A DNA stretch of 64,000 bases. Source: Spirochaetaceae bacterium 4572_59. Lineage in GTDB: Bacteria; Spirochaetota; Spirochaetia; DSM-2461. The notes under the pieces are model-generated. The model had not been told where the DNA came from. It made no database searches and saw only the letters and a list, made by a program, of their open reading frames with translations. Where the stretch lies: positions 1-64,000 of the forward strand of contig NBMC01000002.1 in NCBI GenBank assembly GCA_002084805.1, given 5' to 3'. Below, one piece after another: positions 1 through 64,000 of this stretch. Each line of letters opens with the position of its first letter. Within the stretch, counting starts at the first letter, position 1. Position numbers and translations under genes: made by a program.

Positions 1-6
1 ATCCCT

Positions 7-19
7 TTGTAAAAGAACG
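7..19 (-). promoter_or_regulatory. boxA-like antitermination element (candidate)
   Basis: Read on the minus strand the sequence is CGTTCTTTTACAA, which matches the E. coli rRNA boxA TGCTCTTTAACAA at most positions. It lies about 40 nt downstream of a strong leftward promoter. Together they suggest the leader of an rRNA operon or another long untranslated transcript starting just left of the window. The gene itself is not in the window, so this is inference. Confidence 0.3.
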
Positions 20-63
20 CTTAGTTCAGTGCGTCAGCAGCTTGCCTGCCCGAACGCTCCGTG

Positions 64-93
64 AATATAAACTGTTTCCTTGTTTATTGTCAA
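64..93 (-). promoter_or_regulatory. strong leftward sigma70-type promoter
   Basis: The minus strand carries a perfect TTGACA (88-93), an 18-bp spacer and TATATT (64-69); TTATAT one base earlier gives a 17-bp spacer. The bases after the -10 box (CACGGAGCG) are GC-rich, as is common in stable-RNA promoters. It points left, away from adk, and its product lies outside the window. Confidence 0.6.
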
Positions 94-169
94 CAGATTT
101 GTGTGAAAAATATGACAAGTATTTACTTCCACTAGCTAAAATGTTCAGAGACAAAGATTAACACTATCA

Positions 170-198
170 TTGACCCGTTAATTTTATTTATATATTAT
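170..198 (+). promoter_or_regulatory. adk promoter, leaderless arrangement
   Basis: TTGACC (170-175), a 17-bp spacer and TATTAT (193-198) each match 5 of 6 consensus bases. The only usable start codon, ATG at 206, begins 7 nt after the -10 box, where transcription itself should start. No Shine-Dalgarno sequence precedes the ATG. The mRNA is therefore predicted to be leaderless. Confidence 0.65.
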
Positions 199-205
199 TT
201 TAAGT

Positions 206-967
206 ATGTCAGATACGGAATCCAAGACTTACAAAAAATGTATTAACTGCGGTAAACACTATTCTGTCGCTCTCATGATCAATAAACTTTATTGCTCTGA
301 AGAGTGCGCCAGCCAATACAGACGCTGTGAGAATTGCGGAAACTTTTATTTATTTTTAGGCCCTCCTGGTGCAGGGAAAGGAACAATGGCTTTCAAAGCA
401 AAAGAACATTATAGTATTCCACATATATCAACAGGAGATCTTTTTCGAGCTGCCATCGAAGATCAGACAGAACTTGGCAAACAGGTTAAAAGTATTCTTG
501 ACAAGGGAGACCTTGTTCCTGATGAATTGACTACAGCAATGATCAAAGAAAGACTGAAAAACCCTGACAGCAAGAAAGGCTTTATCCTTGACGGATTCCC
601 CAGAACAATACCTCAGGCTGAAGCACTAAAAGAAATCATCAAAATCGATAAAGTAGTAAACTTCACAATACCTGAAAGCGAAGTAGTCAGAAGACTGTCT
701 GGAAGAAGAGTTTGCAGAAACTGTGGCGAAAGTTTCCATATGGAATTCATACCGCCTAAAAAAGAAGGTGTTTGTGATAAATGTTCGGGAGAACTGTATA
801 CAAGAGACGATGATCAGATTGATGCAATCAAAAATAGATTATCTGTTTATAACAAATCCACAGCCCCCCTGATAAACTTCTATAAAGAAGATGAAAGCCT
901 TGTAAATGTAAACAGCAACCAGAAACCTGATGCTGTATTTAACGATCTCAAAGAAATCCTGAAATAA
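206..967 (+). CDS. adk: Zinc-ribbon/adenylate kinase fusion
   Basis: Adenylate kinase interconverts AMP, ATP and ADP in the cytoplasm. Residues from about 48 on are a full-length kinase: P-loop GPPGAGKGT (52-60), AMP-site STGDLFR, DGFPRT, and a zinc-type LID with two CxxC pairs (CRNC...CDKC). Ahead of it are about 47 residues not found in ordinary Adk. They hold one complete knuckle, CxxC (12, 15) with CxxxC (30, 34), and an unpaired CENC (41, 44) that runs straight into the first kinase strand, YLFLG. No ATG, GTG or TTG lies in frame between Met24 and the P-loop, so the kinase can only be made as a fusion. The unpaired half-knuckle suggests that a zinc-ribbon gene was joined to adk by deletion. 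The kinase call is secure; the role of the extension is unknown. Confidence 0.9.
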   Translation: MSDTESKTYKKCINCGKHYSVALMINKLYCSEECASQYRRCENCGNFYLFLGPPGAGKGTMAFKAKEHYSIPHISTGDLFRAAIEDQTELGKQVKSILDKGDLVPDELTTAMIKERLKNPDSKKGFILDGFPRTIPQAEALKEIIKIDKVVNFTIPESEVVRRLSGRRVCRNCGESFHMEFIPPKKEGVCDKCSGELYTRDDDQIDAIKNRLSVYNKSTAPLINFYKEDESLVNVNSNQKPDAVFNDLKEILK

Positions 968-1828
968 TAAAAAGCCGCCGGCAAAATAACTTACGGCGGC
1001 TTTACAATACACGTCTAATAAAAAAAAACCAAGATCCAATGCTTCTATCAGATGTTCCTGTGCCGTAACATGATCTTCAAGATAGAGAAACTCGATACGA
1101 CATCTTTCAAAAAGCAGAGATTCTTTATTATCGCCTACTCCTGAAGAGCTTAAAAGCCTATGATACATCTCGTCAGCACTGTAATACTGTTCAGCACTAA
1201 TATACAAATCTTTTAAAGCTTCATATGTATCATACGAACCCTGATCATCCACCAACATAGATTCATACAAACTGATAGCCAATTCCAGATCATCGTCAGC
1301 AACAGCCAATTCAGCCAGAAGCCTCCTGTACTCAACTTTGTCTTCCAGCTCCAAAAGGCGATTAAGATAAAAACGGGCAGCTGATCGATCTTCCCGCTCT
1401 TTCTCCAGTAGGCTTAAATTATACAAAGCCCTCTTATTATAGGCGTTTATTCCCAGTATCGACTCATAATGCTCAACAGCTTCATCTGTCTTATCCATTT
1501 TGTAATAGGCATAAGCAAGCATCTCCAGAACCATGACATTCACAGGATCTTTCTCCTGAAGCTGATTCAGAAGTTTTAAAGACGTTCTGTAATTACCTAT
1601 TTCCAGATTTGTCCTTGCCAGATTGAAAACAGCCTGATTGATCGAAGAGTCCAATTCCAAAGACCTATTATAATATTCTGCGGCTTTATCAAACTGACCC
1701 AGATCAAAATAAGCGTTTCCGACATTATAATAATCCCGGGCTAACTCCTCTCTCTGAGGAGTACTCTGACATGATGCCAGCAGCAATGCCAGGGCAAAAA
1801 TTTTACTGACCGAGTATAGTCTGTTCAA
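839..1828 (-). CDS. TPR-repeat lipoprotein
   Basis: A lipoprotein signal peptide with lipobox LLASC near residue 20 is followed by roughly six TPR units (for example YYNVGNAYFDLGQFDKAAEYYNRSLELD), so this is an envelope-anchored protein-interaction scaffold. The start overlaps the end of the phosphoribosyltransferase gene by 26 bp, implying an operon. The C-terminus is suspect. After ALDLG the frame crosses nine T residues (1020-1028) and then translates the terminator hairpin and antisense adk sequence. One T fewer would give a TAG at 1015-1017; one more would give a TAA at 1002-1004. The true end is probably near 1002-1017, and the last ~60 residues are likely spurious. The specific function is unknown. 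Confidence 0.75.
   Translation of the reverse strand: MNRLYSVSKIFALALLLASCQSTPQREELARDYYNVGNAYFDLGQFDKAAEYYNRSLELDSSINQAVFNLARTNLEIGNYRTSLKLLNQLQEKDPVNVMVLEMLAYAYYKMDKTDEAVEHYESILGINAYNKRALYNLSLLEKEREDRSAARFYLNRLLELEDKVEYRRLLAELAVADDDLELAISLYESMLVDDQGSYDTYEALKDLYISAEQYYSADEMYHRLLSSSGVGDNKESLLFERCRIEFLYLEDHVTAQEHLIEALDLGFFLLDVYCKAAVSYFAGGFLLFQDFFEIVKYSIRFLVAVYIYKAFIFFIEVYQGGCGFVINR
971..1003. terminator. bidirectional terminator between adk and TPR gene
   Basis: A 10-bp stem AAAGCCGCCG / CGGCGGCTTT encloses a 13-nt loop. On the minus strand it is followed by TTTTTATTATTT, a good tail for the TPR gene. On the plus strand the tail is weaker. Confidence 0.75.
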
Positions 1829-2873
1829 TCGTCCTCACCTGAGACCTGTAAAGATTAGCCATAGTCGAACCATAGTCTGCAATCAACTGGATCATATTTC
1901 TCGGATATTCATCATTATCAGCACCATTCAGACGGTCCCCTGCATCTCCCAATCCAGGAAGGATATAGGCGGCATCATTCAAGACCGGATCCATCCATAG
2001 GGTATAACAGGTAATATTTTCAACAGAACGGATAATCTGAAGTGTTCCTTTCAAGGCAGATATAACATTCAGAAAACGAATAGATTTTGGTTTAACACCC
2101 AAGCTCAAAATATATTTCACAATAGTAACAAGACTACCACCTGTGGCATTCATAGGATCGGCAAAGATAAGATTTTTCCCATCTAGCTGTTCCGGGGTAA
2201 AATATGATTTATCCAGATCCAGAATATATTCCATATTATCTTTCATCTTGGAATCGTCCCTTTTAATTCTAAAAAGAGCAAAGGGTGTTACATATCCGGT
2301 TGAAGAGTATTCCTGAATCTCTTTACTGAGAATCATAGAAGGGAGAAGAGCGCCCCTCAGCATGACACACATAACAGAATCAGAGATAGCGTCATCCACA
2401 TCAGGGATTTTATGTACAGCATAGTTCTGAACCGGCATAGTTACAGGAGTTTTAACAATCAGATGATTCTTTCGGTTTGATTCTCCTCCGTCATAAGCCA
2501 GATTAAACAGCAATTCATAAGCCCTCTGAACATAGTAAACAAATTCATCATGGGGGGTTCTTATATCACGCAGTTTAGCAATCAGCCTTGAGACTTCCCC
2601 GTGTTTTAATTGAGGAGTCTCAAAAGAGTAAACCCTGATAGCATCCTCTTTTATGGTGATCTCTTTCATAAAATCACCCATAATTTCGTACATTTTAATA
2701 ATTTTATCAGTTTCCCTTTTTATGACGACAGCATTCCCTTCTGCCGCAGAAAGCGATTTGTACGATTCCATAGCCTCACTATAATATCCATTCATACGGA
2801 CAATGTTATTCTGATCTTCCTCAGTCAGATAACCGTTCAGGTCCTCAGCCTTTAAAACGATATTTTTACTCAT
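1803..2873 (-). CDS. uracil phosphoribosyltransferase-like protein with N-terminal extension
   Basis: The C-terminal ~200 residues match uracil phosphoribosyltransferase, which makes UMP from uracil and PRPP: RGALLPSMIL, the PRPP loop FADPMNATGGS, and the uracil-site signature YILPGLGDAGDRLNG. Ordinary Upp proteins have about 208 residues; this one has 356. The extra ~150 N-terminal residues are mainly helical and not recognised. The start is taken at the inner ATG (2873) because AGGA lies 6 nt upstream; the track's ATG at 2891 has no such site. The TPR lipoprotein follows in the same operon. The extension may be regulatory, or the substrate may differ from uracil. Confidence 0.75.
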   Translation of the reverse strand: MSKNIVLKAEDLNGYLTEEDQNNIVRMNGYYSEAMESYKSLSAAEGNAVVIKRETDKIIKMYEIMGDFMKEITIKEDAIRVYSFETPQLKHGEVSRLIAKLRDIRTPHDEFVYYVQRAYELLFNLAYDGGESNRKNHLIVKTPVTMPVQNYAVHKIPDVDDAISDSVMCVMLRGALLPSMILSKEIQEYSSTGYVTPFALFRIKRDDSKMKDNMEYILDLDKSYFTPEQLDGKNLIFADPMNATGGSLVTIVKYILSLGVKPKSIRFLNVISALKGTLQIIRSVENITCYTLWMDPVLNDAAYILPGLGDAGDRLNGADNDEYPRNMIQLIADYGSTMANLYRSQVRTIEQTILGQ

Positions 2874-2983
2874 AATCGATCCTTTACTCATATTATGAAA
2901 CTATTATACACAAAATCCAGTATGGAATAAACAGAAGGCCAATAATCCTTTAGCAGTATCAACGGATGCAATTATAAATAGAA

Positions 2984-3007
2984 CAGGTCACTCTTGCGAG
3001 TGACCTG
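2984..3007 (-). terminator. terminator of tRNA operon
   Basis: A perfect 10-bp stem CAGGTCACTC / GAGTGACCTG with a TTGC loop lies just past the last tRNA. Its minus-strand tail is TTCTATTTATAA, moderately T-rich. Confidence 0.7.
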
Positions 3008-3018
3008 AAATTAAATAA

Positions 3019-3090
3019 CATCTCCAGGGGGAATTGAACCCCCGTTGCCGGGATGAAAACCCGGTGTCCTAACCACTAGACGATGGAGAC
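3019..3090 (-). tRNA. tRNA-Glu(TTC), second copy
   Basis: The minus-strand cloverleaf begins GTCTCCATCGTCTAGTGG and contains anticodon TTC within GGGTTTTCATCCC. It ends with T-arm GGGGGTTCAATTCCCCC and acceptor TGGAGAT plus discriminator G. CCA is not encoded. It is identical by eye to the copy at 3195-3266. Confidence 0.93.
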
Positions 3091-3116
3091 AAAAAAAACT
3101 AACCGAACAAAACGGA

Positions 3117-3189
3117 TGAGCCGCACTGGGTTCGAACCAGTGACCCACGCCTTAAAAGGGCGTTGCTCTGCCAACTGAGCTAGCGGCCC
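3117..3189 (-). tRNA. tRNA-Lys(TTT), second copy
   Basis: The minus strand starts GGGCCGCTAGCTCAGTTGGC and has anticodon TTT in CCCTTTTAAGG. The T-arm is CACTGGTTCGAACCCAGTG and the acceptor GCGGCTC plus A. It differs from the first copy at one D-loop base (AACTGAGC against AGCTGAGC on the plus strand). CCA is not encoded. Confidence 0.93.
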
Positions 3190-3194
3190 GTGAG

Positions 3195-3266
3195 CATCTC
3201 CAGGGGGAATTGAACCCCCGTTGCCGGGATGAAAACCCGGTGTCCTAACCACTAGACGATGGAGAC
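3195..3266 (-). tRNA. tRNA-Glu(TTC), first copy
   Basis: Same 72-nt sequence as the copy at 3019-3090, with anticodon TTC. It lies 5 nt upstream of the second tRNA-Lys in a Lys-Glu-Lys-Glu transcript. Confidence 0.93.
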
Positions 3267-3289
3267 AAATTGTTCATTCGGTTAGCCTA

Positions 3290-3362
3290 TGAGCCGCACT
3301 GGGTTCGAACCAGTGACCCACGCCTTAAAAGGGCGTTGCTCTGCCAGCTGAGCTAGCGGCCC
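3290..3362 (-). tRNA. tRNA-Lys(TTT), first copy
   Basis: This is the first gene of the four-tRNA transcript, with anticodon TTT and 73 nt from GGGCCGC to discriminator A. Its 5' end is 15 nt from the -10 box of a strong promoter. Confidence 0.93.
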
Positions 3363-3376
3363 GTTGAACGATTGAG

Positions 3377-3405
3377 AAGATACCAAATGGCCCCAAAAGT
3401 GTCAA
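3377..3405 (-). promoter_or_regulatory. promoter of tRNA operon
   Basis: The minus strand has a perfect TTGACA (3400-3405), a 17-bp spacer and TATCTT (3377-3382). The predicted start falls 7-8 nt before the first tRNA-Lys. Confidence 0.7.
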
Positions 3406-3507
3406 CACTTATTTGAATAATTCCAAATTTAAATTGTTAGATTTGGGATCCCATTTACCTATTTTCTTATATTACAATAAGTTATAAAAATCAGCTGTCA
3501 TTGATAA

Positions 3508-3545
3508 CAAAATAGACCAGACAGTGTGAAAACACTAGCAGGTCT
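3508..3545 (-). terminator. terminator of envelope-protein operon
   Basis: A minus-strand hairpin GACC..AGTGT-TTTC-ACACT..GGTC has an interrupted stem. It is followed by TATTTTGTT, just past the stop of the gene at 3567. The stem has mismatches, so confidence is moderate. Confidence 0.5.
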
Positions 3546-3566
3546 ATAATATTTCAAATAAAAAAA

Positions 3567-4763
3567 TCAGAATCTAAAAGCAAATTCCAGAGCACCGCCC
3601 ATCTTGGGTTCAGCCCCGGCATAAGAGCCGACTTCTTCTGAATAAAGGGCTCCGTTCAGTTCCATAAAATAGAGATCCAGACCGAAACCTGCAGTAAAGT
3701 ATCCACCCTGAAAACCAGTTCTCAGGGCAACAGAAGAGAGAAGTATTACTTCCGCTCCTAAATCCAGTTTTGTCCAGAAAGATTGAGAATCATATCCGTA
3801 AATGTTATCTTCAAAAATAAGAGGCTGTGAATAAGCGCCATGAACTGTTAAATCAATATATTTATTTAGCTTGCCAAAAACAGGATGATAAGCAACAGCA
3901 AAATTTAAACTCCAGGGAGTAATATAGCTATCATCAATATCATCATTATCAGAAAATGTAACGCCCCCGAGAGAGTTCAATGGATTAAAAAAGAAACGGG
4001 TATTTCCGATATCTCTCATAGTCAGACTGAAGATAAGATCCTGCCAGTACACATCAGCACCGGCATCCACAGCCACGCCGATACCAGCCATGGCATCAAT
4101 ATTGGAAAAATCTACATCATCACCACTATCCTCTTCATCATCCTCTGACACGGTATCTGTAAAACTTGAAATATCCACACCGGGAATCAAGATTCTGTAC
4201 ATAGGACGGACGTCAGCCCCGACAACAAGTTTTACATGATTCAGATTAAAGGGATGGGCATAACCGGCCACCAGGCCGTTTGTCCATGAAAGATCCATAG
4301 TAACACCAAGAGTTGTTTCAGCAACGGGCAGGTTCGTATCCATGACTGACATAAAGCCAAAACCAAAGCCACGCCCCACATAGCCCGAACCAATCTGAAA
4401 TCCTGCACCAATCCCGTGACTTGTTACCTGATCCAGCACTATCCCGATAATATCATCAGGGCGTGACCGATACTCTTCCATAAACTCAAAAATATTCCCC
4501 GAATAGGAGGAACTGATGGAAAGAACTGTAATCTCACCCTTCTTCCCGGTCCCTCCTTTTTTATTATCTTTATCCTCGGATTTGGCAAAAGCCGCAGGAT
4601 TGCTTAACAGAGCATTAAATCCCTCCGCATTAGCAACAAAAGAGCCACCCTGGGCCTGAACTTCCGGGCTATACCACCGGAAGGGTGAGGCATAATAACG
4701 GTCACCGGCAGTAAGGGAGCCTGCTATTAACAGCAGCATTACAAGTAGTAGTATTTTTTTCAT
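3567..4763 (-). CDS. putative outer-membrane beta-barrel protein
   Basis: A cleavable signal peptide (MKKILLLVMLLLIAGSLTAG) precedes a sequence rich in alternating hydrophobic strands and glycine. The protein ends EFAFRF, a C-terminal aromatic as expected for a barrel inserted in the outer membrane. The N-terminal NAEGFNALLSNPAAF resembles the start of PorV/FadL-like barrels. A short Lys/Asp-rich loop (KSEDKDNKKGGTGKKG) follows. AAGGAG lies 8 nt before the ATG. The gene sits 12 bp downstream of an acidic lipoprotein and probably shares its mRNA. Substrate and function are unknown. Confidence 0.65.
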   Translation of the reverse strand: MKKILLLVMLLLIAGSLTAGDRYYASPFRWYSPEVQAQGGSFVANAEGFNALLSNPAAFAKSEDKDNKKGGTGKKGEITVLSISSSYSGNIFEFMEEYRSRPDDIIGIVLDQVTSHGIGAGFQIGSGYVGRGFGFGFMSVMDTNLPVAETTLGVTMDLSWTNGLVAGYAHPFNLNHVKLVVGADVRPMYRILIPGVDISSFTDTVSEDDEEDSGDDVDFSNIDAMAGIGVAVDAGADVYWQDLIFSLTMRDIGNTRFFFNPLNSLGGVTFSDNDDIDDSYITPWSLNFAVAYHPVFGKLNKYIDLTVHGAYSQPLIFEDNIYGYDSQSFWTKLDLGAEVILLSSVALRTGFQGGYFTAGFGLDLYFMELNGALYSEEVGSYAGAEPKMGGALEFAFRF

Positions 4764-4775
4764 ATGTCCGGCTCC

Positions 4776-5687
4776 TTAGTCCAGTAGCTTAGAGATATCC
4801 AGTCCGTCGTTAACAGCATAATACAGGCCATCACTATCCACTCCCGTGGGATCAACAGGATCACGCAGATAGAAGTTCACATCTTCTTCATCACTCGTAT
4901 TTTCGGGTTGACGATTATAAACCAGAGGGACATCATCCGGATCGGCCAGATAGTATGCCATCTTATTGATATCTTCTGCTTCTATCCCGCTTACATAATC
5001 TGTATCAGAGCTGCTATCATTATCAACATCGAGACTATAGGTAATAAACCTTGTCAAACCGGCCATCAAGGCTTTTGTTGCTGTATCTCCGGCATTTACA
5101 TCTGGAGGCTTTGGTGCTCCTGCTTTTATTAAAAGCCCATAAGATTCCAATGGCTCAACCGCCAATATAAAAGCTTCCAGTTGCACCCAGACAATATCAT
5201 GGTATGCGACCCTAGCTGGATCATCAGCGGGCGTGCCTGATTCATAGGGGGGGTCTCCAAAAAGGCTTTTAAAGAGGCCCTCTGGTGTATCCATATTATA
5301 GGCCTCTTCAAAATCATCGTTATCCATTGTAGTGGCATCACCTACCAGGTCATTGAAATTATCCATAACATCTTCCGTATTGGAAGTTTTAAGATGAACA
5401 TCTGCAGCCATAAGGGCTGCTTCCTGCCTGGTTTCATCATCAGCAGATTCATCCTGATAAGCATCTTTCAGTGTTTCCAGAACTTCCGCTTTTGCTGCAG
5501 GATCATCCTCCAGTTTATCATAAAAAGCATCATCCTTCGATGAATCAATAATATCATCCACATCACCCAGATCAGGCATTTTATACTTATCGATACCACT
5601 GTAAATATTCGTGAGAAATGGATTACAGCCAGCCAATGAAAACAGGATCAATAACAGGATTGATACATGTCGTATTTTCCCTACCAT
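4776..5687 (-). CDS. acidic lipoprotein
   Basis: From the ATG at 5687 (GGGAGAA 4 nt upstream) the product has a signal peptide with lipobox SLAGC near residue 21. A very Asp/Glu-rich body follows (DLGDVDDIIDSSKDDAFYDKLEDD), ~303 residues in all. The longer track start at 5777 would bury the signal peptide and lacks a ribosome site. No catalytic motif was recognised. It is cotranscribed with the beta-barrel protein, so the pair may work together in the outer membrane. Confidence 0.65.
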   Translation of the reverse strand: MVGKIRHVSILLLILFSLAGCNPFLTNIYSGIDKYKMPDLGDVDDIIDSSKDDAFYDKLEDDPAAKAEVLETLKDAYQDESADDETRQEAALMAADVHLKTSNTEDVMDNFNDLVGDATTMDNDDFEEAYNMDTPEGLFKSLFGDPPYESGTPADDPARVAYHDIVWVQLEAFILAVEPLESYGLLIKAGAPKPPDVNAGDTATKALMAGLTRFITYSLDVDNDSSSDTDYVSGIEAEDINKMAYYLADPDDVPLVYNRQPENTSDEEDVNFYLRDPVDPTGVDSDGLYYAVNDGLDISKLLD

Positions 5688-5857
5688 ACTATTCTCCCTC
5701 TTTTTAATTTTATAATTACCTGAAAACAGAACATGATTAAGTATAGCGCTTGTTAGTACAATTAAACGAAATCCCATCTATAAATTTATCACAGAACAAA
5801 GAGATTACAATATATATTTCTATTTTTGCAGAATTACAGAAAAAGTATGTGAATCCC

Positions 5858-7204
5858 CTACACAGCGGAGGCATAGCAGCAGTAATTACGGTGTAATTCG
5901 ATTCGGCAAGAGACAATAGCTCCCCGCAGAGACTCATCTGATTCGGAGAACTGCTTGCTTGGTATACGAACTTTCAGGTAGTTCCCTGAAGTCCCTTCCC
6001 AGTAAGAGATACCATCAGATTCTTTGATTTCTTCCAGCAGCACATCCACATTCCGTCCTATCCAGCGTTCAAAATAGTCCTGATGAGAGGAATGAGAAAT
6101 ATCACGGATTTCACTTGTCCTGACACCGGCAATTCTCTGAGGCACTGAAGGCCTCATATCCCAGGCAGCAGTTCCCGGCCGTGGCGAGAAGGGGAAAACA
6201 TGAATTCGGGAAAATTGCAGTTCCTTCAGCAAGGCAATAGTTTCCTCATGTTCCTCATCGTTTTCACCGGGAAACCCGGCAATAATATCCGCTGCAATAA
6301 AGGGATCTGATTTCAGCTCTCTCAGACGTAGGACAGCATCCTTAACAAGATGGGCTTCATAATTCCTGTTCATTCGCTCCAAGACTGTATCGGAACCGGA
6401 TTGAGCAGAAACATGAAAATGTGGGCAGATTCTGGGATGAGATAGTATACTGAGATCACTATCAAGCAAGGTCTTCGGCTCAAGAGAAGAAAGGCGTATT
6501 CTAAAATGCTGCGTTTCTTCCAGAATAAGTTCCAGAAGATCCGAAAGGTTTTTATTTCCATCAGAATAGGAATCAATATTGATTCCCGTCAAAACAACTT
6601 CTCTATATCCGGAGTTCTCAAGCTCTTTCAGACGATTTATCACAGTAGAGCTGTCCAGACTGACCGAAGAGCCACGAGCTAGGCACACACGGCAATAAGC
6701 ACAACGGTTATCACAACCATCCTGTATTTTCAGAAATGCTCTAGCATGAAAATTAAAATCTGCTGCGGAAAAACGAAAGCGACCGCTTGGATCATCAATT
6801 CCGGACGACTGAGTTTCCAGCCAGAAACTTGCCTGCTTATACAGGTTTTCACGGCTAGTATGGTCACTTGCCAGAAATCCGGCCAGATCCATAATCAAAT
6901 CCTTTTGATCCAAAGGAATGGAGAGTACGTTTTCTCCCAGAGAACTGATAACTTCTGTTTCCAGCTGAGCATAACAACCGGTGACAATTACAAGAGATTC
7001 CGGATAGTCCCGACTGGCCTTACGGATAATCCGCCGGGCTTTTTGCTCACTTTTAGATGTAACCGTACAGGTATTAATGACATAAATATCAGAAGGTTTT
7101 TCAAACTCTTCAATCTGAAACCCCTGTTTTTCGAAGGCATCTGCCAGGGCTTCAGTCTCACACTGATTTAACTTACACCCGAATGTAAAAAATGAAGATT
7201 TCAT
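5858..7204 (-). CDS. mtaB: tRNA methylthiotransferase MtaB
   Basis: This radical-SAM enzyme adds a methylthio group to N6-threonylcarbamoyladenosine-37 in tRNA. The N-terminal MTTase domain carries FGCKLNQCE, NTCTVT and VTGCYAQ, whose cysteines bind the auxiliary cluster. The radical-SAM motif is CDNRCAYC near residue 165, and a C-terminal TRAM-like region follows. Length (448) fits the family, and GCKLNQ at the start favours MtaB over MiaB. After the SAM cysteines the usual IVPxxRG is RVCLARG. The gene is 5 bp downstream of a TPR gene. No strong ribosome site is seen, so translation may be coupled. Confidence 0.88.
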   Translation of the reverse strand: MKSSFFTFGCKLNQCETEALADAFEKQGFQIEEFEKPSDIYVINTCTVTSKSEQKARRIIRKASRDYPESLVIVTGCYAQLETEVISSLGENVLSIPLDQKDLIMDLAGFLASDHTSRENLYKQASFWLETQSSGIDDPSGRFRFSAADFNFHARAFLKIQDGCDNRCAYCRVCLARGSSVSLDSSTVINRLKELENSGYREVVLTGINIDSYSDGNKNLSDLLELILEETQHFRIRLSSLEPKTLLDSDLSILSHPRICPHFHVSAQSGSDTVLERMNRNYEAHLVKDAVLRLRELKSDPFIAADIIAGFPGENDEEHEETIALLKELQFSRIHVFPFSPRPGTAAWDMRPSVPQRIAGVRTSEIRDISHSSHQDYFERWIGRNVDVLLEEIKESDGISYWEGTSGNYLKVRIPSKQFSESDESLRGAIVSCRIELHRNYCCYASAV

Positions 7205-7209
7205 AGCTT

Positions 7210-7866
7210 TTACGATTCCGTTCCGCGGACTCTATCTAGTCCTTTCTTAGCTTCCTGCAGAGAGGGCTGAAGGGAGAGCGCCTTACTATAGGCCTCAACA
7301 GCGGATACAGAATTACCTGTACCTTCTCTGGCATAGCCCAGACGAGCCCACCACTGAGCAATGGAAGGAACATGATACAGAGCTGTAGTCAGAGCAATAT
7401 CCGCATGATGATACTGCCCCATACGGATGTATATTTCTCCCATATAGGAATACACCTGCCCGATTCTGTCACCGGTGGGATTGAGAGCAACATACTGCTG
7501 AAAATAATTCAGTCCAGCCTGATAATTTCCAAGAAAAAAATTGGCTTCTCCCAGTGTTTCAATAACACGAGCATCATAACGAGACCATTTGAGAGCATCC
7601 TTTGAGTAACTAACGGCATCTTCATAACGTCCCAGACGGATAAATGCCCAACCGAGAACAGTATAGGAGTCCATTCTGGGAGTGATCTGATTATCACCAT
7701 AGGCGGCCAGCTCTTCCAGACAGACTTCTACAGAATCCGCATACTTCCCCTGCCGATATAATTTCAGAGCATCTTTTCTCTCTTCCTGAGCGGAGAGAGG
7801 TATCATGAATAAAAAAATCAATCCCAGCAGGATTGCACTTCTATTTGTAATCATATTAATTTTCAT
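7210..7866 (-). CDS. secreted TPR protein
   Basis: The start at 7866 (MKINMITNRS) has AGGAG 7 nt upstream and overlaps the bactofilin stop by 11 bp; the track start at 7905 is inside that gene. A signal peptide ends near LSAQEE. It is followed by four or five TPR units (for example GWAFIRLGRYEDAVSYSKDALKWS), ~218 residues. It is probably periplasmic or membrane-associated. Cotranscription with bactofilin suggests a part in cell shape or envelope assembly, but this rests on position only. Confidence 0.7.
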   Translation of the reverse strand: MKINMITNRSAILLGLIFLFMIPLSAQEERKDALKLYRQGKYADSVEVCLEELAAYGDNQITPRMDSYTVLGWAFIRLGRYEDAVSYSKDALKWSRYDARVIETLGEANFFLGNYQAGLNYFQQYVALNPTGDRIGQVYSYMGEIYIRMGQYHHADIALTTALYHVPSIAQWWARLGYAREGTGNSVSAVEAYSKALSLQPSLQEAKKGLDRVRGTES

Positions 7867-8227
7867 CACTTTTCTCCTGAGGCCGCATACGACTGACACC
7901 TTCAAAACGGCAGCCGGTTTCCATTATAATATGAGGAGCGGTAATATCTCCTACAACCTCGGCACAACCTGCCAGCTCCACCTGAGTTTCTGCTGTGACA
8001 TTGCCCCGAACCTTCCCGCGGACATGAACCGACTTTGCTCCGATTTCAGCTATGACATCTGCATACTCTCCGATAAAAAGATCACCCTCAGCCTCTATGC
8101 GACCTTCAAATTTTCCTTTTATCATCAGTTCCCGGGAGAAGGAAACCTCTCCATTAAAAACTATATCTTCGGCCAAAACCGTATCCAGCCTGTGTTCCTT
8201 AATTTTCCTTGAATGAATTTCAGCCAT
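7856..8227 (-). CDS. bactofilin
   Basis: Bactofilins form nucleotide-free cytoskeletal filaments that organise peptidoglycan enzymes and cell shape. The 123-residue protein has the typical short N-terminus and a beta-helical core of repeating strands (IKGKFEGRIEAEGDLFIGEYADVIAEIGAKSVHVRGKVRGNVTAE). A short polar tail follows. The start overlaps the end of the TyrA-like gene by 8 bp and the end overlaps the TPR gene, so the three are translated in series. No zinc metallopeptidase partner is encoded beside it, unlike many bactofilin loci. Confidence 0.85.
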   Translation of the reverse strand: MAEIHSRKIKEHRLDTVLAEDIVFNGEVSFSRELMIKGKFEGRIEAEGDLFIGEYADVIAEIGAKSVHVRGKVRGNVTAETQVELAGCAEVVGDITAPHIIMETGCRFEGVSRMRPQEKSDEN

Positions 8228-8969
8228 CCAGGTCTCCTAAACTTTCTATTGAATCAAACGTATTCAGCATTTTTTCCAGCCCGTGGTGTAAATCATCCCT
8301 CATATCAGAGGTATAGGGATTATATTTCTGAAGATCTATAAACAACTGCCACGGGTCGTTACAGGTTTGCTTGATAATATCAAGTAAACCGCTGTAACCG
8401 GCTGTTCCGATAGCACTGGGATGTAGATTCATCTCATTCAGCGTTCGTCCTATAAAATGAGTAATACCCTGAGTATAGGCGGCTTCCCTATCATGTTCGT
8501 CCGCTGTCATCTCCTGGATTACAAGCCCCATGGCTCTGAACCGATCTTTCCAGTAAACATACTGTTCATCCCGAAGCCTTTCAGCACATAAAACTATGGG
8601 AAGACCTTCCACACTAATCTTTGCGGAATCGGGTCCGAACATAGGGTGAGTACCCAATATCCCGACCTCCTCTGGAAGGATGGCTTTCATAAGATTAATA
8701 GGATAAACCTTAACTGAACAGCTGTCCACAACTAAAGTGCCTGGCTGCAAATGACCAGAAATATCTTTTAGAACTTCTTCCATGGAAGAAATAGCATTAC
8801 AAAGAAATAAAACCTGACAGTCAAACAGTTCGTCAAAGGAAACCCTGTTAACACCCTTGGGTGTCAAACGATCCGGGTTCCTGGAATATCCATAAACATT
8901 GAAAGTTTCAGCTAATAATCCGGCCCAAAAGGCACCAAAACGCCCTAGACCATATACACCAATACGCAT
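8220..8969 (-). CDS. prephenate dehydrogenase-like protein
   Basis: This is a TyrA-family NAD(P)-binding enzyme. The Rossmann start is GVYGLGRFG, followed by LFLCNAISSMEEVL, VDSCSVK and the catalytic-His region GTHPMFGPDSAK. TyrA oxidatively decarboxylates prephenate to 4-hydroxyphenylpyruvate for tyrosine synthesis. At ~249 residues it is shorter than most TyrA proteins and has no ACT or chorismate mutase domain. I start it at Met5 of the track ORF (8969) because a TATGAT -10 box ends 7 nt before that ATG and no ribosome site is seen. The operon with bactofilin is unexpected for a tyrosine gene, so another substrate is possible. Confidence 0.72.
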   Translation of the reverse strand: MRIGVYGLGRFGAFWAGLLAETFNVYGYSRNPDRLTPKGVNRVSFDELFDCQVLFLCNAISSMEEVLKDISGHLQPGTLVVDSCSVKVYPINLMKAILPEEVGILGTHPMFGPDSAKISVEGLPIVLCAERLRDEQYVYWKDRFRAMGLVIQEMTADEHDREAAYTQGITHFIGRTLNEMNLHPSAIGTAGYSGLLDIIKQTCNDPWQLFIDLQKYNPYTSDMRDDLHHGLEKMLNTFDSIESLGDLDG

Positions 8970-8976
8970 GAAAAAC

Positions 8977-9004
8977 ATCATACTATAATTTCAGGGAGAT
9001 GCAA
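8977..9004 (-). promoter_or_regulatory. promoter of tyrA-like/bactofilin operon, leaderless arrangement
   Basis: The minus strand carries TTGCAT (8999-9004), a 16-bp spacer and TATGAT (8977-8982). The ATG of MRIGVYG at 8969 follows after 7 nt, matching the adk arrangement. Confidence 0.5.
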
Positions 9005-9096
9005 AGACTGTGCGGGAAATCCCTAAGATGGTATTTTCTTCCTTGCCCAAAAGGGATATAATATTTAAAACATTACAACTTATCAGGAGATCAGAA

Positions 9097-10095
9097 ATGT
9101 CATTTGTTAAAGATATGAAAGCACAGGCTATTAAAATGCAGAAAAAGCTGGTATTGCCAGAAGGTAGCGAGCCCAGAACACTGCAGGCTGCACGTATCAT
9201 TGTAGATGAAAAAGTAGTATCAGAGGTATTCCTTATTGGTGCAAAGGCTGAGATTGAAGCAGCGGCTACATCTGCCGGAGTAAAGCTCGACGGGATAACC
9301 ATAGTCGATCCCGCCACATCAGAGTTGGCAGAAGCCTATGGAAAAGAATACTATGAACTGCGAAAACACAAAGGACTTTCTGAGGAAGATGCCGCCTCCC
9401 AGATTAAAGATTGCCTGAAATGGGGAGCCATGATGGTCCGCAAAGGCGATGCTGATGCCATGGTAGCAGGAGCTGACAACCCCACAGGAAAAGTACTGGT
9501 TGCCGGTTTTACTATCGTAAAGACTGCTGCGGGCGTATCTTCAGCTTCGTCCTGTTTTGTAATGGACTTTCCTGAAAAAAAATGGGGACATGATGGTATG
9601 ATGATCTTCTCAGACTGTGCCACAATTCCTGACCCTACAGTTGAGCAGCTGGCTGAAATCACCATTCAGTCCTCAGCTTCCTGTAAAACTTTCCTTCAGA
9701 CTGAACCTGTAACAGCCATGCTCTCTTTTTCTACCAAAGGATCAGCTGCCCACCCCAATGTTGACAAAGTGACCGAAGCCTTCAAACTTGTTCAGGAAAG
9801 GGCGCCCGAACTGAATGTGGACGGAGAATTACAGCTGGATGCTGCGATTGTTGAAAGCGTCGGCGCCAAAAAAGCTCCCGGCTCCAAGGTGGCAGGAAAG
9901 GCCAACACTCTGATTTTCCCCGACCTTCAATCCGGAAATATCGGATACAAACTGGCTCAACGATTTGGAAATGCCGGTGCATACGGCCCCTTCCTCCAGG
10001 GTTTTGCCAAACCTATTTCCGACCTTTCCAGAGGCTGTTCTGTAGAAGATATTGTTAATACAATTTCCGTTACCATGACCCAAGTAGAAGACTAA
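9097..10095 (+). CDS. pta: phosphate acetyltransferase
   Basis: Pta converts acetyl-CoA and phosphate to acetyl phosphate, which acetate kinase uses to make ATP during fermentation. The ~332-residue protein is the short single-domain form (no DRTGG/AAA region): KLVLPEGSEPRT, GGADNPTG-like AGADNPTGKVL, SSASSCFVMDFP, and C-terminal KVAGKANTLIFPDLQSGNIGYKLAQR. The start is the inner ATG at 9097, preceded by AGGAGAT; the track's 9010 start lacks a site. dapB follows 5 bp later. Acetate kinase is not in the window. Confidence 0.93.
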   Translation: MSFVKDMKAQAIKMQKKLVLPEGSEPRTLQAARIIVDEKVVSEVFLIGAKAEIEAAATSAGVKLDGITIVDPATSELAEAYGKEYYELRKHKGLSEEDAASQIKDCLKWGAMMVRKGDADAMVAGADNPTGKVLVAGFTIVKTAAGVSSASSCFVMDFPEKKWGHDGMMIFSDCATIPDPTVEQLAEITIQSSASCKTFLQTEPVTAMLSFSTKGSAAHPNVDKVTEAFKLVQERAPELNVDGELQLDAAIVESVGAKKAPGSKVAGKANTLIFPDLQSGNIGYKLAQRFGNAGAYGPFLQGFAKPISDLSRGCSVEDIVNTISVTMTQVED

Positions 10096-10100
10096 GGTCT

Positions 10101-10844
10101 ATGAATGTAATACTGATGGGATACGGCCGAATGGGCCGGGAAGTAGAACAGATTCTGAATCAGAAAGGTCACAGTATTGTTGCCAGAGTGGATCCCGGCG
10201 GCATGGGAGATATGACAAGTGTTGATGAAGAAAGCCTTAAAAAAGCGGATGCGGTAATTGAGTTCGCCCTGCCTGAAGGGATTGTCAAAAGGGCAGAACT
10301 TTACAGTAGCTACGGACTTAAAGCGGTGATTGCAACCACGGGCTGGGAGAAACAGCGCAAGGATGTACTCTCCCCTTTCAAACAAGATTCCGCCGCTATC
10401 ATGTACGGTTCAAACTTCTCAATGGGTGCGCATCTTTTTTTCAGACTTTCCTCTTATGCAGCATCACTGATCAATAAGCTGGAAGACTATGATGTGGCCG
10501 TGATTGAATACCATCATAATAAAAAAATAGACTCTCCTTCCGGTACGGCTCTTAGCGCTGCCGGAAAGATACTGGAAAATTTGAATAGAAAAAAGGAGAT
10601 CCTCCCGGGAAATCCCCCGGGAGCTATAAAACCTGAACAGCTCCAGATAGTGTCTGTAAGAACGGGAAGTATTCCCGGTATCCATAAGGTTTGCATGGAC
10701 TCTCCTGCGGATACAATAGAACTATCCCATAGTGCAAGAAACCGGGGTGGTTTTGCCCTTGGATCTGTTCTGGCAGCAGAATGGCTGCTCGATCGCTCGG
10801 GGATTTTTTCAGTAGATGAGTTTATGCAGGATTTTCTGGACTGA
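10101..10844 (+). CDS. dapB: 4-hydroxy-tetrahydrodipicolinate reductase
   Basis: DapB reduces hydroxytetrahydrodipicolinate with NAD(P)H in the lysine/diaminopimelate pathway. The nucleotide site is MGYGRMGREV. The signature EYHHNKKIDSPSGTAL contains the catalytic His-His and the Lys and Ser-Gly-Thr of the substrate site. At 247 residues it is of usual size. AAGG lies just before the ATG. It is placed between pta and dapA, giving a likely three-gene operon that supplies peptidoglycan precursor and lysine. Confidence 0.93.
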   Translation: MNVILMGYGRMGREVEQILNQKGHSIVARVDPGGMGDMTSVDEESLKKADAVIEFALPEGIVKRAELYSSYGLKAVIATTGWEKQRKDVLSPFKQDSAAIMYGSNFSMGAHLFFRLSSYAASLINKLEDYDVAVIEYHHNKKIDSPSGTALSAAGKILENLNRKKEILPGNPPGAIKPEQLQIVSVRTGSIPGIHKVCMDSPADTIELSHSARNRGGFALGSVLAAEWLLDRSGIFSVDEFMQDFLD

Positions 10845-10876
10845 GTAGCTGCCCAGACAAATAAGGAGATAACAGA

Positions 10877-11752
10877 ATGTTTAGCGGAGTTTTCACAGCA
10901 CTTGTGACCCCTTTTAACAGTAAGAAAGAAATCGATACGGATGCACTGAAAAAGATTGTCAGATTTCAGCTGGATAAAGGGATTTCCGGCTTGGTCCCTG
11001 TCGGTACAACAGGAGAGAGCCCAACTGTAAGCCATGACGAAAACATGGATGTGATCGAAATTGTTATAAAAGAGACAAAAGGTAAGGTTCCGGTTATTGC
11101 GGGAACCGGTTCAAACTCTACTGACGAAGCAATCAGAATGACCAAAATTGCCAAACTCATTGGAGCCGATGCCAGTCTTCAGGTTGCCCCCTACTACAAC
11201 AAACCGACACAGGAAGGCCTGTACCGTCATTTTATGACTATTGCCGACGCGGTGGATCTTCCCATAATGGTTTACAACGTCCAAGGCCGAACCGCTGTCA
11301 ATATTGATACAGACACTCTTATGAGACTGGCCAAGCATGAAAATATTGTTGCCGTAAAAGAAGCAAGCGGTGATCTGAATCAAATGATGGATGTTCTGAA
11401 ACGGAAACCAGCAGATTTTGATGTTCTTTCAGGCGATGACAACCTGGCTCTGCCCCTTACCCTATTAGGTGGAAGCGGTGTTGTATCGGTTGCCAGTAAT
11501 ATTGTACCCCAGTGGATGGAAGAGATGGTTAAGGCTGCCCGCCGCGGTGATTTGGAAAAAGCCAGAACCATTCACTACGAAATGCTCCCCCTCTTTAAAT
11601 CAATGTTTATTGAAACAAATCCCATTCCTGTAAAATCAGCCATGGCACTGATGGGGCTGCTGGATGAAGAGTTCAGATTACCCCTCTGTCCTCCTTCTGA
11701 TGAGAATAGGGCCTATCTGAAAAAAGTATTGATAGATCAGGGACTCCTGTAA
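10877..11752 (+). CDS. dapA: 4-hydroxy-tetrahydrodipicolinate synthase
   Basis: DapA condenses pyruvate with aspartate semialdehyde. It is a TIM-barrel aldolase: FSGVFTALVTPF, PVGTTGESPT, and the catalytic Tyr region YYNKPTQEG. The Schiff-base Lys lies in IVAVKEASGD and LSGDD follows. At 291 residues it is of usual length. AGGAG lies 8 nt before the ATG. It is the last gene of pta-dapB-dapA and is followed at once by a strong terminator. Confidence 0.95.
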   Translation: MFSGVFTALVTPFNSKKEIDTDALKKIVRFQLDKGISGLVPVGTTGESPTVSHDENMDVIEIVIKETKGKVPVIAGTGSNSTDEAIRMTKIAKLIGADASLQVAPYYNKPTQEGLYRHFMTIADAVDLPIMVYNVQGRTAVNIDTDTLMRLAKHENIVAVKEASGDLNQMMDVLKRKPADFDVLSGDDNLALPLTLLGGSGVVSVASNIVPQWMEEMVKAARRGDLEKARTIHYEMLPLFKSMFIETNPIPVKSAMALMGLLDEEFRLPLCPPSDENRAYLKKVLIDQGLL

Positions 11753-11757
11753 AAACA

Positions 11758-11793
11758 AAAAAAGGACTGTTCCATGGGAGCAGTCCTTTTTTG
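11758..11793. terminator. bidirectional terminator between dapA and methyltransferase gene
   Basis: A 10-bp stem AAAAGGACTG / CAGTCCTTTT with an 11-nt loop is flanked by an A run before and T run after. It serves dapA on the plus strand and the converging methyltransferase gene on the minus strand. Confidence 0.9.
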
Positions 11794-11807
11794 TTAAGGC
11801 TATTTTA

Positions 11808-12464
11808 TTAGGGTTTCCTGAACACAGCCAGAGAACGGCCATCCTGGTACTCCAGATTCCATCCGCTTTTAAGACCAAGCATCTGTAAAGAAGAGGCAGA
11901 GTAAAAACGTATGTGAGTAACATCTTCTTTATACCACCAGGATCCAAAGCACTTTTTATCATAGTTTTGCAGAAAGGCGCTTTGCAGAATAATCTTGGCA
12001 CCCGTTTCTGAAAGGGACGCTATTTTTCGAAATTCACTCAGGGGATCAACCAAATGCTCCAGAACCTCCGAAAGAAGAATACAAGAAAAGGTTCTTCCTT
12101 CAGGCCAGGTAGGAGAAAAATACTTATCATAACTGCACACATCCAGACCTTTTCTTTTCAACATATCCGTCAGAACAGGGCGGGGACCGCTACCGAAATC
12201 CAGAACTGCCCCGCCGGAGTACCAAGGATCCATACCTTCTGATATAAAACGCTCCAACCAGGAGATATAGCCCTGATCCCCGCCACTGTTATGATGAAGC
12301 TCATAACGGGCTTTTTCTTCGAGTTCATCCGGAAGAGATGCTCTTCCCTGAAAAATAAGAGAACAATCAGGGCAAAGGTAAAAATTCCTATTCTGTTTGC
12401 TGTTATGGTAAAAATGATCAGACCGTGAAGAACAAAGGGGACAATTCCCGGACTCCTCCATCAT
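11808..12464 (-). CDS. zinc-ribbon class I SAM-dependent methyltransferase
   Basis: An N-terminal zinc ribbon (CPLC...CPDC, residues ~8-32) precedes a class I methyltransferase fold. That fold has SAM motif I VLDFGSGPRP, an acidic motif II (DVCSYDKYF), LLSEVLEHLVDP and a C-terminal TDVTHIRFYS-like segment (EDVTHIRFYSASSL). The organisation is that of the Methyltransf_23/Ubi-type proteins. The substrate is unknown. The start overlaps the rsmA stop by ATGA, so it is translationally coupled at the end of a five-gene operon. Confidence 0.75.
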   Translation of the reverse strand: MMEESGNCPLCSSRSDHFYHNSKQNRNFYLCPDCSLIFQGRASLPDELEEKARYELHHNSGGDQGYISWLERFISEGMDPWYSGGAVLDFGSGPRPVLTDMLKRKGLDVCSYDKYFSPTWPEGRTFSCILLSEVLEHLVDPLSEFRKIASLSETGAKIILQSAFLQNYDKKCFGSWWYKEDVTHIRFYSASSLQMLGLKSGWNLEYQDGRSLAVFRKP

Positions 12465-13348
12465 TTTTCTTTTTGAATCTCCGCCAGACGGTTGGCAATC
12501 CGTACATAGCTATCCACTGAAACTCTTTCCGACCTCAAAGTAAGAGCAAGCCCTTCCTCTTCAAAAACCTGAAAAAGTTCATCCTTTCCAAATTGCTGAA
12601 AGCGATGCCCGGCCATGGAGGTCAGGTTATTACGGATGGTTTTTCTGCGGGAAACAAAAATATCCCTGATCAGATTCTGAAAAAGTTTTGCATCTTTCAG
12701 ATTATATTTATGATGGGGAGTCAGCATAATAATACGGGATGCCACTCTGGGCACAGGGTAGAAGGAACCGGGATTCAGGGTACCGCAATCTTTTATATTA
12801 AAGGCGGACTGACATAAAATGGAGAAAGAAGAGTAGTTTTTTGAACCGATCTTAGCACATATTCTGTCTCCCATTTCACTCTGAACAGTCAAAACAAGCC
12901 GGGCGGGAAGCATATCTTTCTCTATAAAATCGGCAATGATGGCAGATGCTGCATTATAGGGAAGATTTCCCAGAACCTTATCCGGCATTCCCGTTGCTAG
13001 AACCTCTTCCTCCCAGGTTTTCAGAACATCTCCGCTTACAATGTTGAAACGGGAAAATTCCGCCATGGCACGGCTGAGATATTCTACATAGCCGGGATCT
13101 ATTTCAAATGCCGTCAGATTCACTGGATAGGCGGCGGCTAATTTAGTAATAGCTCCCAGACCGGGACCAATTTCCCAGACCCTTTCATCTTCCTGAATAT
13201 CAAGCTGTTTGACAATTTTCTCTCTGGCTCCCCGGTTTATCAGAAAGTTCTGGCCCCATCTCTTTCTGGGACCAAGCCCCATCATCTCAAGCAGAGCCTT
13301 GATTTCAGAGATAGAATCATAGTTCAAATCCAGCTTTTCTTTTTCCAT
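12461..13348 (-). CDS. rsmA: 16S rRNA dimethyladenosine transferase RsmA
   Basis: RsmA (KsgA) dimethylates two adjacent adenines near the 3' end of 16S rRNA, a late check on small-subunit assembly. It shows RKRWGQNFLINRG at the N-terminus, SAM motif WEIGPGLGAIT, the catalytic NLPYNAAS and SVDSYVRIANRLAE at the end. At 295 residues it is of usual length. The first 32 bp overlap the comEC end, which is long for an operon overlap and suggests coupled translation. Confidence 0.93.
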   Translation of the reverse strand: MEKEKLDLNYDSISEIKALLEMMGLGPRKRWGQNFLINRGAREKIVKQLDIQEDERVWEIGPGLGAITKLAAAYPVNLTAFEIDPGYVEYLSRAMAEFSRFNIVSGDVLKTWEEEVLATGMPDKVLGNLPYNAASAIIADFIEKDMLPARLVLTVQSEMGDRICAKIGSKNYSSFSILCQSAFNIKDCGTLNPGSFYPVPRVASRIIMLTPHHKYNLKDAKLFQNLIRDIFVSRRKTIRNNLTSMAGHRFQQFGKDELFQVFEEEGLALTLRSERVSVDSYVRIANRLAEIQKEK

Positions 13349-14819
13349 GTATAAATACTCCGGGTCTATAGAATTCGAGTAATAATACAGGAATCAGAAA
13401 TAGAAGGAAAGGACCAGCAGTTGTTATTATTGCCTCAACAGGCTTAAAATGTCCGAAAAATTCGGCGCATACCTGAAGAATACGTTCCAGAGGAATAAGG
13501 ATTCCCCCGAATAGGAATTTGAAAAATCTGAATCCCGGAAAAAACAGCCAGAATATTCCCACATAAAGATAGAGAGTCACCAGAGGCGTTAAGACAAGGG
13601 ATGCCATAATACCAATTGGATAAGACTTTCCGAAAACTGTTAAAACCAGAGCACTTGTCCATAGCTGAGCTCCCAGAGAGGCACAGAGAGGCAAACGCAG
13701 CCAGATCGGGATAATTCCTTCCAGTATTGTATTCATACGGCTGCCGCTGATCATAATCCCGGCCAGGGCCAGATAGGAGAGCTGACTGGACAGAGAATTT
13801 ATAGATGATGGATCAAGCAATCCATGGACCAGATAACTGAAGAAAAGGACATTCAGGCCGTTAAAACTGCGCTGTGTCAGTTTTCCCAGGCCAAAAAGTA
13901 GATACATACTGACAGCTCTTACCAGGGAAGGACGAAATCCCACCAGCCATAAAAAAATCACAAGTCCTCCCATAGAAATGATATATCCTCCCCGTGTTCC
14001 GAAGAGGATGTGACCGGCCAGAAACAGGAGTACCCCAACAAGACCGGCATGAAAACCGGACAAAGCCATAATATGCGCCGTACCGGATTTTCTGAAAAGT
14101 TCGGAAAACTGCTTCTTGGAGGGATGATCCATCCCTAGCACCAGAGCAGGAAGAAGAACTTCTGTATCCCTGCTAATCAAAGAGCATTTCGCCCTAATAC
14201 GGGCCAGTAATTTCAAACGGCGTTCCCCAAGGGGAGCATTGGATTCTATGCTGAGAGATTTTCCATTGAAAATCCACTCATCCTTTCCACCTGAAGAAAT
14301 TGAAAACCGGCCTGAAACCCTTATTTCTGTTCCTCGTCCTATAACAGAACCATCTTGTTTAATGGACTTCCTTTGTATAAAAATACAAACAGGACAGTCG
14401 GCAGCCCCCTGGATTCCCTCAGAGCCATCTACATAAGTACAGTCCATCTTCAGCCTCAGACTATGCGAACCCATCCAGACGGGATCATCACTCAAGACAC
14501 CGTGGAGGACCTGAATACGCTCCACAGAAATAGGCAGATATCCACTATTGCGATACTGGAGACTGTACTGAAAGAAAAATAGATAGAAGACAATAATTAA
14601 ACTGCTAAACAATCCCTTGAACCCGAATTGTATAAGAAACGCTGAAAGAAAAAAAATTATGAGAAGATCATATAGCTGAAGAGCACCTGCCTCTTGGAGA
14701 TGCATATCTCCTATTACAAGCAGAACGACTACCAGCAATAGGGGCGCTGGTAGTTGAAAGGAAAGAATTTTCAACTTCATATATAACAAACAACAGAGAA
14801 GAAGTGCTGATTGATTCAA
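13317..14819 (-). CDS. ComEC/Rec2-family membrane protein (channel core only)
   Basis: This is a polytopic membrane protein with about nine or ten hydrophobic helices and the ComEC competence signature SGTAHIMALSGFHAGLVGVLL. ComEC is the inner-membrane channel for DNA uptake. Full-length forms exceed 700 residues and end in a metallo-beta-lactamase-like nuclease domain. This 500-residue protein stops after the membrane core, and no HxHxDH motif follows. The track start is TTG with only a weak ribosome site; an ATG at 14780 (MKLKILS) is the alternative. No pilin or DprA gene is nearby, so a role in DNA uptake is not shown. Confidence 0.78.
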   Translation of the reverse strand: MNQSALLLCCLLYMKLKILSFQLPAPLLLVVVLLVIGDMHLQEAGALQLYDLLIIFFLSAFLIQFGFKGLFSSLIIVFYLFFFQYSLQYRNSGYLPISVERIQVLHGVLSDDPVWMGSHSLRLKMDCTYVDGSEGIQGAADCPVCIFIQRKSIKQDGSVIGRGTEIRVSGRFSISSGGKDEWIFNGKSLSIESNAPLGERRLKLLARIRAKCSLISRDTEVLLPALVLGMDHPSKKQFSELFRKSGTAHIMALSGFHAGLVGVLLFLAGHILFGTRGGYIISMGGLVIFLWLVGFRPSLVRAVSMYLLFGLGKLTQRSFNGLNVLFFSYLVHGLLDPSSINSLSSQLSYLALAGIMISGSRMNTILEGIIPIWLRLPLCASLGAQLWTSALVLTVFGKSYPIGIMASLVLTPLVTLYLYVGIFWLFFPGFRFFKFLFGGILIPLERILQVCAEFFGHFKPVEAIITTAGPFLLFLIPVLLLEFYRPGVFIHGKRKAGFEL

Positions 14820-14836
14820 AAAAAAAGCCTGATTCC

Positions 14837-16006
14837 CTAATTAGCAGATTCCCTGGCCAGTCTGTTGATGGCTGGAGTATAATCCGAAAATTGAACCTCG
14901 GCCAGAACCCCACTCCCCGATTTATTACCGGACATACCAATGGATTTGATAATTTGTTTAATATATCCAAGCTCTTTCTGACTTGCAGTAATACCCTCCT
15001 GCTGACGTTTATTGAATAGAGCCAGTCTTGTGGAAAGGATATCAACTGCCTTGTCACTACCAATAACACCCAGAGCATAGAGAGAATACAGGGTTTCATT
15101 GACATCATAGTCACGTTTGATAATTTCACTCAGAAAAGGAGAAGCCGCATCATCATTCGCTTTATTTTCAATAAGAACCTTCATGGCTTCAATCCGAAGT
15201 TTAGAAAGCTCATCCTGTTCGATTTTATCAGCGGTCTGATATTTCAATCCCTCTTCCAGAGCCAAAACAGCGATTTTGTTCTTGTTATCTGCCGGAGCGG
15301 AAGATTCTTTTTCAACAAAGAGTGCTGTTTTTTTAACATCGTAATCCGCTTCTTTCACGATAGCCAGAATAGGTTCTGTAGGATCTTCTGTGATATATTT
15401 AAGAGCTTCTCCCGCCAGATTTTTCGTTCTCTTGGAATACCAGCCAATGTAGGAATAAAAAACCGGTTCAAAACCGATAGGCTCCCTCATTTTCTGAAGG
15501 GCCATAACAGCTCCATAGGCTTCGATTTCCGCATTATCCCGATTAATCTGCTGCGTATTAAAGTTCAGGTTCCGTAGAATAGTAGCAACTTCTGGAGCAT
15601 ATTTAACAGAACGGATATTGCCTAGAGCAATAAGAGCATCGGCAACTAACAGGGAATCATCCGTATGAGTTGCAACAAAAAAGATTTGATCTTCCGCATC
15701 GAGAGATTTTAACTCGCCCAGTTCCTTTACGATCATCCGAGTCATCTTAATCCATTGCATCATCAGAACGACATCGCCACGGAACTTCTGCAGATCCCCG
15801 TTCATCTCTTCCAGAGCTTCAATAAGAACAGGCTCAAAGGCACGGTCATCCAATTTTACAATGTTATTCAGGATCATCTCTTTCTGTTCAAAGGAAATTG
15901 CCCGGCGGTAAAGACGGGTCCAGACCTCAGACTGATCTCCGGCAAATAGAGAAAAAGGAAGTGAGAACAAAGTCAGTAATAGAATTATTCTTGAAGTTTT
16001 TTTCAT
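14837..16006 (-). CDS. secreted HEAT-repeat protein
   Basis: The signal peptide ends at LFAGDQ. The mature protein (~370 residues) is made of alpha-helical HEAT-like repeats, for example ADALIALGNIRSVKYAPEVATILRNL and ALGVIGSDKAVDILSTRL. It is probably periplasmic and acts as a scaffold. The start has AGGAG upstream. It lies between a lipoprotein gene (12 bp) and comEC (17 bp), in one transcript. The specific function is not recognised. Confidence 0.7.
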   Translation of the reverse strand: MKKTSRIILLLTLFSLPFSLFAGDQSEVWTRLYRRAISFEQKEMILNNIVKLDDRAFEPVLIEALEEMNGDLQKFRGDVVLMMQWIKMTRMIVKELGELKSLDAEDQIFFVATHTDDSLLVADALIALGNIRSVKYAPEVATILRNLNFNTQQINRDNAEIEAYGAVMALQKMREPIGFEPVFYSYIGWYSKRTKNLAGEALKYITEDPTEPILAIVKEADYDVKKTALFVEKESSAPADNKNKIAVLALEEGLKYQTADKIEQDELSKLRIEAMKVLIENKANDDAASPFLSEIIKRDYDVNETLYSLYALGVIGSDKAVDILSTRLALFNKRQQEGITASQKELGYIKQIIKSIGMSGNKSGSGVLAEVQFSDYTPAINRLARESAN

Positions 16007-16018
16007 TCTTGGCCTCTC

Positions 16019-16900
16019 CTATTTGAGGACCTGTTTTGTCACAGGAATTACAACATATTCTTTTAAAATAATATCAGTAGTATCACCATTACGATTCAAA
16101 GTTTTTTCTTCGCTAACATTACCATTCTCGTCATAGGAGAACTCTACCGTTCTGGAAACATTCTTACCGTAGTAGAAGAGAGATTTTACCATAACACCAT
16201 CCTGAAAGACATATTCGGTTTTCTTTTCAAGCTTGGATGAGGCAGTATATGTTGCTTCGGAAATAAGAGTATTAGCTTCATATTCTAGCAGAGTATAGCC
16301 TTCCATCTCTCCGGCAGGGAGAAAAAAGCTTATCCGTGAGATTTTGTCATTCTCGTATTCATATTCCGTATACATCATGGGAATTCCACCGCTGTCCCCG
16401 GAAATCCATTTGATTTTGTGGCCTTCCTTATCATATTCATAAGAAGAAACCCCCTGCAGTTCACCCGTAGGAGTCATAAAAGACTCTTCTACAAGCTGTT
16501 TATCCCGGTCATAAGAAAAAACAGACTGGGAAATAACCTCATTCCCTGAGATATATTCACTGCGGATCAGCAATCCATCTTCATAATAGAACAGTTCTTC
16601 TGAAACCACGGCTTCATCAGAACCGATATGTGTCTTTTTCAAGATACGTCCATTATCATCATATTCATACAAACGGTAGCCGTCGATAAATCCATCACCA
16701 TACTGAATGGTTTCCTGTGAGACAAAAAATTCATCTTCTGTCACGGTAACCCATTCCGGTTTTTCCTCTGCCTGAGCAGAAGACAGATCTTCAGCCTGCG
16801 GCGCTTCAGCCTTGTCCGCATCTTTAACAGGCGCAGAAGCACAAGCAATAAAGAATAGAGCAGGGAGTACGATTCCCAGGTTTTTCAGGGATTTAAACAT
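16019..16900 (-). CDS. lipoprotein with YD/toxin-wing-like beta repeats
   Basis: Lipobox FFIACAS lies near residue 20, followed by a low-complexity Ala/Glu linker. Eight or so imperfect ~20-residue repeats of the pattern [LY]xYExDGxxIxK follow, for example YRLYEYDDNGRILKKTHIG and VEFSYDENGNVSEEKTL. They resemble the YD/RHS or antitoxin YwqK-type repeats and should form a beta-sheet ribbon on the outer envelope. AGGAGA lies 9 nt before the ATG. It is the first gene of the five-gene operon ending in rsmA and the methyltransferase. The function is unknown. Confidence 0.65.
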   Translation of the reverse strand: MFKSLKNLGIVLPALFFIACASAPVKDADKAEAPQAEDLSSAQAEEKPEWVTVTEDEFFVSQETIQYGDGFIDGYRLYEYDDNGRILKKTHIGSDEAVVSEELFYYEDGLLIRSEYISGNEVISQSVFSYDRDKQLVEESFMTPTGELQGVSSYEYDKEGHKIKWISGDSGGIPMMYTEYEYENDKISRISFFLPAGEMEGYTLLEYEANTLISEATYTASSKLEKKTEYVFQDGVMVKSLFYYGKNVSRTVEFSYDENGNVSEEKTLNRNGDTTDIILKEYVVIPVTKQVLK

Positions 16901-17018
16901 TGATTACAATCTCCTATTGCCTTGATTCCGTAATTTCGGATCGAGGTAAGTATTATACTAAATCAGATGTGTTCAACCTTAATATGATTAGAGAAAAAAG
17001 TAAAGAATTCAGAGACAA

Positions 17019-18158
17019 TTACTCTTCATCAGAGCCGAAAAGAGGGAGTTCCTCCTCAATAACTTCAAGAGTTTCCAGATCAGAGTCTTCAGAACGAACA
17101 GCTTCTTCTGCCAGCACAGGCTCCGGACCGGAAGGAAGAACCGATTTTTTATCATCTCTAAAAATATTATATACAAAAGAAAGAATCATATATTTGGATT
17201 CTTCATCCGGTTCAACAGCCTGAATGTGCAGACAGGAGATATTTTTTTCTGAGTCATAATCAATGGTTCTGACCATTCCCCTCAGGATCGTAGTTTTTCC
17301 ATAGAGTTCAAATTGCAGTTTCAGACTCATATTCTTTTCACCACGACCTCCGATCAACAGAGAAGCACCATCCTCGGACAAATCCTGAAGAATACAGCGT
17401 AATCCGGGTTTGGATTCGGGAATAATGGTTGCGGTATGGACACTTCTTACAGGATAAAGCTGTGCCGGGATTTCACATGCTGTGCGCACGGACCTTCTCT
17501 TCTGGCTGCGCAGGACCACATTTGAATGAGTCATTCTGAGAGTCTTGAAATTTCTATCAGGATAGCCGTCCATGATACGACCCTGGAAAAAATAGCCCGC
17601 ATCCTCTTTCTTCCAGAAATAGACATTCAGGATTCTGTCTCTCCAGCTGAATCCTACGGGAAGAGGAGGCCCCTTGGGATAGGTAAGTAATAGATAGTGC
17701 CTGCTGTTCTCAATAACAGAACATTCGTAGACACCGACCATATCCACTTTCAGCTTTAACAGCTGATTAAGGGGAATCTCCCCGGTAGTCTCAAGGCCCC
17801 TGTTATACCGTGGTTTCTGAAACTCAATTTTTTTCCGGTAGCTGTAAATTTTTTTCAGGAGGTAATCAAGGTATTTTTTCTCTTCCGGATCTTTTTCAGC
17901 ATCTTTCTTTTTATGAATGCCCGCAATGGATTTATCAAGAACATCCAGAGACCAGAAAAGAGATGACGGTTTTTGATGCCGATTAATAACGGCAGCCTTC
18001 TTGAGCAGACCTATCTCTTTAAAACTGAAACCGGCATCTTTTCCTACAGAATAAAACTCAATCCAATTAATATTCTTAAAGCCATTTCTCAGGCTGAAGA
18101 GGAGAGGTATAGCTGAAACAACTATTAATAGTGTTATGAGAAGATGTAAAACACTCAT
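17019..18158 (-). CDS. membrane-anchored PilZ-domain protein
   Basis: One N-terminal membrane helix is followed by a helical linker, a YcgR-like N-terminal barrel (residues ~120-210) and a PilZ domain (~215-330). The PilZ domain has both c-di-GMP contact motifs, RRSVR (RxxxR) and DLSEDGA (D/NxSxxG). An acidic tail follows. PilZ proteins sense c-di-GMP, often to tune motility or surface behaviour. The protein is likely tethered to the inner membrane, which is less usual for YcgR-type proteins. It stands alone, upstream of a divergent operon. Confidence 0.82.
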   Translation of the reverse strand: MSVLHLLITLLIVVSAIPLLFSLRNGFKNINWIEFYSVGKDAGFSFKEIGLLKKAAVINRHQKPSSLFWSLDVLDKSIAGIHKKKDAEKDPEEKKYLDYLLKKIYSYRKKIEFQKPRYNRGLETTGEIPLNQLLKLKVDMVGVYECSVIENSRHYLLLTYPKGPPLPVGFSWRDRILNVYFWKKEDAGYFFQGRIMDGYPDRNFKTLRMTHSNVVLRSQKRRSVRTACEIPAQLYPVRSVHTATIIPESKPGLRCILQDLSEDGASLLIGGRGEKNMSLKLQFELYGKTTILRGMVRTIDYDSEKNISCLHIQAVEPDEESKYMILSFVYNIFRDDKKSVLPSGPEPVLAEEAVRSEDSDLETLEVIEEELPLFGSDEE

Positions 18159-18203
18159 ATGTACTTAAACCTTCGGCAAATAATATTCAATTTATCACAG
18201 TCT

Positions 18204-18231
18204 TTGATTTTTTCTTGACTAAGGGTATGAT
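18204..18231 (+). promoter_or_regulatory. promoter of CPBP/thioredoxin/SfsA operon
   Basis: TTGATT (18204-18209), a 16-bp spacer and TATGAT (18226-18231) lie 36 bp before the TTG start at 18268. Confidence 0.5.
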
Positions 18232-18267
18232 AAAACGGATCGGACAACAAGAAAAAAAGGAAAGATT

Positions 18268-18978
18268 TTGAAAATTTTCAACCGGGAACTCAAAATTCCA
18301 CTTCAGGCAGAATTACCTCTGCTGTTTATGATTTTGTATCTGCCGGCATATTTAGGGCAGGGAAAAGGATTACCATTCGCTTATTTTGACCTTCCCGCTG
18401 TTCATTTTCAAATAATCATAATATCTATTCTCTACTCTCTTCTGATACTCTACTTAACCGACAATATTCCCCTGAATGAAGACAGTCCTCCTCCGGGTCC
18501 GGGCTTAGACAAAAGCTACGCTCTGCCCTCTTTCAGAGAATTTGCCCTAACCCTGAGTGCTTTGACAATAATCTATCTCAGCATAAACGTAGCTGTTCCT
18601 GTCATATCTAAACTGAATGGAAATGAACTTTCCGGAAATCCCATAGTGCTGACCAAAAAGATAATGCTCCTTCCCTGCTTAATTAGCTGCCTATTCAGCG
18701 CCATGCAGGAAGAGCTGTTTTTCAGGGGCTACGGCTTTTACAGATTGAAAGAGTCAGGCTTTGCCCCGCAGACAGCCATGATTCTCATAAGCCTGTTCTT
18801 TGCGGCCGGTCATTTTTACGAAGGGTTTCATGCTTTCGTTTATGCTCTGCTGGCCGGACTCTTTCTGACCTGGAGAATTCAGAAAGGTGCATCACTGTTT
18901 TCCCTGATTCCAGCCCATGCCCTTTTAAATTTTACAATAATACTGTTAAACTTTCTTAGTGAGGGGAAAGAACTATGA
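18268..18978 (+). CDS. CPBP-family intramembrane metalloprotease
   Basis: This polytopic protein has the CPBP/Abi glutamic-type protease motifs in order: EELFFRGYGF (EExxxR), GHFYEGFHAF (FxxxH-type) and IPAHALLNF. Members cleave or modify membrane-bound substrates such as prenylated or lipid-anchored proteins; the substrate here is unknown. The start is TTG, supported by AAGGA 6 nt upstream. The stop overlaps the next gene by ATGA. It is placed with a thioredoxin-like and an SfsA-fusion gene. Confidence 0.82.
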   Translation: MKIFNRELKIPLQAELPLLFMILYLPAYLGQGKGLPFAYFDLPAVHFQIIIISILYSLLILYLTDNIPLNEDSPPPGPGLDKSYALPSFREFALTLSALTIIYLSINVAVPVISKLNGNELSGNPIVLTKKIMLLPCLISCLFSAMQEELFFRGYGFYRLKESGFAPQTAMILISLFFAAGHFYEGFHAFVYALLAGLFLTWRIQKGASLFSLIPAHALLNFTIILLNFLSEGKEL

Positions 18979-19505
18979 ACCGTTCCAAATTTCTGATCTT
19001 GATACTTTTATTACTGTTTACAGGGCTTTGGTCTGAAGCAGATACAAGCAGATTGAAATCTCTGGGCTTTTCTGTCCCTGAGATAAGGACTGAAGCCCTA
19101 CCCTTTCATGTCATCAAGAATCAGCAGATAGAGAAAACCCTTATACCCGAACCGGGTAATGTGATTCTGATTAATTTCTGGGCAAGCTGGTGTCCTCCCT
19201 GCGGGGGGGAAATGCCCTCCCTCCAGCGTCTGTATGAAAAACTTAAGGATTCCGGATTCCAATTGGCAACCGTGAATATGAACGAAGAGATCCCAACTGT
19301 GCAGGATTATCTACGGTCGGAATCTCTGGATATCCCCGTCTATTACTTTCCAGATAAGGGTGTACTGAAAGTTTATACACTGAGGGGGATTCCCGCCTCC
19401 TATCTGATTGATAAAAAAGGAAGAGTCGCCGCAGCTTATACGGGAAGCTTCCAATGGGATAACCCTGAACTTGTCAGGACAATCGAAGAACTTCTGAATG
19501 AGTAG
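18975..19505 (+). CDS. TlpA/ResA-like thioredoxin
   Basis: A signal peptide or anchor (RSKFLILILLLLFTGLWSEA) precedes a thioredoxin-fold domain with active site WASWCPPCGGEMP and cis-proline region GIPASYLID. ResA/TlpA proteins reduce extracytoplasmic disulfides, commonly in cytochrome c maturation; no cytochrome genes are seen here. It overlaps the CPBP gene by ATGA and the SfsA fusion by 8 bp. Confidence 0.83.
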   Translation: MNRSKFLILILLLLFTGLWSEADTSRLKSLGFSVPEIRTEALPFHVIKNQQIEKTLIPEPGNVILINFWASWCPPCGGEMPSLQRLYEKLKDSGFQLATVNMNEEIPTVQDYLRSESLDIPVYYFPDKGVLKVYTLRGIPASYLIDKKGRVAAAYTGSFQWDNPELVRTIEELLNE

Positions 19506-20643
19506 CAACAATAAAATGAGAATATTTACTCCCCATGCAACAGGAACTTTTATTGAACGGCCCAACCGCTTCATCGTCCATGTACAACTTCCCGGGGAAA
19601 TTGCCAGGGCCCACTGTCCTAATCCCGGTCGACTCATAGAATTGATGAACCCCGGCAGGGTGATGATTCTTGAAAAAGCAAAAGATCCCGACAGAAAGAC
19701 TGCCTGGACACTGGTCGCTGCAAACTATAAGGGTGAAACAGTACTCCTGTACTCCGCCCGGGCCAATGCTGTGGCAGGAGAATTAATTATCCCACGACTC
19801 TTTCCGGATGCCGAAAATATCAAGGCCGAGTACAAATGGAAGAGTTCCCGCTTTGACTGGCATTTTTTTGTGGGAGACAGAGAGATATTTCTGGAAGTAA
19901 AAGCCTGTACTCTTATAGAAGAGGAGACGGCCATGTTTCCCGATGCCCCTTCTATAAGAGCGTCCCGACATCTGAAAGAGCTGGCGGAGATAACAGAGGC
20001 TCCGGATAACAGAGAGGGTCACGCGCTGTTTGTCATTATGAATCCCGGAACCCGGCGTTTTATCCCTAACCTGCATACGGACCCCGATTTTGCCGTATGT
20101 GTCGCAGATGTGGCGGATAAGGTGACCCTGCACGGCGTAAGCTGCAGTTGTGATCCTTTGGGCGAGCTGTCTCTTGTATCAACGGATATACCGATTTTAA
20201 CGGATCTTCACAAAGCGGCCGTAGCGGGCAGTGGTATATATATGCTTCTCATCACAATTAAAAATAAGGACATCCCCATAGGCAGTCTGGGAGAGATCCA
20301 TTTTAAAAAAGGATATTATATATATGCCGGCTCGGCAGCAAAGAATCTAAAATCCCGGGTAGCCAGGCATCTCAGGAAGAGGAAGAAGTTCCACTGGCAT
20401 GTGGACTATCTCCTTGCGGAGTCTGAAAAGGTTCAGGCTTTCCCTGTCTACACAGAAAAAGATCTGGAATGCTCTATGGCCTCAGATCTATCAGATATTG
20501 CAGATGGAAGGATTGAAAAGTTCGGATGCAGCGATTGCAGCTGCCCCTCTCATCTCTTCTACTTCAGAGAAAACCCTCTTCATAACAGAGAGTTTCTTGA
20601 TCTCCTGTTTCACTACAGACACAGTCTGGCGTTTTCTGATTAA
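19498..20643 (+). CDS. sfsA: SfsA-GIY-YIG (DUF123) fusion nuclease
   Basis: Residues ~7-235 are SfsA: GTFIERPNRFIVHV, HCPNPGRL, the nuclease-like core LEVKACTL and FPDAPSIRASRHLKEL. SfsA is a (p)ppGpp-linked sugar-fermentation factor with a PD-(D/E)xK-like fold. Residues ~245-370 are a DUF123/GIY-YIG-like domain (GSGIYMLLI, KKGYYIYAGSA, RVARHLRKRKKFHWHVDYLL, CSDCSCPSHLFYF) resembling archaeal stand-alone nuclease-like proteins. One protein therefore carries two putative nuclease domains. The fusion is direct, with no frameshift visible. The start overlaps the thioredoxin stop. Confidence 0.85.
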   Translation: MSSNNKMRIFTPHATGTFIERPNRFIVHVQLPGEIARAHCPNPGRLIELMNPGRVMILEKAKDPDRKTAWTLVAANYKGETVLLYSARANAVAGELIIPRLFPDAENIKAEYKWKSSRFDWHFFVGDREIFLEVKACTLIEEETAMFPDAPSIRASRHLKELAEITEAPDNREGHALFVIMNPGTRRFIPNLHTDPDFAVCVADVADKVTLHGVSCSCDPLGELSLVSTDIPILTDLHKAAVAGSGIYMLLITIKNKDIPIGSLGEIHFKKGYYIYAGSAAKNLKSRVARHLRKRKKFHWHVDYLLAESEKVQAFPVYTEKDLECSMASDLSDIADGRIEKFGCSDCSCPSHLFYFRENPLHNREFLDLLFHYRHSLAFSD

Positions 20644-20660
20644 TTTGCGTCCAAGGGATT

Positions 20661-21434
20661 TTAGTTCAGCTTTACAGCCAGCCGGCCTGTATAATCGCTC
20701 CTCTGCATCAGAGGGCCTCTTGTGTCAACAGAAAAATACTCATCTACCGCCTGGCGGGATCCACTGAAGTGACCATAATCATCGATGATCAGAACCCCTT
20801 TCTGTACCAGAAGAGGATACAGGATTTCAAGTTCCACTCTGGTAGACTCATACCAGTCCGTATCAAGTCGTAGCAGCGCAATGGATTCAGGTTTTTGTAT
20901 TTTAAGAGTTTCACAGACATCTCCTTCAATAAGCTTGAAATTATTTTCAGGATAAGATGTGGTCAGTAGGTTTTTCAGGACATTTTCCGGACTGACAGCC
21001 CACCAGCCTTTATGCCAGCGTTCGGAAACGGCCTGTCCGGAAGAAGCGATAGTATCCTCGGGACCCGGTTCGGTCATTCCGCTGAAAGTATCGTAGAGCC
21101 AGAGGACTCTGTCCCGGCAGCCTGCCTGAAGCAGGGTCAGAGCCATAAGGATACAGGTCCCGCCTTTCCAAACGCCACATTCTACAAAATCCCCCGGAAG
21201 ATCATGCTTTAGAATATGATGTATACCCTGATAAACCGCATAGCCCCGCTCCATGGATATCATAGTATAGGGTGAGGCCTGCTTCCAGAGCTCAGTAAAA
21301 TCGGATTCCAGATCGATCCGGTAAGTGGAAGGGTGGTCGACCCCCCAACCCTTATCCGTTAAATAGCCTGCCAAATCCTTCTCACCGAGATCATTCTCTT
21401 TCAGAAAAGCTGCAATATGATCGATCTGTTCCAT
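20661..21434 (-). CDS. TylF/MycF-family O-methyltransferase
   Basis: SAM-dependent methyltransferase of the macrocin O-methyltransferase family. It shows DFVECGVWKGGTCILMA (SAM site), YDTFSGM, LLRLDTDWYESTRVELE and IIDDYGHF (metal-binding Asp pair). Such enzymes methylate sugar hydroxyls on antibiotics or surface glycans. AGGAG lies 8 nt before the ATG, and the gene starts 11 bp after the antiporter stop, so it is probably the third gene of that operon. Its substrate is unknown; a surface glycan is a reasonable guess. Confidence 0.83.
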   Translation of the reverse strand: MEQIDHIAAFLKENDLGEKDLAGYLTDKGWGVDHPSTYRIDLESDFTELWKQASPYTMISMERGYAVYQGIHHILKHDLPGDFVECGVWKGGTCILMALTLLQAGCRDRVLWLYDTFSGMTEPGPEDTIASSGQAVSERWHKGWWAVSPENVLKNLLTTSYPENNFKLIEGDVCETLKIQKPESIALLRLDTDWYESTRVELEILYPLLVQKGVLIIDDYGHFSGSRQAVDEYFSVDTRGPLMQRSDYTGRLAVKLN

Positions 21435-21445
21435 CTGTTGTACTC

Positions 21446-23107
21446 CTAACCCAGGGCCTCTGCTTTCTGACGTCGTTCCATAATTTTCAGAGAGAATAAC
21501 TTTTGAGCAATCCGTTTTTCCACAATACCCACAGTATGGTTATTCTTGTCCGTAACAGGAATATAATCAATATTATGCTTCTTCATCAACTGATAAACAT
21601 CTTCTGCCGCCATGTCTTCACTACAGCTACAGGGGACAGTGACCGAAATATCGTGAGCCAACAGAAGGCCGGATAACTCGGATGCCATAAAGGTATCCTT
21701 CAGATTATCAATGGTAATGACTCCGATGAGTGAGTCTTCCCGGGTTACAACAGGATAGATCAGATTGTCATATTTGCTAAAATGGGCCAGCACATCCGTA
21801 ATAGACTGATTCTCACGTATGGAAGGAACAGGATGCATCATATCGGAAGCTCTACTTTGCCGGAGTAGATCCTCTTCGGTAATATTCAGGCCTACTTCTC
21901 CGGCTTTCTGGACAGCATATTTAACCGCGGGTGGTCCCAGAATTTGCACAACAAAGGTAGAGGTGGTTACGACCATAACAATGATATTTCCCATGGGGCC
22001 CTGAAATGTCTCTCCTGCTACGATGGAAAGACCCACGGCGACACCCGCCTGACTGAGAAGGCAAAAGGGAAGATATTTTCGAACGCTTTCAGGAGCATGG
22101 GAGATCCTGGCCCCCAGAGTAGCACCCAGAAACTTACCGCTTGTACGACCGATCAAAAACAGCAGAGCCAGTACGGCCACCAGACCTGTCACATTCCATA
22201 TATTCAGTTTTGCACCAACCAGAACAAAAAAGAGAACATAGATGGGGGGAGCAAACTTTTCTACCAGCTTAAAAAGAACCTTACTCCGTTTAGGAGAAAA
22301 ATTGGACATAAAGAAACCCATAGACATGGCACAGAGGATCATATCCAGTTCAAGCATCTGAGTCAGACCGATAATAAGCAGAAGAGCCCCTATGGAAAAT
22401 ACCAGGATTTTATCTTCATCGATATAGCCGCGGATTAGCTTTGAAAGTCCCCAGCCCATAAAAGATCCAAGAAGAATAGCAACTCCCACTTCATAGACCA
22501 GGCTGAGAAGACTCATGCCTAGACTTATATCCGCGTTTCCTGTCAAAACACCTGCGATGCTGGTGGCTACCGCAAAAAGCAGAAGTGCCACACCATCATC
22601 CATGGCAACCAGTCCCAGAACAGTTGAGGTTAAGGGTCCCCTGGTTTTATTCTCCCAGAGGACATCTGTGGTTGCTGCCGGAGCAGTGGCTGATGAAACA
22701 GCCCCCAGAAGCAGTCCGAGAGATATGGCCAGGTTGAGATCTTTAAAGAAGAACCAGGCGGCAATAGATATAATAATTGACACAACCAGAAAGGCCATAA
22801 AGGCTTCCAGAAACAGGATCCAGGCAAACTGTTTTCCATATTTCTTCAAAACCTTAATTTTTAACTCTCCCCCAATCAGAAAACCGATAACGGCCAGGGC
22901 AAAAGAACTGAAATATTTCAATTCTCCCACAATATTCACGTCAATCAGACGCAGGCCGGACTGTCCGATAAGGATACCTATGGCAATATACCCGACAACC
23001 TGTGGAATTTTCAGAAACTGAAATAACCGTCCTCCCAGAGTACCCAGAGAAAGAACAAGCCCCAGTAGAAGAATAATATTAAAATGTCCCGTTAGGATAT
23101 CAGTCAT
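21446..23107 (-). CDS. CPA2 cation:proton antiporter with CBS pair
   Basis: About twelve membrane helices of the KefB/Na+-H+ exchanger (CPA2) type occupy the first ~400 residues, with GYIAIGILIGQSGL and the ion-site region ATAPAATTDVLWE. The C-terminus carries two CBS motifs (SITDVLAHFSKYDNLIYPVVTREDSLIGVIT and YQLMKKHNIDYIPVTDKNNHTVGIV) instead of the usual TrkA-N domain, so adenine nucleotides may gate it. The ATG at 23107 has AGGGAGTG upstream; the track start at 23185 lies inside the EIIA gene. It overlaps the EIIA end by 8 bp. Confidence 0.85.
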   Translation of the reverse strand: MTDILTGHFNIILLLGLVLSLGTLGGRLFQFLKIPQVVGYIAIGILIGQSGLRLIDVNIVGELKYFSSFALAVIGFLIGGELKIKVLKKYGKQFAWILFLEAFMAFLVVSIIISIAAWFFFKDLNLAISLGLLLGAVSSATAPAATTDVLWENKTRGPLTSTVLGLVAMDDGVALLLFAVATSIAGVLTGNADISLGMSLLSLVYEVGVAILLGSFMGWGLSKLIRGYIDEDKILVFSIGALLLIIGLTQMLELDMILCAMSMGFFMSNFSPKRSKVLFKLVEKFAPPIYVLFFVLVGAKLNIWNVTGLVAVLALLFLIGRTSGKFLGATLGARISHAPESVRKYLPFCLLSQAGVAVGLSIVAGETFQGPMGNIIVMVVTTSTFVVQILGPPAVKYAVQKAGEVGLNITEEDLLRQSRASDMMHPVPSIRENQSITDVLAHFSKYDNLIYPVVTREDSLIGVITIDNLKDTFMASELSGLLLAHDISVTVPCSCSEDMAAEDVYQLMKKHNIDYIPVTDKNNHTVGIVEKRIAQKLFSLKIMERRQKAEALG

Positions 23108-23561
23108 CTGATGCACTCCCTGTAAGGAGATTATAAATTTCCTCACTGTCTGAGGCATGAATAAGTTTTTCTCTATCCCCGGCATCTTTCATTCTTCCAA
23201 TTACCTGGGATAATAGACGGATATGTTCCTTATGCTGATTTTCACCCACCATAATCATAACAATTATCTTTATATCTTCATTATCGATGCTATCATAATC
23301 AACAACACCCTTCTCTTTGATTCCGATGGCAATAAGAGGTTTTTCAACACCTTTAAAGCGAACATGAGGAATTCCGATACCCATACCGACTCCGGTACTC
23401 ATCAGCTGTTCCCTGTAAAAAATCTCTTTTTTAAGATTCTCCAGATCCTCTATAAATCCTTTTTGATGAATACATTCCATCATTTCAATAAGGACTTCTG
23501 TTTTCTTATTCTCATTTAATCGAAAACAACACTCTTTCTTAACTACTTCTGATAAATTCAT
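23100..23561 (-). CDS. PTS EIIA (PtsN-like) regulator
   Basis: A 153-residue stand-alone EIIA domain of the fructose/nitrogen type, with the phosphorylatable His66 in MGIGIPHVRF. EIIA-Ntr proteins relay PTS phosphorylation state to targets, notably potassium transport in enterobacteria. The start at 23561 (MNLSEVVKKE) has AAGAGG 6 nt upstream. It is the first gene of a trio with the antiporter and TylF-like gene, so it most likely controls the antiporter by phosphorylation-dependent binding; this is inference from position and analogy. Confidence 0.83.
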   Translation of the reverse strand: MNLSEVVKKECCFRLNENKKTEVLIEMMECIHQKGFIEDLENLKKEIFYREQLMSTGVGMGIGIPHVRFKGVEKPLIAIGIKEKGVVDYDSIDNEDIKIIVMIMVGENQHKEHIRLLSQVIGRMKDAGDREKLIHASDSEEIYNLLTGSASDD

Positions 23562-23659
23562 GAAAAACCTCTTAATGCCTTTTTTAATAGCCGTTAACCG
23601 ATTATGTCCACTACTGTCCGTTATTATCCATAGCAAACAGAGGGTTTATCTTTCTTTTT

Positions 23660-23696
23660 TACAAAAAGAAGCCCTGTCGTAAAAACCGGACAGGGC
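23660..23696 (-). terminator. terminator of SPOR-protein gene
   Basis: An 8-bp stem GCCCTGTC / GACAGGGC with a 10-nt loop is followed on the minus strand by TTCTTTTTGT. It separates the SPOR-domain operon from the EIIA operon. Confidence 0.85.
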
Positions 23697-23718
23697 GAAT
23701 TATGAAATTATATAAAAA

Positions 23719-24840
23719 TCAGGGTTTATAGAGAAATAGATCTCCATAACCGGCAGACTTAAAACGATATGTGAGAACTCCTGTTTCATCGGAAGTTAAA
23801 GGCCCGATCAAAAGCTTGAATATGATTCCCCTGGAACTTTCATCTGTCCAGACAATCATAGGATAACGGGTTGCAATGCTTTCCATCTCAGCATAAACCA
23901 TTGCGGCTGTTGAGTAGGCTCCCAGCTGTATATAGGAGGAACCATTTTTCAACTCTGCCGCAATCTTATCTTCCAGAAGCTCACGATCAATATAAACCGG
24001 TATAATCTCCTCTTCTCCACGGACTTCTGCAACAGAAGGAGCTTCGGGAGGTCTGAAATCCGAAGGTGTCAAAAAATAGATGATATTATCTTCTGGGGTT
24101 TCCGTGGGAATAAGAGCCGATTCCGGAAATGTTTCACCAGGGAGAACTGCCACGCGAATGTCTGCATCCTCTGACGGAACTACTTCTTCTGAAACAGCTG
24201 AATCAGCACTCTCTTCTGACAGTATCAGAAGAGTATCAGGCTCCAGAGGTCCCGGAACTGGAACAGGACCATCCATAAAAGAAACGGCTTCGGGAGGAAT
24301 ATCTGCTTCAATAACATCTCCCTCGGGAGTATCTTCTACTGCAGCGACTTCAGCATCAGGAGCAGCAAAAGCGCCAGCCTCCTCTTCAGGAAGAGTCACG
24401 GCAGGATTGATATCGGGATCATTACTCTCAAAACGATTATCATAGACAGAAGGAGCGCTATCTGTAACAACCCGGACCTGAACAGGAAGAACCTGATCAG
24501 AAGGCATTCCCAGGAGTTCTCCGGCATTAGCGCTGACAAGAAGAAACACTCCCGGCCGGGGTGCTCTCTTTACTATGGTGATTTCAATGGTCCGTCCGTT
24601 TTGAGGATTTGTCACTTCCACCAGAGTATTCCGTGTAAAAGAGTTTGATGCTCCCGCCAGGGGTGTATCTTCGATAAAGTTCACAAACTCTGACGCATCA
24701 ACCGAGGCATTTCCGGACCATACAGGTTCTGAAAATATGGGCTTTAAGATCACCAGAAACAGGATAACAAACAGGAGTTTCATAAAAAGGACTCTGTGTC
24801 TTTCCGCGTAATGTATCATATATGATTTAAAATCAGTCAT
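23719..24840 (-). CDS. secreted DPBB-like and SPOR-domain envelope protein
   Basis: After an N-terminal hydrophobic segment (VLFMKLLFVILFLVILKPIFS) comes an RlpA/double-psi-barrel-like region: FTRNTLVEVTNPQNGRTIEITIVKRAPRPGVFLLVSANAGELLGM. A long acidic Pro/Glu linker follows, then a C-terminal SPOR domain (YIQLGAYSTAAMVYAEMESI...FKLLIGPLTSDE). SPOR domains bind denuded septal peptidoglycan, so this should be a periplasmic cell-wall protein. The ATG at 24840 has AGGAG upstream. The usual catalytic Asp of RlpA is not evident, so enzymatic activity is doubtful. Confidence 0.72.
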   Translation of the reverse strand: MTDFKSYMIHYAERHRVLFMKLLFVILFLVILKPIFSEPVWSGNASVDASEFVNFIEDTPLAGASNSFTRNTLVEVTNPQNGRTIEITIVKRAPRPGVFLLVSANAGELLGMPSDQVLPVQVRVVTDSAPSVYDNRFESNDPDINPAVTLPEEEAGAFAAPDAEVAAVEDTPEGDVIEADIPPEAVSFMDGPVPVPGPLEPDTLLILSEESADSAVSEEVVPSEDADIRVAVLPGETFPESALIPTETPEDNIIYFLTPSDFRPPEAPSVAEVRGEEEIIPVYIDRELLEDKIAAELKNGSSYIQLGAYSTAAMVYAEMESIATRYPMIVWTDESSRGIIFKLLIGPLTSDETGVLTYRFKSAGYGDLFLYKP

Positions 24841-24856
24841 AGGTTCTGCTCCTGAA

Positions 24857-25306
24857 TTAGTTCCAATCTTCCTGAATGAGCTGTTCACACAATCTGCTTC
24901 CCATTTGGCTATACATCTTATGCAGATCAGCTTCACTACCGAACTCACTCTGATTCACAAACAGAGGAGGGCTGTGACGGCCAGTTTCACAATCAATAAG
25001 AATCCCGGAAAGTCTGTTCACATGCATAGCCCAACTGATAACAATATCCGCACCAGTCTGCTTTCCCAATGCTCTCAGAGTCTCTACAGAATCCTCGCTT
25101 GACTGGCTGAAAATGATATATCCCTGATCAAAAAGGTACTCCATGATTGCAGAATCCACATCATCCGTATAGTCTATGGATTCAGTTTCCGTTATCAAAA
25201 CAGGTTCCGCATTGACTATCACAGTCTGAGCCACAATATCCGTCGTAAGGACAGCTCCGGCCAGTATTCCAATCAGAAAGATATCTCTGCATAAATACTT
25301 TCTCAT
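24857..25306 (-). CDS. small secreted protein of unknown function
   Basis: The start at 25306 (MRKYLCRD) has GGGAG 5 nt upstream. A signal peptide (FLIGILAGAVLTTDIVAQ) precedes ~125 residues of mixed alpha/beta sequence with TGADIVISWAMHVN. The family is not recognised; the central LRALGKQTGADIVISW recalls the nucleotide-free folds of TolB-N/LpoB-like lipoproteins, but this is weak. It lies 16 bp upstream of the SPOR-domain gene, probably in one operon, so an envelope role is likely. Confidence 0.55.
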   Translation of the reverse strand: MRKYLCRDIFLIGILAGAVLTTDIVAQTVIVNAEPVLITETESIDYTDDVDSAIMEYLFDQGYIIFSQSSEDSVETLRALGKQTGADIVISWAMHVNRLSGILIDCETGRHSPPLFVNQSEFGSEADLHKMYSQMGSRLCEQLIQEDWN

Positions 25307-25486
25307 ATTATCTCCCATTTTTCATTTTCCATTTATCCATGATTTCGGGTCGCCCCGGGTACAGGGGGTTTTTCTTATTATCGACGAATTTTTAAGAATG
25401 AAAAGAGTTTTATACAAGATTATTCCACTGAGTAAATTTACAGATCATCTATTAACTATTAGGTCGGGCTGTGTTATTCTGACTTG

Positions 25487-26959
25487 GTGAGCACTAAAAA
25501 AGGAAACCGCATATTTATTATAGGTGCCGGATTTGCCGGAACTAATATTGCCGAAGAAATAAACAAAAAAAAACATACCGGAGAAGTCATTGCATTCCTG
25601 GATGATAATCCGGAAAAAATCGGCACAGAAATCAATGGGATTCCCGTTCTAGGACCCATCAATGCCTTTACTAGAATATTAACAACGATTCCGGCTGATG
25701 AGGCCATCATTGCCATCCCCACAGCCAAGAGAGAAGAACTGGCTAGCATTTACAATACTCTCAGCAGAGCGGAATTTAACAGAATAAGGATTTTGCCTAA
25801 TATATCCCAGATTGTGAACAGCCATGCCCATCTGGTACAGGCCAGGGATATCAACCCCGAAGACCTTCTGGGAAGAACCCCCGTGGCCATAGATCTGATG
25901 GAGAGCCTCTCCTATTTAAGAGGAAAAAGAGTTCTTATAACCGGTGCCGGCGGCAGCATTGGCAGCGAATTGGCAAGACAGCTTTTGTCCGGCGGAGCAG
26001 AAAGACTCTATCTGATGGGACACGGTGAAAACAGTATTTACCGGATAGATAAGGAACTACGCAGACTTCAGGAGGGCGGTGTCGGTGAAAAAGCTACCGT
26101 CGTCCCGGTTATAGGAGACCTGCAGGACAAAAACTTTATGGAGTTTATCCTGAAGCGACTTAAAGCGGATGTTATTTTTCACTGTGCCGCCCACAAGCAT
26201 GTTCCCCTTATGGAGTTCAATCCTATAGAGGCTGTAAAAAATAATGTATTAGGAACTTTGAATCTAATCAGAGCCGCTGAAACGGCAGGAGTACCCCGTC
26301 TTGTTCTGATTTCCACAGATAAGGCGGTTAACCCCTCCTGCGTATACGGAGTCACAAAACGACTGGCTGAAATGCTGGTTCTGGAAGAACGAAAGAAAGG
26401 CATGGATTTTATGGTTGTCCGCTTTGGAAATGTTCTGGGATCCAGAGGTAGTATCGTTCCTCTGTTTAAAGAACAGATTCTTGCGGGAGGACCCGTAACG
26501 GTAACCCACCCGGATACGACACGCTTTTTTATGACCATTCCCGAAGCCTCTTCCCTTGTCCTGAAAGCCGGAGGTGTCGGACATAGTGGTGGTCTCTACA
26601 TCCTGGATATGGGAGAACCCATAAAGATTCTGGACTTGGCAAAACAGATGATCCATTTTTACGGATATAAGGAAAAAGATATTCCTATTCAATATATAGG
26701 AATGCGGCCGGGAGAAAAAGTGATAGAGAAACTCTGGACAAATGTAGAAGATCCTGTACAGACCGATTATACAAGGATTTTCAAGGTAGAATCTGAATCC
26801 ACGACTCTGCCGGTCTCGGAAATCGTCCACAAGATCCAACCAATCTGTTATATGGACCCGAAAAACCCGGAACCCTACCGGAACCGTCATATGCTTCGTG
26901 ACATACTACAGAAATATTTTCCTACTATGCAGGTACCCGAGAATGAACCAGAATACTGA
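25487..26959 (+). CDS. nucleotide-sugar 4,6-dehydratase, CapD/FlaA1 type
   Basis: Two Rossmann units: an N-terminal one (FIIGAGFAGTNIAEEI) and the SDR catalytic domain (VLITGAGGSIGSELARQLL, FHCAAHKHVPLME, ISTDKAVNPSCVYGVTKR). It should convert UDP-GlcNAc to a UDP-4-keto-6-deoxy sugar. Unlike long WbpM-type homologues it has no N-terminal membrane helices, and it keeps Tyr in the YxxxK motif (YGVTK) where WbpM-type proteins commonly have Met. The start is GTG at 25487 or the TTG just before. TATTCT ends 6 nt before the GTG, so it may also be leaderless. The aminotransferase gene overlaps its end. Confidence 0.83.
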   Translation: MSTKKGNRIFIIGAGFAGTNIAEEINKKKHTGEVIAFLDDNPEKIGTEINGIPVLGPINAFTRILTTIPADEAIIAIPTAKREELASIYNTLSRAEFNRIRILPNISQIVNSHAHLVQARDINPEDLLGRTPVAIDLMESLSYLRGKRVLITGAGGSIGSELARQLLSGGAERLYLMGHGENSIYRIDKELRRLQEGGVGEKATVVPVIGDLQDKNFMEFILKRLKADVIFHCAAHKHVPLMEFNPIEAVKNNVLGTLNLIRAAETAGVPRLVLISTDKAVNPSCVYGVTKRLAEMLVLEERKKGMDFMVVRFGNVLGSRGSIVPLFKEQILAGGPVTVTHPDTTRFFMTIPEASSLVLKAGGVGHSGGLYILDMGEPIKILDLAKQMIHFYGYKEKDIPIQYIGMRPGEKVIEKLWTNVEDPVQTDYTRIFKVESESTTLPVSEIVHKIQPICYMDPKNPEPYRNRHMLRDILQKYFPTMQVPENEPEY

Positions 26960-28145
26960 TTTTATCCCTTTTGCCCTTCCCTCTATCGAAAAAGAAGAGG
27001 AAGAGGCCGTTCTCCGTGTTCTCAGGAGCGGATGGCTCACAACCGGAAAAGAAACCCTTGCGTTTGAGAAAGAGTTTGCTTCCTACACGGGAGCCAGCCA
27101 TGCCCTGGCGGTAAATTCTGCAACGGCCGGACTGCACCTGACAATGGAGGCCATGGGAATCGGTCCGGGGGATGTGGTAATCGTTCCGACCTATACCTTT
27201 ACAGCTACTGCCGAGGTTATCCGCTATTGCGGAGCCGACCCCTGGTTTGTGGATATGGGGGAAACAAGCTGGAACATGGATCCTCAAAAAGTATCAGATA
27301 CCATTGCTTCTCTAAAAAAGAAGGGAAGATCCCTCAAGGGAATAATGCCTGTTCATATAGGCGGTGATCCCGAATTTTTAAAAGACCTTCATTCACTGGC
27401 TGTCCAGAATGAACTTTTTCTGGTAGAAGATGCCGCCCACTGCTTTCCCGTAGAGACAGAACAGGGATATGTGGGAACCTATACGGATGCAGGAGTCTAC
27501 TCTTTCTATGCCAACAAAACCATAACGACCGGAGAGGGCGGAATGATTGCTGTCAAAAACCCGGAACTGGCCAGACGGATGGAAATAATGCGTCTTCACG
27601 GTATTGACCGTCCCGCCTGGGACCGTTACACAAGCCAAAAGGCATCCTGGGAGTACGATATCGTAGCGCCCGGGTTTAAATATAATATGACAGATATTTC
27701 CGCCGCTATCGGGCGGGTTCAGCTGTCAAAAGCTAAAGATTTGATGCATAAGAGACAGCGTCTGGTCGCATCCTACCTGGAAGCCCTTTCAGACCTTGAT
27801 TTTCTGGAGCTACCTCTCTGGAAAAATGAGCATGCCTGGCATCTTTTTCTGATAAAAATCAAAACAGAAAAACTCTCTATTGGCCGAAACCGCTTTATCG
27901 AAGAACTGCAGGAAGCAGGAATCGGAACATCTGTCCACTACAAACCGCTTCATATGATGAGTTATTATAAAGAACGATATAATCTGTCAAACGGAAATTT
28001 TCCACTTGCAGAAAATGCCTTTCAGCGGGTGATAAGTCTGCCTCTTTTCCCGGACATGAGCGAAGAACAGCTACAGCGTGTATGCCATACAATAAAATCT
28101 ATCGGTGCAGTTCACCGCATAAGGGAGACCGCCGGCTGTGGATGA
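26943..28145 (+). CDS. DegT/DnrJ/EryC1 sugar aminotransferase
   Basis: This PLP enzyme transfers an amino group onto keto-sugar nucleotides. It shows SGWLTTGKE, ALAVNSATAGLHL, EDAAHCFPV and the Schiff-base lysine segment YSFYANKTITTGEGGM. At ~400 residues it is of family length. The start is the ATG at 26943, inside the end of the dehydratase gene (17-bp overlap). With that dehydratase it should yield a UDP-4-amino-4,6-dideoxy sugar, as in bacillosamine-type pathways. No acetyl- or glycosyltransferase follows; the next genes are Mo-hydroxylase-like. Confidence 0.88.
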   Translation: MNQNTDFIPFALPSIEKEEEEAVLRVLRSGWLTTGKETLAFEKEFASYTGASHALAVNSATAGLHLTMEAMGIGPGDVVIVPTYTFTATAEVIRYCGADPWFVDMGETSWNMDPQKVSDTIASLKKKGRSLKGIMPVHIGGDPEFLKDLHSLAVQNELFLVEDAAHCFPVETEQGYVGTYTDAGVYSFYANKTITTGEGGMIAVKNPELARRMEIMRLHGIDRPAWDRYTSQKASWEYDIVAPGFKYNMTDISAAIGRVQLSKAKDLMHKRQRLVASYLEALSDLDFLELPLWKNEHAWHLFLIKIKTEKLSIGRNRFIEELQEAGIGTSVHYKPLHMMSYYKERYNLSNGNFPLAENAFQRVISLPLFPDMSEEQLQRVCHTIKSIGAVHRIRETAGCG

Positions 28146-30186
28146 GGATAAATTCAGAAACAGACTAGCAGGAGGAATTCGCTTTCCCGAGGATATGACC
28201 AGCAAAAAAATGGTTTATGCGATTCTGATCCGTTCTCCCCGTTACCAGGGAATACTGGAAGAGGTGGATGTTCCGAAACTACCTGAGAATATGCTTTTTA
28301 TGAGAGCGAAAGATCTTCCCGGTAAAAATCTAATGCCCCTTCCCGACTGCGCCCTGCCTCTTTTGGTGGAAGATGAAGTTCTCTACCCCGGACAGCCTTT
28401 AGGTCTTTTAACGGGAGCTGATCCTGAGATTCTAAACAAGATAGGCAGTCAGATACGCTGCCGAATCCGTAAGACCCCCCCATTCCCTCCCGCTGCCATA
28501 AATGATCCTCGTTCTACCGCTATTATAAAAGAAATCAAAAAGGGCGATCTGGACCGGGGAATGAACAAGGCCGAACAAATACTGAAGGGCGAATACAAAA
28601 TGATAATGCCCGAGGTTCCCAGTTATCCCCGTAACAACATATTCTGTACAAAAGAAGGGGGGCGCTACATACTCCATCTGCATACCCAGTGGCCCTCACT
28701 TGTCCGGAAGCTCTGCGCTCTGGCAGCCAATATCAGCCGTAAACAGGTTGAACTCCATTTCAATACAGCCGGCCGAACCTGGGACAGCCATATCTGGCAA
28801 TCCGCCGTGCCGGCTGCTCTAACAGTAGCCGCCGCTTCCATCCTGCGCCAGCCTGTACGTCTAATAGAAGAAGAGAACATTGCCATGAGCTTTGTACCCA
28901 GAGAACTCAATATTCACTATACCGCAGGTCTGGACCATCAGGGACGTCTGACCGCCCTGATGGCTGATTTAAGTATTGATGCGGGAGCCTATGGTTGTTT
29001 TGCCTCGGAAGTTCTGACAAGGCTCTGTCTTTCTTCCGCCGGATTCTACCAGTGCCGCAACATACGGATCAGAGGAAAAGCATACCAGACCAATACGCCC
29101 CCCTGGTTTCCCATGGCCGGATGGGGTTTACCTCAGGGATTTTTCGGAGTAGAAATGTTGGCAAACCATCTGGCTGAGGAATCTGGTACAGATCCTGCAA
29201 TCTGGCGGAATCTCAATATCGTTGAAAAAGGGAACCTCTATCCCACATCCGGCCAGGTAAGACAGCGCCTCCCCTTGCCGGAGATGGTAGATGATATTTG
29301 CAGGAAATCAGATTTTACCCGCAAACACGCAGCAGGACGGCAGGTTCGTCAGAATGAAAGAGAACTGGATCTTCTTCCTACAGGATACAGCGGTATCGGT
29401 ATGGCTGTCAGCTTTCAGGGGAACGAGTTTTTATCACGGAACAGAGTTCTCACCGCCTCTAGCGTTACGACGACCCTTCATAAAGAGGGAAATCTAGAAA
29501 TTATTCTGAATGCGGTCCCTGCCACTCCAAGCCTACTGGCCTTATGGAAGAAACGGATATCCAAAAGACTGTCTATTCCGGAAGAACAGATTTCCTTTAT
29601 TCTGGATAAGCCTGACGATCAGGCTTTCAGTGGCCCCTCAACTCTTTCCAGAAGCAGTACAATTCTCACAAGACTAATCGATCAGAGCTGTGATCTCATA
29701 CAGAAAAAGCGCTTTAGAGAGGCTCTTCCCATTACAGAAACAGGAAGCTTCAGACGACGGACAAAAACCGATTGGGATGAGGAGAGCCTGATAGGAACTC
29801 CCTTTGGAACCCCGTCCTTTGCGGCCGCTGTAGTTGATGTACAGCTGGAGACTGCGACCATGGAACTGCGGGTACCAAAGATTTGGCTCTCCCTTAACTG
29901 CGGTATCATCCTAGATAAGAGCTCAGCCAGATCTTTTATTGAGGCGGAAGTCCGGCTGGCCCTCTGCCAATGCCTGAAAAAGCAGGCTATCAAGCCCAGC
30001 ATTTTCCCGGAGCTGCATATTGAGTTTAATGAAAATGAATCTAAAAACCAGAGAATCGGTGGATTGGAAGGACTGGTACTGGGAGCCGTCCCGGCGGCCT
30101 TTGCTCAAGCTGTCTCCCTAGCCTCAGGACTTCAGATCAATTCCCTCCCCCTTGAATCGGGAGATTTATTAAGGGGAGTCAATTAA
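28138..30186 (+). CDS. degenerate xanthine dehydrogenase-like molybdopterin subunit
   Basis: Start GTG at 28138, overlapping the aminotransferase stop. The protein follows the xanthine dehydrogenase large subunit: an N-terminal a/b-hammerhead (FRNRLAGGIRFPEDMTSKKMVYAILIRSPR), then the Mo-cofactor domain. At 682 residues it is shorter than usual (about 750 or more). Cofactor motifs are altered: the GGxFGGK loop reads TAGRTWDS, and the catalytic region expected as GxGE is GGLEG, which keeps a Glu. GPSTLSRSST near 500 matches the GPSxASR region. It is probably a divergent hydroxylase or one that has lost activity. Two small subunits follow at once. Confidence 0.7.
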   Translation: MDEDKFRNRLAGGIRFPEDMTSKKMVYAILIRSPRYQGILEEVDVPKLPENMLFMRAKDLPGKNLMPLPDCALPLLVEDEVLYPGQPLGLLTGADPEILNKIGSQIRCRIRKTPPFPPAAINDPRSTAIIKEIKKGDLDRGMNKAEQILKGEYKMIMPEVPSYPRNNIFCTKEGGRYILHLHTQWPSLVRKLCALAANISRKQVELHFNTAGRTWDSHIWQSAVPAALTVAAASILRQPVRLIEEENIAMSFVPRELNIHYTAGLDHQGRLTALMADLSIDAGAYGCFASEVLTRLCLSSAGFYQCRNIRIRGKAYQTNTPPWFPMAGWGLPQGFFGVEMLANHLAEESGTDPAIWRNLNIVEKGNLYPTSGQVRQRLPLPEMVDDICRKSDFTRKHAAGRQVRQNERELDLLPTGYSGIGMAVSFQGNEFLSRNRVLTASSVTTTLHKEGNLEIILNAVPATPSLLALWKKRISKRLSIPEEQISFILDKPDDQAFSGPSTLSRSSTILTRLIDQSCDLIQKKRFREALPITETGSFRRRTKTDWDEESLIGTPFGTPSFAAAVVDVQLETATMELRVPKIWLSLNCGIILDKSSARSFIEAEVRLALCQCLKKQAIKPSIFPELHIEFNENESKNQRIGGLEGLVLGAVPAAFAQAVSLASGLQINSLPLESGDLLRGVN

Positions 30187-30189
30187 AAA

Positions 30190-30666
30190 ATGCTTATCGA
30201 ATTCGTATTGAATGATGAACCTACTTCAGTTGAAGTACCTGCCTATAAAAGGTTAGCCGATGTTCTAAGAGAAGGTTTTAATTTAACAGGACTCCGTTCA
30301 GCCTGTGGAAAGGGTTACTGCGGACTCTGCACGGTAGTTCTGAATGAAGAACTGGTCTATTCCTGCATGATCCCCGTATTTCAGATCAGAGGAAAATCCG
30401 TTCAGACCATAGAGGGCTACGCTGAAACAGAGGGATTTAACGATGTTTTTGAGGGATTCAAAGAGGCAGGGGTTCATCTTTGTGATTACTGCGCCCCCAC
30501 CCGTACGCTGACCACAGGGATACTGCTGGATAGATATGTCCGTCCCGATGCCAGACAGATTGAAGAGATACTTAGTTCTGTTAAATGCAACTGTACCCCC
30601 TATGAAACTCTGAAAAAAGGGATTCTTCTAACATCACAGATCCGGCAGAAAAGGCTGAAAAGTTGA
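30190..30666 (+). CDS. 2Fe-2S subunit of Mo-hydroxylase-like complex
   Basis: 158 residues with the plant-ferredoxin-type cluster motif CGKGYCGLC...C near 40-61 and the second, helical-domain cluster LCDYCAPT with CNC about 35 residues later. All eight cysteine ligands appear present. The residues around the second cluster are changed: the family's QCGxCTPG is LCDYCAPT, and CRCTGY is CNCTPY. It lies 3 bp after the large subunit and overlaps the FAD subunit start by TTGA. It would carry electrons from Mo to FAD. Confidence 0.82.
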   Translation: MLIEFVLNDEPTSVEVPAYKRLADVLREGFNLTGLRSACGKGYCGLCTVVLNEELVYSCMIPVFQIRGKSVQTIEGYAETEGFNDVFEGFKEAGVHLCDYCAPTRTLTTGILLDRYVRPDARQIEEILSSVKCNCTPYETLKKGILLTSQIRQKRLKS

Positions 30667-31547
30667 AACAGCCCCCCTATCATATCAGTATTCCACAAAA
30701 CCTGATGGATCTGCTCAGCCTTTACAGGAAAAATCCGGCATCCCTTCTGATGGCGGGGGGAACCCATCTTCTGAATCATACCCTCAATCGAGAGGGAGAG
30801 CACTATTCCATTTTATCTCTGACACAATTGGAGGAACTGCAGAAAATTTCCCGCACAGACCGCTATGCTGAAGCAGGCTGCTGTGTAACCATCAACCGCA
30901 TGATTGAAACGGCCTATATTTTCCGCTCCCCCCTTCTGCAGGATACCCTATGCCAGATGGGTCCCTACCCGATCAGAAACAGCGCGACAGTAGGGGGAAA
31001 TCTCTGTATTCCAGGCCGGAGAAAAGACCTTTTTCCGGTTTTGCAGCTTCTGGATACACGGGTGGAAATCCGCTATGTCAAACCCAAGCGAAATAAACGG
31101 ATGTCCATGAAATCCCGCTGGATTCATATCAATAACCTTCTCAGCCATGACGGAGAAATAAACCTGGCCGAGGGAGAAATGATCACAAGAGTTAGAATTC
31201 CCTACTATGACGGCAACTTTACCTTTCATAGAAAGGTAAATATCAAAGATGATTTTTACCTTAGCGTCAACTGCCTTGCCACCATTGAAAAAGGTGTTCT
31301 TTCCGATATCCGCCTCATTTTTACCAATGAGGAAAAGCTTATAATCCGCAACAGGGATATAGAAGCTAATCTTCTGGGACGCCGTTTCCCCCTGGGGAAA
31401 AAAGATCACGATCAGCTAATGGGAAATCTGTCCCACTTCTATATGCCCAATGAAAATCCCTATGAAACCTACCTCATAAGGAACCTGTTCCGACAGCTTC
31501 TGGAGTCCCTGGCAGATCCGCCTGAAAATCTTCAGGGAACTTGGTAG
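30663..31547 (+). CDS. FAD-binding subunit of Mo-hydroxylase-like complex
   Basis: 294 residues of the xanthine dehydrogenase medium-subunit type: LLMAGGTHLLN (FAD pyrophosphate loop, usually AGGTDL), PIRNSATVGGNLC (usually QIRNxATxGGN) and a C-terminal CO-dehydrogenase-flavoprotein-like domain. The start is TTG, coupled to the upstream stop by TTGA, with AAAGG 8 nt before. The Asp of AGGTD is replaced by His. With the two preceding genes it completes a three-subunit complex; its substrate is unknown and no cofactor-maturation genes are nearby. Confidence 0.8.
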   Translation: MKQPPYHISIPQNLMDLLSLYRKNPASLLMAGGTHLLNHTLNREGEHYSILSLTQLEELQKISRTDRYAEAGCCVTINRMIETAYIFRSPLLQDTLCQMGPYPIRNSATVGGNLCIPGRRKDLFPVLQLLDTRVEIRYVKPKRNKRMSMKSRWIHINNLLSHDGEINLAEGEMITRVRIPYYDGNFTFHRKVNIKDDFYLSVNCLATIEKGVLSDIRLIFTNEEKLIIRNRDIEANLLGRRFPLGKKDHDQLMGNLSHFYMPNENPYETYLIRNLFRQLLESLADPPENLQGTW

Positions 31548-31554
31548 ATGTGAC

Positions 31555-31582
31555 TTTACAATCCGTCATGAATTATTATACT
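31555..31582 (+). promoter_or_regulatory. dnaE promoter
   Basis: TTTACA (31555-31560), a 16-bp spacer and TATACT (31577-31582) precede dnaE. Transcription should start near 31589, giving a leader of about 25 nt that contains a run of nine G. Confidence 0.55.
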
Positions 31583-31613
31583 TGATTCAGAAAACGGGGG
31601 GGGGAAAATCTCA

Positions 31614-34600
31614 TTGGAATTTGTACATCTTCATAATCACTCGGACTATTCTCTTTTAGACGGAGCGGCACGTATACCAAAATATGTGGAAATGGCACAG
31701 GAAATGGGGATGAAACATCTGGGACTCACAGACCATGGGAACCTTTTTGGAGCGCTCCGTTTTGAACAGGCCTGTCATGCTGCCGGCATTAATCCTATTG
31801 TAGGTTGTGAGGTCTATGTCTCTCCGACATCCCGTTTTGAAAAACAGACCAGCGGTTACAAAAACTTTCACATGGTTCTCTACTGTAAAAATGAGAAGGG
31901 CTACCAGAACCTGATGGTTCTGGTCTCCAAAGCTTATACGGAAGGATTTTACTACCGCCCCCGGATCGATGATGAACTTCTGGAAAAATATAGTGAAGGA
32001 CTTATCTGCTCATCCGCCTGTATGGCAGGAGAAATTCCCCGCTACCTTGTAGCCGGGAATTATGAAAAAGCCAAAGAAAAGGCTCTATACTATAACAATC
32101 TTTTTGGAGAAGGGAATTTTTACCTTGAGGTAATGGATCACGGTATTCCCGAAGAAAAAACAATTATCCAAGGGATAAAGAAGCTCCACGGGGAAACGGG
32201 CATTCCCATTATTGCCACAAATGATATTCACTATCTGAAGAAAGAACATGCCAAGGCTCAGGATATTCTGGTCTGTATCGGTACTGGCAAAAAACTAAAT
32301 GATGAAAAACGCTTTAAGATGGATAAGGAAGAGCTCTATTTTAAAACTCCCGAACAAATGCAAGAACTGCTGGGAGATGTTCCGGGGGCCCTTGAGAACA
32401 CTGTCCGCCTGGCGGAAAAATGTAATCTGACAATTCCCCAACCCGGACCCATTCTACCGGATTATGTGATTCCAGAGGAATTTAAAAACCCTCAGGAATA
32501 CCTGAAACATATTACCTGGGAAGGTATAAAAAATCGCTATCCTGAAATTACAGATGAAATAACTAAGCGGGTGGAATATGAACTAAAAATACTGCTTGGC
32601 ATGGGTTTCGAAGGCTACTTCCTTATTGTATGGGATTTTATACACTGGGCGAGAATGCATGATATTCCTGTTGGTCCGGGTCGTGGTTCCGGTGCCGGTT
32701 CCATTATTGCCTATGCCATGGGGATTACCGATATTGATCCTCTGAAATACGACCTGCTCTTTGAACGATTTCTCAACCCTGAACGTGTTTCCATGCCTGA
32801 CTTTGATATTGACTTCTGCTTCGAAAGACGGGGTGAGGTCATTGATTATGTTACAAGGAAGTACGGACAGGATCAGGTAGGTGGTATCTGTACCTTCGGA
32901 ACCCTAAAAACCAAAGCTGTTTTAAAGGATGTTTCACGGGTACTTGATATTCCCTTTGGAGAATCCAATGTCATTACCAAACTTATCCCCGAGGGAAAAG
33001 CTCCGGACGGTAGAAAGATCAATACGGCGGTAGCCCTGGAGATCGAGCCGAAACTAAAGGAGTTTTATGATCGAGGTGGTAGCTATAAGCAACTTTTTGA
33101 TGTTGCCCAAGTTCTGGAGGGAATGAACCGCCATGTATCCACCCATGCCTGCGGTAAGGTTATCGGGAAGTCCAGACTGACCGACTATGTCCCTCTCTAC
33201 AAGGATCAGAAAACCGGTGATATCAGCTCCGAATTCACCATGGATATCATTGAACCCTGTGGTCTGGTAAAGATGGACTTTCTGGGACTGAAGACCCTGA
33301 CCCTGCTGAAAAACATCGAAGGACTTGTTCGTAAAATTGATCCAGATTTTGATGTTAACGAGGTGTCTGATGAAGATAGGAAAACATTCAAGATGCTCAG
33401 TGAAGGATTGAGTACAGCGGTATTCCAGTTTGAGAGTTCAGGAATGCAGGACATCCTCCGACGGGCCAAACCGAATAATATTGAAGACCTGATTGCCTTG
33501 AATGCTCTCTACCGGCCGGGGCCCATGCAGTTTATTCCCCAGTATATAGAAGGAAAGAAAAATCCTGCTACCATTAAATTTCCTGATCCCTCTCTGGAGG
33601 AACTGTTGACCCCGACATACGGGGTTATTGTCTATCAGGAACAGGTAATGAAGGTTGCCCAGATCATCGGAGGTTTCTCCCTAGGTAAAGCGGATATCCT
33701 CCGCCGGGCCATGGGTAAGAAAAAGCTCAAAGACATGGAGAAGATGAAGGTTGAGTTTATTGCGGGAGCCAGGGAGATTGGCCACTCGGAAAAACATGCC
33801 TCGGAAATCTTCGATATGCTAGAACCTTTTGCGGGTTACGGGTTCAATAAGTCCCATGCGGCAGCCTACTCTGTAATTGCCTATAAAACAGCCTACTGCA
33901 AGGCCAACCACCCTGCTGAATTCTGGGCGGCAAACCTGACCAATGAGATCAGCGACACCACACAGATGACTCTTTATATGGATCAGGCCCGAAAAGAGGG
34001 AATAGAGATACTCCCGCCGGACATCAACTATTCTGAAAAGTACTTCAATGTTGTAGAGGGCAAAGTTTTCTACGGTCTGATCGGTATCAAAGGAATGGGG
34101 TCTGCCGCAGTAGATGAGATTATCCGAGAGAGAAAAGCAAAGGGTCTCTTCAAGTCCCTGCAGGATATGCTGGAGAGAGTAGACCTGCACTCTGTGAATA
34201 AAAAAGTATTGGAAGTAAGTATTCAGTCCGGTCTTTTTGACAAGATAGAGTCCTGGAACAGGGCAACCCTGCTGCATAATGTGGAGAGAACAGTAGAGTT
34301 TGTAAGCAGCCAGAAAGAGCGGAGTATGTACGGTCAGGTATCACTTTTCGGTGACTTTGAAGAAGAGATTACCCCTGAACTGACCATGGAAGAACAGCCC
34401 CCCTGGGAATCCAGAGATATTCTGCAAATTGAAAAGGATAACCTGGGATTCTATTTTTCCGGACACCCCCTGGATGACTACAAACAATTCTGGAAGAAAT
34501 GCGTCAACCTGAAACTGGATAAACCCCAGAGGGCTTCTGCAGACAAGGATTACACCATCCTCGGTATGGTCAAAAATATCCGTCAGACCATGACCAAGCG

Positions 34601-35039
34601 AGGAGCAAAGATGGCCTTCGGGACGGTTGAGGGATTTAAAGGATCTATCGATATTGTCCTTTTCTCCAAGGTGTACGAACAGTATGGTCATATGCTGACG
34701 GATGATGCCGTACTTGGTTTTAACGGCCAGGTAGACCTTGCCCGCAGTGAACCAAGTTTCAAAGTGAAAGAGGTTATCATACCTCAGGATATGAAAGAGA
34801 TTATTCAGAGCGAGGTCCATATCGAGATGATAGAAAAGGATTATCAGAAGGATGAGCTCGTGGATTTCAGAGCCTTCCTGCAGGATAATAATGGAGGAAG
34901 CATGGTTTTTCTCCATCTACCCCGCCCGCAGGGGAAGGTGATAATAAAGGCTTCAGGCCAGCTATCCGTTGCCTCAACCCCGCTAGCCTTGCAGGAAATT
35001 GGCCATTATCCTATTGTTAAATCAATATGGAAGGAATAG
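31614..35039 (+). CDS. dnaE: DNA polymerase III alpha subunit
   Basis: This is the replicative polymerase. An N-terminal PHP domain (VHLHNHSDYSLLDGA, GLTDHGNLFG) precedes the polymerase core, whose catalytic acids lie in PDFDIDFCFERR. Then come the fingers (GLVKMDFLGLKTL), helix-hairpin-helix and an OB fold near residues 985-1060. At 1141 residues it is of normal DnaE1 length. The start is TTG (31614), read from a site containing nine consecutive G. The 3' neighbour is a YggT-type membrane gene. Confidence 0.95.
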   Translation: MEFVHLHNHSDYSLLDGAARIPKYVEMAQEMGMKHLGLTDHGNLFGALRFEQACHAAGINPIVGCEVYVSPTSRFEKQTSGYKNFHMVLYCKNEKGYQNLMVLVSKAYTEGFYYRPRIDDELLEKYSEGLICSSACMAGEIPRYLVAGNYEKAKEKALYYNNLFGEGNFYLEVMDHGIPEEKTIIQGIKKLHGETGIPIIATNDIHYLKKEHAKAQDILVCIGTGKKLNDEKRFKMDKEELYFKTPEQMQELLGDVPGALENTVRLAEKCNLTIPQPGPILPDYVIPEEFKNPQEYLKHITWEGIKNRYPEITDEITKRVEYELKILLGMGFEGYFLIVWDFIHWARMHDIPVGPGRGSGAGSIIAYAMGITDIDPLKYDLLFERFLNPERVSMPDFDIDFCFERRGEVIDYVTRKYGQDQVGGICTFGTLKTKAVLKDVSRVLDIPFGESNVITKLIPEGKAPDGRKINTAVALEIEPKLKEFYDRGGSYKQLFDVAQVLEGMNRHVSTHACGKVIGKSRLTDYVPLYKDQKTGDISSEFTMDIIEPCGLVKMDFLGLKTLTLLKNIEGLVRKIDPDFDVNEVSDEDRKTFKMLSEGLSTAVFQFESSGMQDILRRAKPNNIEDLIALNALYRPGPMQFIPQYIEGKKNPATIKFPDPSLEELLTPTYGVIVYQEQVMKVAQIIGGFSLGKADILRRAMGKKKLKDMEKMKVEFIAGAREIGHSEKHASEIFDMLEPFAGYGFNKSHAAAYSVIAYKTAYCKANHPAEFWAANLTNEISDTTQMTLYMDQARKEGIEILPPDINYSEKYFNVVEGKVFYGLIGIKGMGSAAVDEIIRERKAKGLFKSLQDMLERVDLHSVNKKVLEVSIQSGLFDKIESWNRATLLHNVERTVEFVSSQKERSMYGQVSLFGDFEEEITPELTMEEQPPWESRDILQIEKDNLGFYFSGHPLDDYKQFWKKCVNLKLDKPQRASADKDYTILGMVKNIRQTMTKRGAKMAFGTVEGFKGSIDIVLFSKVYEQYGHMLTDDAVLGFNGQVDLARSEPSFKVKEVIIPQDMKEIIQSEVHIEMIEKDYQKDELVDFRAFLQDNNGGSMVFLHLPRPQGKVIIKASGQLSVASTPLALQEIGHYPIVKSIWKE

Positions 35040-35083
35040 TTTAAGAATATCCTTCTTGCCATGGGACCAATTCATTGATTATC

Positions 35084-35100
35084 TTTACTGAATAAGTAAA
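35084..35100 (+). promoter_or_regulatory. palindromic operator candidate upstream of YggT gene
   Basis: TTTACT-GAATA-AGTAAA is a perfect 6-bp inverted repeat with a 5-nt centre. It overlaps a weak promoter (TTGATT, 16 bp, TAAATA), so it could be a repressor site or a small hairpin. No regulator gene adjoins it. Confidence 0.3.
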
Positions 35101-35110
35101 TAGACTCATT

Positions 35111-35135
35111 CCCGGATGCTGCAAGGTATTCCGGG
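35111..35135 (+). other. hairpin in YggT leader
   Basis: CCCGGA (35111-35116) and TCCGGG (35130-35135) form a 6-bp GC-rich stem with a 13-nt loop, 27 nt before the ATG. No T run follows, so it is not a terminator. It may affect mRNA stability. Confidence 0.35.
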
Positions 35136-35162
35136 GTGAGAAGAAAACTGACAGGAGGGTTT

Positions 35163-35750
35163 ATGACCCCGCTTCAAGCTGTATTTCAATTTTGTTCTGC
35201 CGTCGTCTCCGTTTATATGCTGCTGATTATTTTCAGAGTACTCCTATCCTGGTTTCAGGGCCGCCTTAATGGTAGGGGTGTGGAGATACTTGTAAAAGTA
35301 ACCGATCCCTACCTGAATGCCTTTAAAAATATTACATGGCTCCGTTTCGGCTTTATGGATTTTTCTCCGGTAATTGCCATTTCTCTGCTGGGTCTTGTAT
35401 CCCAGATACTAAGCTCTCTAGCCATTACGGGACATCTCAATATCGGAATGGTAATCGCATACATTGTGGGAAGTGTATGGAGCTTTGTGTCCTTTTTTGC
35501 TGATGCTCTGATTTTACTGATGATTTTCAGGCTGATAACGGTTCTATTTTTTTCAGGCTGGTCCCATCAGCTTCTTTTTCAGCTGGATAACCTGCTCTAC
35601 AAGCTTGTTTCCCGCATACTCGGCATGTTTACCAGTAAAAATACGAAGTTTTCAATGGCTCTCGGTATCTCTGCAGTCATTCTACTGGCTGCAAGAGTGG
35701 CCATGACCTTTGCTGTCAGCTATCTGCTCATGTATATCAGAGGACTTTAA
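35163..35750 (+). CDS. YggT-family membrane protein (two domains)
   Basis: Four or more membrane helices in two YggT-like halves: LLIIFRVLLSWFQG...VTDPYLNAFKNI in the first and ALILLMIFRLITVLFFSGWSHQLLFQLDNLLYKLV in the second. YggT proteins are linked to osmotic tolerance and, in some lineages, to cell division, but their action is unknown. The ATG at 35163 has a perfect AGGAGG 4 nt upstream. recG follows 7 bp later. Confidence 0.78.
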   Translation: MTPLQAVFQFCSAVVSVYMLLIIFRVLLSWFQGRLNGRGVEILVKVTDPYLNAFKNITWLRFGFMDFSPVIAISLLGLVSQILSSLAITGHLNIGMVIAYIVGSVWSFVSFFADALILLMIFRLITVLFFSGWSHQLLFQLDNLLYKLVSRILGMFTSKNTKFSMALGISAVILLAARVAMTFAVSYLLMYIRGL

Positions 35751-35757
35751 CGCTTAG

Positions 35758-37821
35758 ATGTTCCAGGGAGAGCTGCAACAGCCGGTCAACCGCCTGAAAG
35801 GAATAGGACCGGGACATCACAAATCTCTTTCCGCCATGGGTATTCTGACCATAGGTCAGCTTCTGGGACACTATCCGGTCCGTTATGAGGATCATCAGAC
35901 TCCCCGTACGATTATAGAAGCTGCCGGGCTGCTTCCGGTAAATACAGAAGCCGTGGTTGTAGGAAGAGAGAGTTTTCCCTGGAAAGGGAAAATGACCCTG
36001 AAAATCATTGTTGAAGATGGCAGTGCCAGGGGGTCTCTCCTCTGTTACGGACGGAATTTTTTAGCGGATAAACTCCAGACGGACAGCAGGATCTACCTGT
36101 ACGGTCAGTTTCAGCACCGTTTCGGAGAATGGCAGTGTGCCGCTTTTGAATTCGAAACCTATACAGAACAACCCAAGAAGTACGGAACCCTCCTCCCTGT
36201 CTATCCTCTGGGAGGTACTCTAAATCATAATGTTATCCGTAAGGCTGTTTCCCAGGCTCTGAGAGAGTACACAGCAGGTCTGAACGAAGAACTGCCGGAA
36301 GAGATACGAGAGTCCTATCACCTGAGCGGAAGAAAAGAAGCCCTCCGGGATATCCATAAACCGGCTAACCCGGAAAAAGCTGAGAAAGCCCGTTCCTATT
36401 TTATCTATGAAGAACTTTTTCACCTGCAGACAGCGGTAGGAAAGAATGCCCTGAAACTGCGTGAAACAACAGGTCACAGGCCTCTTGAATTAAAAAGAGA
36501 ACTGGAACAGAAGCTAAGAGGAAATCTCCCCTTTGAACTGACGCCAGATCAGAAGACCGTCATGGATGAAATCGTCCGGGATATGGAATCAGGGCGTCCC
36601 ATGAACCGCCTGATTCAGGGAGATGTAGGATCAGGTAAAACCCTGATAGCCTTTCTCTCTGCCCTGAATATAATAGAAAGTGGAAAACAGGCGGCTCTTA
36701 TGGCACCCACAGAACTCCTGGCCCGGCAGCATGCTGAAAATGCCATCCGTTTTATGGAGAATCAAGGGATACGGATCGCCTTCCTGTCTGGAGCCGTTCA
36801 GAGTGAAGGCAGACGAATCCTGCTGAGAGAACTGAAAGAGGGGCATATTGATTTTCTGATAGGAACTCACGCCTTGTTCACGAAAGATGTGGAATTCAAA
36901 GAACTCGGCCTGGCTATTATCGATGAGCAGCACCGTTTCGGTGTAAGCCAGAGACAGGCCCTGGCATCCAAGGGAATCAGACCGGATCTTCTTTATATGA
37001 CAGCCACCCCCATCCCGAGAACCCTTGCCATGACAGCCTTCGGAGACTTGGATGTTTCTACCATTAAAACCATGCCTGCTGGACGCAAAGCCATAGAAAC
37101 CCATCTCACCCGTGAAGGAAACGAAGGAAAGGTCTATGATTTTGTCCGCAGAGAACTGGATCAGGGCCGTCAGGCCTACTTTGTCTATCCCCTGATTGAA
37201 CAGTCAGAAAAACTGGACCTGAAAGATGCCCAGTCTATGTATGAGAAGCTGAAACACTCCTTTCCACGGAACAAGTTGGGACTAATCCACTCCCGGATTC
37301 CAGAGGATGAGAAGGATCAGACCATGGAGGCCTTTACAAAGGGAGAACTGGATATACTTGTAGCCACAAGCGTCGTGGAAGTAGGTGTGGATGTTCCCAA
37401 TGCCACAATTATGGTGATTGAACATGGTGAGAGATTCGGTTTAAGCGCCCTCCATCAGCTGCGCGGACGGGTGGGACGTGGAGATCAGCAATCCTATGCT
37501 TTTCTGATTTACAGCACAAAGCTGACAGACGAAGGAAAGCAGCGCCTGAAGATTATTATGGAGTCCACCGACGGATTCAAAATTGCCGAAGAGGATCTCA
37601 AACTGAGAGGTCCCGGTGAAATTGCCGGCATACGGCAGTCGGGGTATATGAAACTGAAAATTGCCGATCTTGTCAGAGATACGGAGATTCTGGTGCAGGC
37701 CAGGAATGACGTTAAAAAACTACTCAGCCGAGATCCCCATCTGTTGGCCCCGGAAAACAAAGTATTGAAGGATCTGTGGCAGAGCGCCCCGCCCTTCAGC
37801 GAAAACCTGATCCCCGGATGA
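35758..37821 (+). CDS. recG: ATP-dependent DNA helicase RecG
   Basis: RecG remodels stalled replication forks and branch-migrates Holliday junctions. An N-terminal wedge/OB domain (residues ~60-150) precedes the helicase with Walker A QGDVGSGKTLIA, MAPTELLA, IGTHALF, DEQHRFGVSQR, MTATPIPRTLA and LHQLRGRVGRG. At 687 residues it is of usual length. No clear ribosome site precedes the ATG, so translation is probably coupled to the YggT gene. Confidence 0.95.
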   Translation: MFQGELQQPVNRLKGIGPGHHKSLSAMGILTIGQLLGHYPVRYEDHQTPRTIIEAAGLLPVNTEAVVVGRESFPWKGKMTLKIIVEDGSARGSLLCYGRNFLADKLQTDSRIYLYGQFQHRFGEWQCAAFEFETYTEQPKKYGTLLPVYPLGGTLNHNVIRKAVSQALREYTAGLNEELPEEIRESYHLSGRKEALRDIHKPANPEKAEKARSYFIYEELFHLQTAVGKNALKLRETTGHRPLELKRELEQKLRGNLPFELTPDQKTVMDEIVRDMESGRPMNRLIQGDVGSGKTLIAFLSALNIIESGKQAALMAPTELLARQHAENAIRFMENQGIRIAFLSGAVQSEGRRILLRELKEGHIDFLIGTHALFTKDVEFKELGLAIIDEQHRFGVSQRQALASKGIRPDLLYMTATPIPRTLAMTAFGDLDVSTIKTMPAGRKAIETHLTREGNEGKVYDFVRRELDQGRQAYFVYPLIEQSEKLDLKDAQSMYEKLKHSFPRNKLGLIHSRIPEDEKDQTMEAFTKGELDILVATSVVEVGVDVPNATIMVIEHGERFGLSALHQLRGRVGRGDQQSYAFLIYSTKLTDEGKQRLKIIMESTDGFKIAEEDLKLRGPGEIAGIRQSGYMKLKIADLVRDTEILVQARNDVKKLLSRDPHLLAPENKVLKDLWQSAPPFSENLIPG

Positions 37822-37842
37822 TGGGGAATTTAAGGAGGAATG

Positions 37843-38373
37843 ATGAGAGTTACAGGAGGCCGTTACAACGGCAGAACCATAAAATGTCCCAAAGGGATTA
37901 TCAGACCAGCCATGGACCGCATGCGGGTATCCATGTTTTCAATCCTCGGCCCCATGGAAGGACTCTCCTACCTGGATATTTTCACTGGTTCGGGCTCTAT
38001 CGGCATAGAAGCCGCTTCTCGGGGAGCAGAACCTGTTCATCTGGTTGAAAAAGACTTCATAAAGAAGAAAACCATTCAGGAAAACATCTCCTGGGTAGAA
38101 ACAGAAATCAAATTATTTATGCAGCCGGCTGAGCGTTTTCTTAAACACTGTACAGACAGCTATGACCTTATCCATATGGATCCTCCCTTCCCCATGGGCG
38201 GGAAACTGAAAGTTCTGGAACTGGCTGAAAAAGCAGCTGTTCTGAAAATCGGAGGAACCCTTACCATGCACTATCCCGGAGAAGAAAGCTATCCGGAAAC
38301 CATCGGATCCTTCCGGCAGTATGATTTAAGAAAGTACGGACGATCAGAGCTGATATTTTATACCAGAGACTAA
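37843..38373 (+). CDS. rsmD: 16S rRNA (guanine966-N2)-methyltransferase RsmD
   Basis: N-terminal MRVTGGRYNGRTI, SAM motif YLDIFTGSGSIGIEA, and catalytic motif IHMDPPF identify RsmD, which methylates G966 of 16S rRNA. At 176 residues it is typical. Two ATGs abut; the second (37843) is preferred because AGGAGG lies 4 nt before it, against 1 nt for the first. It follows recG by 21 bp. Confidence 0.9.
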   Translation: MRVTGGRYNGRTIKCPKGIIRPAMDRMRVSMFSILGPMEGLSYLDIFTGSGSIGIEAASRGAEPVHLVEKDFIKKKTIQENISWVETEIKLFMQPAERFLKHCTDSYDLIHMDPPFPMGGKLKVLELAEKAAVLKIGGTLTMHYPGEESYPETIGSFRQYDLRKYGRSELIFYTRD

Positions 38374-38454
38374 AGCTGGTCCCACAGATAAAGATAGCAA
38401 AATACAGTGCAACTTTCTCTTAATCACTCTTAATAATCGGGCGATAAAGAACAT

Positions 38455-40134
38455 ATGTACTTACTTGTGAAATTTCTGCGCCAGACAATAGGCAGCTCCC
38501 TTGTAATAGGATTAGTACTGGCCGTAATATTACCCGCTGTTCTGATATCAGAACAGCGAATCCATACGGTCGAAAGCCGGGACTCACTCTTTTCACTCGC
38601 TCAGGAATACGGGGTCAGTGTAAAAGATCTGAAAAATGCCAATCAGCTGGACAGGGACATGATACTCCTGGGGGAAGAACTGCTTATACCATCCCCGGAG
38701 ACCGACAGCTATACAGTGAAAGCAGGCGACACCCTCTCGGGAATTGCTCTTCAGACAAAAATACCCCTGAAGAAACTGATAAGTCTGAACCATCTTACAA
38801 CGGAGAATCTTTTAATTGGTATGGAACTGGAACTTGTCCGTCTCCCGGAAGCGGGAGAAACACGGACTGTCCAAGCAGGAGAAACGCTCTCCTGGATCGC
38901 CCTTAAATATGATACCTCGATAGAACGCTTGAAGCAGATCAATGATCTGAACGACTGCAATCTGAAGAGAGGCCAGGTTCTGCAATTAACAGATCCAAGA
39001 CCCCAGAAAATAACCATTCAGGAGGGAGACTCACTCTGGAAAATTTCCCGCCTTTACAATATTGCTCTGGAGCATCTGAAGGAGTGGAACAACCTGAATG
39101 ATGATAATCTGAGGAGAGGCCAGACCCTGCAGCTCTATGCTGTCCTTCTGGATAATGAGGCGAAGTCCGATCCGGAGTATACTCCTCCTGTAAACAAAAC
39201 TCCGGCAACAACTGTCCCGGAAAAAAAAGCCCCCGGAATTCAATTGGCGGCTCTCAATTCCGCCCCTCCCATCTACTACTCCCGCCCGACAGAAAAAAGA
39301 ACCCAGCCGAGTATTTCCTATTCCGAGGAAGATTTGGACAGCCCTCGGGCAAACTATGAGAAAGCTTCACGGCTGATCCGGGATTTTGACCGGGCAATCG
39401 AAGATCTGCCTGCTCTTGGAACAGATCTTTCGGGATATAAAGTAGTCTTGGATCCTGGACACGGTGGATTAGACCCCGGAGCAATTGTGGGGAATCACGA
39501 TGGAAGAGGAAATCAGGTCTTCGTTGTGGAAGATGAATACTGCTATGATATTGCCCTGAGAGTTTACAAGGATCTGAAAAGATACGGTGCAGATGTATAT
39601 CTTACTGTCATCAGTCCCAATCAAACAATCCGTCAATCTCCTGATGCCTCCTTGACCTTTGTTAATGAAAAGAACGAGGTATGGAATGAAGAATCAGTCA
39701 ATAAACTGAACTTGGCTTCCAGCTGGCCGGTTGGCAGTAAAGATGGTTTGAACAAGCGGGTGGAACTGACGGATAATTTCCTGAAAAATGGTTCGCATGA
39801 AAAAACTCTCTTCGTGAGTATACATGCGGATAATCAGCCCTATGCGGGAGAGGGTTCCATTGTGATCTATCATAAGGATGCCAAAGGAAGCGAATCGGAA
39901 GAGTTGGCCGATTTCATGACGGATTACCTGGGAATGGGTTCCTACTCTCTGTCCCGGGAACTAAGGGTGTTACAGAACAACCCTGCAGCGGCAGCTGTGT
40001 TAATTGAAACACGGAATCTGGCCTATCCCAACAACTCCTGGGCCATCAGGAATGAAGAACTCCGGCAGGATGATGCCGACAGAATAGTCAGTGCTCTTAG
40101 CGGATATGCCTCTTACAGAAAGTCATTCCGTTGA
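38455..40134 (+). CDS. LysM-repeat N-acetylmuramoyl-L-alanine amidase
   Basis: An N-terminal signal-anchor helix is followed by four LysM domains (about residues 36-78, 85-127, 137-180, 187-229), which bind peptidoglycan. After a Pro-rich linker comes an Amidase_3 domain (~325-555) with the zinc ligands and catalytic Glu: LDPGHGG, VVEDEY, FVSIHAD and IETRNL. It cleaves stem peptides from glycan strands in the periplasm, as in cell separation. The only sign of a ribosome site is a weak AAAGAA. hisZ begins 52 bp downstream. Confidence 0.9.
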   Translation: MYLLVKFLRQTIGSSLVIGLVLAVILPAVLISEQRIHTVESRDSLFSLAQEYGVSVKDLKNANQLDRDMILLGEELLIPSPETDSYTVKAGDTLSGIALQTKIPLKKLISLNHLTTENLLIGMELELVRLPEAGETRTVQAGETLSWIALKYDTSIERLKQINDLNDCNLKRGQVLQLTDPRPQKITIQEGDSLWKISRLYNIALEHLKEWNNLNDDNLRRGQTLQLYAVLLDNEAKSDPEYTPPVNKTPATTVPEKKAPGIQLAALNSAPPIYYSRPTEKRTQPSISYSEEDLDSPRANYEKASRLIRDFDRAIEDLPALGTDLSGYKVVLDPGHGGLDPGAIVGNHDGRGNQVFVVEDEYCYDIALRVYKDLKRYGADVYLTVISPNQTIRQSPDASLTFVNEKNEVWNEESVNKLNLASSWPVGSKDGLNKRVELTDNFLKNGSHEKTLFVSIHADNQPYAGEGSIVIYHKDAKGSESEELADFMTDYLGMGSYSLSRELRVLQNNPAAAAVLIETRNLAYPNNSWAIRNEELRQDDADRIVSALSGYASYRKSFR

Positions 40135-40186
40135 ATTAGGAAAAAGAATAGACTATAATGCCAGCATATTATTCGGGAGTATGAAG

Positions 40187-41287
40187 ATGAAAAACAATCT
40201 GCTGAGAATGCCTCACGGAACAGAATCACTATACCTGGAAGAAACTTACAGGCATAAGAAGATTCTCAGACATATGGAAGACCTCACGGAAAGCTGGGGC
40301 TACCTCCCCGTACAGACACCGGTTTTTGACTATTATGACAACTACCGACCCTTGCTGGAAAGCCGTTTGGAAGAACAGACATACAAACTGATTGACCGGG
40401 ATGGAGATATGATGATGCTCCGTTCGGATATCACTCTATTTCTGGCACGACAGATGGGGCTGGCTCTAACAGAAGAAGATATGCCCATGCGAGTTTACTA
40501 TGCCGATTCCATTTTGCGCTATCAGGATCATGAAGATATAAGTAATCACGAATCTTTCCAGACCGGTTGTGAGCTTATTGGTTGTCCTGGAATTGAAGGT
40601 GATCTGGAAATCATCTTCCTTCTGGCCGAAGTTCTCGAAACGTACAAACTGCCTCAAAGCCGAATACATGTGGGCTCTACTGCTCTTTTTCAGGCTATTG
40701 CCACTCCTTTTCCTGCTGAGGACAGCAGGAGACTCAATAAAAAACTGCATACAAGAGAGAAGGATGCTATCAGACAGATTCTTCAGAATGTCTATAAAAA
40801 AGAAGATGCCGAAGAATTGACAAGGCTCTTGCTTTTCATCGGAACAGGTGAAGAGTTCTGTGCCAGATCACGAGAATGGAGAACACTCTTGGATGGAGCC
40901 CTTGAATCTTCTCTGGACTATCTTCTTCAAATCAATAAAGGCTGGAAGGATCTTGGTGCTTTCGCTGATAAGTTCCGCATAGATCTTTCCGAAACAGGTG
41001 ATCTGCCCTACTACTCAGGTATTGTTTTCAATGCCTACACAGATGGCTGTGGAACAGCCCTGGCTTCAGGAGGACGTTACGACGGTCTCCTTGAGAACTT
41101 TGGATACAGCGGCAGCAAACCAGCCTCCTCTGTAGGATTTTCTCTCTTTCTGAGGAAACTGGAAAAACTGAGCGGTCTCGATATGGGAAAACCCGCATCA
41201 CTGCATTCAGAGAATGAAAACACACTGACCGCGGCCGAAAGATTTATCAAAGCGGCCGCCCTCCGTAAACAGACAGGAGTACAATAA
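40187..41287 (+). CDS. hisZ: ATP phosphoribosyltransferase regulatory subunit HisZ
   Basis: This is a HisRS-like protein without tRNA-charging function: RMPHGTESLYLEET, MMMLRSDITLFLAR, and the motif-3-like LASGGRYDGLLENFG. HisZ joins the short HisG to make an active, histidine-sensitive enzyme. The start at 40187 has GGGAG 7 nt upstream; the track start at 40091 lies inside the amidase gene. It overlaps hisG by one base (TAATG). Confidence 0.87.
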   Translation: MKNNLLRMPHGTESLYLEETYRHKKILRHMEDLTESWGYLPVQTPVFDYYDNYRPLLESRLEEQTYKLIDRDGDMMMLRSDITLFLARQMGLALTEEDMPMRVYYADSILRYQDHEDISNHESFQTGCELIGCPGIEGDLEIIFLLAEVLETYKLPQSRIHVGSTALFQAIATPFPAEDSRRLNKKLHTREKDAIRQILQNVYKKEDAEELTRLLLFIGTGEEFCARSREWRTLLDGALESSLDYLLQINKGWKDLGAFADKFRIDLSETGDLPYYSGIVFNAYTDGCGTALASGGRYDGLLENFGYSGSKPASSVGFSLFLRKLEKLSGLDMGKPASLHSENENTLTAAERFIKAAALRKQTGVQ

Positions 41288-41904
41288 TGGCTGAACCACT
41301 AACCATAGCCCTCCCCAAGGGTAGACTGTTTGATACAGTACAGAAACACTTCGAATCCAAGGGTATTTTCTTTGAAATTGAAAAAAGAAAACTGGTTGCC
41401 TATGACAAAAAGGAAAACCTCAAGATTTATCTGGTGAAGAACCATGACCTTCCTACCTATGTAAACCACGGGATAGCAGGACTGGGAATCTGCGGAGAGG
41501 ATGTTATCTATGAATCAGGTCACCACTTTCACAAACTTCTTCCTTTCTCTTTTGGTGGAACAAATCTGAGTCTGGCCGGTAAAAAGGATTTTACTTTTGA
41601 AGATAACAGCAGTCCTCTGACTATTGCCACCAGCTATACTGAAATGACCAGAAGATACTTTCATAAACTGGGAATCCCCGTGAAGATCATTAAATTGAAC
41701 GGAAGTGTCGAACTGGCTCCTGTTCTCGGCCTGGCCCCCTGTATTGTAGACTTGGTTGAAACCGGCAGCACCCTGAAGGCAAATGGTCTGGAAGTCATAC
41801 AGAAACTGGGAGAGATCAAGGTCTACCTAATTGCCAATCCTGCCTATTATAAAGTGCACTATGAAGCTATTAACCGTTTTATAGAGCAGATAAAAGAGGA
41901 CTGA
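41287..41904 (+). CDS. hisG: ATP phosphoribosyltransferase, short form
   Basis: HisG starts histidine synthesis by joining ATP and PRPP. At 205 residues it is the short form (ALPKGRL, GICGEDVIYE, and PRPP loop IVDLVETGSTLKANGL) and needs HisZ, encoded directly upstream. The C-terminal regulatory ACT-like domain of long HisG is absent, as expected. hisB starts 2 bp after it. Confidence 0.94.
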   Translation: MAEPLTIALPKGRLFDTVQKHFESKGIFFEIEKRKLVAYDKKENLKIYLVKNHDLPTYVNHGIAGLGICGEDVIYESGHHFHKLLPFSFGGTNLSLAGKKDFTFEDNSSPLTIATSYTEMTRRYFHKLGIPVKIIKLNGSVELAPVLGLAPCIVDLVETGSTLKANGLEVIQKLGEIKVYLIANPAYYKVHYEAINRFIEQIKED

Positions 41905-41906
41905 AC

Positions 41907-42485
41907 ATGATAGTTGTTAACCGAGAAACTAAAGAAACAGTAATCCGTCTTGAACTGGATATACACAAGGGACCCGAAGTCTCGGTAAATACAGGACTCC
42001 CCTTTTTTGATCATATGCTGAACGCCATGGCTTTTCACGGTGGATTTACACTGAAGATTGAGGCAAGGGGAGATCTTGAAGTGGATCCACATCATCTGAT
42101 TGAGGATACAGGACTGGTTCTGGGTGATGCTCTGTTAAAAACATTTGAAGCTAGTGGCGCTGTGAAACGCTACGGATACTCTATCATCCCCATGGATGAT
42201 GCCCTTTCTGAAGTCGTTATAGATGTGTGCCGCCGGCCCTATCTGGTACTGAATGCCGACTGGCCCCAGGAGAGCACTGGAAATTTTGACTATTTCCTTA
42301 TTCAGGAATTTATGCAGGCCCTTGCCAACAGAGGCGGCCTCAATATTCATGCACACTGCCGTTACGGTAACAATAGTCACCATATGGCAGAGGCCCTTTT
42401 CAAGTCTCTTGGCAGGGCTCTTTTTCAAGCATTTCAAGTGGCAGGAGAGGACACTGAGAGAATGTCCACCAAAGGTGTTATTTAA
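41907..42485 (+). CDS. hisB: imidazoleglycerol-phosphate dehydratase
   Basis: HisB dehydrates imidazole glycerol phosphate. Metal-binding His clusters are present: GLPFFDHMLNAMAFHGGF, DPHHLIEDTGLVLG and HCRYGNNSHHMAEALFKSLGRAL. At 192 residues it is the monofunctional type without the phosphatase domain. It is the last of the hisZ-hisG-hisB set; other his genes are not in the window. Confidence 0.94.
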   Translation: MIVVNRETKETVIRLELDIHKGPEVSVNTGLPFFDHMLNAMAFHGGFTLKIEARGDLEVDPHHLIEDTGLVLGDALLKTFEASGAVKRYGYSIIPMDDALSEVVIDVCRRPYLVLNADWPQESTGNFDYFLIQEFMQALANRGGLNIHAHCRYGNNSHHMAEALFKSLGRALFQAFQVAGEDTERMSTKGVI

Positions 42486-42523
42486 GAATAATATCTCTAA
42501 AACTTAGAATTGTTCATTTTTTA

Positions 42524-42552
42524 TTGAAAAGTAGTAATTATAAATCTATAAT
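42524..42552 (+). promoter_or_regulatory. promoter of TPR gene pair
   Basis: TTGAAA (42524-42529), a 17-bp spacer and perfect TATAAT (42547-42552). AAGGG and an ATG follow at 42567. This is the best housekeeping promoter match in the window. Confidence 0.7.
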
Positions 42553-42566
42553 AATAAGGGAATTTT

Positions 42567-42899
42567 ATGAATCAGAGAGAAATCCTTGATTTAATGCCTG
42601 AAAAGGGATTCATCAAAATACCGGAATCTGGCACGGTATCTCTGACTCCGGAACGAAAAGTGAAACTTCTCAGAAAGGGAAATAAACTTTTTAATGAGGG
42701 AGATATAGAAACAGCGGAAAGGATCTTCGTAACTATTGGTTATAGGGATGGTATGATAAGAGTAGGAGATTATTATTATAATCAGAACCTTCATCTTGAA
42801 GCACTCCGAATGTACAAGACGGCCCCCTCCCCTGAGAAGATTGATTTCCTCATTAGCAAAATGGCTCAGGTAGTTAGAAGCTGGCTTTCTGATAATTAA
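42567..42899 (+). CDS. small conserved-looking protein, unknown function
   Basis: 110 residues, no signal peptide. The sequence has a TPR-like helical centre (KVKLLRKGNKLFNEGDIETAERIFVTIGYRDGMIRVGDYYY...ALRMYKTAP), suggesting two or three TPR-type helices. AAGGG lies 6 nt before the ATG and a strong promoter just upstream. It is 56 bp from a larger cytoplasmic TPR protein and probably acts with it. I recall such gene pairs in treponemes but cannot confirm that here. Confidence 0.6.
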   Translation: MNQREILDLMPEKGFIKIPESGTVSLTPERKVKLLRKGNKLFNEGDIETAERIFVTIGYRDGMIRVGDYYYNQNLHLEALRMYKTAPSPEKIDFLISKMAQVVRSWLSDN

Positions 42900-42955
42900 T
42901 AAGCGTTTGTTTAAAAAGTAATAATTAATGAACTTTTTTAAAAAGGATTTTAAAA

Positions 42956-44101
42956 ATGCTGAATGAAAATTTGAATATCGAAGAGCTGACAGAAAAATTA
43001 TCTGATGAAGCAGGTCAAGATACACTAAATGAAATTTCTGAACTTTCCAAAAGAGGTTATCAACTTCTTAAAGAAAATCTAACAGAAAGAGCCAAAGTTT
43101 CATTCAGTAAAATACTGGATCTGGATGACAGCAATAATTATGCTCTGGTAGGACTTGGTGACAGTAACCGTAAAGAAAGAAATTACAAAGAAGCCATAGG
43201 CTACTATCAGAAATGTCTTGGATCCCATCCTGGTAATAATTATGCCCTTTTCGGTCTGGCGGACTGCTATAAAGCTCTTAATCAGTACAATAGAGCTATT
43301 GATATATGGGAAGAGTACCTGCTACATGATGACCGCAATATTACAGTTCTTACCCGTATTGCCGATGCCTACCGCAAAGTCCGAAACTTCAATAGATCTT
43401 ATGAACTTTATGTGAAAGTACTCGAAATGGAGAAAAATAACTCCTATGCCATCATAGGTCTGGGTCACCTTTATTACGACTTTAAAGAGTACAAAGATGC
43501 TCTAAAATACTGGGAAAGAATGCTGGAACTTAACAGAGGACATGTCGATATCCGGGTTCTGACCTCCCTTGGAAATTGTCATAGAAAATTGAAAACCTTT
43601 GAAAAGGGAGTCCCATATTTTCAGGATGCCCTCAATCTTCAAGCCAATAATTTTTATGCCCTCTTTGGCCTTGCCGACTGTTACCGCGGTATGAATGAAC
43701 AGGATAAATCCTTGGTTTACTGGAATAAAATTCTGGATCTGGATAGAAAAAACAAGGTAATCCTGACACGTGCGGGAGATGCCTATCGGAATATGGGGAA
43801 AGAAGACCAGGCGGAGATCTACTATAAGCAGGCGCTGAATATAGAATTCGATACCTACGCTATCCTTGGATTAGCTATGATCAACAAGGAAAAGGGGAAT
43901 TATCAGGATGCCATAACATCTCTGAAAGACCTTATCAGCAATGATCCCAGAAACTACCGTCTTTATATTGAGGCTGCTGAGTGCTTTGAAAAAACCGGTG
44001 ATATAGAAGAAGCAGTAGAGTTTCTGTCGCAGTTTCTCAAGCTGGGGATACGGAATAATAGAATTTTAGATAAAATTATGGAGCTGAAAGAAAAGCTCTG
44101 A
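42956..44101 (+). CDS. cytoplasmic TPR-repeat protein
   Basis: 381 residues, no signal peptide. About nine TPR units of ~34-36 residues cover nearly the whole length, for example NYALVGLGDSNRKERNYKEAIGYYQKCLGSHPG. Several repeats alternate NxYALxGLxDxY with a second form (VLTRIADAYRKV), so the solenoid seems built from a duplicated two-repeat unit. AAGGA lies 9 nt upstream. It ends at a strong terminator. Binding partner unknown. Confidence 0.72.
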   Translation: MLNENLNIEELTEKLSDEAGQDTLNEISELSKRGYQLLKENLTERAKVSFSKILDLDDSNNYALVGLGDSNRKERNYKEAIGYYQKCLGSHPGNNYALFGLADCYKALNQYNRAIDIWEEYLLHDDRNITVLTRIADAYRKVRNFNRSYELYVKVLEMEKNNSYAIIGLGHLYYDFKEYKDALKYWERMLELNRGHVDIRVLTSLGNCHRKLKTFEKGVPYFQDALNLQANNFYALFGLADCYRGMNEQDKSLVYWNKILDLDRKNKVILTRAGDAYRNMGKEDQAEIYYKQALNIEFDTYAILGLAMINKEKGNYQDAITSLKDLISNDPRNYRLYIEAAECFEKTGDIEEAVEFLSQFLKLGIRNNRILDKIMELKEKL

Positions 44102-44121
44102 TCAATCTTTTATGAGTATAA

Positions 44122-44154
44122 TAAACCGATCCTGATGAGGGACCGGTTTTTTTT
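44122..44154 (+). terminator. terminator of TPR gene pair
   Basis: AAACCGATCC-tgatga-GGGACCGGTTT, with one mismatch and one bulge, is followed by eight T. Confidence 0.82.
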
Positions 44155-44159
44155 GAAGT

Positions 44160-45947
44160 TTATTTCAAAATAGCTTTAATTCTCCGGACGCCTCTGGAAG
44201 AGGACTGTTCCTTCTTAATCACAAACTCACCCAGTTCTGAAGTATTCTCCACATGGGGTCCACCACAGACTTCCGTAGAGAAATCTCCGATAAAGTATAC
44301 CTTAACCTGCTCACCATATTTTGATGAGAAAAGAGCCCGTGCGCCAAGCTCTTTGGCCTCTGCAACTGTCATATTTTTAACAGTAACGGGATGGGCCTTT
44401 TTAATCTGTTCATTAACGATTCTCTGAACTTTCTCCAACTCTTCAGTAGTCATTTTTTCATGATGAGAGAAGTCGAAACGAAGACGTTCTTCTGTAATAT
44501 TACTGCCCTTCTGTTCCACATGCTCTCCCAGGGTAAGAAGCAGAGCTTCATGCAGCAAGTGAGTAGCAGTATGATAACGAGTTGTCATAATAGAATGATC
44601 GGCCAGGCCACCCTTAAAAATCTTGTCCGCACCCTTTTTAGAGGCTTCCTGATGTTTCTTGAATGCTTCGTCGAAGCCGTCGCGATCAACGGTCATGCCA
44701 CTCTCTTCAGCCAGCTCTTCGGTCAATTCCACGGGAAAACCATAGGTATCGTAAAGCTTGAATGCCAAACGTCCGGGGATTATCTTTTTAGGATTTCTCA
44801 AAAGATTGGGAAGCATCTTTTCAAACTCATGTTCCCCTTTCTTGAGAGTTGTATCAAACTGTTTCTCTTCGAGAGTCAGCTCTGTAAGAATCAGCTCTGT
44901 TTTCTCTTGCAGTTCAGTATAAACATCCTTATACATCTCGATGACTACTTTACTGAGATCACTGAGGAAAGTATTTTCAATTCCCAGCTTTCTTCCATGA
45001 CGAACAGCACGGCGTATAAGACGACGCAGGATATAACCCTGACCCAGGTTGGAAGGTTTGGCTCCTCTTGGATCTCCTATAATCATGGTAGCGGCTTTTA
45101 CATGGTCACTGATGATACGGATAGAAATATCCTTCTCTTCAGACTCACCGTATGTGACAGCTGTCAATTTTTCCAGGGCCTTGATAATAGGCTGGAAGAG
45201 CTGTGTTTCATAAACAGATTTTTTTCCCTGAAGCATAGTAATGGTTCTTTCGATTCCCATTCCCGTATCGACACAGGGCCTCTCCATGGGGACATAACTA
45301 CCGTCTTCCATTTTATTGTACTGCATGAAAACATCATTCCAGATTTCAAAATATTTACCACAGTGGCAGCCGGGTTTACAATCAGGGCCACAGGCTTCTT
45401 TTCCAGTATCTATGAACATTTCACTGTCCGGACCACAGGGACCCGTCTTTCCGGCAGGACCCCACCAATTATCTTCCCTCGCCAGGAAAAAGATATGATC
45501 TTCAGGCATTCCCAGTTTGCGCCAGATATTTGCCGCTTCATCATCACGAGGAACTTCATCATCACCGGCAAAAACTGTTACGGATAGTTGTTCCTTATCA
45601 AATCCCATATATTCAGCTGAGGTAAGGAATTCATAACTCATAGTAAGAGCTTCCTCTTTAAAGTAATCCCGGAGAGACCAGTTACCAAGCATTTCAAAAA
45701 ATGTCAGATGAGAAGAATCTCCTACAGATTCAATATCGCCTGTACGGATACACTTCTGATAGTCAGTCAGTCTGCTTCCGGCAGGATGATCTTGACCCAT
45801 AAGATAGGGTACAAGAGGGTGCATACCCGCTGTGGTAAACAGTACGGTCGGATCATTTTCGGGGATCACGGACTGTCCGGATATTTCTGCATGATTTCTT
45901 GAAACAAAGAAATCGATATATTTTTTTCGTAATTCGTTAGCTGTCAT
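44160..45947 (-). CDS. alaS: alanyl-tRNA synthetase, short spirochaete-like form
   Basis: AlaRS charges tRNA-Ala. The catalytic core (FVSRNHAEISGQSVIPENDPTVLFTTAGMHPLVPYL) and the editing domain are present, the latter with zinc-ligand motifs HTATHLLHEAL and CGGPHVENTSELG. The protein ends just after the editing domain at ~595 residues, whereas most bacterial AlaRS has ~875 with a C-Ala domain. Short forms are known in Borrelia and Treponema. The start is Met13 of the track ORF (45947): a TATTAT box ends 6 nt before it and no ribosome site is seen. Confidence 0.92.
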   Translation of the reverse strand: MTANELRKKYIDFFVSRNHAEISGQSVIPENDPTVLFTTAGMHPLVPYLMGQDHPAGSRLTDYQKCIRTGDIESVGDSSHLTFFEMLGNWSLRDYFKEEALTMSYEFLTSAEYMGFDKEQLSVTVFAGDDEVPRDDEAANIWRKLGMPEDHIFFLAREDNWWGPAGKTGPCGPDSEMFIDTGKEACGPDCKPGCHCGKYFEIWNDVFMQYNKMEDGSYVPMERPCVDTGMGIERTITMLQGKKSVYETQLFQPIIKALEKLTAVTYGESEEKDISIRIISDHVKAATMIIGDPRGAKPSNLGQGYILRRLIRRAVRHGRKLGIENTFLSDLSKVVIEMYKDVYTELQEKTELILTELTLEEKQFDTTLKKGEHEFEKMLPNLLRNPKKIIPGRLAFKLYDTYGFPVELTEELAEESGMTVDRDGFDEAFKKHQEASKKGADKIFKGGLADHSIMTTRYHTATHLLHEALLLTLGEHVEQKGSNITEERLRFDFSHHEKMTTEELEKVQRIVNEQIKKAHPVTVKNMTVAEAKELGARALFSSKYGEQVKVYFIGDFSTEVCGGPHVENTSELGEFVIKKEQSSSRGVRRIKAILK

Positions 45948-45953
45948 ATTCGC

Positions 45954-45983
45954 ATAATAATATATGAACAAGCGGATTGGCAA
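45954..45983 (-). promoter_or_regulatory. alaS promoter, leaderless arrangement
   Basis: The minus strand has TTGCCA (45978-45983), an 18-bp spacer and TATTAT (45954-45959), then 6 nt to the alaS ATG. It uses the same -10 box as adk. It lies between alaS and the fliG-like gene just upstream. Confidence 0.55.
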
Positions 45984-45986
45984 GTA

Positions 45987-47186
45987 TCAGATAAGATATT
46001 CATCCTCTTCACTCAAAAGGATATAACTTCCCTCTTCTTGTTTCCGCCGGATCTTTTCCAAAAACTCTTTCGTAATATCCTGAACTTCCTTCCGGGGGAC
46101 CAGAGGAGCGACAATTCTCTCCTCCTCTAGAAGCATTCTTCGTTGAGAAGAAAGATGAGAGAGGATCTGCTCAATAATCCTGTCGTCCTTATCCTTAAGG
46201 AGCAGAACCAGAGTTTCGTTGGCTGTTTCCAGGAGAAGATTCTGCAAATCCCGTGGTCTTAAGTTAAACAGACAGTCCATAGTTAGCAGCTCATCCTGAA
46301 TTCTGTGGCTCAAATCAGGATTCTGTTCTTCCAGATTCCTAAGAATCATCTTCTCCTCCTGAGGATTCATATGTTTGAGGATTTCAGTTAACCTTGCGGG
46401 TCCGTCGATTTCCACGTCATCCTTTCTGGCAATATTATGTACTCTCTCCTGCAGCAATCCTTCCATCTGGACAATAACATCAGGATGCAGCTTCTGCAGC
46501 CGGGCCATCCGTTTAACCAGCATAACCTGTTTTTCGGGTGCCTGGGTCTTGATAAAAGAAGAGACCTTCCCCGCATCCAGAAAAGAGAGAACCAGAGCGA
46601 GAGATTCTACTGGCTCCTCATCCAGAATCTGCAGCAGCTGAGGGAGTGAGAGATCATTCATAAAAGAGAAGGGAGCCGGAAGAGAATCCGGAACAACTTT
46701 ATTGATATACTGACTACTTTTTTCCTCTCCAAAAGCCCTGCTCAGAATATCCCGGGCCATTCCAACACCACCACGGACAGTATGAGGCTGAATACTATAG
46801 CCAAAATCATCGAGAATAAGGCGAGCTTCATCCGGGGAGACAGATTCGATACGGGCGATCTCCGCCGTAATCTGTTCAATTTCCTGCTCACTCATATTCC
46901 GCAAAACAGTACCTGCTTCATCCTTTCCTAAGAGCAGCAGAAAACGAGCTGCTTTTTTAATCCCAGTCAAATCAGTTTCATTTTGACCGTTAAGCTCTCC
47001 AGACTGTACACGACCGGTTTTCAGTAATCCCGGCTTATGGAGTTTGTGATCCACTAATTTTTCTTTCTGATCTTCCATAATAAGAGCCTTCAGAGCCGAA
47101 TTATTACTGTTCTCTTTGCCCTTATCCTGTTTCCGGCTTGTATTCTGCGCTTTATAGGCATCAAGGCCTCTTTGTCCGAATTTCAT
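45987..47186 (-). CDS. FliG-like flagellar switch protein with N-terminal extension
   Basis: Residues ~75-399 follow FliG, the rotor protein that contacts the stator: GIKKAARFLLLLGKDEAGTVLRNMSEQEIEQI (N-domain), EEPVESLALVLSFLDAGKVSSFI (middle) and a C-terminal helical domain. The canonical EHPQTIA reads EEPVESLA, and the C-terminal charged torque helix is poorly conserved. A ~75-residue basic, polar extension comes first. Spirochaetes carry two FliG proteins; this divergent, solitary gene is more like the accessory FliG1. No other flagellar gene is near. Confidence 0.75.
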   Translation of the reverse strand: MKFGQRGLDAYKAQNTSRKQDKGKENSNNSALKALIMEDQKEKLVDHKLHKPGLLKTGRVQSGELNGQNETDLTGIKKAARFLLLLGKDEAGTVLRNMSEQEIEQITAEIARIESVSPDEARLILDDFGYSIQPHTVRGGVGMARDILSRAFGEEKSSQYINKVVPDSLPAPFSFMNDLSLPQLLQILDEEPVESLALVLSFLDAGKVSSFIKTQAPEKQVMLVKRMARLQKLHPDVIVQMEGLLQERVHNIARKDDVEIDGPARLTEILKHMNPQEEKMILRNLEEQNPDLSHRIQDELLTMDCLFNLRPRDLQNLLLETANETLVLLLKDKDDRIIEQILSHLSSQRRMLLEEERIVAPLVPRKEVQDITKEFLEKIRRKQEEGSYILLSEEDEYLI

Positions 47187-47287
47187 AAATTCATCATACC
47201 TTCCGCCTTAACAGGGGTCAACTGAGAGTTTTCCTTTTTTTGTTCTGTTTAAGCTTTTGCCTGCCGAAGATGAGAGTGAGAATAAAC

Positions 47288-48547
47288 ATGAAAAATACGA
47301 AATTTCTTATTTTATTACTGATCCTCAATTTTCTTCAGCTAAACGCCGAGGAACCTTCTCTTGGAGAGAAGGAAATGTCCTTTGCTCCCTTTGCCTCCCG
47401 CTTCAAGGCCGAAGCGAAGGGATCGTCCATTCTACTCAGCTGGCGCGATGCCAGAAACCTGGAGAATCCACGCTATCATATCTACTATTCTGAAGAACCT
47501 ATCAACAGGGTATCATTTGAAAAGACCGTTCCACTAATAACACTTTCAAGCGGGAAGGAACAGTATATCTATGAACCGGAAGATGGCAAAGAACGATATT
47601 TTCTGATTCTTGCTGAAGAAAAGGGACAACTTTTTGATGTCTTTATTCCCTATCGGAATATGACCATGAGTCCTACAGCAGCTATTCTTCATGTGGTGGA
47701 GGAGGAAAAAGCAAGCCTTATCTCTGGTCTAAAGGTTTTTCCCGATCTGCAGAATATGACTATCAGCGGAAAATCCTCACGCCCCGAACGGCAGGTTATC
47801 CTCTTCAGAAGTACTGAAAAAATGAAGGTGCGGGCAGATCTTGCAAAAGCCGCCCGTGTCTGCACATTGACTGGAAATAATCTGTACTGGAAAGACCAGA
47901 TCGTACCGGGTATCCCCTTTTATTACGCTCTTGTTGACCGGGATCTGTTTGATTCAGGAAGTGATGCCATACTCTATGAAGGAAGCGTAAGCCTTGAATC
48001 TGTTCTTATTGAACTGAATGAATGGAATCCTCAGAAAGCTCATGTTTTTCAATTTTCCACACGTCACATTCCCCTGCCTGTGTTGAATATCACTAGGGAT
48101 ATTGAAAAAGGAAAAGCTCTTCCAGGTCCGGTCCTACCCGAGTCTCCCGTAGAACTGAGTTCTGAAACAGCTCTGAAACTGGCGGAACTTAAGTTCGGGA
48201 AATCCCTGCACTCCGTTATGTGGATGGAAGCAGAGATCCTGCCTGCTGATAAGGGAGAGACCATAAACCCCGCCATACAGGGAATACCTCTCCTCCTGGA
48301 GAACCAGGACTGGGAATCTGTTATCAAGAGAACAGACAGAGAACTGCTTGATCCCTGCGAAAAGGAAACAGAGGCCAGGCTTCACTACTATAGAGCACAA
48401 GCCCGGTACTTTAAGGGAGATCTGGAATATGCCTTTATGGATTTTTTATCTTCAAGGGAACTGTATTACAGCGAATCTGATGTGTGGATTTATAACATAT
48501 TCAAACTGAAAGAGAAAGAGACCAGAAGGGAAAGGGTGGCGTTTTAG
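47288..48547 (+). CDS. secreted protein with FN3-like domains, unknown function
   Basis: The start at 47288 (MKNTKFLILLL) gives a signal peptide ending at QLNAEE; upstream Mets at 47240 and 47270 are alternatives. The body has two fibronectin-III-like stretches (FKAEAKGSSILLSWRDARNLENPRYHIYYSEEPI and a second near 165-240). A C-terminal helical TPR-like pair follows (EARLHYYRAQARYFKGDLEYAFMDFLSS). It is probably periplasmic or surface-attached. It runs toward the GH57-like gene and away from fliG. No family is recognised. Confidence 0.6.
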   Translation: MKNTKFLILLLILNFLQLNAEEPSLGEKEMSFAPFASRFKAEAKGSSILLSWRDARNLENPRYHIYYSEEPINRVSFEKTVPLITLSSGKEQYIYEPEDGKERYFLILAEEKGQLFDVFIPYRNMTMSPTAAILHVVEEEKASLISGLKVFPDLQNMTISGKSSRPERQVILFRSTEKMKVRADLAKAARVCTLTGNNLYWKDQIVPGIPFYYALVDRDLFDSGSDAILYEGSVSLESVLIELNEWNPQKAHVFQFSTRHIPLPVLNITRDIEKGKALPGPVLPESPVELSSETALKLAELKFGKSLHSVMWMEAEILPADKGETINPAIQGIPLLLENQDWESVIKRTDRELLDPCEKETEARLHYYRAQARYFKGDLEYAFMDFLSSRELYYSESDVWIYNIFKLKEKETRRERVAF

Positions 48548-48560
48548 ACTCGTTTTTAAA

Positions 48561-50558
48561 TCAGGCGAAAGCCTTTCCTTTACTTTTTCCTATTTTCAGA
48601 CTGATATCAAGTATCCATGATTCTCCGGGAAAAAGGATAATCTGCCACTGAGGAAGAAAGGTTGTTCCCTGATAAAGGGATTCAACTGTCTCTGATCCTG
48701 GATAGACATAGGCTGTCTCCAGTGGAAAACTCCAGAATTTTTCGGGAGAGAGAGAGTAGTCCACCTGAATAGTGGTGTTATTCATAAGGTCTTGAATCTG
48801 AAGAATTTTCAGAGTTGTCAACTCTGTTGGTTTCGCGTCAAAATTAAGAAATTCTTCCATCTGATTGATATAACAGAAGCGTGATTCATAGGTTTCGGGT
48901 GCTGGTAGGGCCAGATTAAACTCACTGCCGAAACAATACTCGCACTTTTCATAACCCATATTGGTAATTTCATACTGTAGCTCAATGCTATTCCGTTTGA
49001 AATTATATTGTTTCTTAACTTTTAGGGGAGATTTTCTACCTTTTGTACTAACTGATCCGTTACGGGAGAAAACCAATACCTGTTTTTCACGGTTATGATT
49101 CTGAACATCGTACACCCCGTTCAAAAAGTCACCGGAATCGCTATAGTTGTTCGCCATAAAGGATTTCAAATTCACGTCTTCCAAAAAGTGATCATGAAAA
49201 CCCTTTCTTGAATAGGAATCATGCAATTTCACCGATGAGAGACTGCTGAAGTCCTGATAGCGGGACATTGTATTAAGATAATTCCAGCTGGAAGGAAGAT
49301 AATCCAGTTCGAAAAGAGTACCACCCTTCTGGTGGGCATAGGCATTCATGGTATATCCCTGATAGAGGTATTCCATCCGTCCGTCCATATCAAAATCGAC
49401 AGCCGTAAGAGCCGGGATAAAAATACCCTTTTCTCTTGTAACTTTTTCAGCCTCGATCAAAAAGCGATAGGCATTATGCCGGAGCTGAATATCATACAAG
49501 CCTCTATCCGGACCATGCCAGTAGGGACTGTGATTCTGTCCCTTCCATAACTCTTCTCTGGCGGACTTTTTCCGATATTTATCACCACGAACCTGATTCA
49601 CCTGAACCTGGGTATACATCATCTTTGAATACAAAAGAGTACTCTCTCGATAGTTCGTCAGAAAATGTCTGTAATGACGATAATCATTCTTATCTTTTAT
49701 ACCATCAGACTGACTCCACTCCATCAGACTGGTAAAGGTAGTAGTGGGAAAATATCTTTTTTCAGCCAAAGGATTACTGCGTATTATTTTTCCGGGAAGA
49801 TCCGAATTGATCCATTCACGATTATTCTGAAGCAAAAGAAAAAACTCTTCCAACCAGGCGCTATCACAGAGAACAGCTTTTCTCGAAGATTTAACCGACA
49901 TGGATTCTCCCGACAGGAGAAGAGAAACAACGGGGGACGGTCCTGCTTTCTCAGTAAAATCCTTCAAGCTGGCGATTATCTGTTCAGGTGAATCATGAAA
50001 CATACGCTGGCTCAATCTGTGACAGAGCGGCAGGACATGCATGGTTTTTCCCTGATCTTCCGTTAAGACGGGATCAAAAAGTCGTTTTTCCCTAACTCCT
50101 GCATCACTGAAGATGCGTTCATCAAGAAAGAAGTACTCCATTCCACAGCTTTTAAGAGTATAGGCAAGCTGATTCTCCCATAGATTCCCGGAAATCCAGA
50201 ATCCACGGGATCGTCTGCCAAAGGTTTTCCTTAAATAGGTAATCATCATTTCGATCTGCCCCACCCTATCGGATGAGGGTATCAGAGGAAGAATAGGTTC
50301 AAAGTAACTGCCACCGAGGATTTCTACCTGTTTCCGATCCACCATTTCGCGGAGAACAGTTATAAATTCAGGGTGTCTCTTTTCCAGCCAGGAAAGAAGG
50401 GGCCCTGAATAATGAAGGGATAAAGCCAGCTCGGGATAGTTGTAAACAGTCGTCAGAAAAGGTTTATAGGCTTTCTGATAGGCTTCCTCATAGAGGTGTT
50501 CCTGTAGACCAAGAGGTTGTGTATTGTATGTTCCGAATACTAGCTTTATCTTCTTCAT
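48561..50558 (-). CDS. GH57 4-alpha-glucanotransferase-like pseudoenzyme
   Basis: The 665-residue protein follows family GH57 4-alpha-glucanotransferases in order: FGTYNTQPLG (residues 8-17, usually HNHQPxG), EILGGSYFEPILPLIP (79-94) and RGFWISGNLWE (118-128, usually WLTERVW). LLSGES (214-219, usually DDGEKFG) follows, then the DUF1925/1926-like C-terminal beta domains. Both catalytic residues appear lost: the nucleophile Glu position is Gly124 and the acid/base Asp position is Ser216. Both metal-site-like His of motif 1 are gone too. It may bind glycans or serve as a sensor. It lies 34 bp after rnfB with no ribosome site at its ATG. Confidence 0.78.
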   Translation of the reverse strand: MKKIKLVFGTYNTQPLGLQEHLYEEAYQKAYKPFLTTVYNYPELALSLHYSGPLLSWLEKRHPEFITVLREMVDRKQVEILGGSYFEPILPLIPSSDRVGQIEMMITYLRKTFGRRSRGFWISGNLWENQLAYTLKSCGMEYFFLDERIFSDAGVREKRLFDPVLTEDQGKTMHVLPLCHRLSQRMFHDSPEQIIASLKDFTEKAGPSPVVSLLLSGESMSVKSSRKAVLCDSAWLEEFFLLLQNNREWINSDLPGKIIRSNPLAEKRYFPTTTFTSLMEWSQSDGIKDKNDYRHYRHFLTNYRESTLLYSKMMYTQVQVNQVRGDKYRKKSAREELWKGQNHSPYWHGPDRGLYDIQLRHNAYRFLIEAEKVTREKGIFIPALTAVDFDMDGRMEYLYQGYTMNAYAHQKGGTLFELDYLPSSWNYLNTMSRYQDFSSLSSVKLHDSYSRKGFHDHFLEDVNLKSFMANNYSDSGDFLNGVYDVQNHNREKQVLVFSRNGSVSTKGRKSPLKVKKQYNFKRNSIELQYEITNMGYEKCEYCFGSEFNLALPAPETYESRFCYINQMEEFLNFDAKPTELTTLKILQIQDLMNNTTIQVDYSLSPEKFWSFPLETAYVYPGSETVESLYQGTTFLPQWQIILFPGESWILDISLKIGKSKGKAFA

Positions 50559-50592
50559 TTATTAATGCAATATAAAAAACAGCAGATGCCTT

Positions 50593-51438
50593 TTATTCGA
50601 CTTCCATTGTTTCATTAGATTTTCTTTCTGCATAGGGGATTATACATTTTACCGGACATTTCTGTACGGCATCAGCCCTACCGGGTCCCCTATTATCATA
50701 CTGTATTATTGACAAATTATCTTGTACTTTATAACCGGCTTCGGGAAATTTTTTCTCACAAATCTTACAGCCGATACAACCGACACTACATTTTGCCTTG
50801 GTATCTTTTCCTTTATCTTTCGAATTACAGGCCACAATGAAGTCCGCATCTTCGGGAATCATTCTGATAACTCCATTAGGACAGATCTCTACACATTTAC
50901 CGCAGGAGATACAAAGTTCAGGTTTAACCCGGACAAGTCCATCCCCTGTTTTCTCAATGGCATTGGCGGGACAGACATTGATACAGCTTCCCAGACCGAG
51001 ACAACCGTACTTGCAGTCCTTGCTTCCGCCAAAAAGGAGAGAGGCAGCATTACAATCAGTCAGGCCCTCGTATTCAAAACTCCGGCTGGTCTTATCATTG
51101 GATCCCATACAGTGGACATAGGCCACCATGCGTGTGGCATTAAGATCCACCTCAATACCCATGATTTTTCCAATGGCTGCCAAAGATTCGGGACCACCGG
51201 GTTTACACTTGCTAAGATCATCATCTTTCTTTTCAGCCACTGCTTCAGCATAGCTGGAACAACCGGCATAACCACAGGATCCGCAATTCAATCCCGGCAG
51301 AGCATTCTCCAATGCTTCTACGGTTTCATCCTTCTCTACTTTCAGCTTTTTAGAAGCCACAGCAAGACCTAGCCCCAGTAGCCCTCCAAAAAGAACAGTG
51401 GAAAGGAATCCCCAGAAAATTCTTAATATTTCGTCCAT
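50593..51438 (-). CDS. rnfB: Rnf complex subunit RnfB
   Basis: This is the ferredoxin-docking subunit. An N-terminal membrane helix precedes an Fe-S domain (NCGSCGYAGCSSYAEAV), then 4Fe-4S motifs CLGLGSCINVCP and CISCGKCVEICP and a further Cys-rich segment CSVGCIGCKICEKKFP. It passes electrons from reduced ferredoxin into the membrane part. The ATG at 51438 is preferred over the TTG three bases earlier. It is the last rnf gene, after rnfA, in order C-D-G-E-A-B. Confidence 0.95.
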   Translation of the reverse strand: MDEILRIFWGFLSTVLFGGLLGLGLAVASKKLKVEKDETVEALENALPGLNCGSCGYAGCSSYAEAVAEKKDDDLSKCKPGGPESLAAIGKIMGIEVDLNATRMVAYVHCMGSNDKTSRSFEYEGLTDCNAASLLFGGSKDCKYGCLGLGSCINVCPANAIEKTGDGLVRVKPELCISCGKCVEICPNGVIRMIPEDADFIVACNSKDKGKDTKAKCSVGCIGCKICEKKFPEAGYKVQDNLSIIQYDNRGPGRADAVQKCPVKCIIPYAERKSNETMEVE

Positions 51439-51445
51439 CAACTTC

Positions 51446-52036
51446 TTATCCTATCAGATTATTCAGTAAGGCTTTATCAAAAGCCATAAAAGCCATTGCC
51501 ATCAAACCACCACTGATAAAAGCGATGGGTGCGTCTTTCAGATAACGGGGAACTTTTTCGGTTTCCATCTGAACCCGGACAGCTGACATCAGGGTAATTG
51601 CCAGCAGGAATCCGAGACCTCCGGAAAAACCGGCGGTAAAACTTTCAATGACATTGTAGCCGCTGTTAACATTAATCAGTGCAATACCCATAACAGCACA
51701 GTTTGTTGTAATCAAAGGCAGATAGATACCCAGAGCCTTATAAAGGATGGGAGAATACTTCTGCACCACCATCTCAACCAGCTGAACAAGGGCCGCAATG
51801 ATCAGAATGAAGACAATAGTCTGCAGATAGATCAAACCCAGTGGCAGCAGAATCATATGGTAAATAGCCCATGTAACCAGAGAGGCGATGGACATTACAA
51901 AAGTTACAGCGAATCCCATTCCCAATGCGGATTCCACATTCTTGGAAACTCCGATAAACGGACAGAGTCCAAGAAACTGAGACAAGATAACATTACTGAT
52001 AAAAACATAGGTTATTATAATTCCTAAATAGGACAT
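51446..52036 (-). CDS. rnfA: Rnf complex subunit RnfA
   Basis: An integral membrane subunit with six helices, related to NqrE: FISNVILSQFLGLCPFIGVSKNVESALGMG and TTNCAVMGIALI with the cysteines used for the intramembrane Fe-S cluster. At 196 residues it is typical. It begins on the last base of rnfE. Confidence 0.95.
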   Translation of the reverse strand: MSYLGIIITYVFISNVILSQFLGLCPFIGVSKNVESALGMGFAVTFVMSIASLVTWAIYHMILLPLGLIYLQTIVFILIIAALVQLVEMVVQKYSPILYKALGIYLPLITTNCAVMGIALINVNSGYNVIESFTAGFSGGLGFLLAITLMSAVRVQMETEKVPRYLKDAPIAFISGGLMAMAFMAFDKALLNNLIG

Positions 52037-52659
52037 CAGGAAGCCTCCTTAGCGGGTCTTTCACTGAGCCAGTTGAAGAGGGCTTTTAAATACCCTACAA
52101 CCAGCAGCGCTCCTGCTGAAAGGGATATAATTCTAATCGGAGCATTAACAAGACCGGGAATCTCAATCACACCATCAAAACTTCCCATGGGGAAGAGTGT
52201 GATAGTTCCAGCACCAAATACCTCACGAATCAGTGAAATAAGAGTGAGACCGAAAAAGAAACCAAGCCCCATACTCAGGGCATCCACAATAGAATCTTTC
52301 ACATTATTCTTACTGGCAAAAGCTTCCGCACGACCAAGAATAATACAGTTAACAACAATCAGCTGTACAAATACACCCAAACTCTTGGAAAGAGAAGGGG
52401 CATAAGCCTGCATCAGCAGGTCTACCAGGGTTACAAACGTCGCAATAATAACAATATAGGCAGGGATGTGAACTTCTTCTGGAATGAAATTTTTCAGAAG
52501 GGAAACCATTATATTGGATCCCAACAGTACAAATAGAACCCCCACACTCATACCCAGGGCATTTACAACCTGAGTAGAAACAGCCAGAGAGGGACATAGT
52601 CCCAGCATCAGGATAAAAATAGGGTTTTCCCGAATAAATCCTTTGGTTAATTCACTCAT
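52036..52659 (-). CDS. rnfE: Rnf complex subunit RnfE
   Basis: Six-helix membrane subunit related to NqrD. It shows NPIFILMLGLCPSLAVSTQVVNALGMS and IVVNCIILGRAEAFASKN, each with a conserved Cys for the cluster shared with RnfA. At 207 residues it is typical, and it adjoins rnfG directly. Confidence 0.95.
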   Translation of the reverse strand: MSELTKGFIRENPIFILMLGLCPSLAVSTQVVNALGMSVGVLFVLLGSNIMVSLLKNFIPEEVHIPAYIVIIATFVTLVDLLMQAYAPSLSKSLGVFVQLIVVNCIILGRAEAFASKNNVKDSIVDALSMGLGFFFGLTLISLIREVFGAGTITLFPMGSFDGVIEIPGLVNAPIRIISLSAGALLVVGYLKALFNWLSERPAKEAS

Positions 52660-53199
52660 TTACTTGTCTCCCAGGGTTTTAACATAGTCAGAACCCTCTT
52701 TTACAGTATTAGCAACAGCTGAAAATGTGATGGTAGCACCGGTAATGGTATCCGGAGACTCCTGAATCATATCCTTGGAAACAGGAACCGGTTCGGATCC
52801 TCCCTTACCACGGAATTTATCCATATAAGAACTTTTTTCAGCCTTCTTACCCAGACCGGGGGTTTCAGAATTATCCATCAGTACCACATCCATAACAGTA
52901 CCGTCGGGTTTATAGGAGGCAAGAATCTTCAAATCACCACCATAACCCTTTCCGGTCATATCAAGAATCCAACCGCCGGGTCCCTCAATGGGATAGCGTG
53001 AAGTTATTATTCCCTCTGCAAGATCTTCTTTCGCACCGGGGGTTCCCTCTTCAATAAGAGAAATCAGGGCATTCTGAAGTTCAATCTTTTTTCTTTCAGC
53101 AATAATAGGTTCTGTTACACTGTTAATAATTCCCAATAATAACGCGGAAATGGCACAAATCAGAGCCAGTTTACCCGCTTTTTTCACGGTCGATGTCAT
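52660..53199 (-). CDS. rnfG: Rnf complex subunit RnfG
   Basis: A periplasmic, membrane-anchored flavoprotein. The covalent FMN site is DTITGATITFSAV, where the final Thr of TGAT takes the flavin. An N-terminal helix anchors it. It has 179 residues, and rnfD overlaps its start by ATGA. Confidence 0.93.
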   Translation of the reverse strand: MTSTVKKAGKLALICAISALLLGIINSVTEPIIAERKKIELQNALISLIEEGTPGAKEDLAEGIITSRYPIEGPGGWILDMTGKGYGGDLKILASYKPDGTVMDVVLMDNSETPGLGKKAEKSSYMDKFRGKGGSEPVPVSKDMIQESPDTITGATITFSAVANTVKEGSDYVKTLGDK

Positions 53200-54224
53200 T
53201 TTCCCGCCTCCTGTTCAGCTGCAATCATACCGAATTTCTCCGGTTGAAAGGCTCTGTTCAAGAGAGGAACAAAAATATTCATAAAGATGATCGCCAGAGA
53301 AACACCTTCCGGTACAGAACCGAAGAAGCGAAGCAGATAGGTCATAAAACCACATCCTATTCCATAAACAATCATACCCTTGGAGGTCAACGGAGACGTA
53401 ACCATATCGGTTGCCATAAACAGGGCACCCAACATCAGTCCACCCGAAAGCATATGGAACAGAACATCTCCTGTAAACAGACCGGTACCATAACGAAATC
53501 CGCCGAAAACCCATACGAACAGAGCAAAACTTCCCAGATAGGAGACTACTATTTCCCAGTTAACAATTTTACGAATAATCAGAACCAATCCACCCAGAAT
53601 AAGAAGCAGAGCGGATACTTCACCGATACAACCGGGGATTCGTCCCAGAAAGAGATCCATATAACTAACAGGAACTCCCTCGGCAGAGAGAAGATCCAGA
53701 GGTCCCTGAACTGAGGGAGTAAGGGAAGCGAGGCCTGTCTTCAAAGAACCCAGAGGGGTTGGACCACTAACGGCATCAATTGTTCCCGGATGAGGCAACG
53801 TCCATTTGGTCATACCACTTGTCCAGGAGAAAAACACAAAGACTCTTCCCGCAAGTGCGGGATTCATCCAGTTGGCCCCCAGACCTCCAAATGTCCATTT
53901 TACAACAGCTATGGCAAAAACAGACGCCACAACAACCACATAAATCGGAACGGCCGGAGGCATATTAAAACCGATTAAAAGACCGGTCAGAAAAGCACTG
54001 CCGTCAGAGACTGTTTTATCTTTATTGATCAATCCAAGAAGAGCTTCTGTCGCAACAGAAGCAATAATTGCCGCCGCCATAACCAGAAGTGATCTGAACC
54101 CGAACATATAAATGCCCCATAATCCTGCAGGAAGCAGACAGAGTGAAACGGTCCACATAATGCTGCTTGTTGACTGGGGATGATGAAATTGGGGAGAACT
54201 GGTAATTTTTATTTTTTCTTTCAT
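53196..54224 (-). CDS. rnfD: Rnf complex subunit RnfD
   Basis: Polytopic subunit with a covalent FMN. The flavin motif reads DAVSGPTPLG, with SGPT in place of the more common SGAT; the attachment Thr is kept. FHHPQSTSSIMW and LTGLLIGFNMPP are typical. It has 342 residues and overlaps rnfC and rnfG by four bases at each end, so translation is coupled. Confidence 0.95.
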   Translation of the reverse strand: MKEKIKITSSPQFHHPQSTSSIMWTVSLCLLPAGLWGIYMFGFRSLLVMAAAIIASVATEALLGLINKDKTVSDGSAFLTGLLIGFNMPPAVPIYVVVVASVFAIAVVKWTFGGLGANWMNPALAGRVFVFFSWTSGMTKWTLPHPGTIDAVSGPTPLGSLKTGLASLTPSVQGPLDLLSAEGVPVSYMDLFLGRIPGCIGEVSALLLILGGLVLIIRKIVNWEIVVSYLGSFALFVWVFGGFRYGTGLFTGDVLFHMLSGGLMLGALFMATDMVTSPLTSKGMIVYGIGCGFMTYLLRFFGSVPEGVSLAIIFMNIFVPLLNRAFQPEKFGMIAAEQEAGK

Positions 54225-55561
54225 TTTCCGGCCTTCTTCATGGCATTTTTTCTAAGAATCTTCTTTCCTGTTCTGAATCCCTGAACAAGAGGAATATGAG
54301 CCGGACACATAAAGGCACAGGAACCGCATTCCACACAGTCCATCAAACCTGCTTCCGCAGCTTCATCAATCATATTATTATCAATCAGTTTAAATATTTT
54401 TGTCGGATTTACTCCCATGGGACAGGATGAAAGACAGCGTCCGCAGGAGAGACAGGCAGTTTGTCTGGCAGCTTTAATCTCTTTATCTGTCAAAGCCAGA
54501 ATTCCACTGGTTCCTTTTGTTACAGGAGTATCCAGATCGTATACGGTAAACCCCATCATGGGACCACCTGCGACAATCTTGGCAGGTTCTTCACTAAATC
54601 CACCACAATCTTCAATTAAAGTTCTGAAAGAGGTTCCGATTCTTGCTTTCAGGTTGGAAGGATTTTTAATAGCACCGCCGGAGACGGTAACAACCCGTTC
54701 AATCACAGGTTTATCCTCTACAACAGCTTCATAAATGGAAAGACAGGTCCCAACATTGGCATTGATAACACCAAGTTCAAGAGGAAGTTTACCTGAGGGG
54801 ACTTCTTTTCCGGTAACCGCTTTAATCAGATTTTTTTCAGCACCCTGCGGGTACTTTACCTGAAGGGGCATCACTTCCATATTCAGACCGGACTGTTTAA
54901 TCAATGTATCCAAATGTTCTACCGCATCCATTTTATTGGCTTCAATACCAATAACGGTCCGTGAAGGACTCAAGATTTTCTGAATGATACGGATACCTTC
55001 AAGAACCTCACGGCCTTTTTCCATCATGACCCGGTGGTCAGATGTCAGATAAGGCTCACACTCGACGGCATTGATAATGAAAATTTCACAGGTTTTTCCC
55101 TTGGGAATAGCCAGTTTAACATGTGTCGGGAAGGTGGCACCACCCTGACCGACAATTCCCATTTCAGAGACTTTGGCAGTCAATTCTTCAACGCTCATTC
55201 CTTCCCACGGAATTGAGGGAACAGCTTTTCCCAAACGAGAAAATTCTCCCTGCATTTCAATCACAACAGCCGGTGTAGAGATACCGTTGGGGAGGAAAAT
55301 ATTTTTAATTTCTTTCACTTCTCCGGGGACGGGAGAATGGATATTTGCGGAAACGAATCCGCCGGACTTGCCTAAAAGCTGGCCCTCTTCGACTATATCA
55401 CCCTTTTTGACCAGACACTCGGCTGGTGCACCAATGTGCTGAGAAAGCGGTACAACTGCGGTATTGGACATACTGGCATTCTGTATGACCTTATCACAGC
55501 TTGCTTCCTTACAATCCCTTGGGTGTATTCCCCCTTTGGGGAACGTATTTAAACGCTTCAT
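54221..55561 (-). CDS. rnfC: Rnf complex subunit RnfC
   Basis: The NADH-side subunit, holding FMN and NADH sites and two 4Fe-4S clusters. The N-terminal GIHP segment (FPKGGIHPRD) and glycine-rich VGQGGATFPTHVKL are present. Cluster motifs CLSCGRCLSSCP and CVECGSCAFMCP lie near the end. At 446 residues it is the compact form without the long Ala/Lys-rich tail of enterobacterial RnfC. It is the first rnf gene, overlapping the preceding membrane gene by ATGA. Confidence 0.95.
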   Translation of the reverse strand: MKRLNTFPKGGIHPRDCKEASCDKVIQNASMSNTAVVPLSQHIGAPAECLVKKGDIVEEGQLLGKSGGFVSANIHSPVPGEVKEIKNIFLPNGISTPAVVIEMQGEFSRLGKAVPSIPWEGMSVEELTAKVSEMGIVGQGGATFPTHVKLAIPKGKTCEIFIINAVECEPYLTSDHRVMMEKGREVLEGIRIIQKILSPSRTVIGIEANKMDAVEHLDTLIKQSGLNMEVMPLQVKYPQGAEKNLIKAVTGKEVPSGKLPLELGVINANVGTCLSIYEAVVEDKPVIERVVTVSGGAIKNPSNLKARIGTSFRTLIEDCGGFSEEPAKIVAGGPMMGFTVYDLDTPVTKGTSGILALTDKEIKAARQTACLSCGRCLSSCPMGVNPTKIFKLIDNNMIDEAAEAGLMDCVECGSCAFMCPAHIPLVQGFRTGKKILRKNAMKKAGK

Positions 55562-57072
55562 GCTGCCTGTTGTTTCCTCCTAAGTATTGATAAATGATTT
55601 CTCATCCTGTAATCCTCAGAATGACCGCCGGTAAAACCTGCCGCACTCATCAGACTCAGTAATATTCCCAATATTATGAATACCGCCAGGGCTGTCAATC
55701 CTTCTGTTGAAGGAGCTCCGGGGGTTTCTATTGCCATAGTCACAGCAGGAAGACCTGCTTCGCTTCTGAGAAGCAGACCGGGACCTTCCTGAGATATCCC
55801 GTTAATAAAATCTGTCAGCCACTCCTGATCATAGGTCTGAACCACTTTCAGTGAGGAACGAAGCTCTCCATCTTCCATTTTGTATACAGGAAGAGTCAGA
55901 CTTTCTCCTTCCAGAGGAAGGTGCCAGGTACCACCATAAGGCAGAGATTCCTGATAAGCCCGGTGCATCAGCATTTCTGGCACTCCGGGAATATCTGTCG
56001 ACATTTCCAGTCCTGCGATACCATCCCAGGACCAATCTGAGTCTTCCATGACAACAGCCATGGGAACAGGCACAGACAAGTTCCGGTTTTCTGTCACGGA
56101 AAGGATAAGAACAAGAATCAGCAATACCGCCTGCAACAAAGCAGGGACCAGATTCTTCCTCTGTTTTTTCTGGCCCGTATCCGTTTTCCACTCCATTACT
56201 GAAACAAGGGAGATAGGAATAAAAAGTTCATGATCCCGCCCTTTTTTCCGCGGAGCTTCCTTCCATTTCTGCAATTTTAATGGTGAAATATCCATAAAAA
56301 AAGCGGATAAAAAGATCACCAGTACAGCGGCACAATCTTCTGTATTCACCAAACCCAACATGCAGAAAAAAATCATGGAAAACGGCAGCAATACAGAAAA
56401 AAAAGCGCGAAAATTCCCGGGCCTAATGGACAGGCTCAGTAAAAAAAGCGAAAAAACACCGGGAAGTAGAATATTATAAGCTCCCAGATAATAAGCTGAT
56501 CCAACATAGATTATCAACAGCAAAGCCGGAAGAAACGATCGTCCTGATTGCATCAATAGCCACAAAGACAGAATCATAGCTAAAATTAGAAGCGGATAAT
56601 CCTGACCTGCATCCGGGAAAATCCAGGAAGGGTTCCAGACATCCCGTAAAGCACGTCTGTATTGTAACGAAGATCCTTTTGCAGGTAAATAGAAGAGACT
56701 GTATATATCTTGCCGGAAGTACTTTTGAGCTCCATTTATAAAGGGATCAAACCGGGGATCTGCAGGAAGCAGTTTTTCACCACTCTCCAATTGTTCCGCT
56801 GTGATGGAAAGAACTCCATTAAAACCAGTATAATAATAGTGAGTATTCCCGTCATACAACATTCCCCCACCGCATTGATCGTTCAAGCGTGAAATAAGAG
56901 AATCATTTAACTCTGATGAGGGGATTAACAAGGGATACCATTCGGCCCAGAACAAACCGGAACTCTTACGAAACGAAAGGAGACTGCCGAGCATAAGAAA
57001 AATCAGCATAAAAATCAGAAGCGGAAATATATTCCGGTTTCTCATAGAGGAGAAATTTTTCTTTCTTATCAC
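55558..57072 (-). CDS. polytopic membrane protein upstream of rnf, unknown function
   Basis: A GTG start at 57072 with AGGA nearby gives 504 residues; an inner ATG at 57045 is an alternative. There is one N-terminal helix, an extracytoplasmic domain (~35-160), six or more helices (~165-330), then a second soluble domain and a final helix. Its stop overlaps the rnfC start by ATGA, so it is cotranscribed and probably co-translated with the Rnf genes. No family recognised; a helper for Rnf assembly, or simple operon co-location, are both possible. Confidence 0.6.
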   Translation of the reverse strand: MIRKKNFSSMRNRNIFPLLIFMLIFLMLGSLLSFRKSSGLFWAEWYPLLIPSSELNDSLISRLNDQCGGGMLYDGNTHYYYTGFNGVLSITAEQLESGEKLLPADPRFDPFINGAQKYFRQDIYSLFYLPAKGSSLQYRRALRDVWNPSWIFPDAGQDYPLLILAMILSLWLLMQSGRSFLPALLLIIYVGSAYYLGAYNILLPGVFSLFLLSLSIRPGNFRAFFSVLLPFSMIFFCMLGLVNTEDCAAVLVIFLSAFFMDISPLKLQKWKEAPRKKGRDHELFIPISLVSVMEWKTDTGQKKQRKNLVPALLQAVLLILVLILSVTENRNLSVPVPMAVVMEDSDWSWDGIAGLEMSTDIPGVPEMLMHRAYQESLPYGGTWHLPLEGESLTLPVYKMEDGELRSSLKVVQTYDQEWLTDFINGISQEGPGLLLRSEAGLPAVTMAIETPGAPSTEGLTALAVFIILGILLSLMSAAGFTGGHSEDYRMRNHLSILRRKQQAA

Positions 57073-57086
57073 TATATCCTGTCTCT

Positions 57087-58118
57087 TTGAGCTGCTGTTT
57101 TGACCATTTGGACAATTTTCCGTTTATAGAGCCTATTTGTCAAGAATTGAAATACATAAAAACCCTGTACCAGATGCCTCTGATTGATTATATTTTACAT
57201 TATATGAAAAATAATGACTCATTTGATAAGATTCAGCACTTGTTCACCAGCCTGAGGGGAACCATCAGGGGGATAAAAGTATATGCTCTGATTGGAAAAA
57301 GCGGAACCGGTAAGAGTTTCAGAGCCAAGTTGCTGGCAGAAAAATATAATATTCCATACATTATTGATGACGGTCTTCTGATTCATGACAATCGCATCCT
57401 AGCAGGACGTTCAGCAAAAAAAGAAAAGCTCTACATGGCCGCCATAAAGACAGCTCTGTTTGATAATGCTGAACACAGAATGGAAGTAAGAGATGCCATC
57501 AGAAAATCCAAACTAAAGAAGATTCTTCTGATTGGAACTTCTGATAAAATGGTGAGAAAAATGACGGATCGTCTGAACCTCCCTTCCATTTCCAGAATTA
57601 TAAAGATTGAAGATATTGCCAGCCGTAAAGAGATAGAAAAGGCAATCCACTCCCGTTATACCGAGGGTAAACATGTTATTCCGGTGCCAAGTATTGAAGT
57701 GAAACAGGATTACTCCCACATTCTCTCTGATTCAATTAAGATATTATTCAAAAAAGGCTTTGGATTCAGAAAAAAGACTCATATTTTTGAGAAGGCCGTT
57801 GTGACTCCTGATTTCCACAACCAGAAACAAAAAGGCAGTATTAAAATATCTGAAGCAGCTCTCTCTCAAATGATTCTTCACTGTATAGACGAATACGACA
57901 GTGAAATTAAAGTCATGAAGATTACAGTCAAACGAGACCGTAAAGGATACCGCATCCGAATATATGTAGAAGCAGGTTATGGAAATCAGCTGGGCAGCAG
58001 ATTACACGAATTACAGGCCTATATTCTGGATAAAATTGAAAGATTTACCGGAATCATTATTGATGAGGTTGATATTGAGATTTCAAAGATTTCCAGAAGA
58101 AAAACCCCGCTGAACTAA
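57087..58118 (+). CDS. P-loop NTPase fused to Gls24/Asp23-like domain
   Basis: A Walker A loop ALIGKSGTGKSFRA (residues ~67-80 of the track ORF) starts a kinase-like nucleotide domain running to about 185. The last ~90 residues read GSIKISEAALSQMILHCIDEY...RIYVEAGYGNQLGSRLHELQAYILDKIERFTGIIIDEVDIEISKI. This matches the layout of the Asp23/Gls24 alkaline-shock domain. No membrane segment is seen. The track's TTG start lies only 14 bp from the divergent gene, which leaves no room for promoters; ATGs at 57174 or 57204 are better starts. The function is unknown. Confidence 0.68.
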   Translation: MSCCFDHLDNFPFIEPICQELKYIKTLYQMPLIDYILHYMKNNDSFDKIQHLFTSLRGTIRGIKVYALIGKSGTGKSFRAKLLAEKYNIPYIIDDGLLIHDNRILAGRSAKKEKLYMAAIKTALFDNAEHRMEVRDAIRKSKLKKILLIGTSDKMVRKMTDRLNLPSISRIIKIEDIASRKEIEKAIHSRYTEGKHVIPVPSIEVKQDYSHILSDSIKILFKKGFGFRKKTHIFEKAVVTPDFHNQKQKGSIKISEAALSQMILHCIDEYDSEIKVMKITVKRDRKGYRIRIYVEAGYGNQLGSRLHELQAYILDKIERFTGIIIDEVDIEISKISRRKTPLN

Positions 58119-58119
58119 A

Positions 58120-59271
58120 TCAGCTCTGAACGGGATTGGAGGCCTTTGCAAGCGCCTTCTGGGATCCTTTATGAAAGCTCTTCTTTGTGCTCCCCCTATA
58201 GGAGGGACGACGGCGGGGCATTTTCCATTTATTCTTTTTAAAAATATGTTTTACCGCATCCATAACCTCACGATTGGGAGCAATCATGGGCTTTAGAGAG
58301 TTTTTCAGCTCTCCCACCACATCCATAAAAACGCAGTCTTCACCGGCGGAGAGGGCCCCCGACTGATCCAGCCAGGATTGGGTCAGATACTGAAGCATGC
58401 GGCTTCTTGCCTTCATCTTCCCTTCTCTTCTAGTATACTTATCAAGTTTATCCATATCACTGAAAAACTTTTTTGTAAAATCCTTTCCGCTTCCGCTTCG
58501 ATTCATCTCTTCATGTATTTGAGGCAGAAGATATTCAAACAACTGCATTTCACGGCAACGATGAAAAATTGGGGCAGCATAGGATGATTGAAGAATCTTG
58601 AAGATTTCCTCCGTCATCCGCGAAACAGAAACATCCTTTAGAAGAGAAGAATGCTTTTTGATGGATTTTTTCAGTTTGAATGGAATCTTCGAACTGGTTG
58701 TAACAGAATATTTAACAGCCCGTAACATGCGGACAGGATCTTCAACAAATGTTGTGTTAAGAGGAATGACACTTTTCAGACGGTTTTTACGAATATCTTT
58801 CACACCATCATGATAATCAATAATCTGCTCTTCTTTCGGTGAGTAATACAGAGCATTCAGGGTGAAGTCCCGCCGACGGGCATCTTCATCGATGGATCCG
58901 TATATATTCTGGCCATCCTTTCCATCAAGAGAACGAAAGGTAGCAACTTCCAGAATCTTGTTATCGGGGAAATAGACATGAACTAAGCGAAAACGCTTAC
59001 CGATAATCCTGGAATTACGAAAAATTTTCCTTACCCTTGAAGGATAGGCGTCTGTAGCAATGTCATAATCTTTGGGTTCTTTATTGATAAGGAGGTCTCT
59101 GACAGCCCCACCAACAACATAAGCCTGATATCCGGCATTACGCAGCCTTTCGGTTACTTTCAAGGCATCCGGATCCAGTTTATCACGGCTGATCCCGTGC
59201 TCTTTTAGTGTATATACTTTGGCCTGGCGAATCAGACGGCCTTTTTCATCTTTACCATATCGTATCAACAT
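58120..59271 (-). CDS. pcnB: poly(A) polymerase / CCA-adding-type nucleotidyltransferase
   Basis: Class II nucleotidyltransferase with catalytic GGAVRDLLINKEPKDYDIATDAYP (two Asp for metal), EVATFRS, the RRDFTLNALYY motif and EDPVRMLRAVKYS. A basic tail (KKNKWKMPRRRPSYRGSTKKSFHKGSQK) resembles PcnB poly(A) polymerases. A CCA-adding role is possible, since the tRNAs here lack encoded CCA and no other such gene is in the window. It converges with the P-loop/Gls24 gene, their stops one base apart. Confidence 0.82.
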   Translation of the reverse strand: MLIRYGKDEKGRLIRQAKVYTLKEHGISRDKLDPDALKVTERLRNAGYQAYVVGGAVRDLLINKEPKDYDIATDAYPSRVRKIFRNSRIIGKRFRLVHVYFPDNKILEVATFRSLDGKDGQNIYGSIDEDARRRDFTLNALYYSPKEEQIIDYHDGVKDIRKNRLKSVIPLNTTFVEDPVRMLRAVKYSVTTSSKIPFKLKKSIKKHSSLLKDVSVSRMTEEIFKILQSSYAAPIFHRCREMQLFEYLLPQIHEEMNRSGSGKDFTKKFFSDMDKLDKYTRREGKMKARSRMLQYLTQSWLDQSGALSAGEDCVFMDVVGELKNSLKPMIAPNREVMDAVKHIFKKNKWKMPRRRPSYRGSTKKSFHKGSQKALAKASNPVQS

Positions 59272-59415
59272 GCAGTTTTTGTCTATCCATTTAAAGAGAC
59301 GATTGTCTCCGAATTAACTGATTTTTACTATTATAACTTATAATATATTCTTTTATAAGAATTCTTCAAGTGCAAGAACGTCCCTTCTTTATGACAAGCA
59401 ACTATTATGATGAAC

Positions 59416-59470
59416 TTACAAAAAATTGGGTACTTACAAAAATATTGTAGTTTTTACAAAAATATTAGTA
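59416..59470 (+). repeat. three TTACAAAAATATT direct repeats upstream of thrC
   Basis: Three copies of a 13-14 bp AT-rich motif begin at 59416 (TTACAAAAAATTGG), 59434 (TTACAAAAATATTGT) and 59454 (TTACAAAAATATTAG), spaced 18 and 20 bp. The third forms an imperfect 18-bp palindrome TTAC-n10-GTAA. The layout suits binding of a regulator on one DNA face upstream of thrC, or intrinsic curvature. Confidence 0.45.
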
Positions 59471-59477
59471 ATAATCC

Positions 59478-59505
59478 TTTTCATATGGCTGTAACCTGCT
59501 ACAAT
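59478..59505 (+). promoter_or_regulatory. candidate thrC promoter
   Basis: TTTTCA (59478-59483), 16 bp and TACAAT (59500-59505) lie just downstream of the repeat array and 61 bp before the thrC ATG. Confidence 0.4.
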
Positions 59506-59566
59506 GATTCTAAGAATATCATATTCCTGACTTCAATTGAACAGTTATTCAGGAAAAGGATTACTA

Positions 59567-60751
59567 ATGAAATTCAGATACCAATGCAGCGAATGCGGAG
59601 CCTTTTTCGATTTGGATCCCGCGCTGAACACATGTCCGGATTGCCGGAAGAATCAGAAAGAGAATGAACCATTAAGAGGTGTACTTGAAGTCCGACTGGA
59701 AGGAGACCTGCCATCCTCCGGAAATTTATCTTATAATATGCTCCCGGTTCCTCGTGAGTTTTTCCCTTCCCTTCCTGATGTAACAGGCAAACTATGGCAA
59801 CCTGCCAGACTACGTAAAGAAATGGAACTTCCCCGATTATTTATTATGAATGACGGATCCAACCCGACAGGTTCCTTTAAAGACAGAGCCTCAGTTCTTG
59901 TCTCAGCCTATGCCAAACAGTGTGGAATTGACAGTATAGTACTGGCATCCACAGGGAATGCCGGATCTTCCATGTCCGGTATCGGAGCAGCTGCAGATCA
60001 AAAGATTGTTCTTTTCCTGCCGGAAACTGCTCCTCCTGCCAAACTCATTCAGGCCCTCCAGTACAATGCGACCCTTTATAAGGTAGCCGGAAATTATGAT
60101 ATGGCCTATGAGCTCTCTCTGGAGTATTCCGAACAGTACGGCGGAATGAACCGGAATACCGCATGGAATCCCATGACCATGGAAGGGAAAAAGACTATTT
60201 CCCTGGATATTTTTAGCCAACTGGGAGAAAAGGCACCGGATAGAGTCATTGTTCCGACGGGTGACGCCTGCATCCTGGGGGGAGTCTATAAGGGATTCAA
60301 GGATTTGCTTCAGTATGGACTGATCAAAAAAATGCCTAAAATAACTGCGGTTCAGGCGGAAGGCAGCTCGGCCCTCTACAGAGCATGGCAAAAAGGAAGC
60401 TTCGACCTGCAATCCAGCAGAACTGTGGCCGATTCCATCTCCGTGGATATTCCCCGGAACGGTTACACCGCCCTCAGATATCTGAAGAAATTCAACGGGG
60501 ATGTCATTACCGTTACGGACGAACAGATTATTGAAGCACAAGCCCATCTCTCCTGTGGATCGGGATTATTCACAGAGCCAGCCGGTGCGGCAGCATGGGC
60601 AGGGCTCCGAAAGATGCACCATACTATTGATAAGGACGAAACTGTTGTGGTACTTGCTACAGGCAGCGGTCTTAAGGATACGGCAACAGCTCTCAAGGGA
60701 GTAAAAATGCCGGGAAGATCTATACATAATATTCAAGACATAAGGGGATAA
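59567..60751 (+). CDS. thrC: threonine synthase-like PLP enzyme
   Basis: Fold-type-II PLP enzyme with an N-terminal zinc ribbon (CSECG...CPDC, residues ~7-25). The Schiff-base lysine lies in NPTGSFKDRASV and the phosphate site is ASTGNAGSS. Threonine synthase makes threonine from O-phosphohomoserine. The ATG at 59567 has AAGGA 6 nt upstream; the earlier track start has none. Another PLP gene begins 2 bp later and then ygfK, so a catabolic role in that operon is an alternative. Confidence 0.8.
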   Translation: MKFRYQCSECGAFFDLDPALNTCPDCRKNQKENEPLRGVLEVRLEGDLPSSGNLSYNMLPVPREFFPSLPDVTGKLWQPARLRKEMELPRLFIMNDGSNPTGSFKDRASVLVSAYAKQCGIDSIVLASTGNAGSSMSGIGAAADQKIVLFLPETAPPAKLIQALQYNATLYKVAGNYDMAYELSLEYSEQYGGMNRNTAWNPMTMEGKKTISLDIFSQLGEKAPDRVIVPTGDACILGGVYKGFKDLLQYGLIKKMPKITAVQAEGSSALYRAWQKGSFDLQSSRTVADSISVDIPRNGYTALRYLKKFNGDVITVTDEQIIEAQAHLSCGSGLFTEPAGAAAWAGLRKMHHTIDKDETVVVLATGSGLKDTATALKGVKMPGRSIHNIQDIRG

Positions 60752-60753
60752 GA

Positions 60754-62214
60754 ATGATTGATTTTACTGTGAACAAAGACATGCAAAAACAGAATGCAGC
60801 CTACTGTAAAGAAAAAGGCATAAAGCTGCCTACCTATGAGATGATGAAAAATCCTGAACTCATTCCGGATGAAATCAAGGAGAAACTGAGCAAAACCGGT
60901 CTGTGGGATATCGACCCTGTCAATCTTTTCAGAATCACCTGGAAAAATCAGCCCAAAGAGTCCGGAGGTCAGTTCGGTAAGGTTAACCATATTGTTCTTC
61001 CACCTGAACTAACAGGAACAAAGGCAAAAATCGTTGTTCTGGTTGGTAAATGGTTCCCCACAGGAGCTCATAAAGTCGGTGCAACCTATGGTTGTCTGGC
61101 GCCCCGTCTAACCACAGGTCAGTTTGACCCCAAAAAAACAAAGGCCGTATGGCCGTCTACTGGTAATTACTGCCGTGGTGGAGCCTATATTTCATCTCTG
61201 CTGGCATGTGAAGCTATCGCCATCCTGCCCGAAGAAATGTCTCAAGAAAGATTTGAATGGTTGAAACAGGTCGCAGGTGAAGTTATTGCCACACCCGGTT
61301 GCGAATCCAATGTAAAAGAGATTTTTGACAAATGCTGGGAACTGAGAGAATCCGGACAAGATCTGAAAATTTTCAATCAGTTTGATGAAATGGGTAATCC
61401 TCTGTGGCATTACAATGTAACAGGGGCCGCCATCGAAGAAACTCTTGGTTACTACATGAAAGAGGGCGATAAGATGGTCGGTTATATCTCTTCTTCAGGA
61501 TCAGGTGGAACACTGGCTGCAGGATACTACCTGAAAACAAAATTCCCCCAGATGAAGATCAATGTAGCAGAGGCTCTTCAGTGCCCCACCCTTCTCCAGA
61601 ATGGATTTGGTGGACACAGAATCGAAGGTATCGGAGACAAACACGTCCCATGGGTTCATGACTGTAAGGAAACCGACTATATCACCGCCATTGATGATGA
61701 ACACTCCATGAGACTGATCCGTATGTTCAATGAGAAAATCGGACGCGAAACTCTGAAAAAAGCCGGGGTTTCTTCAGAACTGGTAGAGCAGCTTGATCTT
61801 CTTGGTATTTCCAGTGTTGCCAATGTACTGGCCGCTATCAAATTTGCCAAATACAACGAACTCACAGAAAATGATTATGTTGTGACCATCGCAACCGATT
61901 CTATGGAGCTTTATGGTTCTCGAGTAGAGGAACTTTCAAAAGAGAAAGGCCCATACACTCAGGCTAATGCTGAAAGAGATATGGAACTCCTTCTCGGTCA
62001 GACTATCGATCATATTAAAGAACTGACCTACTATGACAAAAAAGCCGTTCACAACCTGAAATACTTCACATGGATCGAACAGCAGGGACGGGAACTGTCC
62101 GAATTGAACGAACAGTGGTACGATCATGATAATTATTGGAACAGCACCATGGAACAGGCTGGAGAAATCGATGAAATCATCAGCGAATTCAATGAGATGA
62201 TTGATAAAGCATAA
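60754..62214 (+). CDS. fold-type-II PLP-dependent enzyme of uncertain substrate
   Basis: 486 residues. The lysine site is FPTGAHKVGATYG, followed by a phosphate-site segment STGNYCRGGAYISSLL and SSSGSGGTLAAGYYLK. It belongs with cysteine synthase/threonine dehydratase-like enzymes but is longer, with a ~55-residue N-terminal and a C-terminal helical extension. Substrate not recognised. It lies 2 bp after the ThrC-like gene and 21 bp before ygfK. A ygeX-type diaminopropionate lyase accompanies ygfK in E. coli, so an amine-eliminating role is plausible but unproven. Confidence 0.7.
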   Translation: MIDFTVNKDMQKQNAAYCKEKGIKLPTYEMMKNPELIPDEIKEKLSKTGLWDIDPVNLFRITWKNQPKESGGQFGKVNHIVLPPELTGTKAKIVVLVGKWFPTGAHKVGATYGCLAPRLTTGQFDPKKTKAVWPSTGNYCRGGAYISSLLACEAIAILPEEMSQERFEWLKQVAGEVIATPGCESNVKEIFDKCWELRESGQDLKIFNQFDEMGNPLWHYNVTGAAIEETLGYYMKEGDKMVGYISSSGSGGTLAAGYYLKTKFPQMKINVAEALQCPTLLQNGFGGHRIEGIGDKHVPWVHDCKETDYITAIDDEHSMRLIRMFNEKIGRETLKKAGVSSELVEQLDLLGISSVANVLAAIKFAKYNELTENDYVVTIATDSMELYGSRVEELSKEKGPYTQANAERDMELLLGQTIDHIKELTYYDKKAVHNLKYFTWIEQQGRELSELNEQWYDHDNYWNSTMEQAGEIDEIISEFNEMIDKA

Positions 62215-62235
62215 TTTAATAAGAGGAAGAAATTT

Positions 62236-64000
62236 ATGAGCGATTTAATGAGGTCAGTCTCCTTTAAGGAACTGGTAAAAAGAATCTTCTCGGAATACAA
62301 CAAAGATAAAACAATCTTCAGTTTTTCCCCTTCCCTGAATGGGCCTGTAAAGGTCCCTCACGGGGAGATGAAGCTTTTTGGAGAGAGCGCAGCCTCGCCT
62401 GTCGGTCCGGCGGCAGGCCCCCATACACAGCTTGCTCAGAACATTATAAGCTCCTGGCTAGCAGGAGCCAGATTCTTTGAACTGAAAACCGTACAGATAA
62501 TGGATACGCTGGAAATTGAAAAACCCTGTATCGACGCTGAAGATGAAGGGTTTAACACAGAGTGGTCCACGGAATATACCCTGGATAAAGCCTATGATGA
62601 ATATCTGAAGGGCTGGTTTCTCTGTCATATATTGGAAGTGCTTTTCGAAGATCATACGGAAAAACAGTTTATCTTCAATATGAGTATCGGTTATGATCTG
62701 GAGGGGATCAAGAATCCCCGTATGAACGAATTTATAATGCGTCTTGTGGACAGCTCCGGAGAAAAGAACTTTTCTCTCTACCGAGATGAACTACGTAAAT
62801 TGGCGGATGATCCGGATTTCCTCAAGGGTACAGGTCTGGAAGACAAAAAGGGGAGACTTACTGCTCTTGCCGATAGAATCTCCCCCAGAATCTGCCGTTC
62901 AGTGACTCTGAGTACCATGCACGGCTGTCCTCCTGATGAGATCGAAAAAATTGCCGAATATCTACTGCGTGAAAAAAAGCTTAATACCTTTGTCAAACTG
63001 AATCCCACCCTTTTAACCTTTCAGGGTGTAAGGTCCACACTGGATAAGCTGGGATTCGATTATGTAGGATTAAAACAGGAAAGTTTTGATCACGACCTGC
63101 AGTATCCCGATGCAGTGAGCATGCTTAAAAGATTAAGAAAACTTGCAGCTGGGGAAAACCTGACCTTCGGTGTAAAACTGACCAATACTCTGGGATCGGT
63201 CAATAACAAAGGCAATCTTCCCGGAGAAGAAATGTATATGTCCGGGAGAGCCCTCTTCCCCATATCAGTTCAGCTGGCTCTGAAGCTGAGCAGGGAGTTT
63301 GAAGGCAGCCTGCCTATCTCTTTTTCCGGTGGGGCAAGCAGTCTGAATATGGAAGACCTTCTAAATACGGGAATTAGACCTGTCACAATGGCAACTGATA
63401 TGCTCAAACCTGGTGGCTACGGCCGAATGGCTCGGGCTGTTGAAAAAAGTTATACCGTCAAAACCTGGAACAGGGATGGCATTGATATTAAAGCTCTGGA
63501 GAGACTGGTCGAAAAAGCACTCATTTCTCCCGAGTATACCAAGGATTGGCGTGGGACTGATTCTATCAGCACAGAAGAGCCTCTGCCGCTCTACGACTGT
63601 GCGATAGCGCCCTGTAAAACCGCCTGTGCCATTCATCAGGATATTCCTGAATACATCAGACTTGTAGGGCAGGGCCGCTATGGAGAAGCTCTTGATGTAA
63701 TATACAACAAGAACCCCCTGCCCTTTATCACCGGATGGATTTGTGATCACAAATGTCAGTACAACTGTACCCGTCTAGATTATGATGGCAGCGTTAAGAT
63801 TCGGGATATGAAGAAAATCGCTGCCCGTCAAGGCTGGAGCGAATATATCAAAGCTTTCAAGAAACCTGCCGAAGGTACAGGAGCCAAAGTGGCTGTTATC
63901 GGTGCGGGACCTGCCGGATTGGCAGCAGCATACTTTCTAAGACGGGGCGGAGCTTCCGTTTCTGTTTTTGAAAAAGAAGACAGCCCCGGCGGTGTTATCA
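62236..64000 (+). CDS. ygfK: YgfK-like oxidoreductase (partial, runs off the window)
   Basis: Not in the ORF track because it has no stop before the edge; about 588 codons are open from the ATG at 62236 (AGAGGAAG upstream). The N-terminal dihydroorotate-dehydrogenase-like domain (ASPVGPAAGPHTQLAQNII, AGARFFELKTVQ) is followed by a GltD-type Fe-S segment. Its cysteines are in CAIAPCKTACAIHQDIPEYI and CDHKCQYNC. The FAD site VAVIGAGPAGLAAAYFL begins near the edge. This layout is that of YgfK, annotated as a putative selenate reductase subunit. YgfK genes occur in anaerobic purine/uric-acid catabolic clusters. Confidence 0.85.
   Translation, partial: MSDLMRSVSFKELVKRIFSEYNKDKTIFSFSPSLNGPVKVPHGEMKLFGESAASPVGPAAGPHTQLAQNIISSWLAGARFFELKTVQIMDTLEIEKPCIDAEDEGFNTEWSTEYTLDKAYDEYLKGWFLCHILEVLFEDHTEKQFIFNMSIGYDLEGIKNPRMNEFIMRLVDSSGEKNFSLYRDELRKLADDPDFLKGTGLEDKKGRLTALADRISPRICRSVTLSTMHGCPPDEIEKIAEYLLREKKLNTFVKLNPTLLTFQGVRSTLDKLGFDYVGLKQESFDHDLQYPDAVSMLKRLRKLAAGENLTFGVKLTNTLGSVNNKGNLPGEEMYMSGRALFPISVQLALKLSREFEGSLPISFSGGASSLNMEDLLNTGIRPVTMATDMLKPGGYGRMARAVEKSYTVKTWNRDGIDIKALERLVEKALISPEYTKDWRGTDSISTEEPLPLYDCAIAPCKTACAIHQDIPEYIRLVGQGRYGEALDVIYNKNPLPFITGWICDHKCQYNCTRLDYDGSVKIRDMKKIAARQGWSEYIKAFKKPAEGTGAKVAVIGAGPAGLAAAYFLRRGGASVSVFEKEDSPGGVI

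What the first reader, a model, noticed from the sequence alone, without database searches (positions are those of the whole stretch)
59567..64000. Two adjacent fold-type-II PLP enzymes leading into YgfK
A ThrC-like enzyme, a 486-residue PLP enzyme of unknown substrate and a YgfK oxidoreductase are spaced by 2 and 21 bp. YgfK is tied to anaerobic purine/uric-acid breakdown, where a PLP diaminopropionate lyase (YgeX) acts. Here two different PLP enzymes take that place. The operon may be a variant nitrogen-scavenging pathway using ferredoxin or NADPH electrons.
Basis: partly seen in the sequence, partly recalled or inferred. Interest (0 to 1): 0.6.

Follow-up and report, generated by a model that had tools for sequence, protein, structure and literature searches.

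The report
Enzyme pair ending bacterial uric-acid breakdown
Two neighbouring vitamin-B6-dependent enzymes lie at the head of a uric-acid-degradation operon in a spirochaete, and the same pair recurs in many bacterial phyla, often where the known last enzyme of that pathway (YgeX) is missing, so it is probably an alternative, still uncharacterised end of anaerobic uric-acid breakdown.

Summary
PLP1 looks like a threonine synthase but keeps neither the phosphate-binding Arg nor the Thr seen in true ThrC, and a separate thrC lies elsewhere. PLP2 is a 486-residue CysK/CBS-like enzyme with no curated family. The pair is conserved. Among 296 genomes sampled from the phylum, PLP1 and PLP2 are each in 27 of 53 ssnA+ genomes and 1 of 243 others. 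Of the 53 ssnA+ genomes, 52 have YgeX or PLP1, and 13 have the pair without YgeX. In 30 PLP2+ genomes picked from other phyla, 29 have PLP1 and only 2 have YgeX. This genome also keeps an unlinked YgeX, so here the pair supplements or duplicates it. Best reading: the pair converts 2,3-diaminopropionate, the pathway's last intermediate. Preferred chemistry (inferred only): PLP2 hydrolyses diaminopropionate to serine, because its invariant Asp295 aligns with Asp232 of Fusobacterium cysteine hydroxyl-lyase Fn1055, and PLP1 deaminates serine to pyruvate. The papers I could read mention neither enzyme; surveys scoring YgeX by Pfam PALP would count both as YgeX.

The parts
59567..60751 (+). PLP1: threonine-synthase-like fold-type-II PLP enzyme with N-terminal CxxC...CxxC zinc-ribbon-like segment (394 aa)
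60754..62214 (+). PLP2: 486-aa CysK/CBS-like fold-type-II PLP enzyme; predicted PLP lysine K107, conserved WPSTGN(Y/F)CRG and HR(I/L)EGIGDKH(V/I)PW motifs
62236..64000 (+). ygfK (reductase that dearomatises yanthine in the uric-acid pathway), 5' part; continues to contig position 65343
59469..59566 (+). 5' leader of PLP1: inverted repeat 59469-59482/59553-59566 that would cover the Shine-Dalgarno; weak support

Best explanation
PLP1 and PLP2 are a conserved two-enzyme module of the reductive (anaerobic) uric-acid degradation pathway. They act at its end, on the C3 amino acid 2,3-diaminopropionate (DAP) left when both ureido groups have been removed, and do the job that YgeX does in E. coli (DAP + H2O -> pyruvate + 2 NH3). 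Shown by computation: operon membership, conservation, near-obligate pairing, co-occurrence with ssnA, and presence in genomes without YgeX. Inferred: the substrate. Preferred but only inferred chemistry (about 0.3): PLP2 forms the aminoacrylate Schiff base from DAP and adds water, activated by Asp295, to give serine + NH3. PLP1, a ThrC/serine-dehydratase-fold enzyme without the phosphate site, then deaminates serine (or DAP itself) to pyruvate. In this genome an unlinked YgeX is also present, so here the module runs beside it.
For: PLP1-PLP2-ygfK-ssnA-ygeY are co-directional with gaps of about 2, 21, 13 and 60-80 bp; arcC-ygeW are nearby. Phylum sample of 296 genomes: PLP2 in 27 of 53 ssnA+ genomes and 1 of 243 ssnA- genomes; PLP1 the same numbers; PLP1 and PLP2 together in 26 of 28 carriers of each; all Fisher p below 1e-21, phylogeny not corrected. 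Of the 53 ssnA+ genomes, 52 have YgeX or PLP1: 13 pair only, 12 pair plus YgeX, 23 YgeX only, 2 PLP2 plus YgeX, 2 PLP1 only, 1 neither. The two PLP1-only genomes have PLP1 near a contig end. In 8 of the 13 pair-only genomes YgeY and YgeW are both present, so DAP would be made and needs a sink. In 30 PLP2+ genomes from other phyla, 29 have PLP1 (at least 338 bits), 2 have YgeX and 24 have SsnA at 328 bits or more. Across 99 PLP2 loci, 69 carry at least one pathway gene and YgeX is in only 3. PLP1 and PLP2 distances correlate (Mantel r 0.68, 0 of 2000 permutations). The ThrC Arg160 and Thr88 equivalents were not found in any PLP1 copy in which the motifs could be read. PLP2 Asp295 aligns with the Fn1055 Asp whose D232N mutant traps aminoacrylate; Fn1055 makes serine from cysteine + H2O (PMC9865163).
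Against: No biochemistry. This genome and 11 other sampled genomes keep both YgeX and the pair, so the pair may do something additional. Two related genomes have PLP2 with a YgeX-like enzyme and no PLP1. The loop with Asp295 is the least confident part of the model (residues 289-295, pLDDT below 50). The one-step YgeX reaction does not need two enzymes. Co-occurrence counts are inflated by shared ancestry, and the 30 genomes outside the phylum were picked by hand. In 30 of 99 loci no pathway gene lies within reach (many contigs are short).
Confidence: 0.66

Rival explanations
1. PLP1 alone is the YgeX substitute (a DAP ammonia-lyase), and PLP2 does a different job on the same metabolite, for example a DAP racemase or an isomer-specific lyase, because upstream enzymes leave D-configured DAP whereas E. 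coli YgeX takes both isomers.
For: Every ssnA+ genome without YgeX but one has PLP1, while PLP2-only genomes (G008, G021) carry a YgeX-like enzyme instead of PLP1. Fold type II includes serine racemase and dehydratases, close to the PLP1 model. YgeX is reported active on both isomers (PMC12507026), and the stereochemistry is an open question (PMC12990295).
Against: Pairing is almost obligate (29 of 30 in other phyla). PLP2 belongs to the CysK/CBS clade of beta-replacement enzymes rather than racemases.
Confidence: 0.25
2. The pair acts one step earlier, on 3-ureidoalanine (albizziin) or its isomer, eliminating urea or the ureido group.
For: CysK-like enzymes handle beta-substituted alanines (established knowledge); 5 of the 13 pair-only genomes lack the YgeY and YgeW families.
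Against: Those five carry other carbamoyltransferases, several of them linked to the pair and to arcC, which would strip ureido groups another way. The other eight, and this operon, keep YgeY and YgeW.
Confidence: 0.1
3. The pair belongs to a separate ureido- or carbamoyl-amino-acid pathway that shares carbamoyltransferase, arcC and YgeY with uricolysis; its presence in uric-acid operons is secondary.
For: Some loci have only carbamoyltransferase, ArcC, YgeY or TRAP transporters around the pair, without ssnA nearby (L081, L098, L111, L113, L142).
Against: Genome-wide, 27 of 28 PLP2+ genomes in the phylum and 24 of 30 outside also have a strong ssnA, often on another contig.
Confidence: 0.1
4. 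Ordinary housekeeping: PLP1 is a threonine synthase and PLP2 a cysteine synthase that sit by chance before ygfK.
For: PLP1 passes the TIGR00260 thrC cut-off (172.6 vs 167.1 bits).
Against: The genome has its own thrC and cysK. The phosphate-site residues are not kept. PLP2 reaches no cysK cut-off (108 vs 351 bits). Both are tied to ssnA.
Confidence: 0.03

Closest known systems
Reductive uric-acid degradation cluster of E. coli / C. difficile / C. sporogenes (Li 2025, PMC12507026; Liu 2025, cited in PMC12990295)
   Same: YgfK, SsnA, YgeY, YgeW and carbamate kinase are linked here; a D-hydantoinase and an XDH-type enzyme are in the genome
   Different: Two extra PLP enzymes head the operon; YgeX is unlinked here and absent in many relatives; neither PLP enzyme is mentioned in the papers I could read
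YgeX, diaminopropionate ammonia-lyase (TIGR03528)
   Same: Fold-type-II PLP superfamily; same place in the gene neighbourhood
   Different: PLP1 scores only about 24 bits against TIGR03528; the TDGN and QDT Asp residues of YgeX are Thr and Asn in PLP1; PLP2 has STGN
Threonine synthase (ThrC, short type: PDB 1UIM, 6CGQ, 2D1F)
   Same: Closest solved fold and sequence to PLP1 (about 31% identity)
   Different: PLP1 keeps neither the Arg (NPxR) nor the Thr (STGNT) of ThrC: the Arg position is Thr, Leu or Met and the Thr is Ala in the copies scanned
Fn1055, cysteine hydroxyl-lyase of Fusobacterium nucleatum (PDB 5B53/5B55)
   Same: PLP2 aligns with it, including the Asp in the GI(G/S)D motif; CysK/CBS fold
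   Different: PLP2 is 150 residues longer, about 20% identical, and carries KH after the Asp; substrate unknown
CysK / cystathionine beta-synthase
   Same: Best fold matches of PLP2 (TM about 0.8 by target length)
   Different: N- and C-terminal extensions; far below curated cysteine-synthase cut-offs; GIGDKH replaces GIGAGF

Membership tests
Reductive uric-acid degradation cluster | ygfK, ssnA, ygeY, ygeW and carbamate kinase above curated cut-offs | tested here: met
Reductive uric-acid degradation cluster | Uric-acid reductase (XDH type) and D-hydantoinase in the genome | tested here: met
   TIGR02033 hydantoinase on contig 27; XDH operon on contig 5, 45-51% identical to XdhA genes linked to PLP2 elsewhere; both unlinked here, substrate not shown
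Reductive uric-acid degradation cluster | Growth on or conversion of uric acid | not testable with these tools
   needs culture or enzymes
Diaminopropionate ammonia-lyase YgeX (TIGR03528) | Model score above 532 bits | tested here: not met
   PLP1 about 24 bits, PLP2 not listed; the genome's separate YgeX scores 599
Diaminopropionate ammonia-lyase YgeX (TIGR03528) | Both active-site Asp residues (TDGN, QDT) | tested here: not met
   Thr and Asn in PLP1; role of the Asp residues from memory
Threonine synthase | TIGR00260 score above cut-off | tested here: met
   172.6 vs 167.1 bits
Threonine synthase | Phosphate-binding Arg/Thr of the phosphohomoserine site | tested here: not met
   Arg not at that position in the PLP1 copies scanned; Thr replaced by Ala; role from memory of T. 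thermophilus ThrC
Cysteine synthase / CBS | Curated model cut-offs (cysK 351, cystathionine beta-synthase 510 bits) | tested here: not met
   PLP2 108 and 81 bits
Cysteine synthase / CBS | Fold type II core with PLP lysine and STGN loop | tested here: met

The most novel reading that the evidence does not exclude
PLP2 founds a new enzyme family, a diaminopropionate hydroxyl-lyase (DAP + H2O -> serine + NH3), and PLP1 a partner serine deaminase. Together they make a two-step route from uric acid to serine and pyruvate, used across many phyla and so far hidden under the names YgeX and threonine synthase.
Probability: 0.28. Interest if true: 0.75.

Novelty: new variant of a known kind. Interest (0 to 1): 0.6.

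Why it matters
The anaerobic uric-acid pathway was solved only in 2025 and matters for gout and for nitrogen recycling in animal guts. In a large share of the organisms that carry its marker gene ssnA, the textbook last enzyme YgeX is missing and an unnamed enzyme pair is present. Li et al. scored YgeX in gene neighbourhoods by the PALP Pfam domain, which also catches PLP1 and PLP2, so the gap would have been hidden. Assigning the pair would complete the pathway in Spirochaetota, Chloroflexota, Desulfobacterota and others, and would correct systematic misnaming of PLP1 as threonine synthase. Loci in a Blautia and a Ruminococcus genome (L135, L156) suggest relevance to animal gut bacteria.

Tried and rejected
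ThrC housekeeping for PLP1: rejected (separate thrC; phosphate-site residues not kept). CysK for PLP2: rejected (far below cut-offs; separate cysK). PLP1 or PLP2 as YgeX itself: rejected (TIGR03528 score, catalytic Asp residues). Strict replacement of YgeX in this genome: rejected (YgeX on contig 61). Absence of PLP2 in G018 and G036 as a real exception: not accepted, because PLP1 lies near a contig end in both. Tree of PLP1 vs ThrC vs YgeX: ThrC and YgeX each form one group, but rooting on the distant YgeX leaves PLP1 monophyly undecided. No RNA family in the leader. No paper in the library describes the pair: searches on ygfK/ygeX, ygeW/ygeY/ssnA, DAP ammonia-lyase and threonine synthase; in the passages found, Haft and Self 2008 and PMC4016543 do not mention it. 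Liu 2023, Liu 2025 and Kasahara 2023 are not held, so a mention there cannot be excluded. Three of the YgeX loci (L159, L161, L162) gave a different longest frame in the alignment and were ignored.

Full report
Observation. The window is the first 64 kb of a 152,735-bp contig. To the right lie ssnA (contig 65357-66685), ygeY (66763-67968), a LacI regulator with an ABC sugar transporter that looks unrelated, a diguanylate cyclase, a YheO-type regulator, arcC and ygeW. YgfK, SsnA, YgeY, ArcC and YgeW all pass curated cut-offs. Elsewhere the genome has a D-hydantoinase (contig 27) and an XDH operon (contig 5) 45-51% identical to XdhA genes that sit beside PLP2 in relatives.

Known pathway. This is the gene set of the reductive uric-acid pathway: uric acid -> yanthine (XdhD) -> dihydro-yanthine (YgfK) -> ureidomethyl-hydantoin (SsnA) -> 2,3-diureidopropionate (HyuA) -> ureido-amino acid (YgeW) -> 2,3-diaminopropionate (YgeY) -> pyruvate (YgeX) (PMC12507026, PMC12990295). 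Li et al. noted ssnA in Spirochaetota, but in their neighbourhood survey YgeX was defined by Pfam PF00291, which PLP1 and PLP2 also match.

The other PLP enzymes of this genome. CysK, OrtB, TrpB, a true ThrC beside aspartokinase and a true YgeX (599 bits) are all present elsewhere. The YgeX sits with ridA and a sigma-54 activator on contig 61. So PLP1 is not the cell's only threonine synthase candidate, and YgeX is not missing here. CysK, OrtB, TrpB, ridA and the activator are named from their sequences as I read them; only ThrC and YgeX were run against curated models.

What the two proteins are. PLP1 is closest to ThrC in sequence and predicted fold and has an N-terminal CxxC/CxxC segment in the window protein. 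The ThrC motif STGNT reads STGNA in PLP1, and NPxR reads NPx(T/L/M), in the copies where the motif was found. From memory these ThrC residues hold the substrate phosphate. PLP2 is predicted with good confidence (mean pLDDT 89, pTM 0.91) as a CysK/CBS fold with N- and C-terminal extensions. Its motif HR(I/L)EGIGDKH(V/I)PW is found in at least 97 of 101 copies; in the other four the pattern hit an earlier GIG. The Asp of that motif aligns with Fn1055 chain residue 236. Fn1055 is 336 residues and the crystallised chain 340, so this is residue 232 if the tag is N-terminal. The D232N mutant chain also scores lower than the wild type in the aligned region. The D232N crystal traps the aminoacrylate intermediate (title), and Fn1055 turns cysteine + water into serine + H2S (PMC9865163). 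This is the basis for the proposed DAP -> serine step; it is an inference, and residues 289-295, which include the Asp, are the least confident part of the model.

Distribution. In 296 genomes sampled from the phylum (Spirochaetota by the titles of matching records such as L090 and L095), PLP2 is in 28, PLP1 in 28 (a clear score gap, 400 vs 298 bits), both in 26, ssnA in 53. PLP2 and PLP1 each occur in 27 of 53 ssnA+ genomes and 1 of 243 ssnA- genomes. YgeX and PLP1 are complementary within ssnA+ genomes (Fisher p 5e-5, no phylogenetic correction), and 52 of 53 have one or the other. One of the YgeX calls (G171) rests on a fragment at a contig end. Thirteen have the pair without YgeX; eight of those have both YgeY and YgeW, while five (G003, G016, G025, G054, G068) have neither family and carry other carbamoyltransferases instead. 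In 30 of those genomes that I picked for contig size and diversity, PLP1 is in 29, YgeX in 2, and SsnA at 328 bits or more in 24. In 99 loci, 67 hold both genes, 43 of these immediately adjacent and in both orders; carbamoyltransferase, XdhA, ArcC, YgfK, SsnA, hydantoinase and YgeY are the commonest partners; YgeX is near only 3. PLP1 and PLP2 divergence is correlated, partly as expected from shared species history.

Interpretation. A pair this tightly tied to ssnA, found where YgeX is missing and beside the enzymes that make DAP, most likely consumes DAP. Why two enzymes? The favoured idea is sequential (PLP2: DAP to serine; PLP1: serine to pyruvate). The main rival is that PLP1 is the lyase and PLP2 handles stereochemistry. 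The two genomes with PLP2, a YgeX-like enzyme and no PLP1 fit the rival slightly better; the Fn1055-type Asp fits the favoured idea better. Neither is shown.

Limits. No expression or enzyme data; co-occurrence is inflated by kinship; the three key papers on gut uricolysis other than Li 2025 were not readable here; several genomes are incomplete.

Noticed in passing
L053 8196-11792, L055 10780-12663, L096, L113, L121, L125 (around PLP2): Clusters with two carbamoyltransferases plus arcC; five pair-only genomes lack the YgeY and YgeW families. If both ureido groups left as carbamoyl phosphate, two ATP per uric acid could be made instead of one.
   Followed up: partly
window 59462-59590: PLP1 leader can fold into a long stem (59469-59482 with 59553-59566) that hides the Shine-Dalgarno; z-score only -1.7. 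Two TTACAAAAATATT copies 20 bp apart lie just upstream.
   Followed up: partly
L004 1381-2592 / L075 12971-16564 (contig 61): Unlinked YgeX beside ridA and a sigma-54 activator: a separate diaminopropionate-use locus.
   Followed up: partly
window 59567-60751: PLP1 just passes the NCBIfam thrC cut-off (172.6 vs 167.1), so automatic annotation will call it threonine synthase.
   Followed up: yes
window 28138-31547: Three-gene molybdenum-hydroxylase-like operon (MoCo, 2Fe-2S and FAD subunits), only about 25% identical to the XdhA linked with PLP2; substrate unknown.
   Followed up: partly
L101 10359-10976 and 13 other loci, near PLP2 in Chloroflexota: Conserved protein of about 190-205 aa (cluster c12), no Pfam match, close to PLP2 and hydantoinase.
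   Followed up: no
L074 524-1642, L171 9224-10330: Divergent YgeX-like enzymes (347-370 bits against TIGR03528) in two genomes that have PLP2 but no PLP1.
   Followed up: partly
L008 9240-14003: LacI regulator and ABC sugar transporter inserted between ygeY and arcC-ygeW.
   Followed up: no
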